From assembly GCA_032027145.1 (NCBI GenBank), contig JAVSMP010000001.1, positions 1,888,903-1,952,902 on the forward strand: 64,000 nucleotides of DNA. Direction: 5' to 3'. The stretch comes from Ignavibacterium sp. GTDB lineage: Bacteria > Bacteroidota > Ignavibacteria > Ignavibacteriales > Ignavibacteriaceae. The notes below the pieces were generated by a model that had not been told where the DNA came from, did not search any database, and saw only the letters and a list, made by a program, of their open reading frames with translations. The position numbers were made by a program, and so were the translations under genes. Numbering within the stretch: the stretch's first letter is position 1; every line of letters starts with the position of its first letter. This document shows, in pieces, positions 1 to 64,000 of the stretch.

Positions 1-981
1 GATAACCTACCTAAAAATTTTCAATTTGTCCTTGCTGGTTTTAACCCGGAGAATGTTTTTTGCAGAATCTTTTGGGAACAGTTTGTTTTCCCTTATAGGC
101 TTAAAAAGCTAATGCCAGATATTGTTTTTACTCCTTCGGTTGCTGTCCCAATTTTTTACAAAGGTAATTTTTTTACAACAATCCACGATCTTGCATATAA
201 GTTTAATGAGTTTAAATATTCTAGAACTCGAAGAACCTATATCAAATTCATAACAAATTTGGCTGTCATTAAATCGAAAGTGATATTTACAGTTTCTAAT
301 TTTTCAAAAGGACAAATTGAAAAAGAATTCAATTTAGAAAACAAAAAAGTCATCGTTACTTATAACGGTGTTAGTGAGGCTTTTTTTTATGATGTTAATA
401 GGAGTATAATAGATGAGTTTAGAAAGAAATATCAATTGCCTGAAAAATTTTTATTATATGTTGGTGCAATAGAACCGGGCAAGAACCTAAGTAAATTATT
501 TAGGATGTTAAAAAATTTACAAGATCGTAATAATGATTTAAAAACTCTTGTGCTTACATCAGGTATCGGTTGGGATACCAATAGCCTTAACGAACTGATT
601 GTTGAATTAGATTTAGAAAAAAACATTATAAAACTTCCATATCTTAAAGAAGAAGAAATGCCAATACTCTATAAGAGTGCATCTGTATTATTATATCTGT
701 CAGAGTATGAAGGATTTGGGATTCCGGTTCTCGAAGCTATGGCAGCTGGCACACCAATAGTAACTTCAAAATCAGAAGCAATTTTAGAATTCTCCAAAGA
801 GGCTGTTTATTCAGTTAATCCTGAGGATGTTAATTCTATTGTTAAAACATTAGATTTAATCCAAAAAGATCCAGAGATGAAACAGTGCAAGATAAAGAAG
901 GGAAAAGAAATTGCGTCTAATTATAGTTGGTTAAATTCATCTAAGTTAATTTACGAAGAGTTCCTAAAAAGCTATTCTTGA
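1..981 (+). CDS. Glycosyltransferase family 4, 5' end outside window
   Basis: The reading frame is open from base 1, so the gene starts upstream; the first in-window ATG (112) is internal. The visible part is 326 codons. The C-terminal half carries GT4 signatures: YVGAIEPGKNL near codon 153 and EGFGIPVLEAMAAG near codon 237, the latter containing the E-x7-E type nucleotide-sugar site. The family transfers a sugar from an NDP-sugar to a lipid-linked acceptor at the cytoplasmic face of the membrane. It sits 7 bp before another glycosyltransferase, so it is probably part of an O-antigen or exopolysaccharide operon. Donor and acceptor cannot be read from sequence. Confidence 0.88.
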   Translation, partial: DNLPKNFQFVLAGFNPENVFCRIFWEQFVFPYRLKKLMPDIVFTPSVAVPIFYKGNFFTTIHDLAYKFNEFKYSRTRRTYIKFITNLAVIKSKVIFTVSNFSKGQIEKEFNLENKKVIVTYNGVSEAFFYDVNRSIIDEFRKKYQLPEKFLLYVGAIEPGKNLSKLFRMLKNLQDRNNDLKTLVLTSGIGWDTNSLNELIVELDLEKNIIKLPYLKEEEMPILYKSASVLLYLSEYEGFGIPVLEAMAAGTPIVTSKSEAILEFSKEAVYSVNPEDVNSIVKTLDLIQKDPEMKQCKIKKGKEIASNYSWLNSSKLIYEEFLKSYS

Positions 982-988
982 ATGCGTT

Positions 989-1795
989 ATGAATCAATAC
1001 GATGATAAAAAGATTATGATCTCAATAGTGATCATCTCTTGGAAGATGAAAGACTTGCTTCAAAGTTGCCTTCGATCAATTTATAAGTTTACAAAAGATA
1101 TTGAATTTGAAATTATAGTGATTGATAATCATTCAAAGGATGGCACATCAGAAATGGTTCAATCAGAATTTCCAGAAATAAATTTAATACAAAATTCAGA
1201 AAACCGCGGTGTTGCTCCTGCACGAAATCAGGGTATGAAAGTAGCAAGGGGCAAATATGTTTTGATTCTTGATGCAGACGTTGAACTTACTGAAAATTCA
1301 ATTTTAAAATTATTTCAGTATATGGAAGATGATAAAACTTGTGGAGTTGTTGGAAGTAAACTTATTGGTACAGACCATCAGCTTCAGTTCTCTTGCAAAA
1401 GATTTCCAAATTTTCTGTCATTTATTTTTAGACGACTTGAACATTTTGATGTTATTAAAAACTCCAAGACTCTTCGTTATCATACTATGCAGGATTGGGA
1501 TCATAAAGAAATTAAGGAAGTGGATTATCTCATTGGTGCATGTCAATTCATACGTTATGATGTAATAAAAAAGATTGGGATGTATGATGACAAAATATTT
1601 TATGGTCCTGAGGATATTGATTTTTGTTTAAGAGTTTGGAAAGCTGGGTGGAGGGTAGTTTATTTTCCAAAGACAACAATAATTCACCATGAACAGAGAA
1701 TCACAAAAAAGAAATTTTTTTCCTCAATCTCAATGAAACACTTAATTGGTATTCTTTATATTTATCGAAAATATAATTTTAAAATTGGCAGATAA
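989..1795 (+). CDS. Glycosyltransferase family 2 (rhamnosyltransferase-like)
   Basis: A 268-residue GT-A fold glycosyltransferase. Visible GT2 landmarks are an N-terminal SIVIISWKMKDLLQSC strand, DNHSKDGT, the metal-binding LILDADVE (the DxD position) and GPEDIDFCLRVWKAG, the acidic acceptor-side motif of WbbL/rhamnosyltransferase-like enzymes. There is no membrane domain, so the enzyme is probably cytoplasmic and membrane-associated. It starts 7 bp after the upstream GT4 gene and ends 7 bp before the sugar transferase gene, which suggests one transcript for glycan assembly. The ATG at 989 is preferred because the nearby ATG at 982 is out of frame. Substrate is unknown. Confidence 0.88.
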   Translation: MNQYDDKKIMISIVIISWKMKDLLQSCLRSIYKFTKDIEFEIIVIDNHSKDGTSEMVQSEFPEINLIQNSENRGVAPARNQGMKVARGKYVLILDADVELTENSILKLFQYMEDDKTCGVVGSKLIGTDHQLQFSCKRFPNFLSFIFRRLEHFDVIKNSKTLRYHTMQDWDHKEIKEVDYLIGACQFIRYDVIKKIGMYDDKIFYGPEDIDFCLRVWKAGWRVVYFPKTTIIHHEQRITKKKFFSSISMKHLIGILYIYRKYNFKIGR

Positions 1796-1802
1796 CCTTT
1801 AA

Positions 1803-3206
1803 ATGCCCAAATCCAAAGAAAAAATACTTCTTCTCCTAACTGATTTTTTAATGATTAACCTTGCCTGGTTTGTTTACAGCTATATTCGGTTGGAGACAGG
1901 CTGGTTTGCGTTAATTATTGCTCCCGAGTTTCTGTTGCCGATGCTCGTTATTTACTTTTATTGGCTTATCATTTTTACGTTTGTCGGAATGTATCGCACC
2001 TGGTTTGCATCTTCCCGCTTTGATGAAATATCAACTTTATTTAAGGCTTCATTCTTTGGGATATTCTTATTGTTCTTCCTCATTTTTGTTGATGATTATA
2101 TGCATAATGTTGCAACGGCAACAAGAATATTAATTTTCATTTACTGGGGACTGTTTCTTTTCTTTGTTGGTTCCGGCAGAATTATAATCCGAAGTGTTCA
2201 AAGAAATCTTCTTATAAAAGGAATCGGGAGAAGAAGCGGGTTAGTAATTGGATTTAATCCAAGAGCAAAAGAGGTTTTAGATTCTATCTTAACTGCTCCT
2301 GCGTTGGGTATTGATATCGAGGCGTTTGTAGCGGTAAAAAATGAAAACATCGGTAAAGATTATAAAGGCATTAATGTAGAAGGAACAATTGATCAGCTTG
2401 TCGAGATCATTAACAAATACAATGTCAAAGAAATCATTATCGCTTTGGAAAAAGAAGATCACGATATTCTTGTTGATGTTATCACAAAGACTGAAGGAAA
2501 GGGTGTCAGTTTAAAGATAGTACCTGATCTTTATGAAATATTGAGCGGGCAGGCTCGTACCAGCCAGATATACGGAATGCCGTTGATCGATATTATGCCC
2601 GAGCTAATGCCTGAATGGGAAAAGAAATTAAAACGATTAATGGATATAGTAGTCTCTCTTTTAATTTTAATTGTAAGTGCTCCAATAACAATTCTTACAT
2701 CCATCGCAATAAAGATTGATAGTGAAGGCACTGTATTTTTTAAACAAGAACGTCTTGGTCAGAATGGAAAACCATTTAATGTTTATAAATTTCGCTCTAT
2801 GATCAAAGATGCTGAGAAATATACCGGACCGGTATGGTCAAAAAAAGATGATCCTCGTGTAACCAGAATGGGTAAGTTCGTTAGAAAAGTACGAATAGAT
2901 GAAATTCCGCAAATGTTTAATGTTCTCAAAGGAGAAATGAGTTTAGTTGGACCAAGACCTGAACGAGAATATTTTGTAGAAAAACTTTCACAAGAAATTC
3001 CTTATTACAGACGCAGGTTAAAAGTACGTCCGGGTATTACCGGCTGGGCGCAGATAAAGCATAAGTATGATGAAACCATAGAAGATGTTAAAATTAAATT
3101 GAAGTATGATCTCTTTTATATTGAAAATATGTCTTTAAGAATGGATTTTAAAATATTGCTCAGAACAATTTTTGTTGTACTGTTTGGAAAAGGGCATTAT
3201 GATTAA
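1803..3206 (+). CDS. Polyprenyl-phosphate glycosylphosphotransferase (WbaP/WcaJ type)
   Basis: A 467-residue initiating enzyme that moves a sugar-1-phosphate from an NDP-sugar to undecaprenyl phosphate. Four hydrophobic helices occupy roughly residues 5-125, followed by a Rossmann-like domain starting near GLVIGFNPRAKEV, then a membrane hairpin (about 275-300) and the catalytic domain. The catalytic part keeps all expected motifs: FKQERLGQNGKPF, YKFRSM, VRIDEIPQMFNVLKGEMSLVGPRPE (in pieces) and RPGITGWAQI. This is the full-length architecture of the family. It would start the repeat unit completed by the neighbouring glycosyltransferases. The gene at 4498 carries a decayed version of the same C-terminal domain. 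Confidence 0.93.
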   Translation: MPKSKEKILLLLTDFLMINLAWFVYSYIRLETGWFALIIAPEFLLPMLVIYFYWLIIFTFVGMYRTWFASSRFDEISTLFKASFFGIFLLFFLIFVDDYMHNVATATRILIFIYWGLFLFFVGSGRIIIRSVQRNLLIKGIGRRSGLVIGFNPRAKEVLDSILTAPALGIDIEAFVAVKNENIGKDYKGINVEGTIDQLVEIINKYNVKEIIIALEKEDHDILVDVITKTEGKGVSLKIVPDLYEILSGQARTSQIYGMPLIDIMPELMPEWEKKLKRLMDIVVSLLILIVSAPITILTSIAIKIDSEGTVFFKQERLGQNGKPFNVYKFRSMIKDAEKYTGPVWSKKDDPRVTRMGKFVRKVRIDEIPQMFNVLKGEMSLVGPRPEREYFVEKLSQEIPYYRRRLKVRPGITGWAQIKHKYDETIEDVKIKLKYDLFYIENMSLRMDFKILLRTIFVVLFGKGHYD

Positions 3207-3284
3207 TTCAATAGTCATTCAGTTGTCAATCAATAGTCATCCGTTGTGATTAGTTGTTAGATTTAAGTAGTATTATTTATTATT

Positions 3285-3290
3285 GGAGGA
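3285..3290 (+). promoter_or_regulatory. Ribosome binding site of the broken four-helix-bundle gene
   Basis: GGAGGA, 3 bp before the ATG at 3294. It is a near-perfect Shine-Dalgarno core that survives in front of the broken gene, which suggests recent inactivation. Confidence 0.5.
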
Positions 3291-3293
3291 ATA

Positions 3294-3667
3294 ATGAAAT
3301 TAGAGGAGTTACGAGTTTATCAGTTATCAATGAATCTATCAGAGAAGGTTTGGCAAATTGTTACTAACTGGGATTTTTTACAAAAGATACTTTGGGAAAG
3401 CAATTAGTAAAATCTGCCGATTCTGTTTCTGCAAATTTGAGTGAGGGTTTTGGCAGATATTTTTATAAAGATGAAAGACAGTTTTGTTATTATTCAAGAG
3501 GCTTCTTATCAGAAGCAAAAACCTGACTGACAAAAGCTTATAATAGAAAACTTATTTCAGAAGTAGAATTTGAAATGTTTGAAAATGAAATTAATAATTT
3601 AGGTGTTAAATTAAATAATTACATCAATGCGATTGGTAAAAATCATGATAAGAAAAACAATGAATGA
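3294..3667 (+). pseudogene. Four-helix-bundle protein (S23/IVP-like), frameshift plus nonsense
   Basis: Starting at ATG 3294 the frame reads MKLEELRVYQLSMNLSEK and then stops at a TAG shortly after NWDFLQKILWESN. Shifting the frame in the run of T near 3372 restores TKDTLGKQLVKSADSVSANL and SEGFGRYFYKDERQF, the typical core of the four-helix-bundle family first described from 23S rRNA intervening sequences. A second lesion follows: EAKT is followed by TGA where relatives have Trp, then LTKAYNRKLISEVEFE continues to the final stop at 3667. So there are two independent defects, one frameshift and one TGG-to-TGA change. The gene lies between glycan genes and is flanked by short AATGAC-type repeats. 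It is probably non-functional. Confidence 0.75.
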
Positions 3668-3703
3668 CTTAATGACTACGAATGACCAAATGACCACAAA
3701 TGA
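3664..3703 (+). repeat. Short degenerate AATGAC repeats flanking the pseudogene
   Basis: After the pseudogene, AATGAC recurs five times within about 40 bp with short spacers. Upstream of it (about 3213-3235) the inverse word AGTCAT occurs twice. The arrangement is loosely inverted around the broken gene. No target-site duplication could be identified. Confidence 0.4.
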
Positions 3704-3763
3704 CATTTTTAATAAAATAATTAATTTATCTATGCGCCTTGCGCTATGCTCTATGCTATGAGT

Positions 3764-4486
3764 ATGAACGAAACTAAATCATTAGTAATAATACCAACAT
3801 ACAATGAGCTGGAAAACATTCCGAAGCTTATTCCAATAGTTCTTGCTCAGGATGAACGAATTCATATTCTTATCGTTGATGATAATTCGCCTGACGGTAC
3901 CGGTAATTATGTTAAAGAACAGATGAAAATAAATGATCGTATCCATTTACTGGAACGTGAAATGAAAATGGGATTAGGAACTGCTTACATTGCTGGTTTT
4001 AAGTATGCCTTGCAAAATGGTTATGATTTTATTTTTGAAATGGATGCTGATTTTTCACACGACCCGAATGAACTAAAAAACTTTCTTGCTGAAATTGAAA
4101 ATTTCGATCTTGTTCTTGGTAGTCGTTATATACACGGGATACGCGTACTTAACTGGCCAATGCGAAGATTACTGCTTAGTTTTTTTGCAAGTGTTTATAC
4201 TAGAGTTATTACAGGCATGCCTATCAAGGATGCAACAGGCGGATTCAAATGTTTCAGAAAAGTAGTGCTCGAAACAATTGACCTTGACAAAGTTAAATCC
4301 AACGGATATTCTTTTCAGATTGAGATGACATTTAAAGCTTATTCAAAAGGTTTTAAAATCAAAGAAATACCAATTGTTTTTGTTGATCGCATAAAAGGCA
4401 AATCCAAGATGTCTAAGAAAATTGTGCGTGAAGCAGTTACTATGGTTTGGAAATTAAGATTACGACAAATTTTCGGATTATTGTAA
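3764..4486 (+). CDS. Polyprenol-phosphate mannosyltransferase-like GT2
   Basis: A GT2 enzyme of the dolichyl/polyprenyl-phosphate mannose (or glucose) synthase group, about 240 residues. Landmarks are SLVIIPTYNELENIPKLI at the N-terminus, DDNSPDGT, the catalytic EMDADFSHDP and the DATGGFKCFRK segment typical of the group. It transfers a hexose from an NDP-sugar to a polyprenyl phosphate for use outside the membrane. No C-terminal membrane domain is present. The frame is open to an ATG at 3746, but 3746-3763 lies in a low-complexity repeat (CTATGC words), so the ATG at 3764, giving MNETKSLVIIP, is preferred. The following gene begins 11 bp after the stop. Confidence 0.87.
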   Translation: MNETKSLVIIPTYNELENIPKLIPIVLAQDERIHILIVDDNSPDGTGNYVKEQMKINDRIHLLEREMKMGLGTAYIAGFKYALQNGYDFIFEMDADFSHDPNELKNFLAEIENFDLVLGSRYIHGIRVLNWPMRRLLLSFFASVYTRVITGMPIKDATGGFKCFRKVVLETIDLDKVKSNGYSFQIEMTFKAYSKGFKIKEIPIVFVDRIKGKSKMSKKIVREAVTMVWKLRLRQIFGLL

Positions 4487-4497
4487 GGATCAATTAA

Positions 4498-6477
4498 TTG
4501 GACCTTTCAATTATAATAGTTAATTATAACGTTAAAGAGTTTTTACAGAACTTAATTCACTCGATTGAAAAAGCTGCGGTAAATCTTACCAAAGAAATAA
4601 TAATTATTGATAATGCATCAGATGATGGAAGTGTTGAGTTTATTAAAGACAAATTGCCTCAGGTAAAGTTAATTGCAAATAAAACAAATCTTGGTTTTGG
4701 TAAAGCCAACAACATTGGATTAAAACAAGCAACTGGTAAATATCTATTGCTGATAAATCCTGATACAATTGTTGCTGAAGATACTTTCGAAAAAATGATA
4801 AGTTTTTTTGAATCGGATAAAGCAGTTGGATTAGCCGGCTGTAAAATATTAAATCCGGATGGAACTTTTCAGCTTGCCTGCAGAAGGAGTTTCCCTGGTC
4901 CCTGGACTTCGTTTACTAAAGTTACAGGATTAAGTACACTTTTTCCCAGGAGTAAAATTTTTGCCAGATACAATCTAACTTACCTTGATGAAAATCAGAC
5001 TTACGAAGTTGATGCAATCTCCGGTTCTTTTATGATGATGCGTAAAGAAGTTTATGAAAAAGTCGGCGGATTTGATGAACAATTTTTTATGTATGGTGAA
5101 GATCTCGACTTGTGTTACAGGATTCAAAAAGCGGGTTATAAAGTTTTTTATGTACACTCCACACAAATTATTCATTATAAGGGAGAAAGCACAAAGCGCA
5201 GCAGTTTTGACGAGACAAGAGTTTTTTACAATGCTATGCACCTGTTTGTAAAAAAACATTTATCAAGTTCTTTTCTTGTTGGATTGATTTTAAGAATTGC
5301 AATTGCTTTAAGAAGTTTTATTGCGTTTATAGCTGTTAGAAAACTAATCCTTGCGGCTGTTATATTAGATTTTTTATTGTTTGATTTATGTTTGTTTACT
5401 GCAGAAAAAATTTATCTTAATATCAGCGATTGGGGTGGTTTCCCTGCATTTGCAATTCCAATTGTTTACACCATACCAGCATTCATTCAGATTCTTGTAT
5501 CGTTTGCAGCAGGTAATTATAAAAAAGACAGGCTCTCAGTTTCCAGAACTATTATTTCAACTTTAATCAGCCTTCCAATATTAACTTCGCTAACTTTTTT
5601 CTTTAAAGATTTTGCATTCAGCAGAGCAATAGTTTTAATAACATATACTTTTTTATTTGCCGTACTTTCTCTCTGGAGAATAATCTTTAAACTCATATTT
5701 AAGCTTGGTCTGATTGAAGATGATCTGAAACCAAAGCGTACTATTATTGTTGGGCTGGATGATAACGCAATTCAGATTGGTAAAAAAATAAAATTAAAAA
5801 AGACAGACGGAAGAAGTATAGTTGGCTTAATCGGATTTTCAAGCAAAAATATCGGTGAAAAAATAGAAGCCTTCGAGGTAATTGGAACAGATCAGAACAT
5901 AAAAAGAATTATAAAAGAATTTAAGATAAATGAAGTTATCTTTTCATCCGGTGAAATTGCCTATAACAAAATGATGGAAATAGTTTCTAAGTGTTCTGAT
6001 GAAAATGTTGAATTTAAAATTGTTGGAAGCAGCCTTGATTTTATTGTTGGTAAAACTGCTGTAACACTTCTGGATGATATGCCGGTAATTGAACTGAATT
6101 ATAATATTGCACTGCCGCAGCACAAACTTCTGAAAGCAATTCTTGATTATTCAATTGTAATTCCTTCTTTGATTTTTGTCTATCCTTATGTTTTTTTTAG
6201 AAGTAAACTCAGCAATAAGCAAACTGATTTTACAAAATTTATACTTGGATTTCCAAAAGTGTTTACCGGTAAGTTAAGCCTGGTAGGTCCAAAGAAAGAA
6301 TCATTACAGAGTGGGAAATTTTATGGCAAAACAGGTTTAACAGGATATTGGTATATTGATGTTGAGAATTATGATGATTTTGAAAAATTGAATTTTTATT
6401 ATGCAAAAAATCAAAACATCTGGCTTGATATTGAGATTCTTGCTAAATCATTAAATAAAATGTGGAGCAAAAAGTAA
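4498..6477 (+). CDS. GT2 glycosyltransferase fused to a membrane/degenerate sugar-transferase module
   Basis: A 659-residue fusion. Residues 1-260 are a GT2 domain (SIIIVNYNVKEFLQN, DNASDDGS, LLINPDT at the DxD position, YGEDLDLCYRIQKAGY). Residues about 260-410 contain several hydrophobic helices. Then comes a Rossmann-like part (RTIIVGLDDNAIQIG) and a C-terminal region that resembles a polyprenyl-phosphate sugar transferase only at its end: KLSLVGPKKE near residue 592 and GLTGYWYI near 613. The FRSM and DEIPQ catalytic motifs, intact in the protein at 1803, are missing, so the C-terminal domain is probably inactive or structural. Start is TTG 4498, preceded by AAGGAT. accA follows after 3 bp. 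Confidence 0.85.
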   Translation: MDLSIIIVNYNVKEFLQNLIHSIEKAAVNLTKEIIIIDNASDDGSVEFIKDKLPQVKLIANKTNLGFGKANNIGLKQATGKYLLLINPDTIVAEDTFEKMISFFESDKAVGLAGCKILNPDGTFQLACRRSFPGPWTSFTKVTGLSTLFPRSKIFARYNLTYLDENQTYEVDAISGSFMMMRKEVYEKVGGFDEQFFMYGEDLDLCYRIQKAGYKVFYVHSTQIIHYKGESTKRSSFDETRVFYNAMHLFVKKHLSSSFLVGLILRIAIALRSFIAFIAVRKLILAAVILDFLLFDLCLFTAEKIYLNISDWGGFPAFAIPIVYTIPAFIQILVSFAAGNYKKDRLSVSRTIISTLISLPILTSLTFFFKDFAFSRAIVLITYTFLFAVLSLWRIIFKLIFKLGLIEDDLKPKRTIIVGLDDNAIQIGKKIKLKKTDGRSIVGLIGFSSKNIGEKIEAFEVIGTDQNIKRIIKEFKINEVIFSSGEIAYNKMMEIVSKCSDENVEFKIVGSSLDFIVGKTAVTLLDDMPVIELNYNIALPQHKLLKAILDYSIVIPSLIFVYPYVFFRSKLSNKQTDFTKFILGFPKVFTGKLSLVGPKKESLQSGKFYGKTGLTGYWYIDVENYDDFEKLNFYYAKNQNIWLDIEILAKSLNKMWSKK

Positions 6478-6480
6478 AAG

Positions 6481-7431
6481 ATGGCAAAGACAATATTAGA
6501 TTTTGAAAAACCAATCTTTGAATTGGAAAATAAATTGGAAGAGATGAAAAAATTCTCTGAAAATCTTGATATCGAACACGATATAATCAGGCTTGAAGAA
6601 AAAGTTAGGCTATTGAAGGAAGAATTGTATGGAAATCTTACAAGATGGCAGCGGGTTCAATTAGCTCGACATCCCGAGAGACCTTATACTCTTGATTATA
6701 TTTATTCAATGACTGATAATTTTGTTGAACTTCACGGTGATAGAGCATTCAAAGATGATAAAGCTATTGTTGGCGGACTTGCTCAAATTGATCATCGTAA
6801 AGTCGTAATATTAGGACAGCAAAAAGGACGTGATACAAAATCTAATCTTTATAGAAATTTCGGTATGATGAATCCTGAAGGTTATAGAAAAGCACTTCGC
6901 TTGATGAAGCTTGCAGAAAAATTTAACAGACCTGTAATTACATTGATTGATACACCGGGTGCATTTCCCGGACTTGAAGCTGAAGAGCGCGGGCAGGCGG
7001 AAGCTATTGCACGAAATCTTTTTGAGATGAGTAAACTTAAAGTCCCTATTATTGTTGTCATAATTGGTGAAGGTGCAAGCGGCGGCGCTTTAGGCATAGG
7101 TGTAGGAGATAGAATTTTAATGCTGGAAAATTGCTGGTACTCTGTAATAAGTCCAGAATCCTGTTCTCAGATTTTGTGGAGAAGCTGGGATTATAAAGAA
7201 CAAGCTGCTGAGGCATTAAAACTTACTGCTTCTGATTTATTAGAGCAGGGAATTATTGATAGAATAATTAAAGAACCACTCGGCGGTGCACATAAAAATC
7301 ATAAAGAAGCTGCTGATACTTTAAAAGCTTCTTTGATTGAAGAACTTGATGTTTTAATTAAGATTAAACCGGATAAGCTAATTGATAACCGGATTGAAAA
7401 ATTTGGTAAGATGGGTGTGTTTGTTGAGTAA
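6481..7431 (+). CDS. accA: Acetyl-CoA carboxylase carboxyltransferase subunit alpha
   Basis: A 316-residue AccA, the usual length. With AccD it transfers CO2 from carboxybiotin to acetyl-CoA, giving malonyl-CoA for fatty acid synthesis. An N-terminal helical segment (residues 1-60) is followed by the crotonase-like carboxyltransferase core: [57 protein letters not shown] and [11 protein letters not shown] are all family signatures. The gene starts 3 bp after the glycan fusion gene, so it may share its transcript. A palindrome followed by T residues at 7524-7555 may end the transcript. accD is not in the window. Confidence 0.97.
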
Positions 7432-7523
7432 TTTTAAGAGAAGTGTTACGAATATTATCGTTAAAGAATTACTGAGAAGATATTTATTATACAGTTAATT
7501 TTATATCCAGCTATAATCTATAT

Positions 7524-7555
7524 GTCAGTCTGAGCTTGTCGGAGACTGACTTTTT
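7524..7555 (+). terminator. Palindrome with T-run after accA (GTCA...TGAC family)
   Basis: GTCAGTCT (7524-7531) pairs perfectly with AGACTGAC (7543-7550) around an 11-nt loop containing CTTGTCGG, and TTTTT follows. It can serve as the accA terminator and also belongs to the GTCA...TGAC palindrome family seen at 10275-10660 and 45251-45323. Confidence 0.6.
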
Positions 7556-7572
7556 AATTTGAAGTTGTTTAA

Positions 7573-7597
7573 TCACACTTTGACATGCTGAGTGTGA
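7573..7597. repeat. Palindrome TCACACT...AGTGTGA
   Basis: Perfect 7-bp arms (7573-7579 and 7591-7597) around TTGACATGCTG. It lies 23 bp after the previous palindrome and contains the ATG at 7585 that would otherwise extend the thioesterase reading frame. Confidence 0.6.
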
Positions 7598-7629
7598 CAA
7601 GAGATTTTTTTTTATACCTTCTGATAATT

Positions 7630-8040
7630 ATGCTTAAACATCACACAGAAATTAGAGTTAGATATGCAGACACAGATCAAATGAAGTTTGTATATAACGG
7701 AAAATTTTTTGAGTATTTTGAAGTTGGCAGAACTGAGATGATGAGAGAAGTTGGTTTGCCTTACGATGCAATTGAGAAAAACGGATACCACATGCCCGTT
7801 ATCGAAACTAAAATTCATTTCATTCAGCCGGCTTATTATGATGAGCTGCTTTTAATTGAAACCTGGGTTGAACAATTACCGGCAGTTAAAGTTCATATTG
7901 ACCATATTATAAAAGCAAAAGAAAGAAATGTTGTAATATGCGAAGGATATGTTGAACTGGCATTCCTTGATGCAAAAACAAATCGCCCGACACGTGCCCC
8001 AAAAATTTTTACAGACGCTGTTAAAAAATATTATGTGTAA
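7630..8040 (+). CDS. Acyl-CoA thioesterase, YbgC/FadM-like hotdog fold
   Basis: About 136 residues with the 4HBT hotdog signature: RVRYADTDQMKFVYNGKFFEYFEVGRTEM (in pieces) corresponds to the family pattern with the catalytic Asp in D-T-D-Q-M. The family hydrolyses acyl-CoA thioesters in the cytoplasm. The frame extends upstream to ATG 7585, but that codon lies inside a palindromic repeat and the extra 15 residues (MLSVTRDFFLYLLII) have no family counterpart, so ATG 7630 (MLKHHTEIRVRYAD) is chosen. Acyl chain preference is not readable from the sequence. Confidence 0.87.
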   Translation: MLKHHTEIRVRYADTDQMKFVYNGKFFEYFEVGRTEMMREVGLPYDAIEKNGYHMPVIETKIHFIQPAYYDELLLIETWVEQLPAVKVHIDHIIKAKERNVVICEGYVELAFLDAKTNRPTRAPKIFTDAVKKYYV

Positions 8041-8139
8041 AATTGGAAAAAGTATTTAAGAGATAAATACTTTTGAATAATTAAATAGATATCAAAAATT
8101 TAATTTTTACTCCAAAGATCTTTCTAAAATAATTTTCAG

Positions 8140-9594
8140 ATGAAAGATAAATTAAAAGAATTAACAAAAGATACTGCTATTTACGGTATCAGTACGATGC
8201 TGGGAAGATTTCTTAATTTTTTACTTGTACCGTTTTATACTAATATTTTTCTCCCCGCCGATTATGGAGTAATCAATGTACTGTATTCCTACATAGCAAT
8301 TTTCAACATACTGTTTATTTATGGAATGGATTCTGCTTACCTTAAGTATGCTTCATTTAAAGAAATTGGTGATGATAAAGATAATTTTTCTACACCTTAC
8401 ATAAGCATTTTTTTTACATCAGTAATATTTCTTTTTGTTTTTATTCTGTTAAAAGATCCTATTGCTGTATTTATCGAAATAAATCCTGCACAAAATTATC
8501 TGATTGTTCTTTCGGCACTGATAATGTTCTTTGATGCTAACTCTGTAATCCCGTTTTTGAAATTAAGACTCGAAAGAAAAGCAAAATTATTTTCTGCTTT
8601 ACGCGTAGCAAACATTCTATTAAATATCGGTTTGAATGTTTTTCTGATAATTAAATTAAAATGGGGAATTGAAGCAGTATTCGTCAGCAATCTTATTGCA
8701 ACTATTGTAACCTGGCTGTTAGTACTTCCAATTATAATTTCAAATTTCAGATTCAGTTTTCATACTCAGCTTTTCAAAAGATTATTAAAATTTGGTTTAC
8801 CATATTTACCAGCCGGCTTTGCGGTAATGTTAGTTCAGGTTGTTGATGTTCCGATAATGCAAAAGCTTACTGATACAAAAACGGTTGCAATTTACAAAGC
8901 AAGTTACAGGCTCGGAATTTTTATGATGTTGTTTGTGAATATGTTTCAATTTGCCTGGCAGCCTTTTTTTCTAAACAATGCAAAAGAAGCAAATGCAAAA
9001 GAAATGTTTTCAAAAGTTATGACCTATTTTACATTAGCAGGAACAATCTTGCTGGTTGTGCTGTCGCTTTTTATTGAAGATATTGCAAAAGCAAATCTTG
9101 GCGGCTTTTCGTTAATTGGTAAAAATTTTTGGGCGGGTTTGTATATAGTTCCGGTTATTCTGCTTGGATACTTGTTTAACGGATTTTATGTTGTTTTTTC
9201 TGCTGGGATTTTTATTGAAGAAAAAACAATCTATGCCCCAATCGTTGCCGGGCTTGGAGCTATTACAAATATTGCTGCAAACTATTTGCTTATTCCTTAC
9301 CTAAGCATACTAGGTGCGGCTTTTGCTACATTGATAAGTTATATTGTAATGGCATTGGGATATTATATTGTTACTCAGAAGTATTATCACATTAGTTATG
9401 ATTATTACAAACTGACAAAAATTTCAATAGCTGTTACTTTTATTGCAGTTGTGTATTACTTGTTGATGTATGGAGGTTTTTTAAATATTTATTACAAATT
9501 AATTTTAGCCCTGATTTTCTTTTCATATTTAATAACAAATGTAATTGAAAAGAATGAACTGAATCTTATAAAATCAAAACTACTGCGGAGATAA
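8140..9594 (+). CDS. Oligosaccharide flippase (Wzx-like, MOP superfamily)
   Basis: A 484-residue integral membrane protein with about 12-14 predicted helices spread over the full length. The N-terminal KDTAIYGISTMLGRFLNFLLVPFYT is typical of polysaccharide biosynthesis/Wzx proteins, with an amphipathic start and a conserved GR in helix 1. The family flips undecaprenyl-diphosphate-linked glycans across the inner membrane. The gene is separated from the glycan cluster (1-6477) by accA and the thioesterase but may serve the same product. Its TAA is followed directly by the ATG of dut (9595), so the two are co-transcribed. Confidence 0.88.
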   Translation: MKDKLKELTKDTAIYGISTMLGRFLNFLLVPFYTNIFLPADYGVINVLYSYIAIFNILFIYGMDSAYLKYASFKEIGDDKDNFSTPYISIFFTSVIFLFVFILLKDPIAVFIEINPAQNYLIVLSALIMFFDANSVIPFLKLRLERKAKLFSALRVANILLNIGLNVFLIIKLKWGIEAVFVSNLIATIVTWLLVLPIIISNFRFSFHTQLFKRLLKFGLPYLPAGFAVMLVQVVDVPIMQKLTDTKTVAIYKASYRLGIFMMLFVNMFQFAWQPFFLNNAKEANAKEMFSKVMTYFTLAGTILLVVLSLFIEDIAKANLGGFSLIGKNFWAGLYIVPVILLGYLFNGFYVVFSAGIFIEEKTIYAPIVAGLGAITNIAANYLLIPYLSILGAAFATLISYIVMALGYYIVTQKYYHISYDYYKLTKISIAVTFIAVVYYLLMYGGFLNIYYKLILALIFFSYLITNVIEKNELNLIKSKLLRR

Positions 9595-10053
9595 ATGTCT
9601 GAAGAAATAAAAATAAGAATAAAAAGATTAAGCGATGAATTTTCTGATGTTGAATTACCACATTATGCAACTGCCGGCAGTGCCGGTATGGATATTAGAG
9701 CCGCAATTAAAGAAGATGTAATTCTTGAACCGGGGAAAGTTGAACTTATCCCAACTAATCTTTCTGTAGAAATTCCTGTTGGATATGAAATACAAGTTAG
9801 ACCAAGAAGCGGTTTGGCAGCAAAACACAGTATTGGAATTTTAAATTCTCCGGGCACAATTGATTCTGATTATCGAGGTGAAGTGAAAATTATTATTATG
9901 AATTTTGGAAAAGAAAATTTTAAAATTTCCCGTGGTGATAGAATTGCACAATTAATTGTTTCAAAAGTTTATACCGCAAAAATAGAAGAAGTTAAGGTTT
10001 TAAATTCATCTCATCGTGGAGAAGGTGGATTTGGACATACAGGGAAGAAGTAA
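9595..10053 (+). CDS. dut: dUTP diphosphatase
   Basis: A 152-residue trimeric-type dUTPase with all five motifs in order: AGSAGMDIRA, RPRSGLA, PGTIDSDYRGEV, GDRIAQLIV and the glycine-rich tail RGEGGFGHTG. It hydrolyses dUTP to dUMP and diphosphate, keeping uracil out of DNA and feeding thymidylate synthesis. The start codon directly abuts the flippase stop codon, so translation is probably coupled. Length and motifs are standard. Confidence 0.97.
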   Translation: MSEEIKIRIKRLSDEFSDVELPHYATAGSAGMDIRAAIKEDVILEPGKVELIPTNLSVEIPVGYEIQVRPRSGLAAKHSIGILNSPGTIDSDYRGEVKIIIMNFGKENFKISRGDRIAQLIVSKVYTAKIEEVKVLNSSHRGEGGFGHTGKK

Positions 10054-10133
10054 ACGCAATAAGCATTGAGCACAAGGCAGAAAAAATGGAATGTTGGAAT
10101 GTTGGAGTGATGGAGTTGTAGAGTAAAATTTCT
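10054..10133. repeat. Low-complexity intergenic words (GGAATGTT / CCTTG-GCT type)
   Basis: TGGAATGTTGGAATGTTGGAG (10088-10107 core) is a short tandem repeat. The preceding stretch (10056-10078), read on the minus strand, begins CTGCCTTGTGCTCAATGC and resembles the stretch at 3735-3757 before the mannosyltransferase-like gene. These look like two copies of a degenerate intergenic element in opposite orientation. Confidence 0.35.
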
Positions 10134-10274
10134 TGTCAAGAGTTTTCAAAATAAAATTAATTTTTCTGTTTTAGATTTTCATTCCTGAAATACTTAACTT
10201 CGATCAGCACTTACAAAAATTCTGTAAAAAAAATCCAGTTGTTCTGATATTTTCTAAGAATGAAATTATCGTTT

Positions 10275-10661
10275 TCATCCTTCGACAATCACAGGATGAC
10301 AACGATTCAAGTTGTAACAGTGAGTTTATTGAAGTGTGTGTAATAAAGAAAAGTAAAAACTCACTTCACATAGAGCGAAGTCGAAATGTGACTATAAGAT
10401 AAAAAGTGATTAAGTGTCATACCTCGACTCCGCTCGGTATGACGGAAACAATCTGTCATCCTTCGACAAGCACAAGATGACAACGATTCAAGTTGTAACA
10501 GTGAGTTTATCGAAGTGTGTGTAATAAAGAAAAGTAAAAACTCACGTCACATAGAGCGAAGTCGAAATGTGACTATAAGATAAAGAGTGATTAAGTGTCA
10601 TACCTCGACTCCGCTCGGTATGACGGAAGTAATCTGTCATCCTTCGACAATAACAGGATGA
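10275..10661. repeat. 181-bp tandem repeat, two full copies plus a partial third
   Basis: The word CATCCTTCGACAA starts at 10276, 10457 and 10638, an exact 181-bp period. Copies 1 and 2 differ at only a few positions; copy 3 ends after about 23 bp. Each full unit contains several palindromes: TCATCCT/AGGATGA (10275-10299 in copy 1), TCACAT/ATGTGA (10366-10391), GTCATACC/GGTATGAC (10416-10443, perfect 8-bp arms) and a wider GTGAGTTT/AAACTCAC pair (10320-10364). No reading frame of note is present. It fills most of the 656 bp between dut and dnaE. Confidence 0.85.
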
Positions 10662-10709
10662 CATTGTAAGTTAAAATTATTCATTTTTAATTATTAATTC
10701 TGATATACG

Positions 10710-13700
10710 ATGTCTGATTTTATTCATCTTCATAATCATACACATTATAGTTTACAAGACGGCGCTTGCACAGTTGATGGTTTAATCAATGCAGCAAAAA
10801 AACACGAGATGCAGTCTGTTGCAATTACAGATCATGGTGTTATGTACGGCGCAGCAGAATTTTACAACAAAGCTAAAAAAGCCGGTATCAAACCAATTAT
10901 TGGAATGGAAGCTTACATCGTTGTTGATGGAAGCAGATTTGACCGCGGTAAACCTGAAGATGCAAACAATAAAAAGAAATCAAAACATTACAATCATTTA
11001 ATACTTCTCGCAAAAAACAAACAAGGTTACGATAATCTTTCCAGGCTTTCTACACTCGGACACACAGAAGGTTTTTATTACAAGCCTCGAATCGATATGG
11101 AACTTCTTGAAAAGTATAAAGAAGGATTAATTTGTACTACTGCCTGCGCAGGCGGAGTTGTTTCAACACATCTTGTTAATGATAATTACGAAAAAGCAAG
11201 AGTGAACGCTAAAAAATTTAAAGATTTATTTGGTGATGATTTTTATTTGGAGATTCAGGATCACGGAATGGAAATCGATAAACCTATTCTTGAATCAATG
11301 CCAAAACTTTCTAAAGAATTAGGAATAAAGTTAGTTGCAACAAACGATTGTCATTACATCGAGCCTGATCACGCAATAGCACATAATATACTTCTTCTTT
11401 TGTCAGATAAGAATGGAGCAGACTACACTCAATTAAGATATGGCACTGACCAGGTTTATTTTAAATCATCCGATGAAATGAAAAAACTTTTTAAGAAATA
11501 TAAAGGAGCTATTGAAAATACACTTGAGATAGATGAAAAGGTAAATCTTAAGCTTGATTTTGAAGAGCATCATTTCCCGGATTTTCCAATTCCAAAAGAA
11601 TCTAAAGCAAAAAATCTTGATGAGTATATGGAATTACTCGCCAAAGAAGGGCTGCAGAAGAAGTTTAAAACAATCACAAAGGAAATTGAAGACCGTTTTA
11701 ATTTTGAAATTAAGACAATTAAGGAAATGGGATTTGCTGGTTACTTTTTAGTTGTAGCAGATTTTATTAATGCAGCTAAAAGTAAAAACATTCCCGTAGG
11801 TCCCGGAAGAGGTAGTGCAGCAGGAAGCATAGTAGCTTTTGCAATGGGAATTACAAATGTTGATCCATTAAAATATGATTTATTGTTTGAAAGATTTTTA
11901 AATCCGGCAAGAAGATCTATGCCTGATATTGATGTTGATTTTGCTGATGATAAGCGGAACGAAGTGATTGATTATGTACGGGAAAAATATGGTGCTGAAT
12001 GCGTTAGCCAGATAATTACATTTAATAAATTAACTTCAAAAGCGGTTCTGCGCGATGTTGCCCGTGTTTTAAAAATTCCTATTCCAACTGTTAATAAGAT
12101 TACGAAATTTATTCCGTCAAAATTCGGGAAAGTATATTCAATTGATCAGGCACTGGCAGAAGTTCCGGACCTCAAATGGGTAAAAGAATCAACTGAAACT
12201 GATATACAAAATCTTATCAAATACGGTAAAATCCTGGAAGGAATGAATCGCAATGCATCAAAGCACGCTGCCGGTGTGGTTATCACTCCTGATGAGGTTA
12301 GTAAATATGTACCGCTTGCAAATGCAGTATCTCAGCAGGATATTGTAACTCAATTTTCTATGAAGGATATTGAAAATGCCGGGTTACTTAAAATGGATTT
12401 TCTCGGGCTTCGTACACTAACAATAATCCGTGATACGATTGATATGGTAAAGAAAAATCATAATGTAGAAATTGATATCGATGATATTCCGCTTGATGAT
12501 GAAAAAACTTTTCAGCTTTTTTCCAAAGGGCAAACAACCGGCGTCTTTCAGTTTGAATCGGGACCGATGCGCGAATACTTAAAACAACTGCGTCCGGCAA
12601 GTTTAAATGATCTTGCAGCAATGAATGCGTTATACCGCCCCGGGCCAATGGAAAACATTGATGATTTTATTGATAGAAAACTCGGCAGAAAAGTAGTTAA
12701 TTACTCGCATCCGATACTTGAACCAATATTAAAAGAAACTTATGGGGTTATAGTTTATCAGGAACAGGTTATTCAAATAGCAAATAAAGTAGGCGGGATG
12801 AGTTTAGCAGATGCTGATCTTTTACGCAGAGCAATGGGTAAAAAAGATCTTAAAGTAATGCAGGAACAAAAAGTTGTTTTTACAGAGGGCGCTGTTAAAA
12901 ATGGTGTTAACAAAAAAACTGCTTCAGAAATATTCGAGACAATTTTCAAATTTGCTAATTACGGATTTAATAAAAGCCATGCAGTTGCATACAGTTTAAT
13001 TGCATTTCAAACCGCTTATTTAAAAGCATATTATCCTGCGGAGTTTCTTGCCGCCAACTTAAAAAATGAATTTGAGAACACAGATAAAATTACAAAGTTT
13101 CTTGATGATTGCCGTAAACAGAAAATTGAAGTGTTGCCGCCTGATATAAACAATCCTTCACTATTCTTTGAAGCAGAAAACGGTAAGATAAAATTTGGAA
13201 TGTCTGCAATAAAGAATGTCGGTGTTCCGGCAGTTAAAGAAATTATCAATGCAAAAAATAAACTTGGCAGAAAGTTTAAATCTATTTATGACTTTTGCAT
13301 AAATACAGATAACCGGATTGTTACAAAGAGAGCTTTGGAAGGACTTGTATTGGCAGGGGCATTTCACAATATAAATAAAAACCGTGCACAGCTTTTTGAA
13401 ACTATTGAATCTGCGTTAGCTTTTGCACATAAACTTCAAAACTCCAAAATGCTTTCAAGCGATTCATTATTTGGAGGAACTGAAGAAGTATTATTAAAGG
13501 AACCAAAACTACCCGAAGTTAAAGAGTGGAGTGAGAAAGAATATCTTGCACAGGAAAGAAAAGTTATTGGTTTTTATCTGACTGATCATCCGCTAAGAAA
13601 ATATGAATTAGAGTTTAATTCATTTGCCTCAATACATCTTGGTGAAACCGAAGGAATAGAAGAAAAGGGCGATGTGCGTGCTTGCGGTGTTGTAACTGAA

Positions 13701-14171
13701 TTAAAAACAAAGTTTGATAAAGCCGGAAAGATGATGGCATTTTTTAAACTTGATGATCTTACCGGAAGTTGTGAATGTTTGATGTTCTCAAAAGCTTATG
13801 ATGAGTTTGGGAAATATATTCAGGATGAAGAACCGGTATTTGCAGTAGGAAGTTTGGAAAGCAGCGGTGATTCAGTAAAAATGCAGGTCAGTAAAGTTAT
13901 TCCAATGAAGAATGTAGCTAATGAACTTACAGAAAGTATAAGCCTTCTTATCAGTAAACAAAGAGTTTCTGCAGAAAAATTAAAACAATTAAAAAGCGTA
14001 TTTGAAAAATCTGAAGGCAGTATCCCGGTCTTTATTAATCTAACTGAAAACGGGATTGATAAAGGAAAGCTTTTTTCTTTGACAGAAAACAGAGTGAAGA
14101 TTACATCAGAATTGTTAAATTCATTAACTTCATTACTTGGTGATGATGCAGTTATGTTAAAATCCAAGTAG
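10710..14171 (+). CDS. dnaE: DNA polymerase III subunit alpha
   Basis: An 1153-residue replicative polymerase of the DnaE1 type. The N-terminal PHP domain (about 1-275) starts HLHNHTHYSLQDG and ITDHG and appears to keep its metal ligands, unlike the E. coli domain. The catalytic palm follows: GPGRGSAAGSIVAFA near residue 363, PDIDVDFADD near 406 carrying two of the catalytic Asp, and MDFLGLRTLT near 560 carrying the third. The C-terminal part holds an OB fold (about 985-1060, GVVTELKTKFDKAGKMMAF). It lacks a DnaQ-like exonuclease domain. It is preceded by the tandem repeat region and followed by 334 bp without a gene, so it is probably monocistronic. Confidence 0.97.
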   Translation: MSDFIHLHNHTHYSLQDGACTVDGLINAAKKHEMQSVAITDHGVMYGAAEFYNKAKKAGIKPIIGMEAYIVVDGSRFDRGKPEDANNKKKSKHYNHLILLAKNKQGYDNLSRLSTLGHTEGFYYKPRIDMELLEKYKEGLICTTACAGGVVSTHLVNDNYEKARVNAKKFKDLFGDDFYLEIQDHGMEIDKPILESMPKLSKELGIKLVATNDCHYIEPDHAIAHNILLLLSDKNGADYTQLRYGTDQVYFKSSDEMKKLFKKYKGAIENTLEIDEKVNLKLDFEEHHFPDFPIPKESKAKNLDEYMELLAKEGLQKKFKTITKEIEDRFNFEIKTIKEMGFAGYFLVVADFINAAKSKNIPVGPGRGSAAGSIVAFAMGITNVDPLKYDLLFERFLNPARRSMPDIDVDFADDKRNEVIDYVREKYGAECVSQIITFNKLTSKAVLRDVARVLKIPIPTVNKITKFIPSKFGKVYSIDQALAEVPDLKWVKESTETDIQNLIKYGKILEGMNRNASKHAAGVVITPDEVSKYVPLANAVSQQDIVTQFSMKDIENAGLLKMDFLGLRTLTIIRDTIDMVKKNHNVEIDIDDIPLDDEKTFQLFSKGQTTGVFQFESGPMREYLKQLRPASLNDLAAMNALYRPGPMENIDDFIDRKLGRKVVNYSHPILEPILKETYGVIVYQEQVIQIANKVGGMSLADADLLRRAMGKKDLKVMQEQKVVFTEGAVKNGVNKKTASEIFETIFKFANYGFNKSHAVAYSLIAFQTAYLKAYYPAEFLAANLKNEFENTDKITKFLDDCRKQKIEVLPPDINNPSLFFEAENGKIKFGMSAIKNVGVPAVKEIINAKNKLGRKFKSIYDFCINTDNRIVTKRALEGLVLAGAFHNINKNRAQLFETIESALAFAHKLQNSKMLSSDSLFGGTEEVLLKEPKLPEVKEWSEKEYLAQERKVIGFYLTDHPLRKYELEFNSFASIHLGETEGIEEKGDVRACGVVTELKTKFDKAGKMMAFFKLDDLTGSCECLMFSKAYDEFGKYIQDEEPVFAVGSLESSGDSVKMQVSKVIPMKNVANELTESISLLISKQRVSAEKLKQLKSVFEKSEGSIPVFINLTENGIDKGKLFSLTENRVKITSELLNSLTSLLGDDAVMLKSK

Positions 14172-14505
14172 GGTCCGGTTATGCTCAAATTATTTTTCAG
14201 TTCAGAATTAATTTAGAAAAAATACAATATTTCAAACTTGTTGTTTTCTTTTGCACTCATTCCAATGCTACAAAGGAAGGTCTTATTCAATACTTATAAA
14301 CCAACGTGGATTTTCTGTCAGATTATTTTCCTAAACAGTTTTATTGTTAACAAGTCTCCTATTTTGTAAGTGAAAGATTAAAGATAATTCTCTTTATTTT
14401 AGGCATAAATGATTGAATTCCGATTTTCGTAAATGTTGTTTAGCTATATTCGATTTTGTATTATTGCCCTCACTATAATATAAAACTCATAGGAAGAATG
14501 ATTAG
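14172..14505. other. Intergenic region dnaE to SDR gene, no gene seen
   Basis: 334 bp without a plausible coding frame or RNA fold that I recognise. The only candidate signals are near its end: TATAAT at 14474-14479 and a Shine-Dalgarno-like AGGAAG at 14491-14496, 9 bp before the next ATG. No good -35 box sits at 16-18 bp from the TATAAT. Confidence 0.5.
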
Positions 14506-15339
14506 ATGAAAAAAAGTGACAAACAGGAACTTTATGCTTTAATACTTGGCGCATCTTCGGGCTTTGGAGAAGCAACAGCTATTAAATTAGCTAAAGATGG
14601 ATTTAACATTCTTGGAGTTCATCTTGACCGGCAGGCAACTATGCACAATGTGGAAAGAATTATTAAAGAGATTGAATCTGCCGGAGTTGAGGCAAAGTTC
14701 TTTAATGCTAATGCCGCTGATGAAGTAAAGCGAAATGGAATTATTAATGAAATACAATCTTTACTTAACGGAAAACCATTAATAAAAGTTATTATGCATT
14801 CACTTGCATTTGGTACATTAAAACCATTCATTCCAGGTGATAATGAACAAGCTATTACAAAAGCTCAGTTGGAAATGACTCTTGATGTTATGGCGCACTC
14901 GCTTGTTTACTGGGTACAGGATGTAGTTTCAAAAAATTTACTGGCAAAGGGTGCTAGAATATTTGCAATGACAAGTTCCGGCGGGCATTCAATAATTCCG
15001 TTTTATGGTGCGGTATCGGCTGCAAAGGCTGCTCTTGAATCTCATATAAGACAATTAGCAGTGGAGCTTGGTGAAAAATATGGTGCTTCTGCTAACTCGA
15101 TTATGGCTGGTGTTACAGATACACCGGCTCTGAGAAAAATACCAGGCAATGCTGAGCTTTTAAATATTGCGGAAAGAAAAAATCCGCATGGCAGATTAAC
15201 AACTCCTGAAGATATTGCAAAAGTTATTTCACTTCTTTGCAAAGATGGCGGTGAATGGATATCAGGCGGATTAATACATGCTGATGGCGGAGAAGATATA
15301 GTTAATTATGTTGGGCAAAGGAAATCCAATCAAATTTAA
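14506..15339 (+). CDS. Enoyl-ACP reductase-like short-chain dehydrogenase (FabI/FabL type)
   Basis: A 277-residue SDR. The N-terminal LILGASSGFGEATAIKLA is the NAD(P)-binding glycine motif. The active site is Y167-x6-K174 (FYGAVSAAKAALE), the spacing of enoyl-ACP reductases rather than the Y-x3-K of ordinary SDRs, and the C-terminal part has TPALRKIPG, GRLTTPEDIA and SGGLIHADGG as in FabI/FabL proteins. It probably reduces trans-2-enoyl-ACP in the last step of fatty acid elongation. The trxA gene follows 23 bp later. A different SDR function cannot be excluded. Confidence 0.72.
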   Translation: MKKSDKQELYALILGASSGFGEATAIKLAKDGFNILGVHLDRQATMHNVERIIKEIESAGVEAKFFNANAADEVKRNGIINEIQSLLNGKPLIKVIMHSLAFGTLKPFIPGDNEQAITKAQLEMTLDVMAHSLVYWVQDVVSKNLLAKGARIFAMTSSGGHSIIPFYGAVSAAKAALESHIRQLAVELGEKYGASANSIMAGVTDTPALRKIPGNAELLNIAERKNPHGRLTTPEDIAKVISLLCKDGGEWISGGLIHADGGEDIVNYVGQRKSNQI

Positions 15340-15362
15340 AAATTACTTTATTAGGAAAAATT

Positions 15363-15683
15363 ATGAAACCAATGGAATTTACAGATCAGAATTTTAATTC
15401 AGAAGTTTTACAATCCGATAAACCTGTGCTTGTTGATTTTTGGGCTGTATGGTGCGGACCCTGCAAACTGATTGCTCCCTTTGTAGAAGAACTTGCAGGT
15501 GAGTTTGAAGGAAAAGCAAAAGTTGGTAAACTTGATGTTGATAACAATCAGGAAACAGCAATTAAATACGGCGTTAGAAGCATACCGACAGTTTTGATAT
15601 TTAAAGCTGGAAAAGTAGCAGATACAATTATTGGTGCTGTACCAAAAGTTCAACTTAAACAAAAATTGGAAGCAGTATTATAA
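15363..15683 (+). CDS. trxA: Thioredoxin
   Basis: A 106-residue canonical thioredoxin with the active site W30-C31-G32-P33-C34-K35, the buried Asp in LVDFWA, and the cis-proline loop SIPTVLIF. It reduces protein disulfides in the cytoplasm and is recycled by thioredoxin reductase (a trxB gene is at 62808). It follows the SDR gene by 23 bp and precedes serA by 36 bp. Standard length and motifs, in contrast to the atypical paralogue at 62307. Confidence 0.96.
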   Translation: MKPMEFTDQNFNSEVLQSDKPVLVDFWAVWCGPCKLIAPFVEELAGEFEGKAKVGKLDVDNNQETAIKYGVRSIPTVLIFKAGKVADTIIGAVPKVQLKQKLEAVL

Positions 15684-15719
15684 TATTTAACCTTAACTTT
15701 TTTTAAGAAACTCTCCCTG

Positions 15720-17303
15720 ATGAAAAAAATTCTTATTTCAGATCAGGTTAACGAGAAAAGTGTAGCTTTGCTCGAATCAGCAGGATTTGAAGTTACATAT
15801 AATACAAAATTAACCAGAGATGAATTATTAAAAATTATTCCGGATTTTAATGCACTAATAGTAAGAAGTGCTACCAAAGTTGATTCTGAGTTAATATCAG
15901 CAATGATCAATATGGAAGTAATTGGAAGAGCAGGAACCGGAGTAGATAATATAGATATAAATGCAGCCTCCCGAAAGGGAATCCTTGTTATGAACACTCC
16001 TGATGGAAATACAATATCTACAGCCGAGCATACCTTTGCAATGATATTATCACTGTGCAGAAATATCCCTCAAGCTGTAAGATCATTAGCTGAAGGAAAT
16101 TGGGATAGAAAGAAATACAGCGGCACTGAGCTGCGCGGAAAAATATTAGCAGTGATCGGATTAGGCAAAATTGGTAAAGAAGTTGCAAAAAGAGCAAAAG
16201 CTTTTGGAATGAATGTTATTGGATTTGATCCGTTGATTTCCAGCGATAAAGCTAACGAATTAGGAGTTGAGATTTTTCCTCTTGATCAAATTTGGTCAAA
16301 GGCTGATTTTATTACTGTTCATGTTCCGATTAATGATTCAACAAAAAACCTGATTTCTAAAACTTCGTTTGAAAAATGTAAAAAAGGTGTAAAGATAATT
16401 AACTGTGCCCGCGGCGGAATTGTAAATGAACAGGATATTGTAGAAGCTATAGATAAAGGAATTGTTTCAGGAGCAGCATTTGATGTTTATAGCAAAGAAC
16501 CACCTGAGTTTTCAAATGTTATTTTTAATCATCCTAAAATTATTTGCACACCGCATCTCGGCGCATCAACTGATGAAGCACAGGAGTTAGTAGCCATTCA
16601 AATTTCAGAACAGATTAGAGATTATTTTCAGAATAATAAAATAACAGCCGCAGTTAATATACGGGGCTTTGCAGAAAATATGGATAAGGATTCTCTTTCG
16701 TTCATCCATTTATGTGAGTCACTTGGTATTTTTACTTCTCAGCTTTTAACCGATCAGTTAAAAAGCATAGATATTAATTTATCCGGTAAATCACTTCATA
16801 AATATGATGCGGAATTATCAACAGCTTTCCAAAAAGGATTTTTAACAAACAGAGTAGATCAAATAGTTACATTTGTTAACGCACAATTACTTTTTGATGA
16901 AATGAATATTCCTGTTAATATTAAAAAAAGTGATGACAGCAGTATTTATAAAAATCTTGTTACTGCTGAGATCCATACTGATAAAGAGGTTAGAGTATTT
17001 GCTGCTACTTTATTTGGAGTTGACGAAATAAGAATTGTCAGAATTGATAACTATGATGTTGAATTGAACCCGACAGGTTTTATGTTATTATACATAAATG
17101 AAGATAGACCAGGTATGCTTGCTTCAGTAGGGAAAATTTTAGCTGATGCAAATATCAATATTGCAGGGCTTTCTCTTGGCAGAATTGAAAAAGGAAAACA
17201 GGCACTTACATTTATAAATATCGACAGCAGGATTCCGGAAAATATTATTCAAATTATAAAATCATTGGATGGCATTTTTGAGGTTTATCAAATATTCATT
17301 TGA
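15720..17303 (+). CDS. serA: D-3-phosphoglycerate dehydrogenase, long form
   Basis: A 527-residue SerA that oxidises 3-phosphoglycerate to 3-phosphohydroxypyruvate, the first step of serine synthesis. The split substrate-binding domain is interrupted by the NAD domain (GKILAVIGLGKIGKEVAKRA). The catalytic residues sit in INCARGGIVNEQ (Arg), the Glu of the following helix and TPHLGASTDEAQ (His). After residue 320 come the intervening ASB domain and a C-terminal ACT domain (MLLYINEDRPGMLASVGKI), the likely serine-sensing part. A second, shorter paralogue lies at 43582. Confidence 0.95.
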   Translation: MKKILISDQVNEKSVALLESAGFEVTYNTKLTRDELLKIIPDFNALIVRSATKVDSELISAMINMEVIGRAGTGVDNIDINAASRKGILVMNTPDGNTISTAEHTFAMILSLCRNIPQAVRSLAEGNWDRKKYSGTELRGKILAVIGLGKIGKEVAKRAKAFGMNVIGFDPLISSDKANELGVEIFPLDQIWSKADFITVHVPINDSTKNLISKTSFEKCKKGVKIINCARGGIVNEQDIVEAIDKGIVSGAAFDVYSKEPPEFSNVIFNHPKIICTPHLGASTDEAQELVAIQISEQIRDYFQNNKITAAVNIRGFAENMDKDSLSFIHLCESLGIFTSQLLTDQLKSIDINLSGKSLHKYDAELSTAFQKGFLTNRVDQIVTFVNAQLLFDEMNIPVNIKKSDDSSIYKNLVTAEIHTDKEVRVFAATLFGVDEIRIVRIDNYDVELNPTGFMLLYINEDRPGMLASVGKILADANINIAGLSLGRIEKGKQALTFINIDSRIPENIIQIIKSLDGIFEVYQIFI

Positions 17304-17324
17304 ATTTTTTGAAGATAGTTTGAC

Positions 17325-17353
17325 TTGACAATAATTATAAATTGTGTTATCTC
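17325..17353 (+). promoter_or_regulatory. Putative sigma70-type promoter 1 for the Asp-box protein
   Basis: TTGACA (17325-17330), 17-bp spacer, TATCTC (17348-17353). The -35 is perfect, the -10 weak. It lies between serA and the secreted protein gene. Confidence 0.45.
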
Positions 17354-17380
17354 TTACAAAAAATAAAAAACCTTAATTTC

Positions 17381-17409
17381 TTGACAAAAATTGCAAATTA
17401 CAGTAATTT
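17381..17409 (+). promoter_or_regulatory. Putative sigma70-type promoter 2 for the Asp-box protein
   Basis: TTGACA (17381-17386), 17-bp spacer, TAATTT (17404-17409), about 90 bp before the ATG at 17500. It is the second perfect TTGACA in 60 bp, which supports a strong tandem promoter for the downstream monocistronic gene. Confidence 0.5.
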
Positions 17410-17499
17410 TAGCCAGTGTTTAATGAGAACTAATATTTTTAGATATTTTAATTAATTTAATTCAACTAACCAATAACACACAAATTAAAGGAGATCATT

Positions 17500-19311
17500 A
17501 TGATCAAACGACTTTCAGTTTTGTTTTTTGCTTTAGCTTTTATTTTTACAGCTAATGCACAAGTTGGACAAGAAAAAAGAATGGTGCTTGACCCAAATTA
17601 TGATGCACCAGTTTCTCATTCAATGAAATTACAAAAGATTAATTCATTTGGCGAATTATTTATGCAATCAGATTATGATTATGCTGGTAATAATGCTATT
17701 CCTAAAATGCTTGATCTTGCTGATATTGATGGCACCGATAATTTAGATCCATTTTTTGTTGGAATGAGAAGAGATAATTCTGTTACACCTGCGGTAGCCA
17801 GATATATACCTTTTGGTTATAGTGCATTTGGTGCCCCAATTGATGTTTTTAGCGCATTTGACCCAACTAAATCATTAGGATGGGGAACAACACAATTATG
17901 CGTTGGCGGTCCTTTAGATGGCAAAGCTCTTGTTATGGCGCATTCAGGGGGAACATCCTGGCATACAATTATTGATCTTGTAAACCTAGAGCCAGTTCAA
18001 CCTTTCCCAACTGTTACATTTGGAGGTAACTTCCCTGATTTCTATTATCAGGAAAATGGAACAATCTGGGCAATGGATACAAATGCAGATATTTTCGTAT
18101 CAACTGATCAGGGTGGAAGTTTTACTTTAGTATCTTCAGTAGGTGAGGGTGATACTACATTTGCTCCATCTGATGGTCCTTCTGAAAATCCTCTTTATGG
18201 TGCTGCTGGTGGTAAATATATGGCTACAGTAGGCGGCTGGAAAACTTTCTATCAGGGTGAAGACGGTTTATACTTATATTACACAACTGATTTTGGAAGT
18301 AATTGGACTGGAAAAGTTTTAGGTTTAGATGGTTATTTCAGTGTTGCGAATAATGTTAATTTAGCACCTTTCTTTGAAAACTTTGGTCAATTGAATGCTA
18401 ATATTGATGAAAGTGGTGTTGTTCACGTTGCTATTAATGGTTATGGTGCAGGAGTTAATGCTAACAGAGATACTATTAACGCTTTCCCACTCTTATACTG
18501 GAATAGTCGTGAAGAAGATTGGTTAGAAGTTTCTGTTCCTGCAGTTGCATTTGAACCAAGCAGTATAATGGTTGATAACAGACCAGGTAATGGAATAGGT
18601 CAGGCTTATCCAAACGTAAGTGTTACCGAAGATGGTCAGATTGTATTTGTTATATGGGCTGCTCCTGAATATACCGGAGCTGTTGGTTCAAGCCCAATAA
18701 ATATTTATCCTGGTGATGGTGGACAGTACACTTGGCCAATTTTTTATACAGACTTACAATGGGTAGTTTCAACTGACGGCGGAGTAAGCTGGTCAACACC
18801 TGCAGTGCTTGGTGATGCCAATGTATCCGAAACTTATCCAAGTGTTGCAAGAAGACTTGAAGTGCTTTCAAATGGCGATGTAGTAGCACACTTTTTATAC
18901 TTTATTGATGCTATTCCTGGTCAATCAGTATTTAATCCTCCATCAAGCGGTAATAACCCGCAAAACGGTAATGCTGCTGGTGATTGGATGTACCATAGTA
19001 TAGTGGTTGCTCAATTGACAGATGTTAATGAGAACCCAACAATAGTAAACAACTTTAATTTAGAGCAGAACTATCCAAATCCGTTTAACCCAAGCACAAC
19101 AATAAAATATTCTGTTGCTGAAAGAAGCAATGTAAATATTAAAGTTTATGATATGCTTGGTAAAGAAGTTGCAAACTTAGTTAATACAGTTAAAGAAGCT
19201 GGCTCATACGAAGTGAACTTTAACGCTTCTAACTTAGCATCCGGTATGTATGTTTATTCAATTACTGCTGGTAATTTTACTTCTTCTAAAAAAATGATGT
19301 TAATGAAGTAA
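17500..19311 (+). CDS. Secreted Asp-box (sialidase-like) protein with T9SS sorting domain
   Basis: A 603-residue exported protein. Residues 1-20 are a signal peptide (cleavage probably after ANA). At least three Asp-box motifs are visible: STDQGGSF near 200, TTDFGSNW near 263 and STDGGVSW near 423, which suggests a sialidase-type beta-propeller, though no catalytic set can be assigned. The last 80 residues are a type A T9SS sorting domain: EQNYPNPFNPSTTIKYS, VYDMLGKEV, ASGMYVYSI and the final KKMMLMK. The protein is probably carried across the outer membrane and anchored or released. It has a good RBS (AAAGGAGAT), tandem upstream promoters and its own terminator. Confidence 0.87.
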   Translation: MIKRLSVLFFALAFIFTANAQVGQEKRMVLDPNYDAPVSHSMKLQKINSFGELFMQSDYDYAGNNAIPKMLDLADIDGTDNLDPFFVGMRRDNSVTPAVARYIPFGYSAFGAPIDVFSAFDPTKSLGWGTTQLCVGGPLDGKALVMAHSGGTSWHTIIDLVNLEPVQPFPTVTFGGNFPDFYYQENGTIWAMDTNADIFVSTDQGGSFTLVSSVGEGDTTFAPSDGPSENPLYGAAGGKYMATVGGWKTFYQGEDGLYLYYTTDFGSNWTGKVLGLDGYFSVANNVNLAPFFENFGQLNANIDESGVVHVAINGYGAGVNANRDTINAFPLLYWNSREEDWLEVSVPAVAFEPSSIMVDNRPGNGIGQAYPNVSVTEDGQIVFVIWAAPEYTGAVGSSPINIYPGDGGQYTWPIFYTDLQWVVSTDGGVSWSTPAVLGDANVSETYPSVARRLEVLSNGDVVAHFLYFIDAIPGQSVFNPPSSGNNPQNGNAAGDWMYHSIVVAQLTDVNENPTIVNNFNLEQNYPNPFNPSTTIKYSVAERSNVNIKVYDMLGKEVANLVNTVKEAGSYEVNFNASNLASGMYVYSITAGNFTSSKKMMLMK

Positions 19312-19327
19312 TATGGTTCTTTAATTT

Positions 19328-19378
19328 AAAAGCGGGTGGCTTCTTGTGATTTAATTACAAACCATCCGCTTTTTTTAT
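19328..19378 (+). terminator. Rho-independent terminator of the Asp-box protein gene
   Basis: AAAAGCGGGTGG pairs with CCATCCGCTTTT, with an inner TTGT/ACAA pair, followed by a run of seven or more T. This is a strong stem with its T tract on the plus strand. Confidence 0.85.
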
Positions 19379-19435
19379 TTGAAATAAATCGATGAGATGA
19401 AAATATCTAATCTCAAAAAAAATAGTGGAGAAGAG

Positions 19436-22330
19436 ATGAAAAATTCGATTACAAAATTTTTTAGCATTGTGTTCGTTTCATTACTTTTTATCCCTTTTTT
19501 ACAAGCACAGACCGGTGTAGGTAAATTAAGTGGAAAGGTAATTGATGCGGTTACTAAGGAGCCTTTAATCGGCGCAAATATAATTCTTATCGGAACTCAA
19601 ACAGGTGCTGCTACTGATATCAACGGAGATTATTTTGTGTTAAATATTACTCCGGGTACCTATGATGTTAAAGCCAGTTATGTTGGTTATGCAGCTAAAA
19701 CTATTGAGGGAGTAAGAGTTGTTGCAGGAATAACTTATGAATTAAATATTGAACTTTCTACTGATTTTACTTTGGATGATATTGTTGTTGTTGATAGGAA
19801 GTTCTTTGAAGAGAAATCAACAAATACTGTAAAGGTTATAGACTCAGATCAGATATCAAAGCTGCCGGTACGAGGAGTTACAAATATTGCCTCTTTGCAA
19901 TCTGGTGTTGTTGTTTTGGAAGGCAGCGGCGGGCAATCTGGTAATGCTGCATTAAACGTACGAGGCGGCAGAAGCAATGAAGTACTATACATAATTGATG
20001 GTGTTCCGCAGAATAACCTTTATAGCGGCTCTTCAGCAGCACAAGTAAGTAATGTGGCTATTGAACAAATTTCTTTTCAGGTTGGCGGTTATGAAGCAAA
20101 ATATGGGCAGGCACAATCTGGTATTGTGAATGTTACTACCAAGTCAGGACAATCTACATATACAGTATTAGCTGATTTGCTTACTTCATCTTTTACTGAT
20201 AAATATGGATATAATTTGTATGCCGGTACCATTAGCGGACCGATTATCCCGGGAATATCTGAACATACAATATTTTTATCAGCTGAAAGAGGCTGGTATC
20301 AGAACGCAAATCCATCAGCTATTGGACTTTCATTTCCGTCTATAGGTAAAACATACGATGGATATCAGAATAATCCAGCAGGTGTGTGGAGATTATCAGG
20401 TAAGACAAATCACAGAATGGGTGATTTTTCATTAAATCTAAGCGGTTTGTATAATAGCAGAATCGCAAAGATAATAGATTACCGCAATCAAAAGAATAAT
20501 TCGCAATTTAATCCTGAATTTGCAGAGCAAAATATTTCGTTAAATTCAAGATTATCACAAACAATTAGCAACACTACTTTCTGGAATTTGAATTTTGGTT
20601 ATAAAGTTTATAATTACAAAAGATATCTTCCTGTATTGGAAGATAATCTTGAGATGTATGGCAATGCAGATTATTGGGAAAAGACTTTTGGTGTTTATTT
20701 AGCTGGTGATGGATTGAATCCTGCTAAACTCGGTCCTGACGGATTACCACTTCTAAATGCAGCTGGAAACAGAATTCAAATGTCGCTTGATGAAAATTCA
20801 GTTTTCAGACCTTATGGTTATTCCGGAAGCGGACTGTTTCAGAAAAGAGAAGATGGTGCATTCTTTATAGATGCTGATATTACAACACAAATTGATAATC
20901 ATCTGATAGAGTTTGGCGCTGGATACTCTCAGCATACTGTAAGAGGATATGGTGTTTTTGCAGGTCAATACGCATCTCAGCCAAACACACTTACAGAAAC
21001 TGAAAAATGGGAAGCATTGCAGCCTTTTGTGTATGGTTATGATGTTTCTGGAAAAAACAAAACTTCCACTGACGAGCCAAATCAGTTTTTAAGACCATAT
21101 AAACCAGATATAGCTTATGCTTATTTACAAGACAGATTTGAACTTAAAGATATTGTATTGAATATTGGTTTAAGGATGGACTATTTTAATTTGAAATCTT
21201 ATGTGTTAAAAAATCCTGCCTTACCATATGCTGGCGGAACTGATCCGGAAAACTTTGATGCAGGTGATTTTCAGATAAGAGATGCAGAAGTTGAATTATC
21301 TCCAAGAATTGGAATTGGATTCCCTGTTACAAGTGGAACTGTTTTCCATGCACAATATGGCAGATTTATTCAGCTTCCAATATTAAACGATGTTTACTTT
21401 GGACCTTACAGCTATAACGATTATCTAATTATGGCGCCACAGAGTGGATTTAATGGTGCTTTAAAGGCTGAAGAAACTATTCAGTATGAAGTTGGATTCA
21501 GACAATTGTTAAGCGATAACTCAGCATTAAATATTACTGCATTCTATAAGAATATTCGCGGATTAGTTAACGTACAAAATCACAAGTTCAGAAGAGTTGC
21601 TGGTGGCGAGCTTATAGATGCAATCTATCCTGAAAATTCTGATTTTGGAACTACAAAAGGATTAGCTCTTTCATTAGATGTAACTCACTTAAGTTATTTT
21701 AGTGTATCAGCGCAATATACTTTCCAGATTGCTGAGGGAACAGGTTCCTCAACATCATCAAACCAAACCGCAGTTTTCAGAAATCTTGATAATGCAGCTC
21801 CAAAGGTTATTGCACCATTAAATTTTGATCAAAGACATACAGGAATTATTAACATTGACTTTTATGTACCAAAAGGTGAATTAGGCTGGCTTGAAATGTT
21901 TAATGCTAATATGTTACTTTCATATAATAGCGGCAGACCTTACACTCCGATGGATCAATGGAATATATTAGGTGACAATACCATTTTCGCTAAAACTATC
22001 GGCTATGTTAACTCAGCCTATGGTCCTTCTTCATTTAGGATTGATTTGAAGTTAGAGAAAAGCTTTGCTATTGGAGATATTATTTTATCCCCATATCTAT
22101 GGATAGAAAACCTGCTTGATGCTGATAACATTACGAATGTTTATAGATCTACTGGCAGCCCAAGTAATTCTGGTTTCTTAAATACTTCAACTGGACAGTT
22201 GGTTGCTCAAAATAATGGTGAGGGATATGTTATGGATTATAAATCCTTAGAAAATAACCCTGCTAACTATGGTATTCCAAGATTGATTAAACTAGGCTTA
22301 AAGTTGAATTTCTCGAATATCAGTTTTTAA
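19436..22330 (+). CDS. TonB-dependent receptor with N-terminal carboxypeptidase-like domain
   Basis: An outer-membrane receptor of 964 residues. Signal peptide residues 1-25 end in LQAQ. A carboxypeptidase-regulatory-like domain follows (GKLSGKVIDAVTKEPLIGAN to about residue 105), then a plug domain with VRGGRSNEVLYIIDGVP and ESGIVN-like AQSGIVNVTTKSG, then a 22-strand-type barrel that ends in a terminal Phe, the usual outer-membrane signature. The frame also has an ATG at 19397, but 19436 has GGAG in front and puts the signal peptide at the N-terminus. The next gene encodes a giant secreted protein 36 bp on. The ligand is unknown. Confidence 0.9.
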   Translation: MKNSITKFFSIVFVSLLFIPFLQAQTGVGKLSGKVIDAVTKEPLIGANIILIGTQTGAATDINGDYFVLNITPGTYDVKASYVGYAAKTIEGVRVVAGITYELNIELSTDFTLDDIVVVDRKFFEEKSTNTVKVIDSDQISKLPVRGVTNIASLQSGVVVLEGSGGQSGNAALNVRGGRSNEVLYIIDGVPQNNLYSGSSAAQVSNVAIEQISFQVGGYEAKYGQAQSGIVNVTTKSGQSTYTVLADLLTSSFTDKYGYNLYAGTISGPIIPGISEHTIFLSAERGWYQNANPSAIGLSFPSIGKTYDGYQNNPAGVWRLSGKTNHRMGDFSLNLSGLYNSRIAKIIDYRNQKNNSQFNPEFAEQNISLNSRLSQTISNTTFWNLNFGYKVYNYKRYLPVLEDNLEMYGNADYWEKTFGVYLAGDGLNPAKLGPDGLPLLNAAGNRIQMSLDENSVFRPYGYSGSGLFQKREDGAFFIDADITTQIDNHLIEFGAGYSQHTVRGYGVFAGQYASQPNTLTETEKWEALQPFVYGYDVSGKNKTSTDEPNQFLRPYKPDIAYAYLQDRFELKDIVLNIGLRMDYFNLKSYVLKNPALPYAGGTDPENFDAGDFQIRDAEVELSPRIGIGFPVTSGTVFHAQYGRFIQLPILNDVYFGPYSYNDYLIMAPQSGFNGALKAEETIQYEVGFRQLLSDNSALNITAFYKNIRGLVNVQNHKFRRVAGGELIDAIYPENSDFGTTKGLALSLDVTHLSYFSVSAQYTFQIAEGTGSSTSSNQTAVFRNLDNAAPKVIAPLNFDQRHTGIINIDFYVPKGELGWLEMFNANMLLSYNSGRPYTPMDQWNILGDNTIFAKTIGYVNSAYGPSSFRIDLKLEKSFAIGDIILSPYLWIENLLDADNITNVYRSTGSPSNSGFLNTSTGQLVAQNNGEGYVMDYKSLENNPANYGIPRLIKLGLKLNFSNISF

Positions 22331-22366
22331 AATTTTGTAATATTTAAAGATATGAGGTCAATTAAA

Positions 22367-25300
22367 ATGAAAATAACCAAGAGTAAATACCCAAAATCTC
22401 TGATAATTATTTTATTATTGATACTAATCCCTGTTTCAATGGGATTTTTGGGTGATGATAAAAATGGAACTAAACCTATGCATTCTCAAACCTTATCAAA
22501 AGTTGCAGCAACAAATGATGAAGGTGGAAAAAAAGGAGATGCATACAGGCTGAATATCAATAATTTCAATTTACCTATGAACCGGAAAGGAATTCTTGCT
22601 GCAGTTAATATTGAAGATCCAAACCCGATTATTAGTGGCGCGGGTGGAAAATTTGGCGGACACGTTTTCCTTTTTTCAGGCGGCTTTATGTTAAGCGGAT
22701 ATGCAAATGGTACTCTTTTTGCAAATGCGGTTGCTTCTGCAAGTTTAATTGAAGATTATATACCTGGATTAGCTGGTTCAACTGGCGATAGCAGAGCTCA
22801 ATTATATGTAGTTAAAACCAGTGACCCTGCATTTGGTATTGCCTGGCAGGATTGGATAGATGCAGTTGATTTAGGAGCAGATTTTTATGATGGTGATGGT
22901 GATGGTGTTTATAATCCTGTTGATAAAAACGGTAATGGTGAATGGGACCTTGACGAAGATAAACCGGATATACTTGGTGATGAAACTGTATGGTGTGTGT
23001 ATTGGGATGGTGTTGCTGCAGCACAAAGACGGTTTAATAATGTTCCACCATACGGTATTGAAGTAAGACAAACTGTTTTTGCTTACGCTTCAGGCGGAGC
23101 AATAGGTAATTTGATATTCGTAAGATATCGATTTAAATATGTTGGATTAAATGATCCTAACGAGCCTGCTCAGCTTGATAGCGTGATTTTTGGAGTGTGG
23201 TCGGATGTTGATTTAGGAGAAGCTACTGATGATTTAGTGGGCTCCGATGTTGGAAGAAATGCTGGTTATACTTACAATGAAGGTCCAGATGATGAATATG
23301 GCTCTCAGCCTCCTTGTTTTCTGATAGACTTTTTTTCAGGCCCGGTTGATTTTATTCCAGGAGTTACTTTTAATGATGTTAATGGAAACGGAGTTTATGA
23401 CGATGGTATTGATACAGCTTTAGATACTGCCTATAGTTATCGCGGACAAACTATTGGTGTTCATACAATTCCAGGCGCAATGAATCTGCCAATGTCTTCA
23501 TTTGTTCAATACATAAACGGCGACCAATTACTTAGAGATCCGGATAATAGAGAACAGGCAAGGAACTATATGCTTGGAAAGAGAATCGATGGTTTAGATG
23601 TTGACCCTTGTACTTTTACTTATGGAAAAATGACAGGAGGAGTTGACTGTAATACCGTTGATCCTAAATTTTGGTTTTCTGGTGATCCCGTTGCTAATAA
23701 TGGTACTGGTTCTGGGTGGATAAGCCTAAAGGGTACCGATTGCCGTCAAATGACAAATACAGGTCCTTTTACACTGAGGAAAAATGAAGAGAAAGAAATC
23801 GTTGTTGCTTATGTGGTTGCTCAAGGTACCGATGCTTTGAATTCAGTAACAGTAGCAAAAGCTATTGATGATGGTGCACAAACTATCTTTAACCTTAATT
23901 TCCTTGCACCTTCAGCTCCACCAGCACCCGAAGTTATTACAGAAAGCAATGAGGATTTTATTGATTTAAGTTGGTCAACTTTCGATCAGTTGAAATATAA
24001 AAGCAAATCCTCAACCTGGGATGTAAAATTTGGTGGTTTTAATATTTATGCACTACAGACATTTAATACATCAGATCAGATCAACAATCAACCTAATAGT
24101 AAATTGATTGGTAGATATCAGGTAAAAGATTTTGTAAATAATCTATATGCTAAAGACGGAGCTACCGGGGCAATTGAAATACTATATGAAGCTGCTCCAT
24201 CATCAAATCTTTTGGATACAAATATTTATAAAGATCCTGAGTTAGGAAGAATCAGATTTAGAATTACTAAAGATCCTTTTACAAACGGTAATCTTATAAA
24301 AGGTAAACCATATTATTTCCTTGTTACTTCTTATGGAGTTAATTATGACTCTACAGCCTTAATAAATAAAGATGGTGGGGCTTATGGAAGTTATGGTAAT
24401 TATTATTTATCAGATCAAACTTTTGTTCAGGCAGTTGAAAATCCTAAAGCTCTTAATTTGGTTAAATCTATTATTATGGGTGAAGATATTTACAGACCTC
24501 CAGTTGAGCTTCAGGAAATCAGTGGCAATAATGGACCGGCAAAAGGCAAAATGCAGCTTGATATTGTTGAGAAGCATAATCTTACCGGTGATACATATAA
24601 TGTTAGTTTTTTCCAGGATAAATCAACCGAAAAGTTTTCTTCATTCTGGAAGCTAACTAATAAAACTACTAATTCAGTTCTTTTAGATTCAGCAAAATTC
24701 TATTTGTACAATAATAACGGAGTTAATTTTCAGACTACAGACGGATTTATAGTTAAGCTACAGGAAAAAGTTCCTAAACTTGGCAAATTAACTGCCTCGA
24801 CTTCAACTACTTGGTATAGTTCAGATACCACAAAGACTTATTTTAATTATTTAGCAAATAATATCCTTGACGGACAGAAACTTGCAAAAATGCCCGGCTC
24901 ACTATCAAATTTAAATACTAAGATTGTATCAGCATTTGATCTTAGAAATGTTGAATTAAGATTTGGTGAGCAAGGGAAAGCATACAGGTACTTAGTTGGT
25001 TTTGTTGGATCTAATCCGCCAACAAGAAGAGGCAGCTATGTTTATGCTGAAGGCGTAACAAGTAATAATCCATCTGTTCCTGCTAATCTTATTCCTCAAA
25101 TTGGAAAAATTGGTCAGGGATTTGTTGATGTACCATTTACTGCATGGGTTAAAGATGATGCTTATGGTGAAAGTAAGCAACTTGCAGTAGGATTTTTGGA
25201 ACGAGTTCAAAATGATGGTGGTAATCCTGATGGTATTTGGGATCCAGGTATCAATATTGAATCTAGTGCTGAATTTATTTTTATTTTTAATTCTCCATAC

Positions 25301-25945
25301 GACCCGAATGGTAATCAGCAGGAGTATAAAGGTAATTTTCCAGCCTCAAGTGAAGTTTGGGCTGATTTGAAAGGCTATACTATTCCGACGGATGCAAATG
25401 CAACTCAAACTCAAAGAGATATTGCACTGTCACCCTACTTCAATACTTTATATGTTGTTAGTATTCAAAAGAAAGATAGCGTTTCAAATTATTCAGCCGG
25501 AGATAAGTTTACAATTCCAGTAACAACTTATCCATATTCATCACTTGATGAATTTGAATTTACAACTGCTGTTGATGGGGCATTGACTGAAGATCAGGAA
25601 AGATCACTTTTTGACAAGGTTAATGTTTTCCCAAATCCAATGTATGGTTATAATCCTTATACAGCTTACAATGGTTTAGCAGCTGATGATCCATTTGTAA
25701 CTTTTACAAATTTACCAAATGAGGAAGTAACAATTAAAATTTATTCCTTGTCTGGTCAATTATTAAATACTCTGGTCAAAGACCCTGCATCTACCTCTCC
25801 ATTTTTATCCTGGAACTTACAGAATGAAGCTGGATTGAGAGTTGCATCAGGTTTATATCTGGCAATTGTTTCTTCACCTAAATACGGCGATAAAGTACTG
25901 AAGTTCTCGATTATTATGCCGCAAAAACAATTACCAAGATTTTAA
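22367..25945 (+). CDS. Giant secreted protein with Asp/Asn-rich loops and C-terminal FPNP domain
   Basis: A 1192-residue exported protein not assigned to a known family. A hydrophobic N-terminal segment (residues 8-27) acts as signal peptide. Near residue 175 is DGDGDGVYNPVDKNGNGEW and near 337 DVNGNGVYDDG, both calcium-binding-loop-like as in dockerin or thrombospondin-3 repeats. A fibronectin-like part starts near PPAPEVITESNEDFIDLSW. The C-terminus (from about 1086) has VFPNPMYGYNPY, IKIYSLSGQLL and ASGLYLAIV, a variant T9SS sorting domain. ATG 22367 is preferred to ATG 22352 because GAGG lies at the right distance. It is flanked by a TonB receptor and a PorV-like barrel. Confidence 0.75.
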   Translation: MKITKSKYPKSLIIILLLILIPVSMGFLGDDKNGTKPMHSQTLSKVAATNDEGGKKGDAYRLNINNFNLPMNRKGILAAVNIEDPNPIISGAGGKFGGHVFLFSGGFMLSGYANGTLFANAVASASLIEDYIPGLAGSTGDSRAQLYVVKTSDPAFGIAWQDWIDAVDLGADFYDGDGDGVYNPVDKNGNGEWDLDEDKPDILGDETVWCVYWDGVAAAQRRFNNVPPYGIEVRQTVFAYASGGAIGNLIFVRYRFKYVGLNDPNEPAQLDSVIFGVWSDVDLGEATDDLVGSDVGRNAGYTYNEGPDDEYGSQPPCFLIDFFSGPVDFIPGVTFNDVNGNGVYDDGIDTALDTAYSYRGQTIGVHTIPGAMNLPMSSFVQYINGDQLLRDPDNREQARNYMLGKRIDGLDVDPCTFTYGKMTGGVDCNTVDPKFWFSGDPVANNGTGSGWISLKGTDCRQMTNTGPFTLRKNEEKEIVVAYVVAQGTDALNSVTVAKAIDDGAQTIFNLNFLAPSAPPAPEVITESNEDFIDLSWSTFDQLKYKSKSSTWDVKFGGFNIYALQTFNTSDQINNQPNSKLIGRYQVKDFVNNLYAKDGATGAIEILYEAAPSSNLLDTNIYKDPELGRIRFRITKDPFTNGNLIKGKPYYFLVTSYGVNYDSTALINKDGGAYGSYGNYYLSDQTFVQAVENPKALNLVKSIIMGEDIYRPPVELQEISGNNGPAKGKMQLDIVEKHNLTGDTYNVSFFQDKSTEKFSSFWKLTNKTTNSVLLDSAKFYLYNNNGVNFQTTDGFIVKLQEKVPKLGKLTASTSTTWYSSDTTKTYFNYLANNILDGQKLAKMPGSLSNLNTKIVSAFDLRNVELRFGEQGKAYRYLVGFVGSNPPTRRGSYVYAEGVTSNNPSVPANLIPQIGKIGQGFVDVPFTAWVKDDAYGESKQLAVGFLERVQNDGGNPDGIWDPGINIESSAEFIFIFNSPYDPNGNQQEYKGNFPASSEVWADLKGYTIPTDANATQTQRDIALSPYFNTLYVVSIQKKDSVSNYSAGDKFTIPVTTYPYSSLDEFEFTTAVDGALTEDQERSLFDKVNVFPNPMYGYNPYTAYNGLAADDPFVTFTNLPNEEVTIKIYSLSGQLLNTLVKDPASTSPFLSWNLQNEAGLRVASGLYLAIVSSPKYGDKVLKFSIIMPQKQLPRF

Positions 25946-25947
25946 GC

Positions 25948-25985
25948 ATTCGTTTTTAGAAATGTAATCAATGAATGCATTTATT
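25948..25985 (+). terminator. Weak hairpin after the giant secreted protein
   Basis: GCATTC pairs with GAATGC around a loop of about 22 nt, followed by ATTTATTT. It is a weak candidate; read-through into the PorV-like gene is plausible. Confidence 0.3.
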
Positions 25986-26005
25986 TAACATATTGGAGTT
26001 TTAAA

Positions 26006-27022
26006 ATGAAAAATAATTTAATTCTATTATTTATCGTTCTCTTCAGTATATCATTATACTCAGGAGACAAGTCAAGAAAGGGTACCAACGGTGCAGACCA
26101 GTTACTTGTACCAGTAGGTGCCCGTAGTATAGCAACCAGCGGGGCATTTGTTGCTAATGTAGTGGGATTGGAAGCTATATATTATAATCCTGCCGGATTA
26201 GATATTAACCAGAGAACAGAGGCAATGTTTAGTTTTATGAATTATGTTGCAGATATCAATTTATCATATTTTGCTATTGGTACACAACTTGGAGATTTGG
26301 GCTCAATCGCAGTAAGCTTTAAGTCTTTTGATTTTGGAGATATTCCTGTTACTACCAATGAATTTCCTGATGGTACAGGCTACACATATTCTCCAAGCTT
26401 TATGACTATAGGTTTAACTTATTCTAAAGTTTTAACCGACAGAGTTTCAATCGGAACAAACTTAAAGCTGATTAGCGAAAGTATTGGTAATACAAATGCA
26501 AATGGTTTTGCTATCGATGCCGGTGTTCAATATAAATTTACTGATCAGCTCTCAATCGGAGCAGCTATTCATAATATTGGTCCAAATATGGTCTATGGCG
26601 GTCAGGATTTACGAGTTCAAACAGGTGTTCCAAATTCTGTTATTGGCGCTCCCAATGGTACCTATGAAGTAGTTGCTGAAGAATTCCAGATACCTAGTTA
26701 TTTTCAGTTGAGTTTGGCTTATAGAGAATCCTTTGACGAACAGAATATGTTGAATTTTGCCAGTTCTTTTACTGCAAATAACTCATTAGAAGATGCCTTC
26801 AATTTTGGGTTAGAGTACGGTTACATGAACACTTTTTTCCTTAGAGGCGGCTACCAGTTACTTACTGAAAATACTAAAAAATCAATATACGGATTTACAG
26901 CTGGTGCTGGTATAAATTATGACTTTTCCGATATTGGTGTTTCATTTGACTATGCTTACAGGGATGTAAAGGAGTTCCCAACTTCTAATCATATTTTCAC
27001 TGTAAAATTGTCTTTTCAATAA
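26006..27022 (+). CDS. PorV/PorQ-family outer-membrane barrel
   Basis: A 338-residue protein of the PorV/PorQ (UPF0164-like) family. After a signal peptide (residues 1-19) comes the family start GADQLLVPVGARSIATSGAF and AIYYNPAGLD, then alternating beta strands to the end. PorV is the T9SS shuttle that accepts cargo at the outer membrane. Its position after two secreted or receptor genes suggests a role in handling the neighbouring giant protein, which is an inference. The RBS is GGAG at 25994-25997. A strong terminator follows. Confidence 0.87.
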   Translation: MKNNLILLFIVLFSISLYSGDKSRKGTNGADQLLVPVGARSIATSGAFVANVVGLEAIYYNPAGLDINQRTEAMFSFMNYVADINLSYFAIGTQLGDLGSIAVSFKSFDFGDIPVTTNEFPDGTGYTYSPSFMTIGLTYSKVLTDRVSIGTNLKLISESIGNTNANGFAIDAGVQYKFTDQLSIGAAIHNIGPNMVYGGQDLRVQTGVPNSVIGAPNGTYEVVAEEFQIPSYFQLSLAYRESFDEQNMLNFASSFTANNSLEDAFNFGLEYGYMNTFFLRGGYQLLTENTKKSIYGFTAGAGINYDFSDIGVSFDYAYRDVKEFPTSNHIFTVKLSFQ

Positions 27023-27042
27023 CAGAAACATAGTGTAAATTT

Positions 27043-27076
27043 AAAGCGTCTATTAGTAACAATAGACGCTTTTTTA
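27043..27076 (+). terminator. Rho-independent terminator after the PorV-like gene
   Basis: AAAGCGTCTATT (27043-27054) pairs with AATAGACGCTTT (27061-27072) around AGTAAC, followed by T residues. Twelve perfect base pairs. Confidence 0.92.
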
Positions 27077-27097
27077 TTTAATATAGAAAAAAACTGA

Positions 27098-28465
27098 ATG
27101 AAGAAAATTTTTATCGCTTTTGCACTTTTAACATCTTTAAGTTTATCTCAGTCTAACTTTGATTTTGAATTTGATTATGCTCAATTCGGATATGACTCAA
27201 GCTCTAATTTTTTAGAGCTTTATTATTCGTTTAATCAGGCATCATTAAATATCAGCAGTGAAAACTCTCACACAAATCTTCAGGGGCTATTAAAAATTTT
27301 TATTAAGAATACTGAGACAGAAGATACATTGGTCTTTAATCAATGGAAGGTTCAACATGAAATTGACACCAGTCTTGAATCAAACCAGATGCTTGTTGGT
27401 ACATTAGGTTTTATTGTTCCTAAAGGTAATTACCAATGTCAGATAACAGGAAGTGATTTAACTGATATTTCAAAATCAAGAGTTATTTCTGAAGAGATCA
27501 AGATTATTCCTTTTCTACATAAAGATTTAAGTATCAGTGATATACAACTTGCTTCTAAAATGATTCAGGGGAGTGAGAATAAAACATCAATATTTTATAA
27601 AAATTCTTATGAAGTTATCCCTATTCCAAATTTAGTCTTTGGCAAATTACAACCTGTATTATTCTTTTATATTGAGATTTATAACCTCCAGTCTGAGTTA
27701 TTAAAAAGTCCGCAAATTAAAATGAACCAGATGTTGTATAACAGCCGCGGAAAACTTGTTAAAGAAAAGCATAAATATTTTTTAAGAAATTCTGACAGCC
27801 GGGTAGAAGTCGGATCACAGATTTTAACAACATATCCCACTGATGCTTATACTTTAGTTATCTCATTGATAGACAGTGCGGCAAATATCGGAGTATCAAC
27901 AGCTAAAAAGTTTTTTGTGTATAATCCTGATATTACGGTTGAAGACTCATTTGAAATTTCAACTACTTCTGTTTTGAGTTCAGCATTTGGTTCTATGTCT
28001 GAAGAGGAACTTGATGATCTGTTTGATAAGTCCAGATATATCGCAAGTAAAAATGATCTGGAAAAATATGTTAAGTTAAGTAATATTGACGGTAAAAGAG
28101 AATTTATGTATGAATTTTGGAAAGCAAAAGATGATAACTCATCTCTGCCGCAAAATGAATATTTTAGACAGTATTTACAGCGTGTTGCCCTTAGTAACGA
28201 AAGGTTTACTTCTATGGGTAAACCTGGATGGAAAACCGACAGAGGAAGAATTTATTTGCTTTATGGTGAACCGACAGAAATTGAAAGATATCCGAATCAG
28301 TTAGAATCAAGACCTTACGAAATTTGGCATTATACTGAAATAGAAGGCGGTATATATTTTATCTTCGGTGACCTGACAGGTTTTTCTGATTATACATTGA
28401 TTAACTCTACTAAACGTGGAGAGTTAAGAGATGATAACTGGTTAAGGCGGATTACAATCAGATAA
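27098..28465 (+). CDS. GWxTD domain-containing protein
   Basis: A 455-residue exported protein with a signal peptide (residues 1-17, ending SLSQ). The C-terminal third carries the domain that names the family: GWKTDRGRIYLLYGEPTEIE near residue 377, followed by the YEIWHY strand. The family is frequent in Bacteroidota, Chlorobi and Acidobacteria; no function is established. The gene follows the PorV-like terminator by 21 bp and so must have its own promoter or rely on read-through. Confidence 0.87.
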   Translation: MKKIFIAFALLTSLSLSQSNFDFEFDYAQFGYDSSSNFLELYYSFNQASLNISSENSHTNLQGLLKIFIKNTETEDTLVFNQWKVQHEIDTSLESNQMLVGTLGFIVPKGNYQCQITGSDLTDISKSRVISEEIKIIPFLHKDLSISDIQLASKMIQGSENKTSIFYKNSYEVIPIPNLVFGKLQPVLFFYIEIYNLQSELLKSPQIKMNQMLYNSRGKLVKEKHKYFLRNSDSRVEVGSQILTTYPTDAYTLVISLIDSAANIGVSTAKKFFVYNPDITVEDSFEISTTSVLSSAFGSMSEEELDDLFDKSRYIASKNDLEKYVKLSNIDGKREFMYEFWKAKDDNSSLPQNEYFRQYLQRVALSNERFTSMGKPGWKTDRGRIYLLYGEPTEIERYPNQLESRPYEIWHYTEIEGGIYFIFGDLTGFSDYTLINSTKRGELRDDNWLRRITIR

Positions 28466-28568
28466 AATAATTTAATTATTCTCCGGCTTTTGCTATTGGG
28501 TTTTATTAGATATTCTCACCAACATATCTTTTCATTTATTATTTTTAAGCTAGTAAGAAAATAGAATA

Positions 28569-29438
28569 ATGAAAAATAGGATTGAGTACATATTATTTTT
28601 GGCTTTAAGTTATCTGTGCTGCATAATTGGATTAAAGAGATCGCATAAAACTGCAAAGATAATGGCTTACCTGTTTTTCTATCTAATCCCGATCAGAAAA
28701 GATGTAGTAATTGATAATCTTACCAAAGCTTTCCCTGAAAAATCGGAAAAAGAAATCAGAAAAATAGCTTTTGGTACTTTTCATAGTTTTTTTATTACAC
28801 TTGTTGAGATTTTATATTTACCCTGGACAACAGAAAAACTATTGAATGATATAGTTGAGTTTTACAATCTGGATGTTTTTGAAAAGAAATATCTTGAAAA
28901 TAATGGATTGATAGTTCTTTCAGCACATTTTGGTAATTGGGAATATTGTGCATTAGCAGGAGGATTAAAAACACATAGAAAATTCTCTGTTATTGTAAAG
29001 CCCCAGCGAAATCAGCTAGTTAATGACTGGATGAATAAAGTAAGGACTAAATGGAATAATGAAGTTGTTACACTTGGAGTTTCTATAAGAAATGTATATG
29101 CAGTGCTGATGAAGAAAGAGATTGTTGCAATGGTAGCTGATCAAAGAGGTCCTGAAGAAAGTATTAAACTTGATTTTTTTGGAAGAAAGACTTCTGTTTA
29201 TACCGGACCTGCAGTTCTTTCATTAAAAATGAATACACCTTTAATTATCGGGATTGCTGTAAGACAGCCTGATTTCCGATATAAAATAGCTCTTGAAGAA
29301 ATTAGCAGAGATAATTTGCCAGAAAACTACGAAGAAAAAATTATTGAACTTTCTAGACGAATGTTAGAATATCTTGAGAACTACATAAGAAGATATCCTG
29401 AACAATGGTTTTGGATGCACAGGCGTTGGAAACATTAA
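28569..29438 (+). CDS. Lipid A-type acyltransferase (LpxL/HtrB family)
   Basis: A 289-residue lysophospholipid/lipid A acyltransferase. One N-terminal membrane helix (about 8-24) anchors it in the inner membrane. The catalytic H-x4-D/E is SAHFGNWEY (His and Glu) near residue 120, followed by KPQRNQLVN and the DQRGPEESI substrate strand typical of LpxL/HtrB. It adds a secondary acyl chain from acyl-ACP to a lipid A precursor. Its stop codon abuts the start of the heptosyltransferase-like gene at 29439, consistent with a common LPS role. Confidence 0.9.
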   Translation: MKNRIEYILFLALSYLCCIIGLKRSHKTAKIMAYLFFYLIPIRKDVVIDNLTKAFPEKSEKEIRKIAFGTFHSFFITLVEILYLPWTTEKLLNDIVEFYNLDVFEKKYLENNGLIVLSAHFGNWEYCALAGGLKTHRKFSVIVKPQRNQLVNDWMNKVRTKWNNEVVTLGVSIRNVYAVLMKKEIVAMVADQRGPEESIKLDFFGRKTSVYTGPAVLSLKMNTPLIIGIAVRQPDFRYKIALEEISRDNLPENYEEKIIELSRRMLEYLENYIRRYPEQWFWMHRRWKH

Positions 29439-30473
29439 ATGACAGAAAAACAGAAAATATTATTTATTCAAACAGCATTCCCCGGTGATGCAATTCTAAC
29501 ACTGCCGGCATTGCAGATACTTAAACAATCTAATCCCGATTGTTTGATTGATGTGTTGTGCATCCCAAATACAAAAGAAATATTTGAATCCTCTGAATCA
29601 GTTGACAATGTAATTGTATTGGATAAAAAAGGGAAACATAAGTCAATTTTTAAAACATTAAAATTCTCAGATGAATTGTCTAAAAACAATTATTGTAGAG
29701 TTTACTCGGCACATAGATCTTTTAGGACAGCTTTGATTGTGTTGAACTTACGGGTTAAGGATTCATTTGGATTCGATAATTCCTCCTTGATGCATGTTTA
29801 TAAAAACCTTGTGCCGTATCATTTAAGTAAACATGAAGTTCAAAGAAATCTTGATCTTATAGGTTATAAGTATGATAATGTAAACTGGAAAATAAAACCA
29901 ATAGTTAAAACCACTGCAGAGAAAAAGGAAAAAGTAAGAGAATTTATTTTAAGTAACGAACTTAGTAGTGGATTTATTGCCGTTGCGCCGGCAAGTATCT
30001 GGAATACAAAAATGTATCCTGCTGAATCATATATTAAGATAATTAATTATTTGATTGACAAAGAAAACAAAGTCGTGCTTATCGGGAGTAAAGATGAGCA
30101 TGAATACCTTCAAACGATTTCTGATAAATGCAGTAAAAATGTTGTAAACGCCGCTGGAAAATTTTCTATTGTTGAGAGCATTGAGTTAATTAAAAGTGCA
30201 AAACTTCTAATCAGTAATGACAGCGCTCCAACACATATGGGTATGGCGGCAGGGATAAAAACTTTAACAATTTATTGCTCTACAATCCCTGGATTTGGGT
30301 TTTATCCGTATTCAGAAAATTCTGATTATCTTAGTTATGACGATTTAAAATGTAAACCCTGTGGCATACACGGTTATAAAAAATGCCCGATTAAAACATT
30401 TGATTGTGGAAAAAAGCTAAAACCAGATTTGATTATTAAGAAAATTGAGGAGATGTTGATTGGAAGACATTAA
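29439..30473 (+). CDS. Glycosyltransferase family 9 (LPS heptosyltransferase-like)
   Basis: A 344-residue GT9 protein. Family marks are ILFIQTAFPGDAILTLPALQ at the N-terminus, VLIGSKDEHEY in the second Rossmann domain, and SNDSAPTHMGMAAGIKTL, the nucleotide-sugar binding segment of WaaC/WaaF. A Cys-rich end (CKPCGIHGYKKCPIKTFDCG) is also seen in WaaF-like proteins. It probably adds a heptose or similar sugar to the LPS inner core. It directly follows the acyltransferase and overlaps the Sua5 gene by 14 bp. Confidence 0.9.
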   Translation: MTEKQKILFIQTAFPGDAILTLPALQILKQSNPDCLIDVLCIPNTKEIFESSESVDNVIVLDKKGKHKSIFKTLKFSDELSKNNYCRVYSAHRSFRTALIVLNLRVKDSFGFDNSSLMHVYKNLVPYHLSKHEVQRNLDLIGYKYDNVNWKIKPIVKTTAEKKEKVREFILSNELSSGFIAVAPASIWNTKMYPAESYIKIINYLIDKENKVVLIGSKDEHEYLQTISDKCSKNVVNAAGKFSIVESIELIKSAKLLISNDSAPTHMGMAAGIKTLTIYCSTIPGFGFYPYSENSDYLSYDDLKCKPCGIHGYKKCPIKTFDCGKKLKPDLIIKKIEEMLIGRH

Positions 30474-31095
30474 GGTGCCGGAGTTAATTAAAATTGATGA
30501 AAATTTGGACTCAGCCGTATTATATGCGAGTGAACTTTATTTAAGCGGATCAATATTTATATACCCAACTGATACTATATATGGTTTTGGCGGAAATCCC
30601 TTTAATGAAGAAACAATTGCAAGAATCAGTAAGGTTAAAGGTAAAAAAAATTGGCGCAGGTACATCTTTTTAATATCCGATATTGAGATACTGAAAAATT
30701 ATGCTGAAATAAGTTCCGAACGTTATCTTGATTTTCTATTATCAATTTGGCCAAACCCTGTTTCTGTTATATTGAAGTTTAACCGCAAATATCAGGAAAT
30801 TTTTAAATCTGAAACCGGTGCTTTTAGAATTCCTAATAACAGATTCTGTAGCAAACTGCTTTCGGAATTGAAGATGCCGCTAATATCTACCAGTGTAAAC
30901 AGAACCGGTGCAGAACCTATGATTGATCCGACAATGATTATTCAGGAGTTTGCAAATGAAGTGGACGCGATATTTTATTCTGATAATAAATCATTTTTTG
31001 AAGCCTCAACATTAATTGATCTTACGACTGATGACCCCAAATTGGTTAGAGAAGGTAGAATAAAATTTGTAGATTTAATTAAAAGATTAAGTTAA
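30460..31095 (+). CDS. L-threonylcarbamoyladenylate synthase (Sua5/YrdC/YwlC)
   Basis: A 211-residue protein with the YrdC fold: IYPTDTIYGFGGNPFNEET, ISKVKGKKNWRR for the KxR nucleotide site, WPNPVSVILK, and STSVNRTGAEP. It makes threonylcarbamoyl-AMP for t6A37 of tRNAs reading ANN codons. The start is TTG 30460 with GAGGAG (30447-30452) upstream, inside the end of the heptosyltransferase-like gene; no in-frame ATG occurs before the conserved core. It lacks the extra Sua5 C-terminal domain. Confidence 0.9.
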   Translation: MEDIKVPELIKIDENLDSAVLYASELYLSGSIFIYPTDTIYGFGGNPFNEETIARISKVKGKKNWRRYIFLISDIEILKNYAEISSERYLDFLLSIWPNPVSVILKFNRKYQEIFKSETGAFRIPNNRFCSKLLSELKMPLISTSVNRTGAEPMIDPTMIIQEFANEVDAIFYSDNKSFFEASTLIDLTTDDPKLVREGRIKFVDLIKRLS

Positions 31096-31109
31096 TTGCT
31101 TATGGAATT

Positions 31110-31925
31110 ATGAAATCTCTGAAAAAAATAAAAAAATTTTCATTACTTATTGTTCCCGAAGAAACTTCTAACGCACCTAAATCATTCAAGATTAGTTCTT
31201 CAAAACTTATCGCAGCAGTTATTATTTATACATTTGTTGTATTCTTGCTTGGATTTTATGTTATCAGCTACACGCCATTAAACGAAATACTTCTGCCTTA
31301 TTCGTTAAGACTAACAGATTCTGATAAAAAGAAAGTTGATATATTAAATAATAAAGTCATTTTGCTGGCAAAAGAAATAGAAGCACTTAAATCAGTAAAC
31401 AGCAGATTAAAATTTGCAATAATGCTTGGTGATTCTTCTTTATTTAAAGATGAAATCAAACATAAAGATTCTGTAAAAACAATACCTAAACAGGGTGATT
31501 TATTTGCAGTTGTTTCAAAGATAATTTCTGATTTATTCTACAGGCAGGAAAAAGATATTTATTTTATAAGACCAGTAACAGGAATTGTTTCAAACAAATT
31601 TAATCCTGAAGCAGGTCATTACGGATTTGACTTCGCTCTAAAGGAAAATACTCCTGTTTATGCTTCATCAGGCGGTTATATTGTTTTTGCTGATTATTCA
31701 CCAATGTATGGTTATACAATAATTATAAATCATCCTGAAGATTATGTTACAAAGTATATGCATTGTGCTTTGCTCGTAAAAAAAGAAGGAGAGATTGTTA
31801 AACAAGGAGAATTAATCGCTTTGAGCGGAAACTCAGGTACTCAGTCTTCAGGACCGCATCTGCATTTCGAAATTTGGAAGGATGGTAAAGCAATTAATCC
31901 GGAAAGGGTTTTAATTAATTTTTAG
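31110..31925 (+). CDS. Membrane-anchored M23 family metallopeptidase
   Basis: A 271-residue protein with a short cytoplasmic N-terminus, one membrane helix (about 31-51), a coiled-coil-like stretch (about 70-105) and a C-terminal LytM/M23 domain. Zinc ligands are in HYGFDFA (His, Asp), and GPHLHFEIW (second His motif). It should cleave or regulate cleavage of peptidoglycan peptides in the periplasm. The next gene is a bactofilin 9 bp away; M23 peptidase/bactofilin pairs are known in cell-shape loci. Confidence 0.92.
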   Translation: MKSLKKIKKFSLLIVPEETSNAPKSFKISSSKLIAAVIIYTFVVFLLGFYVISYTPLNEILLPYSLRLTDSDKKKVDILNNKVILLAKEIEALKSVNSRLKFAIMLGDSSLFKDEIKHKDSVKTIPKQGDLFAVVSKIISDLFYRQEKDIYFIRPVTGIVSNKFNPEAGHYGFDFALKENTPVYASSGGYIVFADYSPMYGYTIIINHPEDYVTKYMHCALLVKKEGEIVKQGELIALSGNSGTQSSGPHLHFEIWKDGKAINPERVLINF

Positions 31926-31934
31926 GAGTGATAT

Positions 31935-32312
31935 TTGAAAACTAAATCAATCGGGAGTTCTATGGAAGAAGTAACAATTATTAGCAGTGGAGTTGTTATC
32001 GATGGTAAAGTTACCAGTAATGGAAATGTGAGGGTGGATGGATCTGTTAAAGGTGACATCACTGCTCAAGGTAACCTGACTGTGGGTGAACACGGGACAA
32101 TTCAAGGGCAATTAACCGGAGAAACTGTATCAATTGGTGGTAAAGTTGAAGGTACAGTAAATGCCAAAGAAAAATTAGTTCTTGAAACTAAAGCAGTGCT
32201 TAAAGGGGATTTAATTACTAAAATACTTGTTGTTGAGGCTGGAGCTGTTTTTGAAGGCAGAAGTTCTATGAGTTCTAACTCAACTTTCAAACCCGTTAAT
32301 AAAGGAGATTAG
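31935..32312 (+). CDS. Bactofilin (polymer-forming cytoskeletal protein)
   Basis: A 125-residue bactofilin. Beta-helix repeats with the pattern of the family are visible: VIDGKVTSNGNVRVDGSVKG, ITAQGNLTVGEHGTIQG, VSIGGKVEGTVNAKEKLVL. These proteins polymerise into membrane-bound filaments without nucleotide. The frame opens with TTG 31935 (RBS TAGGAG); ATG 31962 with CGGGAG just upstream is an alternative that would remove nine residues. It follows the M23 peptidase gene, and 2 bp separate it from atpZ. Confidence 0.93.
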   Translation: MKTKSIGSSMEEVTIISSGVVIDGKVTSNGNVRVDGSVKGDITAQGNLTVGEHGTIQGQLTGETVSIGGKVEGTVNAKEKLVLETKAVLKGDLITKILVVEAGAVFEGRSSMSSNSTFKPVNKGD

Positions 32313-32314
32313 AA

Positions 32315-32569
32315 ATGCAAAAACCGGATGAAAATTCCGGCTTTGCAAAATCCATTAGGGAAGCTGGACCTTATCTGGGTCTTGGATTACAACTTGCCAT
32401 AACAGTTGTAGCTATGGTTCTTTTTGGCAGTTGGCTGGATGGTAAATTTGATAAAGGATATCTTTTTACATTACTCGGTGGAATACTTGGAATATCCATT
32501 GGCATCTACAACCTGATCAAAACAGTAAATGATTTAGAAAAAAGGCGTAATGATGCTAAAAAAAAATAG
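32315..32569 (+). CDS. AtpZ/AtpI family protein
   Basis: An 84-residue protein with two membrane helices (about 21-40 and 47-66), AGPYLGLGLQLAITVV and the short loop WLDGKFDKG that marks AtpZ-type proteins encoded before F-ATPase operons. A role in Mg uptake or c-ring assembly has been proposed for the family. The 3' end overlaps the next gene by 20 bp, showing tight coupling in the ATP synthase operon. Confidence 0.85.
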   Translation: MQKPDENSGFAKSIREAGPYLGLGLQLAITVVAMVLFGSWLDGKFDKGYLFTLLGGILGISIGIYNLIKTVNDLEKRRNDAKKK

Positions 32570-32951
32570 AATTCTGGTTTTATTGCTAAGTTTACCAATT
32601 ATTTCATTTGTATTGATTGTAATTCTTTATTTCTTAAATCATTTAAATGACCAACTGTTTTTGAGCATTTTATGGGGTTTTTCAATCTCTACTCTTAATT
32701 TATTGTTAGGGCTGTTAAATATTAGAATTGGATTACATAAAAGCGATAAAACTTTTTTAATTGTCGTTTTTGGCGGTTTGGTTTTTAGGTTATTTCTTAT
32801 GTTAGGACTAATCATAATAGCACTAAAAATCTTGTTTGTTAGCCTCAATTCTTTTATCTTTACAACCTTTATTTACTATTTCTACTATCTGATGGTAGAA
32901 ATTTTTGTATTAACACTTAATAAGAATTTTATAATCAAAACCAGGAAATGA
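32550..32951 (+). CDS. Four-helix membrane protein, ATP synthase subunit I-like
   Basis: A 133-residue hydrophobic protein with four predicted helices (about 9-28, 38-56, 66-92, 98-122). Sequence signatures are weak. Position between atpZ and atpB, overlap with both (20 bp and 4 bp), and helix number match the AtpI/subunit I slot. The role is inferred from place only. Confidence 0.65.
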   Translation: MMLKKNRILVLLLSLPIISFVLIVILYFLNHLNDQLFLSILWGFSISTLNLLLGLLNIRIGLHKSDKTFLIVVFGGLVFRLFLMLGLIIIALKILFVSLNSFIFTTFIYYFYYLMVEIFVLTLNKNFIIKTRK

Positions 32952-33790
32952 TAGATTCGACAACTGCAGTAATATCAGTTGACAGCGTAAAAACTGTTCA
33001 CTCAGAATCAGGTAGTGATTGGATTTTACATCACGTTATGGATGGAAATTATCTGGATTTCTCTCCAATGGGTAAAATCTATCTGCCTCATTTGCAATTG
33101 TTTGGATTGGATATTTCTATTACCCGGCATGTTCTTTTTATGTGGTTAGGCGCAATTCTATTATTTATTGTTATGACGAGAATTGCTAAAGCTTATAAAG
33201 CCTCTGTAATTCCAAAAGGATTTACCAACTTTTGGGAGGTATTTATTCTTTTTGTTAGAGATGAAATTGCAAGACCAACAATCGGAAAAGGTTTCGAAAA
33301 ATTCCTGCCTTATTTATTAACTGTTTTCTTTTTTATACTATTTGGAAATTTCTTAGGGCTGATTCCATTCTCTGCTACATTTACAAGTAATATATCTGTA
33401 ACTGCTACAATGGCAATTTTTACATTTCTTGTGTTTATATTTGGTGGAGTAAGAAGTAACGGGTTATTTGGTTATTTCAAGGGATTGATTCCGCACGGAG
33501 TTCCGATTTTCCTTTTGCCCATTATGGCAGTTGTTGAGTTGTTAGGATTATTTACAAAACCATTTGCATTAGCTATTCGTCTTTTTGCTAATATGACAGC
33601 TGGGCATATTGTTATTTACGCTTTAATAAGTTTAATATTTGTAATGCAAAGTATCGGCTGGGCTGGGCTGGCAGTTCCATTAGCTTTATTTATTTACATG
33701 CTTGAAATTTTAGTTGCCTTAATACAGGCTTATATATTTACAATGCTATCTTCCTTATTTATAGGGATGGCAGTTCATCAGGATCATTAA
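32948..33790 (+). CDS. atpB: F0F1 ATP synthase subunit a
   Basis: A 280-residue subunit a of the membrane proton channel. The key arginine lies in FALAIRLFANMTAGH, and the C-terminal helix carries LEILVALIQAYIFTMLSSLFIG. The N-terminal 60 residues before the first helix are polar and longer than in E. coli. Its ATG overlaps the stop of the subunit I-like gene (ATGA). Confidence 0.96.
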   Translation: MIDSTTAVISVDSVKTVHSESGSDWILHHVMDGNYLDFSPMGKIYLPHLQLFGLDISITRHVLFMWLGAILLFIVMTRIAKAYKASVIPKGFTNFWEVFILFVRDEIARPTIGKGFEKFLPYLLTVFFFILFGNFLGLIPFSATFTSNISVTATMAIFTFLVFIFGGVRSNGLFGYFKGLIPHGVPIFLLPIMAVVELLGLFTKPFALAIRLFANMTAGHIVIYALISLIFVMQSIGWAGLAVPLALFIYMLEILVALIQAYIFTMLSSLFIGMAVHQDH

Positions 33791-33831
33791 ACATAAACTA
33801 TAAACAAAAAATATAATTAAGGAGAATATAA

Positions 33832-34050
33832 ATGGACTTTGCATATTTGGCTGCCGGATTTGGTGCCGCTATTACAATTCTTGGTGGTGCATTTGGTATT
33901 GGTAAACTTGCTGCTGCAGCTATGGATGCAAGCGGAAGACAGCCGGAAGCTGCTGGTGCAATTAGAACATCTATGATCATTGCTGCGGCATTGATTGAAG
34001 GTATTTCTTTATTCGCATTAGTTATCTGCTTTATCTTAGCTGGTAAATAA
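33832..34050 (+). CDS. atpE: F0F1 ATP synthase subunit c
   Basis: A 72-residue two-helix subunit forming the c-ring. The glycine-rich helix 1 (GFGAAITILGGAFGIGKLA), the polar loop with SGRQPEA and the ion-binding Glu56 in AAALIEGISL are clear. No Glu-Ser/Thr pair follows, so the sodium-type ligand set is not evident and proton use is more likely. RBS AAGGAG lies before the ATG. Confidence 0.96.
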   Translation: MDFAYLAAGFGAAITILGGAFGIGKLAAAAMDASGRQPEAAGAIRTSMIIAAALIEGISLFALVICFILAGK

Positions 34051-34058
34051 TAATTAAA

Positions 34059-34078
34059 TGGAGTGATATTTCACTCCA
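34059..34078 (+). other. Perfect hairpin between atpE and atpF
   Basis: TGGAGTGA (34059-34066) pairs with TCACTCCA (34071-34078) around TATT. It lies between the subunit c and b genes; the following GTTATTTTAA is only a poor T tract. It could stabilise the atpE mRNA end or give partial termination, raising c over b. Confidence 0.6.
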
Positions 34079-34107
34079 GTTATTTTAACCAAATAATAAA
34101 TATAAAT

Positions 34108-34662
34108 ATGATTGCAAATATATTATTTGCTGTTATTGCCTTGATTGTATCTGAAGGTGAAAGTGCTGAAGGTGGACTGCTTTCTGTTAATGGCGGATTA
34201 GCATTTTGGACTGTAGTTACTTTTCTACTTCTTGTTTTACTGCTTTCCAAATTTGCCTGGAAGCCTATTCTTTCTGCATTAAAACAAAGAGAAGATGCTA
34301 TCAAAGATTCATTAGAGCAAGCAGATAAAGCTAAAGAAGAAGCAAAGAAAATTCTTGCTGAAAATCAGAATAATCTGGCAAAAGCAGAGGAAGAATCAAA
34401 AAAGATTATCGAACAGAGCAGACAATTTGCCGAGAATCTGAAAGAACAGATGTTGAAGGAAAGTAAAGAACAGGCTCAAAAACTTATCGCTGATGCTGCT
34501 GAAGAGATTGAAAGAAAGAAAAATGCTGCATTTGATGAATTGAAAAATCAAATTGCAGATATTTCGATTAAAGCTGCTGAAAAGCTCTTGAAAGAGAACC
34601 TTGATGCAGAAAAAAATAAAAAATTGGTTGATAAATACATCAGCGATATATCTAAGAACTAA
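34108..34662 (+). CDS. atpF: F0F1 ATP synthase subunit b
   Basis: About 184 residues: one N-terminal membrane helix (around residues 33-55, WTVVTFLLLVLLLSKFAWKP) and a long charged coiled coil that forms the peripheral stalk. The frame can be opened further to GTG 34063, but that codon lies in the hairpin, and ATG 34108 (MIANILFAVIAL) is the more natural start. A short hydrophobic segment precedes the main helix, so a cleaved leader is possible. Confidence 0.92.
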   Translation: MIANILFAVIALIVSEGESAEGGLLSVNGGLAFWTVVTFLLLVLLLSKFAWKPILSALKQREDAIKDSLEQADKAKEEAKKILAENQNNLAKAEEESKKIIEQSRQFAENLKEQMLKESKEQAQKLIADAAEEIERKKNAAFDELKNQIADISIKAAEKLLKENLDAEKNKKLVDKYISDISKN

Positions 34663-34664
34663 GT

Positions 34665-35219
34665 ATGGCTTCATCTAAAGTTGCAATAAGATATTCCAAG
34701 TCCTTCATTGATACTTCAATCGAAAAAAATATTCTCGATAAAGTTGCTAAGGATTTTGAGTTTGTTGCCAGTACATTCGAGAGCAGTGCTGATTTATTAA
34801 GAGCAATTAAAAGTCCTGTTATAAAAAGTGAAACAAAGAAGAATATCCTTACTGAAGTTTTTAGTAACAGGATTAGTAAAGATTCATTAGATTTTATTTC
34901 TTTTGTAATTACTAAGGGCAGAGAAGAGATATTAGTTGATATTCTGAAAGCTTTTGAATCATTAAAAGATAAGCATGTTGGGGTTGTAAAAGTTGATGTT
35001 ACAACTGCCTTTGATTTATCAGATGATCAAAAGCAACAGCTACAGCAAAAGTTTGGATCCTATTTAAAGGTAAAAGCAATATTAACATATAAGGTTGATA
35101 AGAATTTAATCGGTGGATTTGTTGCCAGAGTTGGTGATACAGTTTATAATGCATCAATTGTTCATCAACTGGGATTGCTAAAAAAAGAATTTTTACAAGG
35201 TAGTACTACATTAAATTAA
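34665..35219 (+). CDS. atpH: F0F1 ATP synthase subunit delta
   Basis: A 184-residue delta (OSCP) subunit: ATG directly 2 bp after the atpF stop, an N-terminal six-helix domain starting VAIRYSKSFIDTS and the C-terminal strand KVDKNLIGGFVARVGDTVYN, the best conserved part of the family. It links the peripheral stalk to the F1 head. Confidence 0.94.
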   Translation: MASSKVAIRYSKSFIDTSIEKNILDKVAKDFEFVASTFESSADLLRAIKSPVIKSETKKNILTEVFSNRISKDSLDFISFVITKGREEILVDILKAFESLKDKHVGVVKVDVTTAFDLSDDQKQQLQQKFGSYLKVKAILTYKVDKNLIGGFVARVGDTVYNASIVHQLGLLKKEFLQGSTTLN

Positions 35220-35248
35220 ACTAAGGAATTTTATAAAGGAAATTGCAA

Positions 35249-36790
35249 ATGGCAGAAGTTAGACCTGATGAAGTATCTGCAATATTAAGAAAACAACTTT
35301 CAGGATTCGAAAGTGAAGTTGATATTTATGATGTTGGAACCGTTTTACAGGTTGGTGATGGCATTGCCCGTGTCTATGGGCTTTCACAAGTTATGGCTAG
35401 TGAATTAGTTGAATTCCCAAATGATGTTTTCGGAATGGTATTAAACCTTGAAGAAGACAGCGTTGGCTGCGTATTATTTGGTGATACAACTCTTGTTAAA
35501 GAAGGTGATACAGTAAAAAGAACAAAAAGAGTTGCTTCCATGCCTGTCGGTGATGCAATGCTTGGACGGGTTATTACTCCACTTGGAATTCCGATTGATG
35601 GTAAAGGAACAATTAACACTTCAAAGTTTTTACCGATTGAAAGAAAAGCACTCGGTGTTATTCAAAGGCAGCCTGTTAAGGAACCATTACAAACGGGTAT
35701 TGCTGCGGTTGATTCTATGATCCCTATTGGAAGAGGACAAAGAGAATTAATCATCGGTGATAGACAAACAGGTAAAACTGCAGTTGCTATTGATGCAATT
35801 ATTAATCAGAAATATACTCATACCCAAGAAGCAAAATCACTTGGCATTGAACCAGTTTATTGTGTATATGTAGCGGTCGGACAAAAGGAATCAACAGTGG
35901 CACAAGTTGTTGCTAAGCTGGAAGAAAATGGTGCAATGGCTTACACAACAGTTATTTCTGCAGCCGCTTCAGAACCAGCTCCTTTACAGTTTATTGCACC
36001 TTATTCAGGCGCAACTTTAGGCGAGTATTTCAGAGATAATGGTAAACACTCACTTTGCATTTATGATGATCTTTCAAAACAAGCGCAAGCATACAGAGAA
36101 CTTTCTTTATTGTTGAGAAGACCGCCCGGACGTGAAGCATATCCCGGCGATGTTTTCTATCTTCACTCAAGACTGCTTGAAAGAGCTTCAAAGTTAAGTA
36201 ATGAAGAAGGCGGCGGAAGCTTAACTGCATTGCCGATTATTGAAACTCAGCAAGGTGACGTATCAGCATATATTCCTACAAATGTAATTTCTATTACTGA
36301 TGGTCAGATTTATTTGGAATCTAATTTATTTAATGCTGGTATCAGACCCGCAATAAATGTTGGTATTTCTGTTTCGCGTGTTGGCGGTAATGCACAAATA
36401 AAAGCAATGAAAAAAGTTGCCGGAAGTTTGAAATTAGACCTCGCACAGTACAGGGAGTTGGAAGCATTTGCAAAATTTGGTTCTGATCTTGATAAAGCCA
36501 CACAAAAAACATTAGCTAAAGGTGCAAGATTAGTTGAATTGTTAAAACAAGGACAATACTCTCCTGTACCGGTTGAGAAGCAGGTGGTTGCACTTTATTT
36601 TGGTACAAAAGGATTTATGGACGATATACCTGTTAAAGATGTTAAACGGTTTGAAAAAGAAGTTCTGGAATTTATTGATGTAAAGTATAAATCAATTTTT
36701 GAATCTATAAAAAAGGATAAAGATATCAGTAAAGATACTGATGAGTTATTACAGAAAGCAGGGAAAGAATTTCTTTCTGTATTCAAATAG
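35249..36790 (+). CDS. atpA: F0F1 ATP synthase subunit alpha
   Basis: A 513-residue alpha subunit. The P-loop is [14 protein letters not shown], the signature [16 protein letters not shown] is complete, and the C-terminal helical domain follows. The frame opens at TTG 35243, but ATG 35249 with AAAGGA 8 bp upstream gives the usual MAEVRPDE start. It forms the non-catalytic sites of F1. The catalytic beta gene is not downstream. Confidence 0.97.
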
Positions 36791-36805
36791 AAGCATCAAA
36801 GATAA

Positions 36806-37684
36806 ATGGCTACTTTAAGAGATATAAAGCTTAGAATAATAGGTGTTAAAAGCACTCAGAAGATTACTAAAGCAATGAAGATGGTTGCTGCTGCAAAATT
36901 ACGCCGTGCAACAGAATCTATATTAAATGCACGACCCTATTCTAAGAAAATATCAACACTGCTCTCGCATTTGGTTACTGAGGAAGACAGAAGTTTAAAT
37001 CCTTTATTTTTTCAAAGAGAAGTTAAAAATGTTGCTATTGTAGTTGTTACTGCCGATCGTGGACTTTGTGGAGCTTTTAATACCAATATCATTAAAGAAG
37101 CCATCAGATATATTGAAGAAGAAGTTAACAACTCTAACAAAAATTATTCACTTTATTGTCTTGGCAAAAAAGGTTCTGATTATTTCAGTAAAAGGAATTA
37201 TAATATTGGTCATACATTCCCGGGTATATTCTCACAGCTTAATTACGCTGTTGCACAAAATTTAGTCAACGAGCTGATTGCTAAGTATTCAGATGGTACA
37301 ATAGATAAAGTAATTTTGATTTTTAATGAGTTTAAATCAATAATTCAACAAAAAATAGTTGTTGAACAGTTTCTGCCAATTGAAGCCCCAGAGAAAGAAA
37401 AATCGGATAAATATGAAACTGAAAACTATATCTTGGAACCAGACCAAAAGTCAATATTCAATTATTTGATGCCCAAACATCTTAAAGCTCAGATGTGGAG
37501 AGTGTTGTTGGAATCAAACGCTTCTGAATTTGCGGCAAGAATGACAGCAATGGATAACGCAACAACCAATGCTAAAGAATTAATCAGAACTTTAAGTCTT
37601 ACTTATAATAGTAAACGTCAAGCTGCTATTACCACAGAAATTCTTGAGATTGTATCCGGTGCCAATGCACTGAAAGAAAGTTAA
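36806..37684 (+). CDS. atpG: F0F1 ATP synthase subunit gamma
   Basis: A 292-residue gamma subunit: N-terminal helix RDIKLRIIGVKSTQKITKAM and C-terminal helix ATTNAKELIRTLSLTYN form the rotating coiled coil, and VVTADRGLCGAFN marks the Rossmann part. In many bacteria atpD and atpC follow; here ffh follows after 29 bp, so beta and epsilon must be encoded elsewhere, as in Chlorobium-type genomes. Confidence 0.96.
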   Translation: MATLRDIKLRIIGVKSTQKITKAMKMVAAAKLRRATESILNARPYSKKISTLLSHLVTEEDRSLNPLFFQREVKNVAIVVVTADRGLCGAFNTNIIKEAIRYIEEEVNNSNKNYSLYCLGKKGSDYFSKRNYNIGHTFPGIFSQLNYAVAQNLVNELIAKYSDGTIDKVILIFNEFKSIIQQKIVVEQFLPIEAPEKEKSDKYETENYILEPDQKSIFNYLMPKHLKAQMWRVLLESNASEFAARMTAMDNATTNAKELIRTLSLTYNSKRQAAITTEILEIVSGANALKES

Positions 37685-37713
37685 TTTACCTTATACTTTG
37701 AATCGTTGAAGTT

Positions 37714-39036
37714 ATGTTTGAAGAATTGTCTATAAAATTAGAATCGGCATTAAAAAAAGTTACCGGACAAGGTAAGCTAACCGAAGCTAATATTTCTGAT
37801 ACTTTGCGTGACATCAGAAGAATTCTTCTTGATGCGGATGTTAATTTTAAAGTAGCAAAAGAATTTATTGAAAATGTAAAAGTAAAAGCTCTGGGTAAAG
37901 AAGTTCTTGCTTCTATTTCTCCTGGGCAGCTTATTACTAAAATTATTTATGACGAGCTAACTGAATTACTTGGTGGTGGAAACAAAGAGTTACAATTAAA
38001 TCCGGCTGGAATTACTACCTTGATGGTGGTGGGTCTTCAAGGTTCCGGTAAAACTACTTTTTGCGGAAAGCTTGCTAAAAGATTAAATGAACATAAAAGA
38101 AAAGTTCTGTTGGTTGCTGCCGATATCTACAGACCAGCAGCAATAGAACAATTAAAGCTTTTGGGTAAGCAGATAGATGTTGAAGTATTTTCACTTGAAG
38201 AAAAAGACGCAAAGAAAGTTGCCGTTGATTCGGTTAAGTTTGCAAAAGAGAAAAATATAAACACTGTTATCATTGATACTGCCGGCAGATTACACATTGA
38301 TGAACAAATGATGCAGGAAGTATCAGATATAAAAAATCTCGTCAACCCAACTGAAACTTTGTTTGTCGTTGATTCAATGGCAGGACAAGATGCTGTTAAT
38401 TCAGCTAAAGCTTTCAATGAAACTGTAAATTTTGATGGGATTGTCCTTACAAAACTTGATGGAGATTCGCGGGGCGGTGCTGCTCTGTCAATTAGGTCGG
38501 TAGTTGGTAAACCTATTAAGTTTATAAGTAACGGCGAAAAATTAGATAATCTGGAGGCATTTTTTCCGGAAAGATTAGCATCCCGGATATTGGGAAAAGG
38601 GGATGTGGTCTCTTTGGTAGAAAAAGCTCAGGCATCGTTTGAGGAATTTGAAGCAGAGAAACTTGAAGAAAAACTTCGTAAAAATAAATTTGATTTTGAT
38701 GATTTTCTTAAGCAAATTAAAGTCATCAAGAAAATGGGTTCTTTATCTTCTTTAATCGGAATGATTCCCGGAGTCGGATCAAAGATAAAAAATTCTCAAA
38801 TAGATGATAAAGCTTTGGTTAAAGTTGAAGCGATTATAAACTCGATGACAAAAGAAGAAAGAACCACTCCAAAGGTTTTAAATGGCAATAGGCGCAAAAG
38901 AATTGCCAGGGGAAGCGGAACATCAATTCAGGATGTTAACCGGTTAATAAAGCAGTTTAGTGAAATGCAGAGAATGATGAGTACTTTAAGTAAAAAGGGT
39001 ATCCCCAGTTCGATGCGTAATTTTAAATTTAATTGA
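37714..39036 (+). CDS. ffh: Signal recognition particle protein
   Basis: A 440-residue SRP54 homologue. N domain about 1-90; G domain with VGLQGSGKTTFCGKLA (G1), DTAGRLHIDEQMM (G3) and TKLDGDSRGGAALS (G4 and closing loop); Met-rich M domain from about 325 with RIARGSGTSIQDVNRLI, which binds 4.5S RNA. It delivers nascent membrane proteins to FtsY. It heads the ribosome/tRNA modification cluster. Confidence 0.97.
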   Translation: MFEELSIKLESALKKVTGQGKLTEANISDTLRDIRRILLDADVNFKVAKEFIENVKVKALGKEVLASISPGQLITKIIYDELTELLGGGNKELQLNPAGITTLMVVGLQGSGKTTFCGKLAKRLNEHKRKVLLVAADIYRPAAIEQLKLLGKQIDVEVFSLEEKDAKKVAVDSVKFAKEKNINTVIIDTAGRLHIDEQMMQEVSDIKNLVNPTETLFVVDSMAGQDAVNSAKAFNETVNFDGIVLTKLDGDSRGGAALSIRSVVGKPIKFISNGEKLDNLEAFFPERLASRILGKGDVVSLVEKAQASFEEFEAEKLEEKLRKNKFDFDDFLKQIKVIKKMGSLSSLIGMIPGVGSKIKNSQIDDKALVKVEAIINSMTKEERTTPKVLNGNRRKRIARGSGTSIQDVNRLIKQFSEMQRMMSTLSKKGIPSSMRNFKFN

Positions 39037-39068
39037 TAACAGATATATAATATCCGGAGGTTACTAAT

Positions 39069-39473
39069 TTGGCTGTTAAGTTAAGATTAAGAAGAATGGG
39101 AAAGAAAAAACAACCCATTTATAAAATTGTTGTTGCAGATGCACGATCACCCAGAGACGGAAAGTTTCTTGAAGCTGTTGGGATTTATAATCCGCTTACA
39201 AATCCCCACACAATAAATGTCAAGGAAGATAGAGTAAACTATTGGTTAAATGTTGGGGCTCAACCTACAGATACAGTTAAAAGTCTGCTCAGTCAAAAGG
39301 GAATAATTCTGAAAAGAGATATTACCCGAAGAAAATTGTCTGAAGAAAAAGCTCAGGCTGAAATTGAAAACTGGCAGAAACTTAAAGAAGCATCAGCGCA
39401 AAAGAAAACTGTTAAGAAAAAGAAAAAGGCAGAAAATCAGGAAGCTAAAACTGAAGAGCAGCCTGCAAGCTGA
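39069..39473 (+). CDS. rpsP: 30S ribosomal protein bS16 with basic C-terminal tail
   Basis: A 134-residue bS16, with the core VKLRLRRMGKKKQPIYKIVV and ARSPRDGKFLEAVGIYNP in the first 80 residues. The last 45 residues are a Lys/Glu/Ala-rich tail absent from the E. coli protein (82 residues). The start is TTG 39069 with a strong RBS (CCGGAGG at 39054-39060). Confidence 0.95.
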   Translation: MAVKLRLRRMGKKKQPIYKIVVADARSPRDGKFLEAVGIYNPLTNPHTINVKEDRVNYWLNVGAQPTDTVKSLLSQKGIILKRDITRRKLSEEKAQAEIENWQKLKEASAQKKTVKKKKKAENQEAKTEEQPAS

Positions 39474-39603
39474 TTATTATTATAGACTGAATAAAAGTAC
39501 AGCAGAAGTTATGGGTGTTGCTTCTGAGTTAGAAATCAATATTATTTATTGAGGCTGTACATAATAACTTATTCACCCAGGTTCATTATAGGAGGCTTCT
39601 ATT

Positions 39604-39837
39604 ATGAAAGAGTTCGTTGAGTATATTGCAAAACAGCTTGTTGATAGCCCTGATGGTGTTATCGTGGAAGAGAAACTGGCTGAAGAAAAGAAAATTGTCC
39701 TTTCTCTTAAAGTCAATGCAGATGATATCGGTAAGGTAATCGGCAAACAAGGTAAAACTGCACAAGCTATGAGAACCCTTTTAACTGCGGTTGCCGCTAA
39801 GGAAGGCAAAAGAGCAATATTAGAGATTGAAGATTAA
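39604..39837 (+). CDS. KH-domain RNA-binding protein (KhpA-like)
   Basis: A 77-residue single KH domain with the GxxG loop in VIGKQGKTAQAM. It is the small protein usually encoded between rpsP and rimM and implicated in RNA binding in cell division and ribosome processes. RBS is AGGAGG at 39590-39595. The 130 bp upstream contain a short open frame but nothing convincing. Confidence 0.92.
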   Translation: MKEFVEYIAKQLVDSPDGVIVEEKLAEEKKIVLSLKVNADDIGKVIGKQGKTAQAMRTLLTAVAAKEGKRAILEIED

Positions 39838-39852
39838 TCATTCAGCTTAGAA

Positions 39853-40365
39853 TTGAATGAATTTATTTTAATTGCTGAAATTAGTTCTGCCGGTAAAGAT
39901 GGCTATGTAAAAGTCCATTCAAAAGCCGGGTTTGACAAATTGTTTGATAAAGTTTCAGAGGTGTATTTAGATTTCTGGAATCAGAAAAAGATTTTTGAAA
40001 TTGAAGATGTTTCTGCTGGTAAAATATCACTTTATATTAAGTTTAAAAGCTTTGAAGATCAAAGAGATATTTCACTTTTAATTGGCAGAGGTATTTATCT
40101 GCAGGCTGATAAACTTAAAGAACTGAATAATGAAACCGGGCTTCTGCCGGATATTATTGGTTATAAAGTTTATCAGAAAGGGTTTTTATCGGGAAGTGTA
40201 ATTGATGTTTTTCAAGCACCTGCAAACGATGTTATTGTGCTAAGAGATAAAAACGGAAAAGAAATTCTTTTACCGTATGTTCTTTCAGTTTTTGAAAAAA
40301 TAGATATAGAAAATAAAATTTTAATCCTGAATTCTGATTATGGAGCTGGTATTGATGAGGATTGA
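39853..40365 (+). CDS. rimM: Ribosome maturation factor RimM
   Basis: A 170-residue RimM: N-terminal RimM barrel (IAEISSAGKDGYVKVHSK) and C-terminal PRC barrel (LLPDIIGYKVYQKG, DVIVLRDKNGKEILLPYV). It binds uS19 in 30S head maturation. Start is TTG 39853; the ATG at 39857 is out of frame. It overlaps trmD by 11 bp. Confidence 0.93.
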   Translation: MNEFILIAEISSAGKDGYVKVHSKAGFDKLFDKVSEVYLDFWNQKKIFEIEDVSAGKISLYIKFKSFEDQRDISLLIGRGIYLQADKLKELNNETGLLPDIIGYKVYQKGFLSGSVIDVFQAPANDVIVLRDKNGKEILLPYVLSVFEKIDIENKILILNSDYGAGIDED

Positions 40366-41041
40366 TATTATTTCGGCAGTGCCTGAACTATTACAGAGTC
40401 CGTTAAATACAAGTATCATTAAAAGAGCTCAGGATAAAAAAAAGGTTGATCTTTTTATCCATAATCTGCGTGATTATGCTTTTAATAAGCATAAGCAGAT
40501 TGATGATAAGCCTTTTGGCGGTGGTGCAGGTATGGTCTTGAAGCCTGAGCCATTTTTTGAATGTATTGATAAGTTGAAATCAGAAATAAAGTATGATCAT
40601 ATAATTTTTACTACTCCTAAAGGTAAATTATTTGATCAGAAATATGCAAACAGATTATCACTATCAAAAAATTTACTGATAATTGCCGGGCACTATAAAG
40701 AAATTGATGATAGAGTGCGCGAGTATTTTGCAACTGATGAAATATCAATTGGTAATTATGTGCTTACCGGCGGAGAGCTTCCGGCACTTATAATTACTGA
40801 TGCAATAATTAGATTGATACCAGGTGTTCTTAATGATAGTGAAGCAGCATTGGACGATTCATTTCAGGATGGTGAAATAATTGAAGCACCATACTATACC
40901 CGACCAGCTGATTATCGCGGAATGAAGGTTCCTGAAGTTTTGTTATCAGGCAACGAAAAAGAAATTAAAAAATGGAAAGAAGAACAATCTAAAATCTTAA
41001 CAGAAAAGTGGAGAAATTATAATAAACGGAGAACGATATGA
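40355..41041 (+). CDS. trmD: tRNA (guanine-N1)-methyltransferase
   Basis: A 228-residue TrmD with knot motifs: [33 protein letters not shown] and the C-terminal [19 protein letters not shown]. It methylates G37 of tRNAs to prevent frameshifting. The frame extends to ATG 40340, but ATG 40355 gives the standard [13 protein letters not shown] start and has GGAG upstream. Confidence 0.96.
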
Positions 41042-41382
41042 TAGATATAAATAAAATATTACCGGAACAATTAAAGACTGATATACCGGAGTTTAATCCG
41101 GGCGATCATATTCGCGTTCAGGTTAGAGTTATCGAAGGAGATAAGGAAAGGTTTCAATCTTTTGAAGGCGATGTTATAAGTATTCGCGGTTCAGGATTAA
41201 GTAAAACTTTTACTGTCAGAAAAATGTCAGGTGGTATTGGTGTCGAAAGAATATTCCCCTTTAACTCACCCAAAATTGCCAAAGTAGAAGTGCTTAAACA
41301 GGGCGATGTTAGAAGAGCAAAACTTTACTACTTAAGAAATCTCTCAGGTAAGGCTGCAAGAATTAAAAGTAAAAAAGTGTAA
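41038..41382 (+). CDS. rplS: 50S ribosomal protein bL19
   Basis: A 114-residue bL19: [40 protein letters not shown] and the basic end [17 protein letters not shown] are all standard. Its ATG overlaps the trmD stop (ATGA). It is the last gene of the cluster, followed by a terminator. Confidence 0.97.
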
Positions 41383-41396
41383 TTGTAATATTTATC

Positions 41397-41425
41397 AGCC
41401 GCTTTTTAAAGGCGGCTTTTTTATT
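41397..41425 (+). terminator. Rho-independent terminator after rplS
   Basis: AGCCGC (41397-41402) pairs with GCGGCT (41412-41417), followed by TTTTTTATTT. It ends the ffh-rplS cluster and lies directly in front of the next start codon (41427). Confidence 0.88.
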
Positions 41426-41426
41426 T

Positions 41427-42182
41427 ATGAAAACCAGTTTATTGCTGCCTTCAAATGTTTATGCCCGTTTGTTTATTTCTGCATTAGAGCTAGATAAAAA
41501 TTATAATATTAAATTTTATCCTGCTGCATTAATTACACGTAATATATTAACTGATAATTCATCTTTGGGATTGATTCCTTCTCTTGACCTTATAACACAT
41601 AAAGACCTGTTTATCTCATCGCAGATTGGGATCTCATTTAATGCTTTACTTTCAAATGCTTATATCCATTTTAAGAAAGGACAGCACACAATTCAGAATA
41701 TTTACCTGGCAGGTGATATTACTTCCAATGAAATTATACTTTCAAAAATTCTCTTTAAAGAACTTTATAATGTTGATATAATACCCGAGATACTGAACGA
41801 AAATCAATTTAATGATAATCATATTTTAATTGCCGGAGATGAAAATTTTGAAAAAGAGTTGTTTATTACCGGACTTAGCTTTGCTGAGGAAATGATCGAA
41901 TTACTTGAAGCCCCGTATGTCAATTTTTTAATTGCATCATCTAATGAGAATTTGATTAAAGAGTTTAATAATAAATTTGTTGATAAATTAAAAACATTTA
42001 AATCTAATAACCCTGATCTACTGGATAAGTTTAATGATATTGCAAAAGAATTTATCAGAGTAAATCTTCACCATATTGTCTTTGATTTTGAACAGCAGGA
42101 TATTGAAGGAATCAAATTGTTAATACAGCTACCATATCTCCACGGCATAGTGAAAGATATGGTAGATATAAAATTTATCTGA
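41427..42182 (+). CDS. Putative MqnA/MqnD-like, periplasmic-binding-fold protein
   Basis: A 251-residue protein without signal peptide. It shows the order of features of MqnA-type menaquinone enzymes and their relatives: SSLGLIPSLDLITHKDLFI, then the strand and loop with SFNALLSNAYIHF, then IYLAGDITSNEIILSKILFKE, resembling the SRTS region of MqnA. The similarity is weak and no mqn genes are nearby. It begins 2 bp after the rplS terminator T tract and has no visible RBS. Confidence 0.45.
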   Translation: MKTSLLLPSNVYARLFISALELDKNYNIKFYPAALITRNILTDNSSLGLIPSLDLITHKDLFISSQIGISFNALLSNAYIHFKKGQHTIQNIYLAGDITSNEIILSKILFKELYNVDIIPEILNENQFNDNHILIAGDENFEKELFITGLSFAEEMIELLEAPYVNFLIASSNENLIKEFNNKFVDKLKTFKSNNPDLLDKFNDIAKEFIRVNLHHIVFDFEQQDIEGIKLLIQLPYLHGIVKDMVDIKFI

Positions 42183-42183
42183 A

Positions 42184-43323
42184 TTATTTTAAAAGGATCA
42201 TTTTTCTTGTTTGTGTAAACGCACCCGCCTTTAACTGATAATAATATACTCCACTTGGTAATGTAGAATTTGTTGTGTAAAGTATAGAGTGATTACCGGC
42301 TTCGTAATATCCATCAATTATCGTTTCAATTTCTTTTCCTAATACATTAAAAAGTTTTATTGACAGCCAACCTGCTGCTGCTGTCTGCCAGTTTATAGTT
42401 GTATTCGGATTAAATGGATTAGGATAGTTTTGACTTAAAGAATAATTGTATAAAACCGGATCATCAGACATGCTTGTTGCTGAATTCCATCCAGCAAGCC
42501 TTGACCAGAGCCACCAGGCTGCATAAGCTTTTAAATTTCCGTTTAGTGGTTTGCTATGAGCTGCTGAACAATTATACCAGTGAACATTTAGAGTATGAGA
42601 GTTCTGCCAGTCTGTTGCCCAGTTTTTATCAAGACTTCCGTTTCCATCACTGTCATAATCGCAATTATCATTTGCATTTTTATTTAAATAATAATTTCCA
42701 TCGGGGTCATAAGATTCAATGTCTGCAAAATCATAAAGAATTTTATTGTTGTTAATACAATAATTTCTTATTTGTTCGTTCCTTTGATTAAGATTTCCGT
42801 TAACACCGCTTCCATCAAGATGCCCGGTCATATAAACAAACTTAACATTTGGATAATCTGTTTCTAAGCCATTCATAAGATTAAGATAAGTATTGATATC
42901 AGCCTGAGTTGCACTACTTACTTGTCCGCACCAGCTCCATATAACAACATTCACATCACTGTTGGATGGATTATTTAAATAATCTCTGGTTGCCGAAGCC
43001 CAGGCTGTTCTGTTTGGGTTACCAAGATCAGAAGCACCGCTGAAAGCATAATCATCAATATCTAATGCTCCGTTTGAACCGCCTTCATTAAAAGCATATT
43101 GATTTCCTTTCCAATTCTTTAGTCCTTCCATTCCTGTGATTAACTGACTTCCGTGAGATGTATGTCCATAAGCAATATGAAGTTTTGCTTTTGCAGAGTC
43201 AATCCAGTTAGTTGGAATGATTGAAAGCTTTGCAGAGTTGTGATTTGCAATTATTGCATTTTGTGAAAATGTATAACTGACAAAAATAATTGATAGTACT
43301 ATTGTGTATAAATATTTTTTCAT
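42184..43323 (-). CDS. Secreted protein of unknown function with T9SS sorting domain
   Basis: A 379-residue exported protein. Signal peptide residues 1-20 (ends TFSQ). The central domain (about 25-290) has HIAYGHTSHGSQLITGMEGL, VVIWSWCGQVSSAT, YMTGHLDGSGVNGN and a closing AAHSKPLNGNLKAYAAWWLW; the Gly-His-Thr-Ser-His-Gly and paired His/Asp motifs suggest an SGNH-like or metal site but I cannot assign a family. The last 75 residues are a T9SS type A sorting domain (NYPNPFNPNTTINW, GVYYYQLKAG). It converges with the MqnA-like gene, 1 bp apart. Confidence 0.75.
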   Translation of the reverse strand: MKKYLYTIVLSIIFVSYTFSQNAIIANHNSAKLSIIPTNWIDSAKAKLHIAYGHTSHGSQLITGMEGLKNWKGNQYAFNEGGSNGALDIDDYAFSGASDLGNPNRTAWASATRDYLNNPSNSDVNVVIWSWCGQVSSATQADINTYLNLMNGLETDYPNVKFVYMTGHLDGSGVNGNLNQRNEQIRNYCINNNKILYDFADIESYDPDGNYYLNKNANDNCDYDSDGNGSLDKNWATDWQNSHTLNVHWYNCSAAHSKPLNGNLKAYAAWWLWSRLAGWNSATSMSDDPVLYNYSLSQNYPNPFNPNTTINWQTAAAGWLSIKLFNVLGKEIETIIDGYYEAGNHSILYTTNSTLPSGVYYYQLKAGAFTQTRKMILLK

Positions 43324-43545
43324 TTTTACCTCAAAAGAATTTTTAATAATTAAGACAAATCATATACCAGCAGTGATTTTTTTTATTTAAAGTATTTAAG
43401 TTCAAAATTGTTTATGAATCTGTTAAAAATAGGTATTAAAAGATTGCGGGTTATCAAGTATAAAGGTTGGTTAAGTATTATTTTCAAAACTTGAGAAATA
43501 ATTGTTTAGTCAATATTGGCGGGTAATAAATACTAATGAATAGTA

Positions 43546-43572
43546 AATAAAAAAGGCGACTTGAAGTCGCCT
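43546..43572 (-). terminator. Terminator of the SerA-like gene (minus strand)
   Basis: AGGCGACT (43554-43561) pairs with AGTCGCCT (43565-43572). On the minus strand the stem is followed by TTTTTTATT. It lies 9 bp after the stop codon at 43582. Confidence 0.88.
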
Positions 43573-43581
43573 ATTATTAAA

Positions 43582-44784
43582 TTAGATTTCAACCTGACTA
43601 ACACTTATCAGATCCGGATTTTCATTCATTTTTTTAAGCATACTATCAGTTGCGGCATCCTTTAATTTCATAGTGCAGCTGGCAGCAATTGCACCATCAA
43701 AGATCACGTTTTCAATTTCTTCAACATTAATATTTCCAGCTTTCAGAAGTTCAAGCACACCTGCTAAAACACCCGGTTTATCAAAATGCTTAACGACAAG
43801 CTGATATTTTGCCGGTGATTTTTTAATTCTGTTAACCCAGTTTCTGATTACTCCTGAATTAATAAAATCGTTTATAATTCTAACAGTTTCATCTGCAACT
43901 GCATCCTGTGCTTGTTCTGTAGAAGCTCCGATATGATGAGTTAGATATACCTTTTTCAGTCCCTGTAGCGGAGTAGTAAAGTCTCCATCTTTTCCTTCGG
44001 GTTCGTTATTAAATACATCAAGACCAAGAAAGATTTTTTCTTCTTTTGCAGCTTCAATTAAAGCATCTTCATCAACTACACCAGCTCTTGAAGTATTTAT
44101 AAAGTAAGCACCTTTTTTCAATTTACTGATCAGGTTCTTGTTTATTAATTTTTTAGTATCCGCAGTTTGTGCAAGATGAACCGATACTATATCAGCTCTT
44201 GAGAAAAGATCTTCAAGTGATTGACATTTTTCAACTCCTAACAGCTCAGCTTTCTCATTTGTCAGAGAACGGGACCAGGCAATTATATTAATCCCAAAAG
44301 ATTTTACCCGATTAATTACTTCGATACCTATCTGACCAGTGCCAACAACACCAAGTGTTTTTCCAAACAGACCATCTGCTTTTGAATATTCGGCTTTATT
44401 CCATTTCCCATTACGGAAGTCGCTAACATTATCGGCAATTCTTCTATCAATTGCGATCATTAATCCCACTGCAAGCTCTGCTACTGCAATTGAATTCATC
44501 CCGGGACAGTTGGCAACATAAACACCTTTTTTATTTGCTGCAGCAATATTGATGTTATTTACTCCGGAACCTGCACGGATTATCAGATTTAATTTATTGG
44601 AGTTGTTAATAGCCTCCTCATTAACTACTGTTGAGCGAACGATGATGATATCAACATCCTTACCAGCCTCCGGAATATCTTTTTCGCCAAGTTTTGGATT
44701 GTAGATTACTTCCAAATCAAGGTCTTTCATTTGCTGAATGTATTTTTCAGGAAATTTATCTGCTACCAGTACTTTAAGTTTCAT
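43582..44784 (-). CDS. D-3-phosphoglycerate dehydrogenase-like 2-hydroxyacid dehydrogenase with ACT domain
   Basis: A 400-residue NAD-dependent dehydrogenase. NAD motif GKTLGVVGTGQIGIEVINRV, catalytic Arg in INTSRAGVVDEDAL and His in HHIGASTEQAQD. It lacks the ASB domain of the SerA at 15720 but ends in an ACT domain (VKHFDKPGVLAGVLELLKAG). It probably acts on 3-phosphoglycerate or a related hydroxyacid. RBS GGAGAAAC precedes the ATG. Which of the two paralogues feeds serine synthesis cannot be told from sequence. Confidence 0.88.
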   Translation of the reverse strand: MKLKVLVADKFPEKYIQQMKDLDLEVIYNPKLGEKDIPEAGKDVDIIIVRSTVVNEEAINNSNKLNLIIRAGSGVNNINIAAANKKGVYVANCPGMNSIAVAELAVGLMIAIDRRIADNVSDFRNGKWNKAEYSKADGLFGKTLGVVGTGQIGIEVINRVKSFGINIIAWSRSLTNEKAELLGVEKCQSLEDLFSRADIVSVHLAQTADTKKLINKNLISKLKKGAYFINTSRAGVVDEDALIEAAKEEKIFLGLDVFNNEPEGKDGDFTTPLQGLKKVYLTHHIGASTEQAQDAVADETVRIINDFINSGVIRNWVNRIKKSPAKYQLVVKHFDKPGVLAGVLELLKAGNINVEEIENVIFDGAIAASCTMKLKDAATDSMLKKMNENPDLISVSQVEI

Positions 44785-44816
44785 TATAGTTTCTCCTTTT
44801 ATTCTATTTTTTTAAC

Positions 44817-44836
44817 AGCTGAGATTATTCTCAGCT
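44817..44836 (+). other. Hairpin AGCTGAG...CTCAGCT
   Basis: Perfect 7-bp arms around ATTATT, followed on the plus strand by CTTTTTATTATT. It lies between the SFPD-repeat gene and the SerA-like gene, both minus strand; in the minus direction the T tract is missing. It may stop antisense transcription into the SFPD gene, or act as an mRNA leader structure for the SerA-like gene. Confidence 0.5.
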
Positions 44837-44900
44837 CTTTTTATTATTCGATTAAAATTCAAGTATTAAATGCGTTATCAGGTTAATATTAATTATTGTT

Positions 44901-45242
44901 CTATGGTTTACCTGGAAACGACTCAACAAATTTTATTTTAATATCCGGAAACGAATCTACAATCTTTATTTTAACATCCGGAAATGATTCTACAATTTGC
45001 CACTCACCGCAATCATCAGGAAATGAATTTACAATTTTTACTTTAAGGTCAGGAAATGAATCAACTATCTGAACTTTTATATCGGGAAAACTCTCCACAA
45101 ATTTAATTTTCCCGTGCAGCGGATAGCCATTATAAGTACAAGATTCAAAATCAATTTTATTTTTATCCTGAGCTATTAATGTTGAATTAAATAAAACAAT
45201 TGATAGAGTGATAAATAAAATATTTTTTAAAACAATTTTCAT
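44901..45242 (-). CDS. Small secreted protein of six 11-residue SFPD repeats
   Basis: A 113-residue protein with a signal peptide (residues 1-24, ends LIA before QD) and an ordered repeat region from residue 45 to the end. The unit is about 11 residues, I-K-I-x-I-V-D/E-S-F-P-D; six copies occur: KIKFVESFPD, IKVQIVDSFPD, LKVKIVNSFPD, a 4-residue insert DCGE, WQIVESFPD, VKIKIVDSFPD, IKIKFVESFP. Codons differ between copies, so the pattern is held at protein level. Cys35 and Cys78 could form a disulfide. I know no function. A stack of beta strands is likely from the alternation. It stands alone between hutU and the SerA-like gene. Confidence 0.75.
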   Translation of the reverse strand: MKIVLKNILFITLSIVLFNSTLIAQDKNKIDFESCTYNGYPLHGKIKFVESFPDIKVQIVDSFPDLKVKIVNSFPDDCGEWQIVESFPDVKIKIVDSFPDIKIKFVESFPGKP

Positions 45243-45250
45243 TTCATTTT

Positions 45251-45323
45251 GTCATCCCGCAAAAGGGGGAGTCCATAACTTTACAACAGATTGCTTCTCC
45301 CGAAGATTCGGGACCGCAATGAC
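45251..45323. repeat. GTCA...TGAC palindromic element after hutU
   Basis: A 73-bp element bounded by GTCATCCCGC and GCAATGAC, with an inner perfect palindrome TCCCGAA-GA-TTCGGGA (45298-45313). It lies 2 bp from the hutU stop and 8 bp from the SFPD gene start region. It resembles the GTCA-ended palindromes at 7524 and 10275-10661. Confidence 0.6.
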
Positions 45324-45325
45324 AT

Positions 45326-46984
45326 TTATTTTAACATAGGAATTTTAACATTCCATTTCTTTGCGTTATCAACAGCCTGCTTATAACCAGCATCAGCGTG
45401 TCTCATAATGCCCATACCAGGATCATAAGTAAGAACTCTTTCTAATCTTTCTTCAGCTTCCTTTGAACCGTCAGCAACTACTACCATCCCGGCGTGAATA
45501 GATTTACCGATACCGACACCGCCGCCGTGATGAACAGAAACCCAGCTTGCACCGCCGATAGCGTTGATTAAAGCATTTAATATCGGCCAGTCTGCAATTG
45601 CATCACTGCCGTCAATCATTCCTTCGGTTTCACGGTTTGGCGATGCAACAGAACCGCAATCAAGATGATCTCTTCCGATTACAATTGGTGCTTTTACTTT
45701 TCCATCGGCAACGAGTTTATTGAATATCCTTCCCATCTTTGCACGTTCACCATAGCCAAGCCAGCAAATACGAGCAGGTAATCCTTGAAAGTGAACTTTC
45801 TTCTGTGCCATATCAATCCAGTTTAATAAAAGTTTATTATCCGGAAAAGTTTCTCTTATTGCCTGATCGGTTACATAAATATCATTTGGATCTCCGCTTA
45901 ATGCTGCCCATCTGAATGGACCTTTGCCATCACAGAAAAGCGGACGAATAAATTCTGGAACAAAACCCGGAATTTCGAAAGCATTTGTTAAACCGTTTTC
46001 CTTTGCTTCGCCGCGGATATTGTTTCCATAATCAAAAGTTATTGAGCCGCGTTTTTGGAACTCCAACATTGCTTCAACATGTTTTACAACAGTTTTACGG
46101 GATAGGGCAATATACTTTTCAGGATTTGATTTTCTTAGCTGAAGTGCCTCTTCAAAAGTCATTCCCATAGGCACATAGCCGTTTAACATATCATGTGCGG
46201 ATGTTTGATCAGTAACAATGTCAGGAGTTATTCCGCGTTTTAATATTTCGTGATGAACTTCGCCTGCATTACCGATTAAACCAACAGAAACTGCATCTCC
46301 TTTTTCTTTAGCATCAAGAACAATCTTTAATGCTTCATCAAGATTATCTGTTATAACATCGCAGTAGCCTGTATCAATTCTCTTTTGAATTCTTGAACGG
46401 TCAACATCAACTCCAAGGAATGCTGCACCGTTAAATGTAGCTGCAAGCGGCTGAGCTCCGCCCATTCCACCGAGTCCTGCGGTTAAAACAAATTTACCTT
46501 TTAAAGAGCCGCCGAAATATTTTTTAGCTGCTTCTGCAAAAGTTTCGTAAGTACCCTGAAGAATACCCTGCGTACCGATATAAATCCAGCTTCCGGCGGT
46601 CATTTGTCCATACATAGTTAAACCAAGCTGTTCAAGTCTTCTGAACTCATCCCAGTTAGCCCAATCAGGCACAAGCATCGAGTTGGAGATAATTACTCTG
46701 GGCGCATTTGAATAGGTTCTGAAAATTCCGACAGGCTTGCCGGATTGGATTAGTAATGTTTCGTCATTCTCCAGGTTTTTCAAACTTTCGATTATTGCTT
46801 CATAAGCATCCCAATTTCTTGCGGCTTTTCCTTTTCCGCCATATACGATTAATTCAGCAGGATTTTCTGCAACATCAGGATGAAGATTATTCATTAACAT
46901 TCGCATTGCGGCTTCCTGAATCCAGCCTTTGCAGGTAATTTTTGTGCCTATGGGTGCAATTATAGTTTTTTCTTTTGTTGACAT
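45326..46984 (-). CDS. hutU: Urocanate hydratase
   Basis: A 552-residue urocanase converting urocanate to imidazolonepropionate with tightly bound NAD as catalyst. The NAD site is in [20 protein letters not shown], and the active-site Cys is in [20 protein letters not shown]. Length is normal. The other histidine-degradation genes (hutH, hutI, hutG) are not in the window. It is 4 bp from the small charged protein gene upstream. Confidence 0.97.
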
Positions 46985-46988
46985 TATT

Positions 46989-47324
46989 TTAATCCTTAAA
47001 GTGCTTTTCTAACAGGTTATCATATTGATTATAAAGAGATTTGTAAAGCCATTTTTTAAGAAACCAGCTTTTCTTCATATTCTTTTTCATAAAATCTGAA
47101 TTCTGTTTTAACTGATTAGTCAATCTTGTTTTTTCATCTTTTGTAAACTTTATTACATCATCACTTTGATTTAGTTTTTCTATAATTGAATTAAATGCTT
47201 TTTCTTCGGCGAAAAATTTACTATCACCGGCTACTTGTTTAAGAACCTGTTTACTGAAATTAATGATCAGTTTTTTTTCGTTCTTATCAAATTCAAAATT
47301 ATAGTTAGTGAACAGTTTTTTCAT
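46989..47324 (-). CDS. Small charged helical protein of unknown function
   Basis: A 111-residue, Lys-rich, cytoplasmic protein without recognisable motifs; mostly predicted helix, with a short aromatic patch near the end ([17 protein letters not shown]). It lies between add and hutU with gaps of 1 and 4 bp, so the three probably form one operon. I do not recognise a family. Confidence 0.65.
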
Positions 47325-47325
47325 T

Positions 47326-48423
47326 TTACCTTTTCAGTTTGTTAAATGATAATATTTTTTCTCTTATTTTCTGATAACCCGGTTTAATTACATTATAAAT
47401 GTAATGCAGTCTTTCTTTATATGGAATAAATGCTGATTTCATTGAGTTAATTGTGATCTTTTCAAAATCATCAAAACCTAATCCAAAGTATTCGATAGCA
47501 GTTAAAAATTCTTTTGTCATAGTTGTATTGCTCATTAATCTGTCATCTGTATTAAGTGTAACACGAAATTTTTCTTTATACAGCATTCCAAAAGGATGGT
47601 TTTCTAATTTATCAACTGCTCCGGTGTGCAGGTTAGAAAGCAGACACAATTCAAGCGGAATTCTTTTATCTAAAATATATTGAGCAAGTTCACCAAACTT
47701 TACTACATTTTTATTTGAATCGAAAACTATATCTTCAATAAGTCTTGTTGCATGACCAATCCTATGCGCGCCGCACCATTGAATTGCCTGCCAGATAGAA
47801 TCTTTACCAAATGCTTCTCCTGCGTGAATTGTAATGTTAAAATTTGCTCTTTGAATATATTGGAAAGCTTCAATATGTTTTTTAGGCGGATATCCGCCTT
47901 CTTCACCAGCAAGATCAAAACCAACAACGCCATCATTCCTGAAATTAACAGCAAGTTCAGCAATATCAAGAGTGTCTTTCATATTTCTCATTCCGCATAA
48001 GATAAGCCCGAAACCAACACCAAAATCTTTTTTTCCTTTTTCCAAACCAGCAAGAACAGCATTAACAGAATCTTCGTAATATAATCCTTTTTGTCTGTGA
48101 AATACTGGAGCGAATCTTGTTTCAACATATACGACGCCATCTTTGTGCATATCTTCAATCATTTCATACGCAGTTCGTTCCAATCCTTCTTTTGTCTGCA
48201 TAACAGCAGTTGTGTGTTCGAATCCTTGTAAGTATTCAACCAGATTTCCTTTATTTGCCCCGCGATAGAACCATTCAGCAAGCTGTTCTGGATTAGTAGT
48301 GGGCAGTTTTGTGTACTTAAGATCTCTGGCAAGTTCAATAATTGTTTGAGGTCTCAATCCACCGTCAAGATGATCGTGCAGCAGAACTTTTGGAATTGTT
48401 TTGATGATTTCTTCAGTTGTCAA
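47326..48423 (-). CDS. add: Adenosine deaminase
   Basis: A 365-residue deaminase converting adenosine to inosine. Zinc and catalytic motifs are all present: HDHLDGGLRP, ETRFAPVFH, GFDLAGEEGGYPP, ITIHAGEAFG, RIGHATRL and LNTDDRLMS. Start is TTG (48423-48421), since no in-frame ATG lies between the upstream stop and the conserved HDHLDGG. It heads the minus-strand unit add, small protein, hutU and is divergent from the TPR gene at 48596. Confidence 0.94.
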   Translation of the reverse strand: MTTEEIIKTIPKVLLHDHLDGGLRPQTIIELARDLKYTKLPTTNPEQLAEWFYRGANKGNLVEYLQGFEHTTAVMQTKEGLERTAYEMIEDMHKDGVVYVETRFAPVFHRQKGLYYEDSVNAVLAGLEKGKKDFGVGFGLILCGMRNMKDTLDIAELAVNFRNDGVVGFDLAGEEGGYPPKKHIEAFQYIQRANFNITIHAGEAFGKDSIWQAIQWCGAHRIGHATRLIEDIVFDSNKNVVKFGELAQYILDKRIPLELCLLSNLHTGAVDKLENHPFGMLYKEKFRVTLNTDDRLMSNTTMTKEFLTAIEYFGLGFDDFEKITINSMKSAFIPYKERLHYIYNVIKPGYQKIREKILSFNKLKR

Positions 48424-48595
48424 AGTAAACCTTTTTTTTACATCAAAAAATATCCTATTAAGGCTCTAAAATCAATTTAATACAAAATTTAACAGCTATT
48501 TTTTAGCTATATATTTTAAAAATTGTTTGTATCTTTGAATCATAAAACTCGACTTTTGAGGAATTAAATAAGTTTAAGACAAAATCGGAGATGAA

Positions 48596-49738
48596 ATGAA
48601 AAACTCAAAACTAATTGTAGCTGCATTTTTAATGTTCAGTTTGGTTTTTGTTGGCTATCAGTGCGGATCAACAGAAATTACAAGTGCCAGATTATATATA
48701 CAGCAGAAAAACTGGGATAAAGCTATAGATGTACTTCAAAAAGAAATCACTAAGAATCCTAAAAGTGATGAAGGCTTCTATCTGATGGGCTATGTTTATG
48801 GTGAAAAAGGCAGTTTCAGCGATATGGTTCAGAACTATGATAAATCTTTAGCACTTAGTAAAAATTTTGAAAAGAATATCATTGATTCCAGAAAATATTT
48901 TTGGGCACAGTCTTTTAATAAAGGTGTAGGTTTATATCAAAGAGGAGTTAAAACCACAAACAGCGATAGTGCTCAGGTTTTCTTTGATAAATCAATTGCT
49001 GAATTTCATTCAGCCATTTTAATTGAACCAGACTCGGGTGATACTTATAAAAATCTTGCTTTTGTGTATTTGAGTAAAGGTGATAATGATGCTGCGGTTG
49101 ATCCGTTAAAGAAATTAATCGAAAAAGAAAAAGCTCTCGATGGATATAAATTTCTCGGTGAAATATATTACGTAAACGGAACCAATTTGAAAAATCAGGG
49201 CGAAGATGCGAAAGCTAAAGAAGAATTCAATAAAGCAATTTCAGTTTTGGAAGAAGGATTGAAACAATATCCAAACCACTCGGATCTGCTGCTTACTTTA
49301 TCTAATGCCTATATTGGTGCAGACAGAACTAATGAAGCTATTGAACCATTTAAGAAGGGAGTTGAGTCAGATCCTCAAAATAAATACTATCGTTATAATT
49401 ATGGAGTATTATTGTTAGGCATTGAAGATTTTGCTGGTGCTGAAGAACAATTTAAGAAAGCAGTTGAAATTGATCCTGAATATGATAATGCTATTTATAA
49501 CCTTGGGGTTACTTACCTTAAGTGGGGAACATATCTTAATAAAAAAGCTGATGAAGAGGGCAAAGTATCAGATGAATATAAAGCTAAATATCAGTTAGCT
49601 TTACCTTATTTAGAAAAAGCTGTTCAAATGAAAGAAGCTACTGCACAAACCTGGGAACTTTTAGGAAGAGTTTACTCGGTTCTTGGAATGCAGGAAGAAG
49701 CAGCCAACGCTTTCAAAAAGGCTGATGAAATGAGATAA
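48596..49738 (+). CDS. TPR-repeat exported protein
   Basis: A 380-residue protein of about seven TPR units (for example WDKAIDVLQKEITKNPKSDE, GTYLN part, and AIEPFKKGVESDPQNKYYRY). The N-terminal hydrophobic segment (8-22) leads to GYQCGS; the Cys suggests a lipoprotein, but Gln at -1 is atypical for a lipobox. TPR proteins act as scaffolds. RBS CGGAG precedes the ATG. It is 6 bp from the DUF3467 gene. Confidence 0.82.
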   Translation: MKNSKLIVAAFLMFSLVFVGYQCGSTEITSARLYIQQKNWDKAIDVLQKEITKNPKSDEGFYLMGYVYGEKGSFSDMVQNYDKSLALSKNFEKNIIDSRKYFWAQSFNKGVGLYQRGVKTTNSDSAQVFFDKSIAEFHSAILIEPDSGDTYKNLAFVYLSKGDNDAAVDPLKKLIEKEKALDGYKFLGEIYYVNGTNLKNQGEDAKAKEEFNKAISVLEEGLKQYPNHSDLLLTLSNAYIGADRTNEAIEPFKKGVESDPQNKYYRYNYGVLLLGIEDFAGAEEQFKKAVEIDPEYDNAIYNLGVTYLKWGTYLNKKADEEGKVSDEYKAKYQLALPYLEKAVQMKEATAQTWELLGRVYSVLGMQEEAANAFKKADEMR

Positions 49739-49744
49739 AAAATT

Positions 49745-50071
49745 ATGGATCAAACTAAACAACCACAAGGTCAACAATTAAATATTGAGCTTGGTGAAAA
49801 AGAAGCTGAGGGAATTTATTCCAATTTAGCAATCATCTCGCATTCGTCTGCGGAGTTTATTATTGATTTTACCAGAATTGTTCCGGGCATTCCCAAAGCC
49901 AAAGTACATAGCAGAATTATTACCACACCGCAGCATGCAAAGATGTTGATGAAAGCTTTGATAGATAATATAGAAAAGTATGAATCAAAGTTTGGTGAGA
50001 TTAAAATTGATACCGGACAAAATCCAATATATGGTTTTGTTCCACCTAAAAGCGGGGAGAAGGTAAATTGA
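49745..50071 (+). CDS. DUF3467 family protein
   Basis: A 108-residue protein fitting the DUF3467 pattern: EGIYSNLAIISHSSAEFIIDF, VPGIPKAKVHSRIITTPQHA, KMLMKALIDNIEKYE. It is small and cytoplasmic, of unknown function. It follows the TPR gene by 6 bp and is followed by a terminator. Confidence 0.9.
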   Translation: MDQTKQPQGQQLNIELGEKEAEGIYSNLAIISHSSAEFIIDFTRIVPGIPKAKVHSRIITTPQHAKMLMKALIDNIEKYESKFGEIKIDTGQNPIYGFVPPKSGEKVN

Positions 50072-50088
50072 GTTTACCAGTAAACATT

Positions 50089-50117
50089 AAAGCCGGTTTA
50101 AACACCGGCTTTTTTTG
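50089..50117 (+). terminator. Rho-independent terminator after the DUF3467 gene
   Basis: AAAGCCGGT (50089-50097) pairs with ACCGGCTTT (50104-50112) around TTAAAC, followed by TTTTTTT. It ends the TPR/DUF3467 unit. Confidence 0.93.
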
Positions 50118-50156
50118 TGAAGATTTATTTCAGTTAAATTGATTACTGACAGCTCA

Positions 50157-51239
50157 TTATTTTCTTGCTCTCCAAAGATTAAGTGCCGCTGCAGCAAGAA
50201 AAATAAAATTTGCAAACCAAGCTGTCAGTACTGGGTTTAATGCACCATTCTTCCCGAATGCCTGACTAATCTTCATAAACACTAAATATAGAAATGTAAC
50301 TAATATGTTCAATCCAACTTGTGAAGCAACACCACCTTTTCTCTTATTAGCAGAAATCGGTAATCCAAACAGCACCACAATAACACTTGTCATAGCAAAA
50401 GCAATTCTTGAGTGATATTCAATCAATGTTGATGTAGGATCATTTCCAGCAGCTTGCTGTGACCTTTTCAATTCGTTGAGCTCTGTTAAATTCATTTCTG
50501 AAGGTCTTGTTTGTTTTTTGAGAATGTCAGACGGAGAAAAATTCAGATTTTCAATTTCCATACTTGTGAAATACTCAGCTTTTTGCTGTCGTCTAAAAAA
50601 CTCTCTTTTGATCCCGTTAAAAGCAGTCCAGGTATGTTTAAGCGAATCATACTGCAAGGAAACTGCATCAATCCTTGATGTCATTTGTTTAAGATTATTT
50701 GGATCATAATCCTGAATGCTGACTCTGTTTGCCCGGTTTGAATTTACATCAAAAAAAGAAATACTGACAATTCTTTTTTTAGAATCCTGAAAGAAAATAT
50801 TACTTCCGGCAAAATATAAATTCTTTTTTAAGTATTCCTGTTCAATACTCAGTTTAGTCTTATTTGCCATAGGAACAACAAACCCACTGAAATAAATCGA
50901 AAACAAACTGATAAAAAAAGTAGTGATTAAAAACGGCAGCATAAATCTGAACAGACTTACTCCACAGGCTTTAATAGCGGTAAGTTCACTAAGATTAGCA
51001 GCTTTACCAGCTGTAAAAAGCGCGGCAAACAAAACTGCTACCGGAGTCATCAGTCTGATTATTTCAGGTGAAAAAACAATATAATAGTGCAATGCAATTA
51101 AAGCAGGTACTTTCTGATCAATAAAGTCATCAAGGTTTTCCATTACATCAATAACAATAAAGATTATGGTAAATCCCAGTAAACCGAAAGCAATTGTTTG
51201 AATAAACTGTTTAACAAGATATTTATCTAGTATTTTCAT
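50157..51239 (-). CDS. lptG: LPS export permease LptG-like (YjgQ)
   Basis: A 360-residue YjgP/YjgQ permease with six membrane helices, three at each end, and a periplasmic beta-jellyroll between (about 100-260). The start KILDKYLVKQFIQTIAFGLL is typical. Together with LptF and the LptB ATPase it extracts LPS from the inner membrane. It overlaps the upstream lptF-like gene by 17 bp. Assignment of F versus G follows gene order and is tentative. Confidence 0.88.
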   Translation of the reverse strand: MKILDKYLVKQFIQTIAFGLLGFTIIFIVIDVMENLDDFIDQKVPALIALHYYIVFSPEIIRLMTPVAVLFAALFTAGKAANLSELTAIKACGVSLFRFMLPFLITTFFISLFSIYFSGFVVPMANKTKLSIEQEYLKKNLYFAGSNIFFQDSKKRIVSISFFDVNSNRANRVSIQDYDPNNLKQMTSRIDAVSLQYDSLKHTWTAFNGIKREFFRRQQKAEYFTSMEIENLNFSPSDILKKQTRPSEMNLTELNELKRSQQAAGNDPTSTLIEYHSRIAFAMTSVIVVLFGLPISANKRKGGVASQVGLNILVTFLYLVFMKISQAFGKNGALNPVLTAWFANFIFLAAAALNLWRARK

Positions 51240-52611
51240 TCTCAGTATAAATATCTTTTTGTCTGAAGCGTTTTGGTATTATTAATTTGAGGAAAGTAAA
51301 AGTAAGTGTCTTTGTTTCTTTGTTTGTTACGATGATAAGGATAATACCTGAGACTCCAAGTAAAATATTTGCAGCCCACATTCCTATAAATGGTGAAAAG
51401 AAACCGCGCTCCGAAAGTTTTTCACCGCCGATTAAAAATGCCCAATAAATAAGAAAGAAAAAAAGACTAATTCCTGCAGCAACTCCAAAGCCTCCTTTTC
51501 TAACCATCACACCAAGCGGCGCACCAATTAAAACAAAAATAATACAAGCAACAGGTAAGGCATATTTTTTATAAATCTCAACTTCATATTTTTCTATTTC
51601 TCTTTGGGTCCATTCCATCCTGCTAAAACTGGAAAGTAAAGTATTTTTATTTGTTCTTACTTTTTCAATTGACCGGTATAAAGTCAGCTCTTTATTTCTG
51701 CCGATGGTGCTCTCAATATTATTTACAACAGATTTTGAAGTATCTATGAAAAAAAGTTTCCTTGAATCTTTTATATACGAATTGTAATTATTTGCTAAAA
51801 TAACTTTTAAACTATCTGTTATATACTGCATATCCTGTACACTTAATTCTCTTTCTCCTCTGGAAGCAGGTCCTGATTGCTGCAATGAAAACTGATCTCC
51901 CTTCATTGTAATCATATGTTTCTCAAATTCGAGTATTCTGTATAAAGTAGTATTCTGAACATCTGATTCGTGGATTTCACCGTGGTAAAGATCCATTATC
52001 AGTTTAGAAAGATCCTTAGAGAAAAATATTTTTCCACTGTCTGCCGTAACAACATTTATTTTTGCACCATTTGAGTGATCGTAAATAGTTATATGATAAA
52101 GCCAGTTTGTATTTTGGTTGATTGATCTTACAAGTATTGCATAGTTATCAACTTCCTGAGAGAAAAAACCAGGCTCAAGTGATAAAGTTGGTTTTGTACG
52201 CGAGATATCACTCATTAAAATTTTAGCCTGATGATTAGCATCCGGCAGTACATCATTATTGAACTGGAAAAGAAGAACTGCCACTGCTACACTTGCAAGC
52301 AGAGGAGAAATCATCATTTTGTAAAGACTAACGCCGGATGATTTCATAATTGTTATTTCATTGTTCTGACTCAGACTACCAAAAGCCATTAATGTTGCAA
52401 CCAGAGAAGCCATCGGAACAACTAATACTACCATCCAGGATAAGTTATAAACGATAAGCTTTACAATAACCCAGCTATCCAATCCTTTCCCAACAAGTCG
52501 GTCAGCAAACCTCATAAGAAACTGCAGTAGGAAAATGCATATAAGAGTTACCAGTGAAAAAACAAAAGGTAAAAAATGTGCTTTTAATATGTATCTAAAT
52601 AAAATCATCAA
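51223..52611 (-). CDS. lptF: LPS export permease LptF-like (YjgP)
   Basis: A 462-residue YjgP/YjgQ family permease, longer than its partner because of a larger periplasmic part (about 105-330). N-terminal FRYILKAHFLPFVFSLVTL and AFGSLSQNNEITIMKSSGVSL, then SPLLASVAVAVLL, fit the family. Probable inner-membrane LPS exporter half. Start ATG 52611; a divergent M20 gene lies beyond 52923. Confidence 0.88.
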   Translation of the reverse strand: MMILFRYILKAHFLPFVFSLVTLICIFLLQFLMRFADRLVGKGLDSWVIVKLIVYNLSWMVVLVVPMASLVATLMAFGSLSQNNEITIMKSSGVSLYKMMISPLLASVAVAVLLFQFNNDVLPDANHQAKILMSDISRTKPTLSLEPGFFSQEVDNYAILVRSINQNTNWLYHITIYDHSNGAKINVVTADSGKIFFSKDLSKLIMDLYHGEIHESDVQNTTLYRILEFEKHMITMKGDQFSLQQSGPASRGERELSVQDMQYITDSLKVILANNYNSYIKDSRKLFFIDTSKSVVNNIESTIGRNKELTLYRSIEKVRTNKNTLLSSFSRMEWTQREIEKYEVEIYKKYALPVACIIFVLIGAPLGVMVRKGGFGVAAGISLFFFLIYWAFLIGGEKLSERGFFSPFIGMWAANILLGVSGIILIIVTNKETKTLTFTFLKLIIPKRFRQKDIYTENENTR

Positions 52612-52923
52612 TCAAAGATACTTAAGCAAAAAAAGTTTAACAAGACTGCAGTTTTACTGTAATAATTGCTCTCAAATTATTATTTTTTCAAAGTCAGTTT
52701 TCAATTTTTTGTGGTGCTGTTAAAGTTTTTAGGAGCCAATCCGATTTAGATAGTTAGAAAGAAATCATTTTTATAAATATGGTGTTACAAATACTATAAT
52801 ACAAAGTATTTGCTACACTGATATCATATTGGCATCATTGAGTTTAGAAATAGGTAGTAATGTTATTACTGTTCACATTTAAATTATTAATATAAATTCT
52901 CAGGAAAGAGAGGAGATATTCAA
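52612..52923. other. Divergent intergenic region lptF / M20, with perfect inverted repeat
   Basis: 312 bp without a gene. It contains CAAATACT (52788-52795) and AGTATTTG (52805-52812), perfect 8-bp arms around a 9-nt centre, with TATAAT at 52795-52800 overlapping. This looks like an operator over a -10-like box. The M20 gene RBS (GAGAGGAGA) is at 52909-52917. Confidence 0.5.
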
Positions 52924-54288
52924 TTGAAAGAAGTAATTGATTATATAGAAAATAATAGGGACAAATATGTAGATGAACTTAAAGATTTTTTAAAAATTCC
53001 GAGTATCAGTACACTGCCTGAAAACAATAGTGATATGCAGACTGCTGCAAAATTCGTTGCTGATAAGCTGCAAGCAGCTGGTTTAAGCAGGGTGGAGATA
53101 TTTCAGACAGAAGGGCATCCTTTGGTTTATGGCGAATGGCTCGGTGCTCCGGGAAAACCAACAGTACTGATTTACGGACATTATGATGTTCAGCCAGTTG
53201 ATCCTATTGAACTATGGACATCGCCCCCATTTGAACCAACAATTGTTGGGGATAATATTTTTGCAAGAGGTGCTACTGATGATAAAGGTCAGGTTTATAT
53301 GCACATTAAAAGTGTCGAAGCTTTCTTTAAAACACACGGTAATCCGCCGCTTAACATTAAGTTTTTAATTGAAGGTGAAGAAGAAATTGGCAGCACAAAT
53401 CTTTCAAAATTTCTTAATGAAAATTCAAATCTCTTAAAATGCGATGCAGTTTTGATTTCGGATACAGCACTTTTTGCACCCGGTGTTCCTACAATTACTT
53501 ATGGCTTGCGCGGTTTGTGTTATATGGAAGTTGAGGTTACTGGTCCATCAAGAGATTTGCATTCCGGAACCTTTGGAGGCGGAGTTCCTAATCCAATTAA
53601 TGTTTTAACTAAAATGATTTCACAGCTTATTGATAATGATGGTAAGATTAAAATCACTGGTTTTTACGATGATGTACTGAAGCTGTCAAAACAAGAAAGA
53701 GAAAATTTTAAGGCATTAAAGTTTTCTGAAAAAAAATGGGCAGCAGCAATAGGTTTAAAAAATCTTACAGGTGAAAAAGGATATACAACTCTTGAAAGAA
53801 TTTGGGCGCGTCCAACATTGGATTGCAATGGAATATGGGGTGGTTTTACAGGGCAGGGAGCCAAAACTGTAATCCCATCAAAAGCCACAGCTAAAATCAG
53901 TATGAGATTAGTTCCGCATCAGGACCCTAAGAAAATTGCCAAACTTTTTGAAAAACATATTAAGAAAATTGCACCCAAAGAAGTAAAAATTAAAGTAACT
54001 TCGTTGCACGGAGGTTATCCTGTTATTACACCATTGGATGATAAAGCTACTATTGCAGGAGCTAAAGCAATGCAGCTTGCTTTTGGCAAAAAAACTGTGT
54101 TTATGAGAGAAGGCGGGTCAATTCCTATTGTAGTAGAATTTGCAAATACATTAAAAGCATCACCTGTGCTAATGGGTTTAGGATTGAATACTGAAAACCT
54201 GCATTCACCAAATGAACATTTTAATCTAAACCATTTTCAACTTGGAATAAAAAGTTCAGCTTATTTCTTTAAGGAATATGCTCAATAA
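52924..54288 (+). CDS. M20 family dipeptidase
   Basis: A 454-residue metallo-aminopeptidase-like dipeptidase. Zinc-site motifs: VLIYGHYDVQP, FARGATDDKGQ, IEGEEEIGS; lid domain about 190-340; the C-terminal His lies in NLHSPNEHFN. No signal peptide, so it is cytoplasmic. Start TTG 52924 with GAGAGGAGA upstream. It probably cleaves dipeptides, perhaps with beta-Ala or D-residues; specificity is not readable. Confidence 0.93.
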   Translation: MKEVIDYIENNRDKYVDELKDFLKIPSISTLPENNSDMQTAAKFVADKLQAAGLSRVEIFQTEGHPLVYGEWLGAPGKPTVLIYGHYDVQPVDPIELWTSPPFEPTIVGDNIFARGATDDKGQVYMHIKSVEAFFKTHGNPPLNIKFLIEGEEEIGSTNLSKFLNENSNLLKCDAVLISDTALFAPGVPTITYGLRGLCYMEVEVTGPSRDLHSGTFGGGVPNPINVLTKMISQLIDNDGKIKITGFYDDVLKLSKQERENFKALKFSEKKWAAAIGLKNLTGEKGYTTLERIWARPTLDCNGIWGGFTGQGAKTVIPSKATAKISMRLVPHQDPKKIAKLFEKHIKKIAPKEVKIKVTSLHGGYPVITPLDDKATIAGAKAMQLAFGKKTVFMREGGSIPIVVEFANTLKASPVLMGLGLNTENLHSPNEHFNLNHFQLGIKSSAYFFKEYAQ

Positions 54289-54329
54289 TTGTTTTATTCT
54301 AAGATAATTCTAAAAATAAAATAATAGAG

Positions 54330-54377
54330 AAGCCCTGAAATCAGTTTTTAATAAAAATTTCGGGGCTTGTTTTTTTT
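54330..54377 (+). terminator. Rho-independent terminator after the M20 gene
   Basis: AAGCCCTGAAA (54330-54340) pairs with TTTCGGGGCTT (54358-54368), one G-T pair allowed, followed by eight T after one G. Confidence 0.88.
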
Positions 54378-54411
54378 AGAAAAGGGCATAGATGTTGTTA
54401 TCATCTGAGTG

Positions 54412-55287
54412 ATGCTAAAACATATTAAACTATCATCGTTAATTTATCCGATTATTCTTCTGATACTTTTACTTTTGTTAAGCTGTGAAAGCAAACAAGC
54501 AAAACAGGAAAAAGTTAATTATCAGGAACAAGCTGCCTATGATTTAAGCAAGGATGCAGATATCCAACGCTATAATCTTGATGTGATGAAACAAAAAGCA
54601 AAAGAGCGATCTCCCTGCGATACCATAGCTGTTGTTGAATTCATTCTTAATAACTATCCTTCAGGCACCTACCTATTAAATTTTGACAGAACACTTACTT
54701 ACAATATTCCAAAACCAGCTTTAATTTATTATACAAACACTGATGGTAATAAATATGTTTATGCGGCAATAGCATCCTCAAGACCCGGCGAGAGACTGAT
54801 TGAGCCAAGCAATATTATCGGTTATGAGCAAAGTTTTATAGATCTTGATAGTACAAATCTTGGTACACCCTTTTTGTATCTCGTCCTATTTGAATGCAGT
54901 AATCAGAATCTTGTTAAAATCTGGGAAGCTCCGATTCCTTCGCATGGTGGATTCAATGGTATAAAACTTAAAACCTGGAAAGATAAAAATATCTACTTCA
55001 TTGAAAATAATTTTCATTATGCTCAAGGGGTTGGGCATATAAATTATAATTATTTTATCATCAATAACATTAAAAATTTTCCTCATTTATTAATGACTTA
55101 TTCGGGCACAAGTTTCAAACGCACTTTGGCTAACATTAATAATGATAATTATCCTGATTATTATGAACATATCTTTTATAATCTTTCGGACAAGGTTTAT
55201 TCAAAGGATTCAGTTGGATTTATCTGGGACGAGAAAGATACTGTTTACATCAATACCCGTAATAAAAAACAAACTCGCCGTTATTAG
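54412..55287 (+). CDS. Putative lipoprotein of unknown function
   Basis: A 291-residue protein with a good lipobox (LLLLLSC, Cys after about 25 residues), so probably anchored in an outer or inner membrane. The rest is rich in Asn, Tyr and Lys and has no motif I recognise; the end (ANINNDNYPDYYEHIFYN) has a mild resemblance to Asp/Asn repeat proteins. The ATG at 54412 directly follows a GTG at 54409; ATG is preferred. It stands alone after the M20 terminator. Confidence 0.65.
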   Translation: MLKHIKLSSLIYPIILLILLLLLSCESKQAKQEKVNYQEQAAYDLSKDADIQRYNLDVMKQKAKERSPCDTIAVVEFILNNYPSGTYLLNFDRTLTYNIPKPALIYYTNTDGNKYVYAAIASSRPGERLIEPSNIIGYEQSFIDLDSTNLGTPFLYLVLFECSNQNLVKIWEAPIPSHGGFNGIKLKTWKDKNIYFIENNFHYAQGVGHINYNYFIINNIKNFPHLLMTYSGTSFKRTLANINNDNYPDYYEHIFYNLSDKVYSKDSVGFIWDEKDTVYINTRNKKQTRRY

Positions 55288-55361
55288 AAATTTTCTTATC
55301 TTTGTACAACACTTTTTCTAGTTTCTTAATCCGCAAAATCAAATAGAATTATGGAGATTGA

Positions 55362-56462
55362 ATGTTCGAAATGGATAATTTAAGTCAAGATATGATTGAT
55401 TTTTTTTCTTCTTTTGGAGCTGATATTCAGACTTTAGATCAGATGGAAGTTATTAAGAGTTTTACTACTGTCGAGAACGAAATCTTTAGTTTGAATAATG
55501 GAACCGGTTTAAGGTATATGAATACATCTGGGATTGTTGAACTTAAAGGGGTTGATTCTCTGAATTTTCTCAATAGAATCTCGACAAATTCTATGACTAA
55601 TTTAAGTAAAGAAGAAATTCGGTCAACAATCTTTACATCAGAAAAAGGTTTGATAATTGGTGTTTCAACAGTACTAAACTTTGAGAGCTATCTTTTACTT
55701 GTTACAAGTATATTCAGTAAACCCAAGGTGTTAAGCTGGATAAATAAATACATTATCGGGGATGATATTAAAGTTAGTGATGCAAGCCATAGATTTAATA
55801 TTTTTGAAGTTATGGGACCACAATCAGAATCTTTTCTTTCTATGTTTGTGGGAGATTCTATTAACTCAATACCTGTAAATTCGTTTAAAGTTGTAAATGC
55901 TGAAGGTGTTTTGTTCTTTTTAGCCAGATTTACTGATTTAAAAGGATTTTCGAAATTTTGGATACTTGCTGAACATGAAAACAGCAAAAAATTAATTAAT
56001 TATTTGGTAGAAAATAAAGGACCTTTTGATTTTAATCTAATTGGTGAAGATGCTTATAATGTCTATAAGATTGAAAATGGTATTCCATCTGAACCAAATG
56101 AAATTAATTATATGATGAATCCTTACGAAGTAAAATTATTTGAATTGATAGATTTTAAGAAAGGCAGCTATATAGGACAGGAAGTTATTACAAGGTTAAA
56201 CAATAATGATTTGAATCAAAAAAATCTTATAAGAATGTGTTTCTCAGAACCAATTGAAGCAGATGAGAAATTTGTTTTATTTGATGCTGAGAAAAATGAA
56301 ATAGGGAATATTACATCAATTGCTTTTTCACCAAAGCTTAAGAAAAGTATTGCATTAGGGTTTGTAAAAAATCCATTTGCTGTTCAGGGAACAAAAGTAT
56401 TAGCAAAAAACGAAACTAAATCTTTCGAAGTAGTTGTTAACGAACTTCCTCAGAGACAGTAA
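55362..56462 (+). CDS. YgfZ/GcvT-like folate-binding protein, conserved Cys replaced by Ser
   Basis: A 366-residue protein with the GcvT-fold YgfZ architecture: GIVELKGVDSLNFLNRIST at the N-terminal domain and FKKGSYIGQEVITRL at the signature. In most YgfZ proteins the signature is K-G-C-Y-x-G-Q-E; here Ser stands for the Cys that is important for iron-sulfur enzyme maintenance in E. coli. Function may therefore differ. RBS GGAG lies 5 bp before ATG 55362. It is 3 bp from the cobalamin adenosyltransferase gene. Confidence 0.87.
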   Translation: MFEMDNLSQDMIDFFSSFGADIQTLDQMEVIKSFTTVENEIFSLNNGTGLRYMNTSGIVELKGVDSLNFLNRISTNSMTNLSKEEIRSTIFTSEKGLIIGVSTVLNFESYLLLVTSIFSKPKVLSWINKYIIGDDIKVSDASHRFNIFEVMGPQSESFLSMFVGDSINSIPVNSFKVVNAEGVLFFLARFTDLKGFSKFWILAEHENSKKLINYLVENKGPFDFNLIGEDAYNVYKIENGIPSEPNEINYMMNPYEVKLFELIDFKKGSYIGQEVITRLNNNDLNQKNLIRMCFSEPIEADEKFVLFDAEKNEIGNITSIAFSPKLKKSIALGFVKNPFAVQGTKVLAKNETKSFEVVVNELPQRQ

Positions 56463-56465
56463 CTA

Positions 56466-57014
56466 ATGAAAATTTATACTAAAACAGGCGATAATGGTCA
56501 AACTGGTTTGTTTGGAGGTGAGAGAGTTCCAAAGTTCTCTAAAAGAATTAAAGCTTATGGTACTGTTGATGAATTAAATTCTTTTATTGGCTATGCTATT
56601 ACAGTTGTTAACAGTGAAGATGTAAAAACAATATTAATGGATTTACAACCAAAACTTTTTATTGTGGGTGCTGATCTTGCAACACCGCAGACTGAAAAAA
56701 ATAAGAAATTAAAGATTACTCGCACACCTGATAGTTTTACTAGTGAGATTGAAATCCTTATTGATAAATTTGAATCGCAGCTTGAAGTATTAAAAAAGTT
56801 CATACTTCCTGGCGGCTCAAAAGGTGCGGCTCTATTACATGTTTGCAGAACAATTACCCGTAGAGCCGAAAGAGAAATTGTGGAATTAAGTAATTCAGAA
56901 GAAATTGGCAACAATATTATTATATTTATGAACAGATTATCTGATCTGTTTTTCGTTCTTTCACGTTTTGAGAATAAGTACTCAAACATTCCTGATACAA
57001 AATGGATACCCTGA
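56466..57014 (+). CDS. Cob(I)alamin adenosyltransferase, PduO type
   Basis: A 182-residue PduO-type enzyme: KIYTKTGDNGQTGLFGGERV, the ATP loop, KAYGTVDELNSFIGYA, and the closing helix RTITRRAEREIVELS, all family signatures. It transfers the adenosyl group of ATP to Co(I) of cobalamin. Other cobalamin genes are absent from the window. It directly follows the YgfZ-like gene. Confidence 0.95.
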   Translation: MKIYTKTGDNGQTGLFGGERVPKFSKRIKAYGTVDELNSFIGYAITVVNSEDVKTILMDLQPKLFIVGADLATPQTEKNKKLKITRTPDSFTSEIEILIDKFESQLEVLKKFILPGGSKGAALLHVCRTITRRAEREIVELSNSEEIGNNIIIFMNRLSDLFFVLSRFENKYSNIPDTKWIP

Positions 57015-57017
57015 GTT

Positions 57018-57046
57018 TTGTATTTTAATAATTGAATAATTACAGT
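57018..57046 (+). promoter_or_regulatory. Sigma70-type promoter of ssrA
   Basis: TTGTAT (57018-57023), 17-bp spacer, TACAGT (57041-57046), 11 bp before the first base of the tmRNA acceptor stem (57058). It lies directly after the adenosyltransferase stop codon (57014). Confidence 0.6.
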
Positions 57047-57057
57047 AAACAAAAAAG

Positions 57058-57415
57058 GGGGGTGAATTTTGGTTTCGACGGGATTAAAGAGACTTAGAAT
57101 TGCATACCGTGTTCCCCAAAGACACGTTAAAGAATTGGGAAAAAATAATAACTGGCGAAAATAATTACGCCTTAGCTGCTTAATTAATAATTAACAGCCG
57201 TTCACCTTATCCTCTTGTATCGGGCTAAGACTGAACGCCGTTTAGATACAATAGCCGATTCTGTTGCTTGTGCAGATGAAGCGAATTTTTAGCAGGCAGG
57301 TTTAAAGTGATCTCAGTCTGGCGAGTAACTTTAAGCTAAAATAAAAGACAGACTATGTATGTAGAAGTTCTTTGGATCTTAGTTTCGGACGCGGGTTCGA
57401 CTCCCGCCACCTCCA
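57058..57415 (+). ncRNA. ssrA: Transfer-messenger RNA (tmRNA)
   Basis: About 358 nt. The 5' end has the conserved TTTCGACGGGATT after the acceptor strand GGGGGTG (57058-57064). The 3' end has the T arm CGGGTTCGACTCCCG and the acceptor strand CACCTCC (57408-57414), which pairs with the 5' strand apart from one G-T. The discriminator is A57415; the CCA is not encoded. A tag frame encodes GENNYALAA and ends in TAA (57178-57183 region), a Bacteroidota-like tag. It rescues stalled ribosomes. Confidence 0.97.
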
Positions 57416-57551
57416 CTGAAATTGTTTATTTTTTGTTTGATTATTAGTCTTAAAATTTAAGCTGATCACCGATAAAAATATACCAATCATCATCGGACAA
57501 TTGTATTAATTTTCTATAATAGTTAAGTTTAATTCAGAAATTCAAACTTAA

Positions 57552-57920
57552 ATGCAAAATAATACTAAAGAACATTCTCTTATACTTTTTTTTCATAAAT
57601 CAATTAATTCATTAAAGTTAATTGGTATTGAAGTCATTGTATGGATATCTGCTTTACTTTATCTGGCATTTTTTAACGATCCCTTCAACCAGCACTTTAC
57701 GATTTGTCCATTAGCAAATTTAGGATTTGAGCATTGCCCAGGGTGTGGACTTGGTAACTCAATATCACTGCTTTTTCACGGATATTTTTTGGAATCATTT
57801 TATACACATTTACTTGGCTTACCAGCAATTTTAATCATTTTATACAGAATATTTTCACTGATTCATTTTAATTACAAATCTACTAAATCAACAACAAAAT
57901 CAAGGAGCAGTTATGCCTAA
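57552..57920 (+). CDS. DUF2752 membrane protein
   Basis: A 122-residue protein with two or three helices and the DUF2752 core FTICPLANLGFEHCPGCGLG, where Cys and Gly residues repeat, followed by LFHGYFLESFYTHLLGLPAI. It overlaps the TM2 gene by 8 bp. The pair occurs often in Bacteroidota; its role is unknown. Confidence 0.85.
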   Translation: MQNNTKEHSLILFFHKSINSLKLIGIEVIVWISALLYLAFFNDPFNQHFTICPLANLGFEHCPGCGLGNSISLLFHGYFLESFYTHLLGLPAILIILYRIFSLIHFNYKSTKSTTKSRSSYA

Positions 57921-58269
57921 TATTTTTCAGTTATTACCAACTCTGGAAGGGGAAGAAATGCAGTATGTTCAAAGTCTTATCAATGATATGACTGATACTC
58001 AAGCTCAGCAGTTTGCTATGGCGTATAGTGCAAGAAGAAAAGATCCAACTACAATTTTAATTTTAGCATTAATCGGATTTGTAGGAGTTGCCGGCATACA
58101 TAGATTTATGCTTAATCAGGTTGGCATGGGTATTCTGTATTTTTTAACCGGTGGATTGTGTGCGATAGGTACAATCGTAGATCTTATCAATCACAGAAAA
58201 CTCTGCTTTGAATATAATTCTATTGTTGCACAACAGGTCTCTTTGATGGTTAAGCAGACAGTTAAATAA
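57913..58269 (+). CDS. TM2 domain-containing protein
   Basis: A 118-residue protein with a cytoplasmic N-terminus (1-45) and the TM2 pair of helices, ILALIGFVGVAGIHRFML and GILYFLTGGLCAIGTIVDLI. GxHRF is the family mark. It overlaps the DUF2752 gene and is followed by a terminator. Confidence 0.9.
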   Translation: MPNIFQLLPTLEGEEMQYVQSLINDMTDTQAQQFAMAYSARRKDPTTILILALIGFVGVAGIHRFMLNQVGMGILYFLTGGLCAIGTIVDLINHRKLCFEYNSIVAQQVSLMVKQTVK

Positions 58270-58283
58270 CACTTCGTAATTAT

Positions 58284-58320
58284 CCTGCGGGAATTTTTTT
58301 CCGCAGGTAAATTTTTATTT
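58284..58320 (+). terminator. Rho-independent terminator after the TM2 gene
   Basis: CCTGCGG (58284-58290) pairs with CCGCAGG (58301-58307) around GAATTTTTTT, followed by TAAATTTTTATTT. Confidence 0.8.
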
Positions 58321-58360
58321 ACTCTCCCAAAAATTTTAAGATTTTTAATAAATATTTTTA

Positions 58361-58391
58361 TTGAAAAGCTTACTGCATTAAATTAAATTTG
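58361..58391 (+). promoter_or_regulatory. Possible Bacteroidota-type promoter of dapF
   Basis: TTG (58361-58363), 20-bp spacer, TAAATTTG (58384-58391), which fits the TAnnTTTG -7 consensus. The ATG of dapF starts only 7 bp after it (58399), so the mRNA would be almost leaderless; no Shine-Dalgarno sequence is present. Confidence 0.35.
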
Positions 58392-58398
58392 CAGATAA

Positions 58399-59265
58399 AT
58401 GTCTAAGATTTATTTTACAAAGATGACCGGTGCAGGTAACGATTTTATCTTTATTGATAGAAAAAAGAATCCTGATGTTGTTTTGAAAAAAGAAGATATC
58501 CGCAAACTTTGTAATAGAAGATTTGGTATTGGGGCTGATGGGTTAATTATTATTGATGATGCTGCTGGTTATGATTTCAGAATGAGTTATTTTAACTCTG
58601 ATGGTTTAGCCGGAAGTTTATGTGCGAATGGGGCAAGATGTTCTATTAGATTTGCTCATTTTTCTAAACGCCTGAAAAATAATTATGCTTCTTTTGTAGT
58701 TGATGATATTGAGTATTCGGGTGAAGTAATAGATGATCAGATAATTAAATTTAACCTGAATACGCCAAAGAATATTCTATTAAATAAAGAGCTGAGAACA
58801 TCTGATAAAGTAATTAATTTTTCCTTCGTGGATACCGGTTCACACCACGTTGTTATAAAGATGGATGATATTTTTGATGGGCAATCTAAAAAGAAAATAT
58901 CATTTAATGATATTAGTGATATCCCGGTGTTTCAATTAGGGCAGGAGATTAGATTTCACGATCAGTTTAAACCCGATGGTACAAATGTTAATTTCATTCA
59001 GATAAAAGAAAATGTAATTTATATCCGGACTTATGAACGAGGTGTTGAAGATGAAACACTTGCTTGCGGAACAGGCTCGGTCGCTTCTGCGATAATTTTA
59101 CATTTGGCTGAAAAATTTAATCCGCCAATAACTCTAAAAACTTTTGGCGGAGATAATTTGATTGTTAACTTTAATATTGTTAATCAAAAAGTTGAAGATA
59201 TTTCAATAACCGGACCAGCTAAAATTGTTTTTGAAGGGTTGGTAAATAGAAATTTATTTTTTTAA
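58399..59265 (+). CDS. dapF: Diaminopimelate epimerase
   Basis: A 288-residue DapF that interconverts LL- and meso-diaminopimelate for lysine and peptidoglycan. Catalytic Cys pair: SLCANGARCSIRF (first) and ETLACGTGSVASAI (second). The Gly usual after the first catalytic Cys is Ala here. N-terminal FTKMTGAGNDFIFID is typical. The next gene starts 14 bp downstream. Confidence 0.94.
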   Translation: MSKIYFTKMTGAGNDFIFIDRKKNPDVVLKKEDIRKLCNRRFGIGADGLIIIDDAAGYDFRMSYFNSDGLAGSLCANGARCSIRFAHFSKRLKNNYASFVVDDIEYSGEVIDDQIIKFNLNTPKNILLNKELRTSDKVINFSFVDTGSHHVVIKMDDIFDGQSKKKISFNDISDIPVFQLGQEIRFHDQFKPDGTNVNFIQIKENVIYIRTYERGVEDETLACGTGSVASAIILHLAEKFNPPITLKTFGGDNLIVNFNIVNQKVEDISITGPAKIVFEGLVNRNLFF

Positions 59266-59279
59266 TAATTGGAGAAAAA

Positions 59280-59585
59280 ATGTCAAAAGTTCTGTTCACT
59301 ATTCAATATGAAATCTTACCTGAAAAACGAGATGAGTATTTAAAAGTTATAAGAGAATTAAAAAATTTGCTTAAAGCTGAAGGACTTGAATCGTACCTTG
59401 TCTATGAAGTCAAGGGGAAGTCGGCTGCTTTTCAGGAGCTTTATACTTTTACATCAATGGAAGCCTATGAAGCTTTTGATGACTTAAATGATGAGCGAAT
59501 TAATATTTTGATTGATAAAATAACCGGTATGGCTGTGGACAAATCAACTAAATATAACACACTTGTTCAACTACCAGAAGAATAA
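59280..59585 (+). CDS. Small dimeric alpha/beta-barrel-like protein (ABM-like)
   Basis: A 101-residue protein whose strand-helix-helix-strand order (VLFTIQYEILPEKRDEYLKV, EGLESYLVYEVKGKSAAFQE, FTSMEAYEAF) fits the dimeric alpha/beta barrel fold of antibiotic-biosynthesis-monooxygenase-like proteins. No catalytic residues are evident. RBS GGAG precedes the ATG. It is 14 bp after dapF and followed by a terminator. Confidence 0.6.
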   Translation: MSKVLFTIQYEILPEKRDEYLKVIRELKNLLKAEGLESYLVYEVKGKSAAFQELYTFTSMEAYEAFDDLNDERINILIDKITGMAVDKSTKYNTLVQLPEE

Positions 59586-59590
59586 TATTC

Positions 59591-59618
59591 GGGTCTTGAA
59601 AGAGACCCATCTTTTTTG
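59591..59618 (+). terminator. Rho-independent terminator after the ABM-like gene
   Basis: GGGTCT (59591-59596) pairs with AGACCC (59603-59608) around TGAAAG, followed by ATCTTTTTTGC. Confidence 0.8.
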
Positions 59619-59807
59619 CTTTTCTCTTTTCAGAATAATTAATTATAAATTTATTAAAAGATGAAACAATTGTTATCGTTTTATAAACAGCTTTTACTGT
59701 TATATTACGCTTGTAATAATTAAAACGAAGTGTTATTTAATACCATTAAAAAAATCTGTTTCAGTAAATAATTGCACTTTGCTGCAGTAGTATCTTTGGA
59801 GTAATTA

Positions 59808-60407
59808 ATGAAATTCAAACCAATATATCTTTATGCTATAGTAATCTTAATTGCAGTTGTTACAGTAATAATGCTTACTCAGTTTTCAGATGAGGGTAAG
59901 TTATCTGATAATATTGCAAATAAAAAAATGCCGGATGATAATATTCATAAAAGACTTGGTCATGGCATGATGCAAAATCCTGCCGGCGGATTGGTTACTG
60001 AAGAAATTAAAAAAAAATTAGCTTCAATGAAAAAAGATGTTGATGAGAATCCCAACGACACTCTGAAAGTAAGAGAATATGCAGATATGCTTTTAACTGC
60101 ACATCAGCCTGATGATGCGCTTGAGTATTATAAAAGAATAATTGCAAAAGATAAATCCAGAAAAGATATTTACTTTACTATGACTTATATTTACTACCAT
60201 CAGAAGAATTTCCAGCAAGCTGAGCTGATAACCAGAGAGATGTATAATTTATTCCCTGATGACCCAATGGTTTGTTATAATCTTGGAGCTTCCGAAATCA
60301 GAAAAGGGAATAAAGAAAAAGCTAAAGAAATATGGAATAAACTGATAAGAGAACATCCAACAGATACAATAGCTGTACTGGCAAAAAAATCTTTGGAAAA
60401 ACTTTAG
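59808..60407 (+). CDS. Membrane-anchored TPR protein
   Basis: A 199-residue protein: one N-terminal helix (about 8-25), a linker, then about three TPR-like units from residue 85 (VREYADMLLTAHQPDDALEY, FTMTYIYYHQKNFQQAELI, CYNLGASEIRKGNKEKAKE). It probably scaffolds a complex outside the membrane. RBS GGAG lies 6 bp before ATG 59808. No obvious partner nearby. Confidence 0.77.
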   Translation: MKFKPIYLYAIVILIAVVTVIMLTQFSDEGKLSDNIANKKMPDDNIHKRLGHGMMQNPAGGLVTEEIKKKLASMKKDVDENPNDTLKVREYADMLLTAHQPDDALEYYKRIIAKDKSRKDIYFTMTYIYYHQKNFQQAELITREMYNLFPDDPMVCYNLGASEIRKGNKEKAKEIWNKLIREHPTDTIAVLAKKSLEKL

Positions 60408-60589
60408 AGTTTTATTTTTATCAGAATGTTTTGAGTTATAAATGAATTATTAAAAATCGTCTTTCCATTTCTTAAGAATTTTAACCAATACTATTTTTGT
60501 ATAACTTCATTTTTATTAACGAGTATTTTAACTTCCTTTCGTTAGTATAATTTTATCTATATTTTTGTTTTGAATAATAGAATATACAA

Positions 60590-61636
60590 ATGTTTGAATA
60601 TATAGGCGCTTTACATATGCACTCGACTTTTTCGGATGGAACAGGAGAGGTGTCAGATATTGCAAAGTTTGCTGATGAAATCGGTTTGGATTTTATCATA
60701 CTTACTGATCATAATACATTAAGGGCTTTACAGGAAGGATACGAAAAGTGGTATGGGAATACTTTGCTGCTTGTCGGCTGTGAAATCAATGATAAAGAAA
60801 ATAAAAACCACTACCTTGCATTTGGAATTAATGAAGCTTTCTCAACTCGAACACCTGCAAAAAAATATGTAGCTAAAGTAAAGGAACTTGGCGGTATTGG
60901 TTTTTTGGCTCATCCGCATGAAAAACGTCAACACAAAGAGCATCCTGCATACCCTTGGACTGAATGGGATACAGAAGATTTTACTGGAATTGAAATCTGG
61001 AATCATATGTCTGAATGGGTCGAAAATCTTACTGAGGAAAATAAATACAGATCTTTTCTTCATCCTTTAAGAACTATTGTTGCTCCGCCAAAAGAAACTT
61101 TGAAACTTTGGGACGAATTAAACATAAAAAGAAAAGTAGTTGGTATTGGCGGAGTAGATGCGCATGCACACAAGTACAATCTTGTTGGGTTTCTTGAAGT
61201 AGAAATTTTTCCATATAAGGTTTTATTCAGGTCAATACGTACACACATTCTTATTGATGAACCGATTAAAAAGGGCAAAAGCAGTAAAGATGTTGAATCA
61301 GCAAAAATAAAAATCTATAATGCTTTAAGAGATGGTAAGTGCTTTGTTGCTAATGACTACGTTGCAGAATCAAAAGGTTTTAGGTTTTATGCAGAAAAGA
61401 ATGGTAAGAAATATCAAATGGGTGAAACAATTCCGGATTCCAAAGATATTATTCTTAAAGTATTACTTCCTGCAGAAGATGCAGAAATAAAACTGCTCAG
61501 AAACGGGCAACTAATTGAAACTGAAAAGGGAATAGGTGCAGAATTTATTGTTAGTAAAAAAGGTGCATACAGAGTGGAAGTATTTAAAGATAACAGAGCC
61601 TGGATTTACTCAAATCATATAAGAATAAATATTTAA
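60590..61636 (+). CDS. PHP-domain phosphoesterase
   Basis: A 348-residue protein with a PHP domain: GALHMHSTFSDGTG, IILTDHNTLRA, LVGCEIND, GFLAHPHEKRQ, and GGVDAHAHKYN, giving the metal-binding His/Asp set. A C-terminal beta domain (about 265-348, DGKCFVANDYVAESKGFRF onward) follows, as in CehA/McbA-type proteins. It probably hydrolyses a phosphoester; the substrate is unknown. No signal peptide. It stands alone with 182 bp upstream. Confidence 0.85.
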   Translation: MFEYIGALHMHSTFSDGTGEVSDIAKFADEIGLDFIILTDHNTLRALQEGYEKWYGNTLLLVGCEINDKENKNHYLAFGINEAFSTRTPAKKYVAKVKELGGIGFLAHPHEKRQHKEHPAYPWTEWDTEDFTGIEIWNHMSEWVENLTEENKYRSFLHPLRTIVAPPKETLKLWDELNIKRKVVGIGGVDAHAHKYNLVGFLEVEIFPYKVLFRSIRTHILIDEPIKKGKSSKDVESAKIKIYNALRDGKCFVANDYVAESKGFRFYAEKNGKKYQMGETIPDSKDIILKVLLPAEDAEIKLLRNGQLIETEKGIGAEFIVSKKGAYRVEVFKDNRAWIYSNHIRINI

Positions 61637-61757
61637 TCTGCAATTTTATTTTCATAGTCTTTGATATTAGACAAACCTTTTTAATCCTCATTTTAAGACT
61701 GAATCTTTTTTTGATTCTCTGAATCACATCCTCACAAAAAATAATTATTGTTTTTAA

Positions 61758-62018
61758 ATGGCAGCACCACAACACAAAGTTATAGTATTTTCAACTCCTA
61801 CCTGCACATTCTGTAATCAGGTAAAAAGATATTTTCGCGAAAAGAATATAAGGTTTACAGATGTTGATGTTTCCAGAGATCAATCTGCCGCAAGAGATAT
61901 GATGCGCAGAACAGGGCAGATGGGAGTGCCGGTTATCCTGATTGATAATAAACCAGTAATCGGTTTCGACAGAAATAAAATTAATCAGATGTTAAACATT
62001 AAAAACCAAAGGGAATAA
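61758..62018 (+). CDS. Glutaredoxin/NrdH-like protein
   Basis: An 86-residue thioredoxin-fold protein with C-T-F-C in STPTCTFCNQVKRYF and the cis-Pro loop MGVPVILIDNKPVIGFD. It belongs to the short glutaredoxin/NrdH group. One base separates it from groS (62020), so they are translated together. Confidence 0.9.
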   Translation: MAAPQHKVIVFSTPTCTFCNQVKRYFREKNIRFTDVDVSRDQSAARDMMRRTGQMGVPVILIDNKPVIGFDRNKINQMLNIKNQRE

Positions 62019-62019
62019 A

Positions 62020-62292
62020 ATGAAAATTAAACCATTAGATGATCGTATTTTACTTGAACCACTGCCAACAGAAGAAAAAACTTCATCAGGATTAATAATT
62101 CCAGACACTGCGAAAGAAAAGCCTCGTGTTGGTTTGGTTATCTCCATCGGAACAGATGAAGACCTTAAAGAAAAGATCAAAGAAGGCGATAAAGTTCTAT
62201 TTGCTAAATACGGTGGTGATGAGATTGAAATGAACGGTAAAGAATACAGAATTTTACAAAGATCAGATATTCTTGCAGTAATTGAAGATTAA
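62020..62292 (+). CDS. groS: Co-chaperonin GroES, no groEL adjacent
   Basis: A 90-residue GroES with the fold signatures IKPLDDRILLEPLPTEEKTS, the mobile loop GLIIPDTAKEKPRVG and the C-terminal YRILQRSDILAVIED. groEL is not next to it, contrary to most genomes; the neighbours are redox proteins. It may be a second copy or the only one with groEL elsewhere. Confidence 0.9.
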   Translation: MKIKPLDDRILLEPLPTEEKTSSGLIIPDTAKEKPRVGLVISIGTDEDLKEKIKEGDKVLFAKYGGDEIEMNGKEYRILQRSDILAVIED

Positions 62293-62306
62293 AAAAAGGA
62301 TATAAA

Positions 62307-62651
62307 ATGTTAAATACAAATCTTACTCATATTACATCTGAATCTGAGCATTCAGAATTATTAAGCAACAATGAAAATGTGATGATATGCTGCGGCAGAA
62401 TGGGCCCGATGTGCATACCTGTTTACGAAGTTATGGAAGAGCTGGAAGAAGAATATAAGAATATAAAATTTGCTGATATGGAATTTGATTCACCTGATGC
62501 AAAGGTAATAAGAAATTTACCTGAAACCAGGGGTTTTCAGGGATTGCCGTTTACAATTTATTATAAGAATGGAAAAGTTGTAAAAGCAACAAGCAGTATT
62601 CAGTCTAAAGATCAGATTACAGATATTCTGGATGAACATTTTGGAAAGTAA
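62307..62651 (+). CDS. Thioredoxin-like protein with MGPMC in place of CGPCK
   Basis: A 114-residue thioredoxin-fold protein. The alignment of MICCGRMGPMCIPVYEVMEEL (in pieces) to the standard site puts Met32-Gly-Pro-Met35 at the CGPC position, then Cys36; Cys28 and Cys29 lie upstream. The cis-Pro loop is intact (FQGLPFTIYYKNGK). Disulfide reduction by the usual CxxC is not possible; a Cys28/29-Cys36 site is conceivable. RBS AAAGGA is at 62295-62300. A perfect hairpin overlaps its stop codon; trxB is next. Confidence 0.8.
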   Translation: MLNTNLTHITSESEHSELLSNNENVMICCGRMGPMCIPVYEVMEELEEEYKNIKFADMEFDSPDAKVIRNLPETRGFQGLPFTIYYKNGKVVKATSSIQSKDQITDILDEHFGK

Positions 62652-62682
62652 CAAAGCGCTCTCAGTAAGCTGCTTTGTTACT
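62647..62682 (+). other. Hairpin over the stop codon of the thioredoxin-like gene
   Basis: AGTAACAAAGC (62647-62657) pairs perfectly with GCTTTGTTACT (62672-62682), 11 bp. No T tract follows, so it is probably an mRNA-end stabiliser or a weak terminator rather than a classical one. Confidence 0.55.
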
Positions 62683-62807
62683 AGTCTGTTGTCAATAAAC
62701 TGCTTGGCTGCAGATTATTTAATTTCTTCAATTGGATGAATAGATAATTTATTTTAATAATATCTTCATAAAGTTTTGTTGCGTAATAAAAGAGAAAGAG
62801 ATCTATT

Positions 62808-63761
62808 ATGGAAAATCATTTTGATGCAATAATAATCGGTGCTGGTGCCGCTGGTTTAACTGCAGGGATTTATCTTTCAAGAGCAAAGATGAATACTTTG
62901 ATTTTGAATGAAGGAGCTGTCGGCGGACAGATGGTTCTTACACACGAGATAGCAAACTATCCGGGTGTTGAAAATGTAAGCGGATATACTCTTGCAAGAA
63001 CGATGAAAACACAAGCACAAAAATTCGGATGTATGATTAAATCAAATATTAAGATTACTTCTCTTGAACTTAATAGTAGATTAAAAAGAGTAGTTGTTAA
63101 CAATAAAGATGTTTATACTTCTAATGCGGTTATTATTGCAACAGGTGGTAAATCAAGAATGATTGGTGCAATAGGTGAAGAAGATTTTAAAGGTAAAGGG
63201 ATTTCTTATTGTGCTACCTGCGATGGTGATTTTTTTCAAGATAAAGAAATAATAGTTGTCGGAGGCGGAAACTCTGCTTTGGAAGAAGCAGTTTCATTAA
63301 CCAAATATGCATCTAAAGTTACTATTGTCCATCAATTTGATCACTTTCAGGCTTTGGATCATTATGTTGAAGAAGCAAAAAGAAATGATAAGATCAATTT
63401 TATAATAGAATCAAAGATTGTTGAATTTGTTGGAAATGAAAAACTTGAGAGAGTAAAGATCCAAAATCAAAGAACTAATGAAACAAGTGAATTAAAAATT
63501 GATGGAGTATTTGTATTTATCGGATATGTTCCAAATACGGAATTATTACAAGGGAAAATTGAACTTAATACTTGGAATGAAATAATTGTTGATAATAATA
63601 TGAAGACTAATATTCAAGGTGTGTATGCCGCTGGTGATTCAATTCAAAAAAAATACAGACAAGTAACTACTGCAGTTGCCGATGGAACAATTGCCGCACT
63701 GAGTGCCTCCGAGTATATCAATAATATTAAAAAAGAAATGGCTGAATATGAACTTGCTTAG
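62808..63761 (+). CDS. trxB: Thioredoxin reductase
   Basis: A 317-residue low-molecular-weight thioredoxin reductase. FAD motif IIIGAGAAGLTAGIYLSRA, redox-active CATC in SYCATCDGDFF, NADPH motif VVGGGNSALEEAVSL and the closing GVYAAGDSIQ. It recycles thioredoxins with NADPH; candidates are TrxA (15363) and perhaps the glutaredoxin next door. Confidence 0.95.
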   Translation: MENHFDAIIIGAGAAGLTAGIYLSRAKMNTLILNEGAVGGQMVLTHEIANYPGVENVSGYTLARTMKTQAQKFGCMIKSNIKITSLELNSRLKRVVVNNKDVYTSNAVIIATGGKSRMIGAIGEEDFKGKGISYCATCDGDFFQDKEIIVVGGGNSALEEAVSLTKYASKVTIVHQFDHFQALDHYVEEAKRNDKINFIIESKIVEFVGNEKLERVKIQNQRTNETSELKIDGVFVFIGYVPNTELLQGKIELNTWNEIIVDNNMKTNIQGVYAAGDSIQKKYRQVTTAVADGTIAALSASEYINNIKKEMAEYELA

Positions 63762-63774
63762 TCAGAAGTTATAA

Positions 63775-64000
63775 ATGAATCAAACTAAAAATCACTGGTA
63801 TGATGGTTGGTTCTACGATAAGTTTATCGCTCCTAACCAGGATAGAATGTTTGGCGAAATTAAAAAGAATATTCAGCCAAATTCTACAGTGATTGATGTT
63901 GGCTGCGGAACTGGAAGGTTTTCTTTTTTAGCAGCTGATAAAGCAGCTAAAGTTGTTGGGATAGATTTATCTGAAAAAAATATAAACACTGCAAAACGAA
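63775..64000 (+). CDS. SAM-dependent methyltransferase, 3' end outside window
   Basis: The first 75 codons of a class I methyltransferase: NHWYDGWFYDKFIAPNQDRM leads to the SAM motif I VIDVGCGTGRFSFLAA and motif II VVGIDLSEKNIN. It begins 13 bp after trxB and may be in the same operon. The rest is cut off by the window edge. Confidence 0.85.
   Translation, partial: MNQTKNHWYDGWFYDKFIAPNQDRMFGEIKKNIQPNSTVIDVGCGTGRFSFLAADKAAKVVGIDLSEKNINTAKR

Follow-up and report, generated by a model that had tools for sequence, protein, structure and literature searches.

The window analysed here, a stretch of 64,000 nucleotides from an Ignavibacterium sp. genome, carries on its minus strand a gene (44901..45242, with an ATG start and its stop codon at 44901-44903) that encodes a protein of 113 residues built largely from SFPD repeats. 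The gene is single-copy, with one match in its own genome (window contig G000:C1, 3,665,746 bases). On this strand, genes for adenosine deaminase, a protein of 111 aa that matches no Pfam family, and urocanase come before the SFPD gene, which is followed by one for a D-2-hydroxyacid dehydrogenase. Urocanase and the SFPD gene are separated by a gap of 83 bases (window 45246-45324) with a short palindrome, CCCGAAGATTCGGG. The urocanase-side half of the gap recurs at two other places in the genome as diverged partial copies (83-84% over 37-40 bases), and the gap sequence (45246-45324) may be what is left of an interspersed repeat. The protein encoded at 42184-43323 of the window, also on the minus strand, has a Por secretion-system C-terminal sorting domain (PF18962) as its sole Pfam match over the cut-off.

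The protein opens with a putative signal peptide (residues 1-24, 45171..45242), suggested by a hydrophobic stretch and by divergence among relatives, with cleavage near A24-Q25 as judged by eye. Cys35 (45138..45140), which co-occurs with Cys78, lies ahead of the first repeat. Six SFPD repeats follow at residues 44-111 (44910..45113), delimited from the translation, the repeat pattern and the modelled strands, with a V-to-V spacing of 11, 11, 13, 11 and 11 residues. Repeats 3 and 4 are linked by two extra residues, D77-C78 (45009..45014, the Cys78 codon being 45009-45011). The initial annotation had correctly counted six copies and placed the two cysteines at 35 and 78. The repeat region covers 68 residues (6 x 11 + 2, from GKIKFVESFPD to IKIKFVESFPG), and the last unit closes with FPG, not FPD. 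The insert that it had described between copies 3 and 4 is present, at a net length of two residues rather than the four (DCGE) proposed, provided that copy 4 (GEWQIVESFPD) is counted with its 11 residues. No catalytic motif was recognised by eye in the protein.

A protein of this kind has already been characterised structurally, contrary to the view taken when the gene was first described. In a phmmer search of PDB sequences, the window protein matched UU089.1 of Ureaplasma (8iwa, E=5.5e-13), and the profile of the family built here retrieved the same protein at 3.4e-17. UU089.1 (Q9PR55; five PDB entries, 8iwa, 8iwb, 8iwc, 8jrm and 8w68) carries the same SFPD repeats, with homology over window residues 45-102, and is also the best fold match for the model of the window protein. 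We take this to be the family named '7(1) septoil knot'. The window protein further matches phrog_6462 (E=4.4e-31), as do 98 of 98 collected members. The phrog_6462 profile is built from viral proteins and is listed in PHROGs as of unknown function, whereas the window copy sits among chromosomal housekeeping genes. Membership of the window protein in the SFPD-repeat family containing UU089.1/Q9PR55 is thus shown at the level of sequence, and the protein is a new example in a known, widespread family rather than a new kind of protein. In Pfam and NCBIfam, the models that matched the window protein all stayed far below their cut-offs. The Xpf endonuclease model, for instance, scored 18.6 bits on it against a cut-off of 300 and was rejected. 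Of the 98 members, 17 gave weak stray matches to the Xpf model (best E 2.5e-4) and seven to DUF6893 (best E 6e-4), which were taken as chance matches on repetitive sequence.

In the work of Brems et al. (2022, PMC9278004), a 7_1 knot is predicted for Q9PR55 and a 5_1 knot for its homologue P73136 (112 aa). The available portions of a 2026 review and of the AlphaKnot 2.0 paper state that the 7_1 knot of Q9PR55 was confirmed by X-ray work, and in the parts of the literature at hand the UU089.1 knot is reported as the most complex yet in any natural protein. Hits to a well-described family whose function is known had been named at the outset as grounds for refutation. This is half the case: a structure has been described, and no function or phenotype for the family was found in the searched literature, which does not prove their absence in print. 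The likeness of the window protein to P73136, whose 5_1 knot is an AlphaFold model, runs through the published homology of P73136 to Q9PR55. A six-repeat member from Synechocystis salina (L065) may be the P73136 orthologue, given its length and the source organism of P73136.

The layout of the repeats is conserved across the family. The collected set of 98 members comprises the window protein, seven genome loci, 80 from genome contigs and 10 from IMG/VR, and was not thinned. A simple pattern finds the exact spacing of 11, 11, 13, 11 and 11 in 87 of the 98, and an ungapped six-unit template accepts 97 of them, the window protein included (acceptance being 18 or more of 24 points, by a rule derived from the same set). 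The sole misfit, L101, terminates early; L007, in which the first unit has two additional residues, still passes. The last unit ends in G in all 97 members of 97. This fixed layout, with 97 of 98 fitting the template, argues that the family is one fixed fold rather than a variable repeat array, as judged from its sequences. The solved protein itself departs from the layout rule in its linker and last unit. The middle linker of UU089.1 is two residues longer than that of the window protein in the aligned stretch, and its fifth unit, SFGDFE, leaves only four residues and so no space for a sixth SFPG unit. The residue preceding F-P-D (S, N or H) tends to be uniform across the repeats of one protein, with a pair identity of 0.862 against 0.666 in shuffled data (98-member set, kinship ignored).

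Evidence for export and for selection comes from five congeners (L160-L164). Over residues 26-113 dN was 0.04-0.10 and dS 0.70-1.82, whereas residues 1-25 gave a dN of 0.36-0.82 on only 15-25 aligned codons. Such near-free divergence of the first 25 residues ahead of a constrained remainder is what a cleaved signal peptide in front of a conserved mature protein would produce. Together with the hydrophobic start, this contrast bears out the original proposal of a secreted protein, and export of the window protein is well supported by these sequence comparisons. Strong purifying selection on the mature part is likewise well supported, with codons saturated and dN far below dS, as had been expected from the differing codons of the copies.

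The near-identity of the repeats at the protein level could also be explained by recent neutral repeat expansion, and eight relatives (L097, L044, L071, L050, L059, L084, L066 and L081) do share codons between repeats clearly and well above expectation. Homogenisation or local codon bias may account for these eight. Pooled over 89 relatives, 4343 of 8654 pairs share a codon against 3902.5 expected, a ratio of 1.11. The window gene itself behaves differently: same-residue pairs at equal positions of its repeats share a codon in 51 of 104 cases, against 50.4 +/- 6.5 in 2000 simulations that drew codons at the frequencies seen in eight nearby genes. Codon sharing at chance level (50.4 expected, 51 of 104 found) indicates that the window repeats are old and without a trace of recent copying, and it agrees with the earlier observation that codons differ between copies. 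With chance-level codons, a repeat number that is constant in 97 of 98 members and a dN far below dS in the comparison with L160-L164, neutral expansion is refuted for the window gene and retains a negligible probability. The codon patterns of such an expansion, which the initial annotation had named as a possible refutation, were looked for and were absent from the window gene.

The mature part is predicted to be compact. An AlphaFold2 model from the 98-row alignment had a mean pLDDT of 91.3, with block means of 96-98 over residues 41-110, and places one strand in each repeat (44-48, 55-59, 66-70, 80-83, 90-94 and 101-105). Residues 2-21, within the putative signal peptide, were modelled as a helix at pLDDT 74-78. 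A compact six-strand domain with one strand per repeat is well supported by this model, which is consistent with the strands and Pro-Asp turn suggested beforehand, the strands being short. Foldseek returned four significant hits, all of them Q9PR55 entries (best E=2.7e-6), and a BFVD fold search gave no match at E<=0.001. The Foldseek alignment of the model to 8iwa (64 columns) superposed at only 10.2 A (TM 0.26/0.36), so that the model and the 8iwa chain have no common global path in that alignment. VIA-align brought 57 residues to within 2.0 A with a Z of 5.8, which is below the level that is telling by itself. Both results would be accounted for if the protein wound differently from 8iwa, in the way reported for P73136. 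The chain probably winds as a torus knot, either 5_1 or 7_1. One paper (PMC10672856) cautions that AlphaFold takes no account of chain-crossing barriers, yet it lists the 5_1 and 7_1 models among the possibly real ones.

The two cysteines had been proposed as a possible lock, which is made plausible by their near-perfect co-occurrence in sequence. Both are present in 88 of 98 members and neither in nine; the odd one out, L094, has a displaced linker cysteine alone. Twelve further viral-contig members inspected by eye comprised eight with both and four with neither. Seven of the nine Cys-free rows fall on one branch and two on another of a weakly resolved tree, so this co-occurrence rests on few independent events. 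Four of the nine lack a hydrophobic start and five have one, and the pair is therefore no simple tracker of export. It is fairly likely that Cys35 and Cys78 are joined by a disulphide, which would fasten the N-terminal segment to the linker in the middle of the chain.

Such a cysteine pair could in principle serve redox chemistry. At seven of 90 loci (L023, L025, L026, L032, L053, L082 and L090), the ORF directly upstream is co-directional and encodes a GSHPx-family peroxidase whose N-terminus is hydrophobic (confirmed by Pfam in seven of seven), and in some loci the two genes touch or nearly touch. This arrangement would suit a protein that partners a secreted peroxidase in redox reactions outside the cytoplasm by way of its cysteines. 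Against it, clustering did not find the GSHPx gene in the other 83 loci, nine of 98 members lack the cysteine pair, and the seven loci carry Bacteroidota or Chlorobiota titles only. A redox role is accordingly given very low probability.

Gene neighbourhoods point to no common partner. The survey clustered by BLAST 498 ORFs, up to three on each side of the SFPD gene at 90 loci, and found no family-wide gene partner within this range. It gave clusters confined to lineages, a loose cluster at five loci (L054, L068, L082, L084 and L090), one of seven loci near six alphaproteobacterial loci and L062, and the seven GSHPx loci. The flanking urocanase and dehydrogenase genes of the window recur in 12 of the 90 scanned loci, an arrangement that looks like inheritance rather than function.

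The family is widely distributed. A scan of genome contigs gave at least 589 candidate stretches, at least 538 of them relatives, of which the best 80 were kept. It had been supposed that similar repeats might occur in other Bacteroidota; relatives in fact extend beyond that phylum. By titles and groups, many of them from metagenome bins in which contigs can be misplaced, the kept members include Bacteroidota, Ignavibacteriota, Chlorobiota, Pseudomonadota, Cyanobacteriota, Myxococcota, Spirochaetota, Bdellovibrionota and Acidobacteriota. Within the phylum of the window the gene is rare, with 10 matches, including a false one, in a sample of 296 genomes and 10 in 395 by profile. Within its family 19 of 80 genomes match, of which one is false and one decayed (18 true including the decayed copy). 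In the genus, six genomes were searched, the source genome among them, and each carries the gene. The decayed, shortened copy (G152, L011/L156) lies at the same spot between urocanase and dehydrogenase, which shows that the gene can be lost. A tree of 97 rows, two of them identical, was built on few columns and its bootstrap is unsettled. Phyla are mixed on it, with 21 changes against a minimum possible of 8 and a shuffled mean of 44.7, and on so weak a tree this mixing does not prove transfer. Two candidates were dropped as false members: G015/L012, a long unrelated frame, and G459/L174-L175, a DNA minisatellite frame whose LLNSFPFVKGG repeats imitate the family in tblastn. One Leptospiraceae member (L067) has a lipobox-like LAFTGC near its N-terminus, and some members may be lipoproteins.

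The SFPD gene is also found on 22 distinct IMG/VR contigs. When the neighbours on 13 contigs were scanned with PHROGs, ten contigs (L094, L101, L102, L096, L136, L140, L141, L143, L149 and L151) had genes for tail, baseplate hub, tape measure, terminase or endolysin; the neighbours on L098, L093 and L097 gave nothing, or a weak or unnamed match, and no clear phage gene. Nine of these contigs have the SFPD gene opposed to the phage genes: in L094, L101 and L151 it is antisense and flanked on both sides by phage genes with baseplate-hub matches (phrog_4930 and phrog_5233), and it is also antisense near phrog_5233 in L143, a tail protein in L102, a terminase in L096, a minor tail protein in L140 and an endolysin in L136 and L141. 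Such positions, and the count of viral contigs, would suit a cargo gene, and the protein may be one of host-phage conflict or lysogenic conversion, exported so as to alter the envelope, for instance against superinfection, and kept in chromosomes. Several observations weigh against this account. Genome assemblies, whose prophage state was read out to three ORFs per side, and not viral contigs contributed 88 of the 98 members, and the window copy sits among housekeeping genes in an order common to 12 of 90 loci. Among 50,697 named phage records, five queries turned up nothing genuine, one of them giving just chance hits at E=7; the tape-measure-like ORF of L094 lies on the same strand as the SFPD gene, three of the 13 scanned contigs (L093, L097 and L098) lack a clear phage gene, and the position of a gene is silent on the action of its protein. 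A part in phage conflict or conversion is judged possible, if rather unlikely.

Among plasmids, only two records of Leptospira weilii and a single one of Burkholderia stagnalis matched, the latter in a region without annotation, and two phage-borne copies searched as DNA against E. coli genomes gave no match. The L. weilii plasmid carries a phage tail module in which the SFPD gene is co-directional within the baseplate run. It stands there between a 120-aa gene and one for the gp47/J baseplate wedge, and there is an overlap of 4 bases. Six IMG/VR contigs (L149, L150 and L152-L155) repeat the gene sizes and the overlap, the PHROG names coming from L149 only. This arrangement suggests that in some phages the protein could be a virion part of the baseplate. 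Yet the L. weilii version retains a signal-peptide-like start, which would be odd for a virion part, and elsewhere the SFPD gene is antisense to tail genes. A structural role in the virion is thus improbable.

The identity of the family, export and the fold of the window protein, taken together and excluding any binding step, are held with high confidence. What the protein would do can be outlined more tentatively. It would be an exported, non-enzymatic module, resistant to unfolding and to proteases, that acts outside the cytoplasm. The knot, and probably the disulphide, would stabilise it, and it would present an envelope partner with a row of near-identical SFPD turns. A resistant extracytoplasmic module that presents SFPD turns to a putative envelope partner is a tentative proposal, well short of an even chance. 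It is favoured over the phage conflict or lysogenic-conversion reading, and the two are compatible.

The available literature has so far placed the most complex knot of a natural protein in one Ureaplasma protein and one predicted cousin. The present data indicate a family that is mostly exported, occurs across bacterial phyla with a conserved layout and is carried on phage-like contigs. This wide spread makes the purpose of protein knots testable in tractable organisms. The family would be broadened further by a link to DUF6150 (PF19647), if that link is true.

DUF6150 proteins resemble the SFPD family in having a signal-peptide-like start, six repeats arranged as 3+3 and a conserved W preceded by a longer link, as seen by eye. 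Their units are of 13 residues (YESQAD), in contrast to the 11-residue units of the SFPD family. An hhalign comparison aligned the two in register, with two extra residues per DUF6150 unit (P=5e-5, probability 67.5), and L007 combines an EYASQAD unit with NSFPD units. The PF19647 model had no hit on the window protein at E<=1 (family cut-off 27 bits) or on any of the 98 members at 0.01, L007 included, and the DUF6150 profile found nothing among PDB sequences at E<=10. An AlphaFold model of a DUF6150 protein was set aside for its mean pLDDT of 46.8. From these sequence comparisons, DUF6150 may be a distant cousin with 13-residue repeats. Among the 80 genomes of the window's family, 18 carry the SFPD gene (one decayed) and 13 DUF6150, with an overlap of zero (hypergeometric 0.026, kinship ignored), which is only a hint of mutual exclusion. 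A more speculative and rather improbable idea is that the two are interchangeable 11- and 13-residue versions of one torus-knot fold, in which repeat length, linker and repeat number set the knot type; they would be exported cargo spread partly by temperate phages, with the same envelope job, and a genome would keep one.

A natural variant in repeat number was also observed. The DUF6150-like protein L117/L120 (G057:C1, reverse) has five uninterrupted YEAD-like units, without a middle linker or an evident signal peptide, and continues with a Ser-rich stretch, a membrane-like helix and more C-terminal sequence, as judged by eye.
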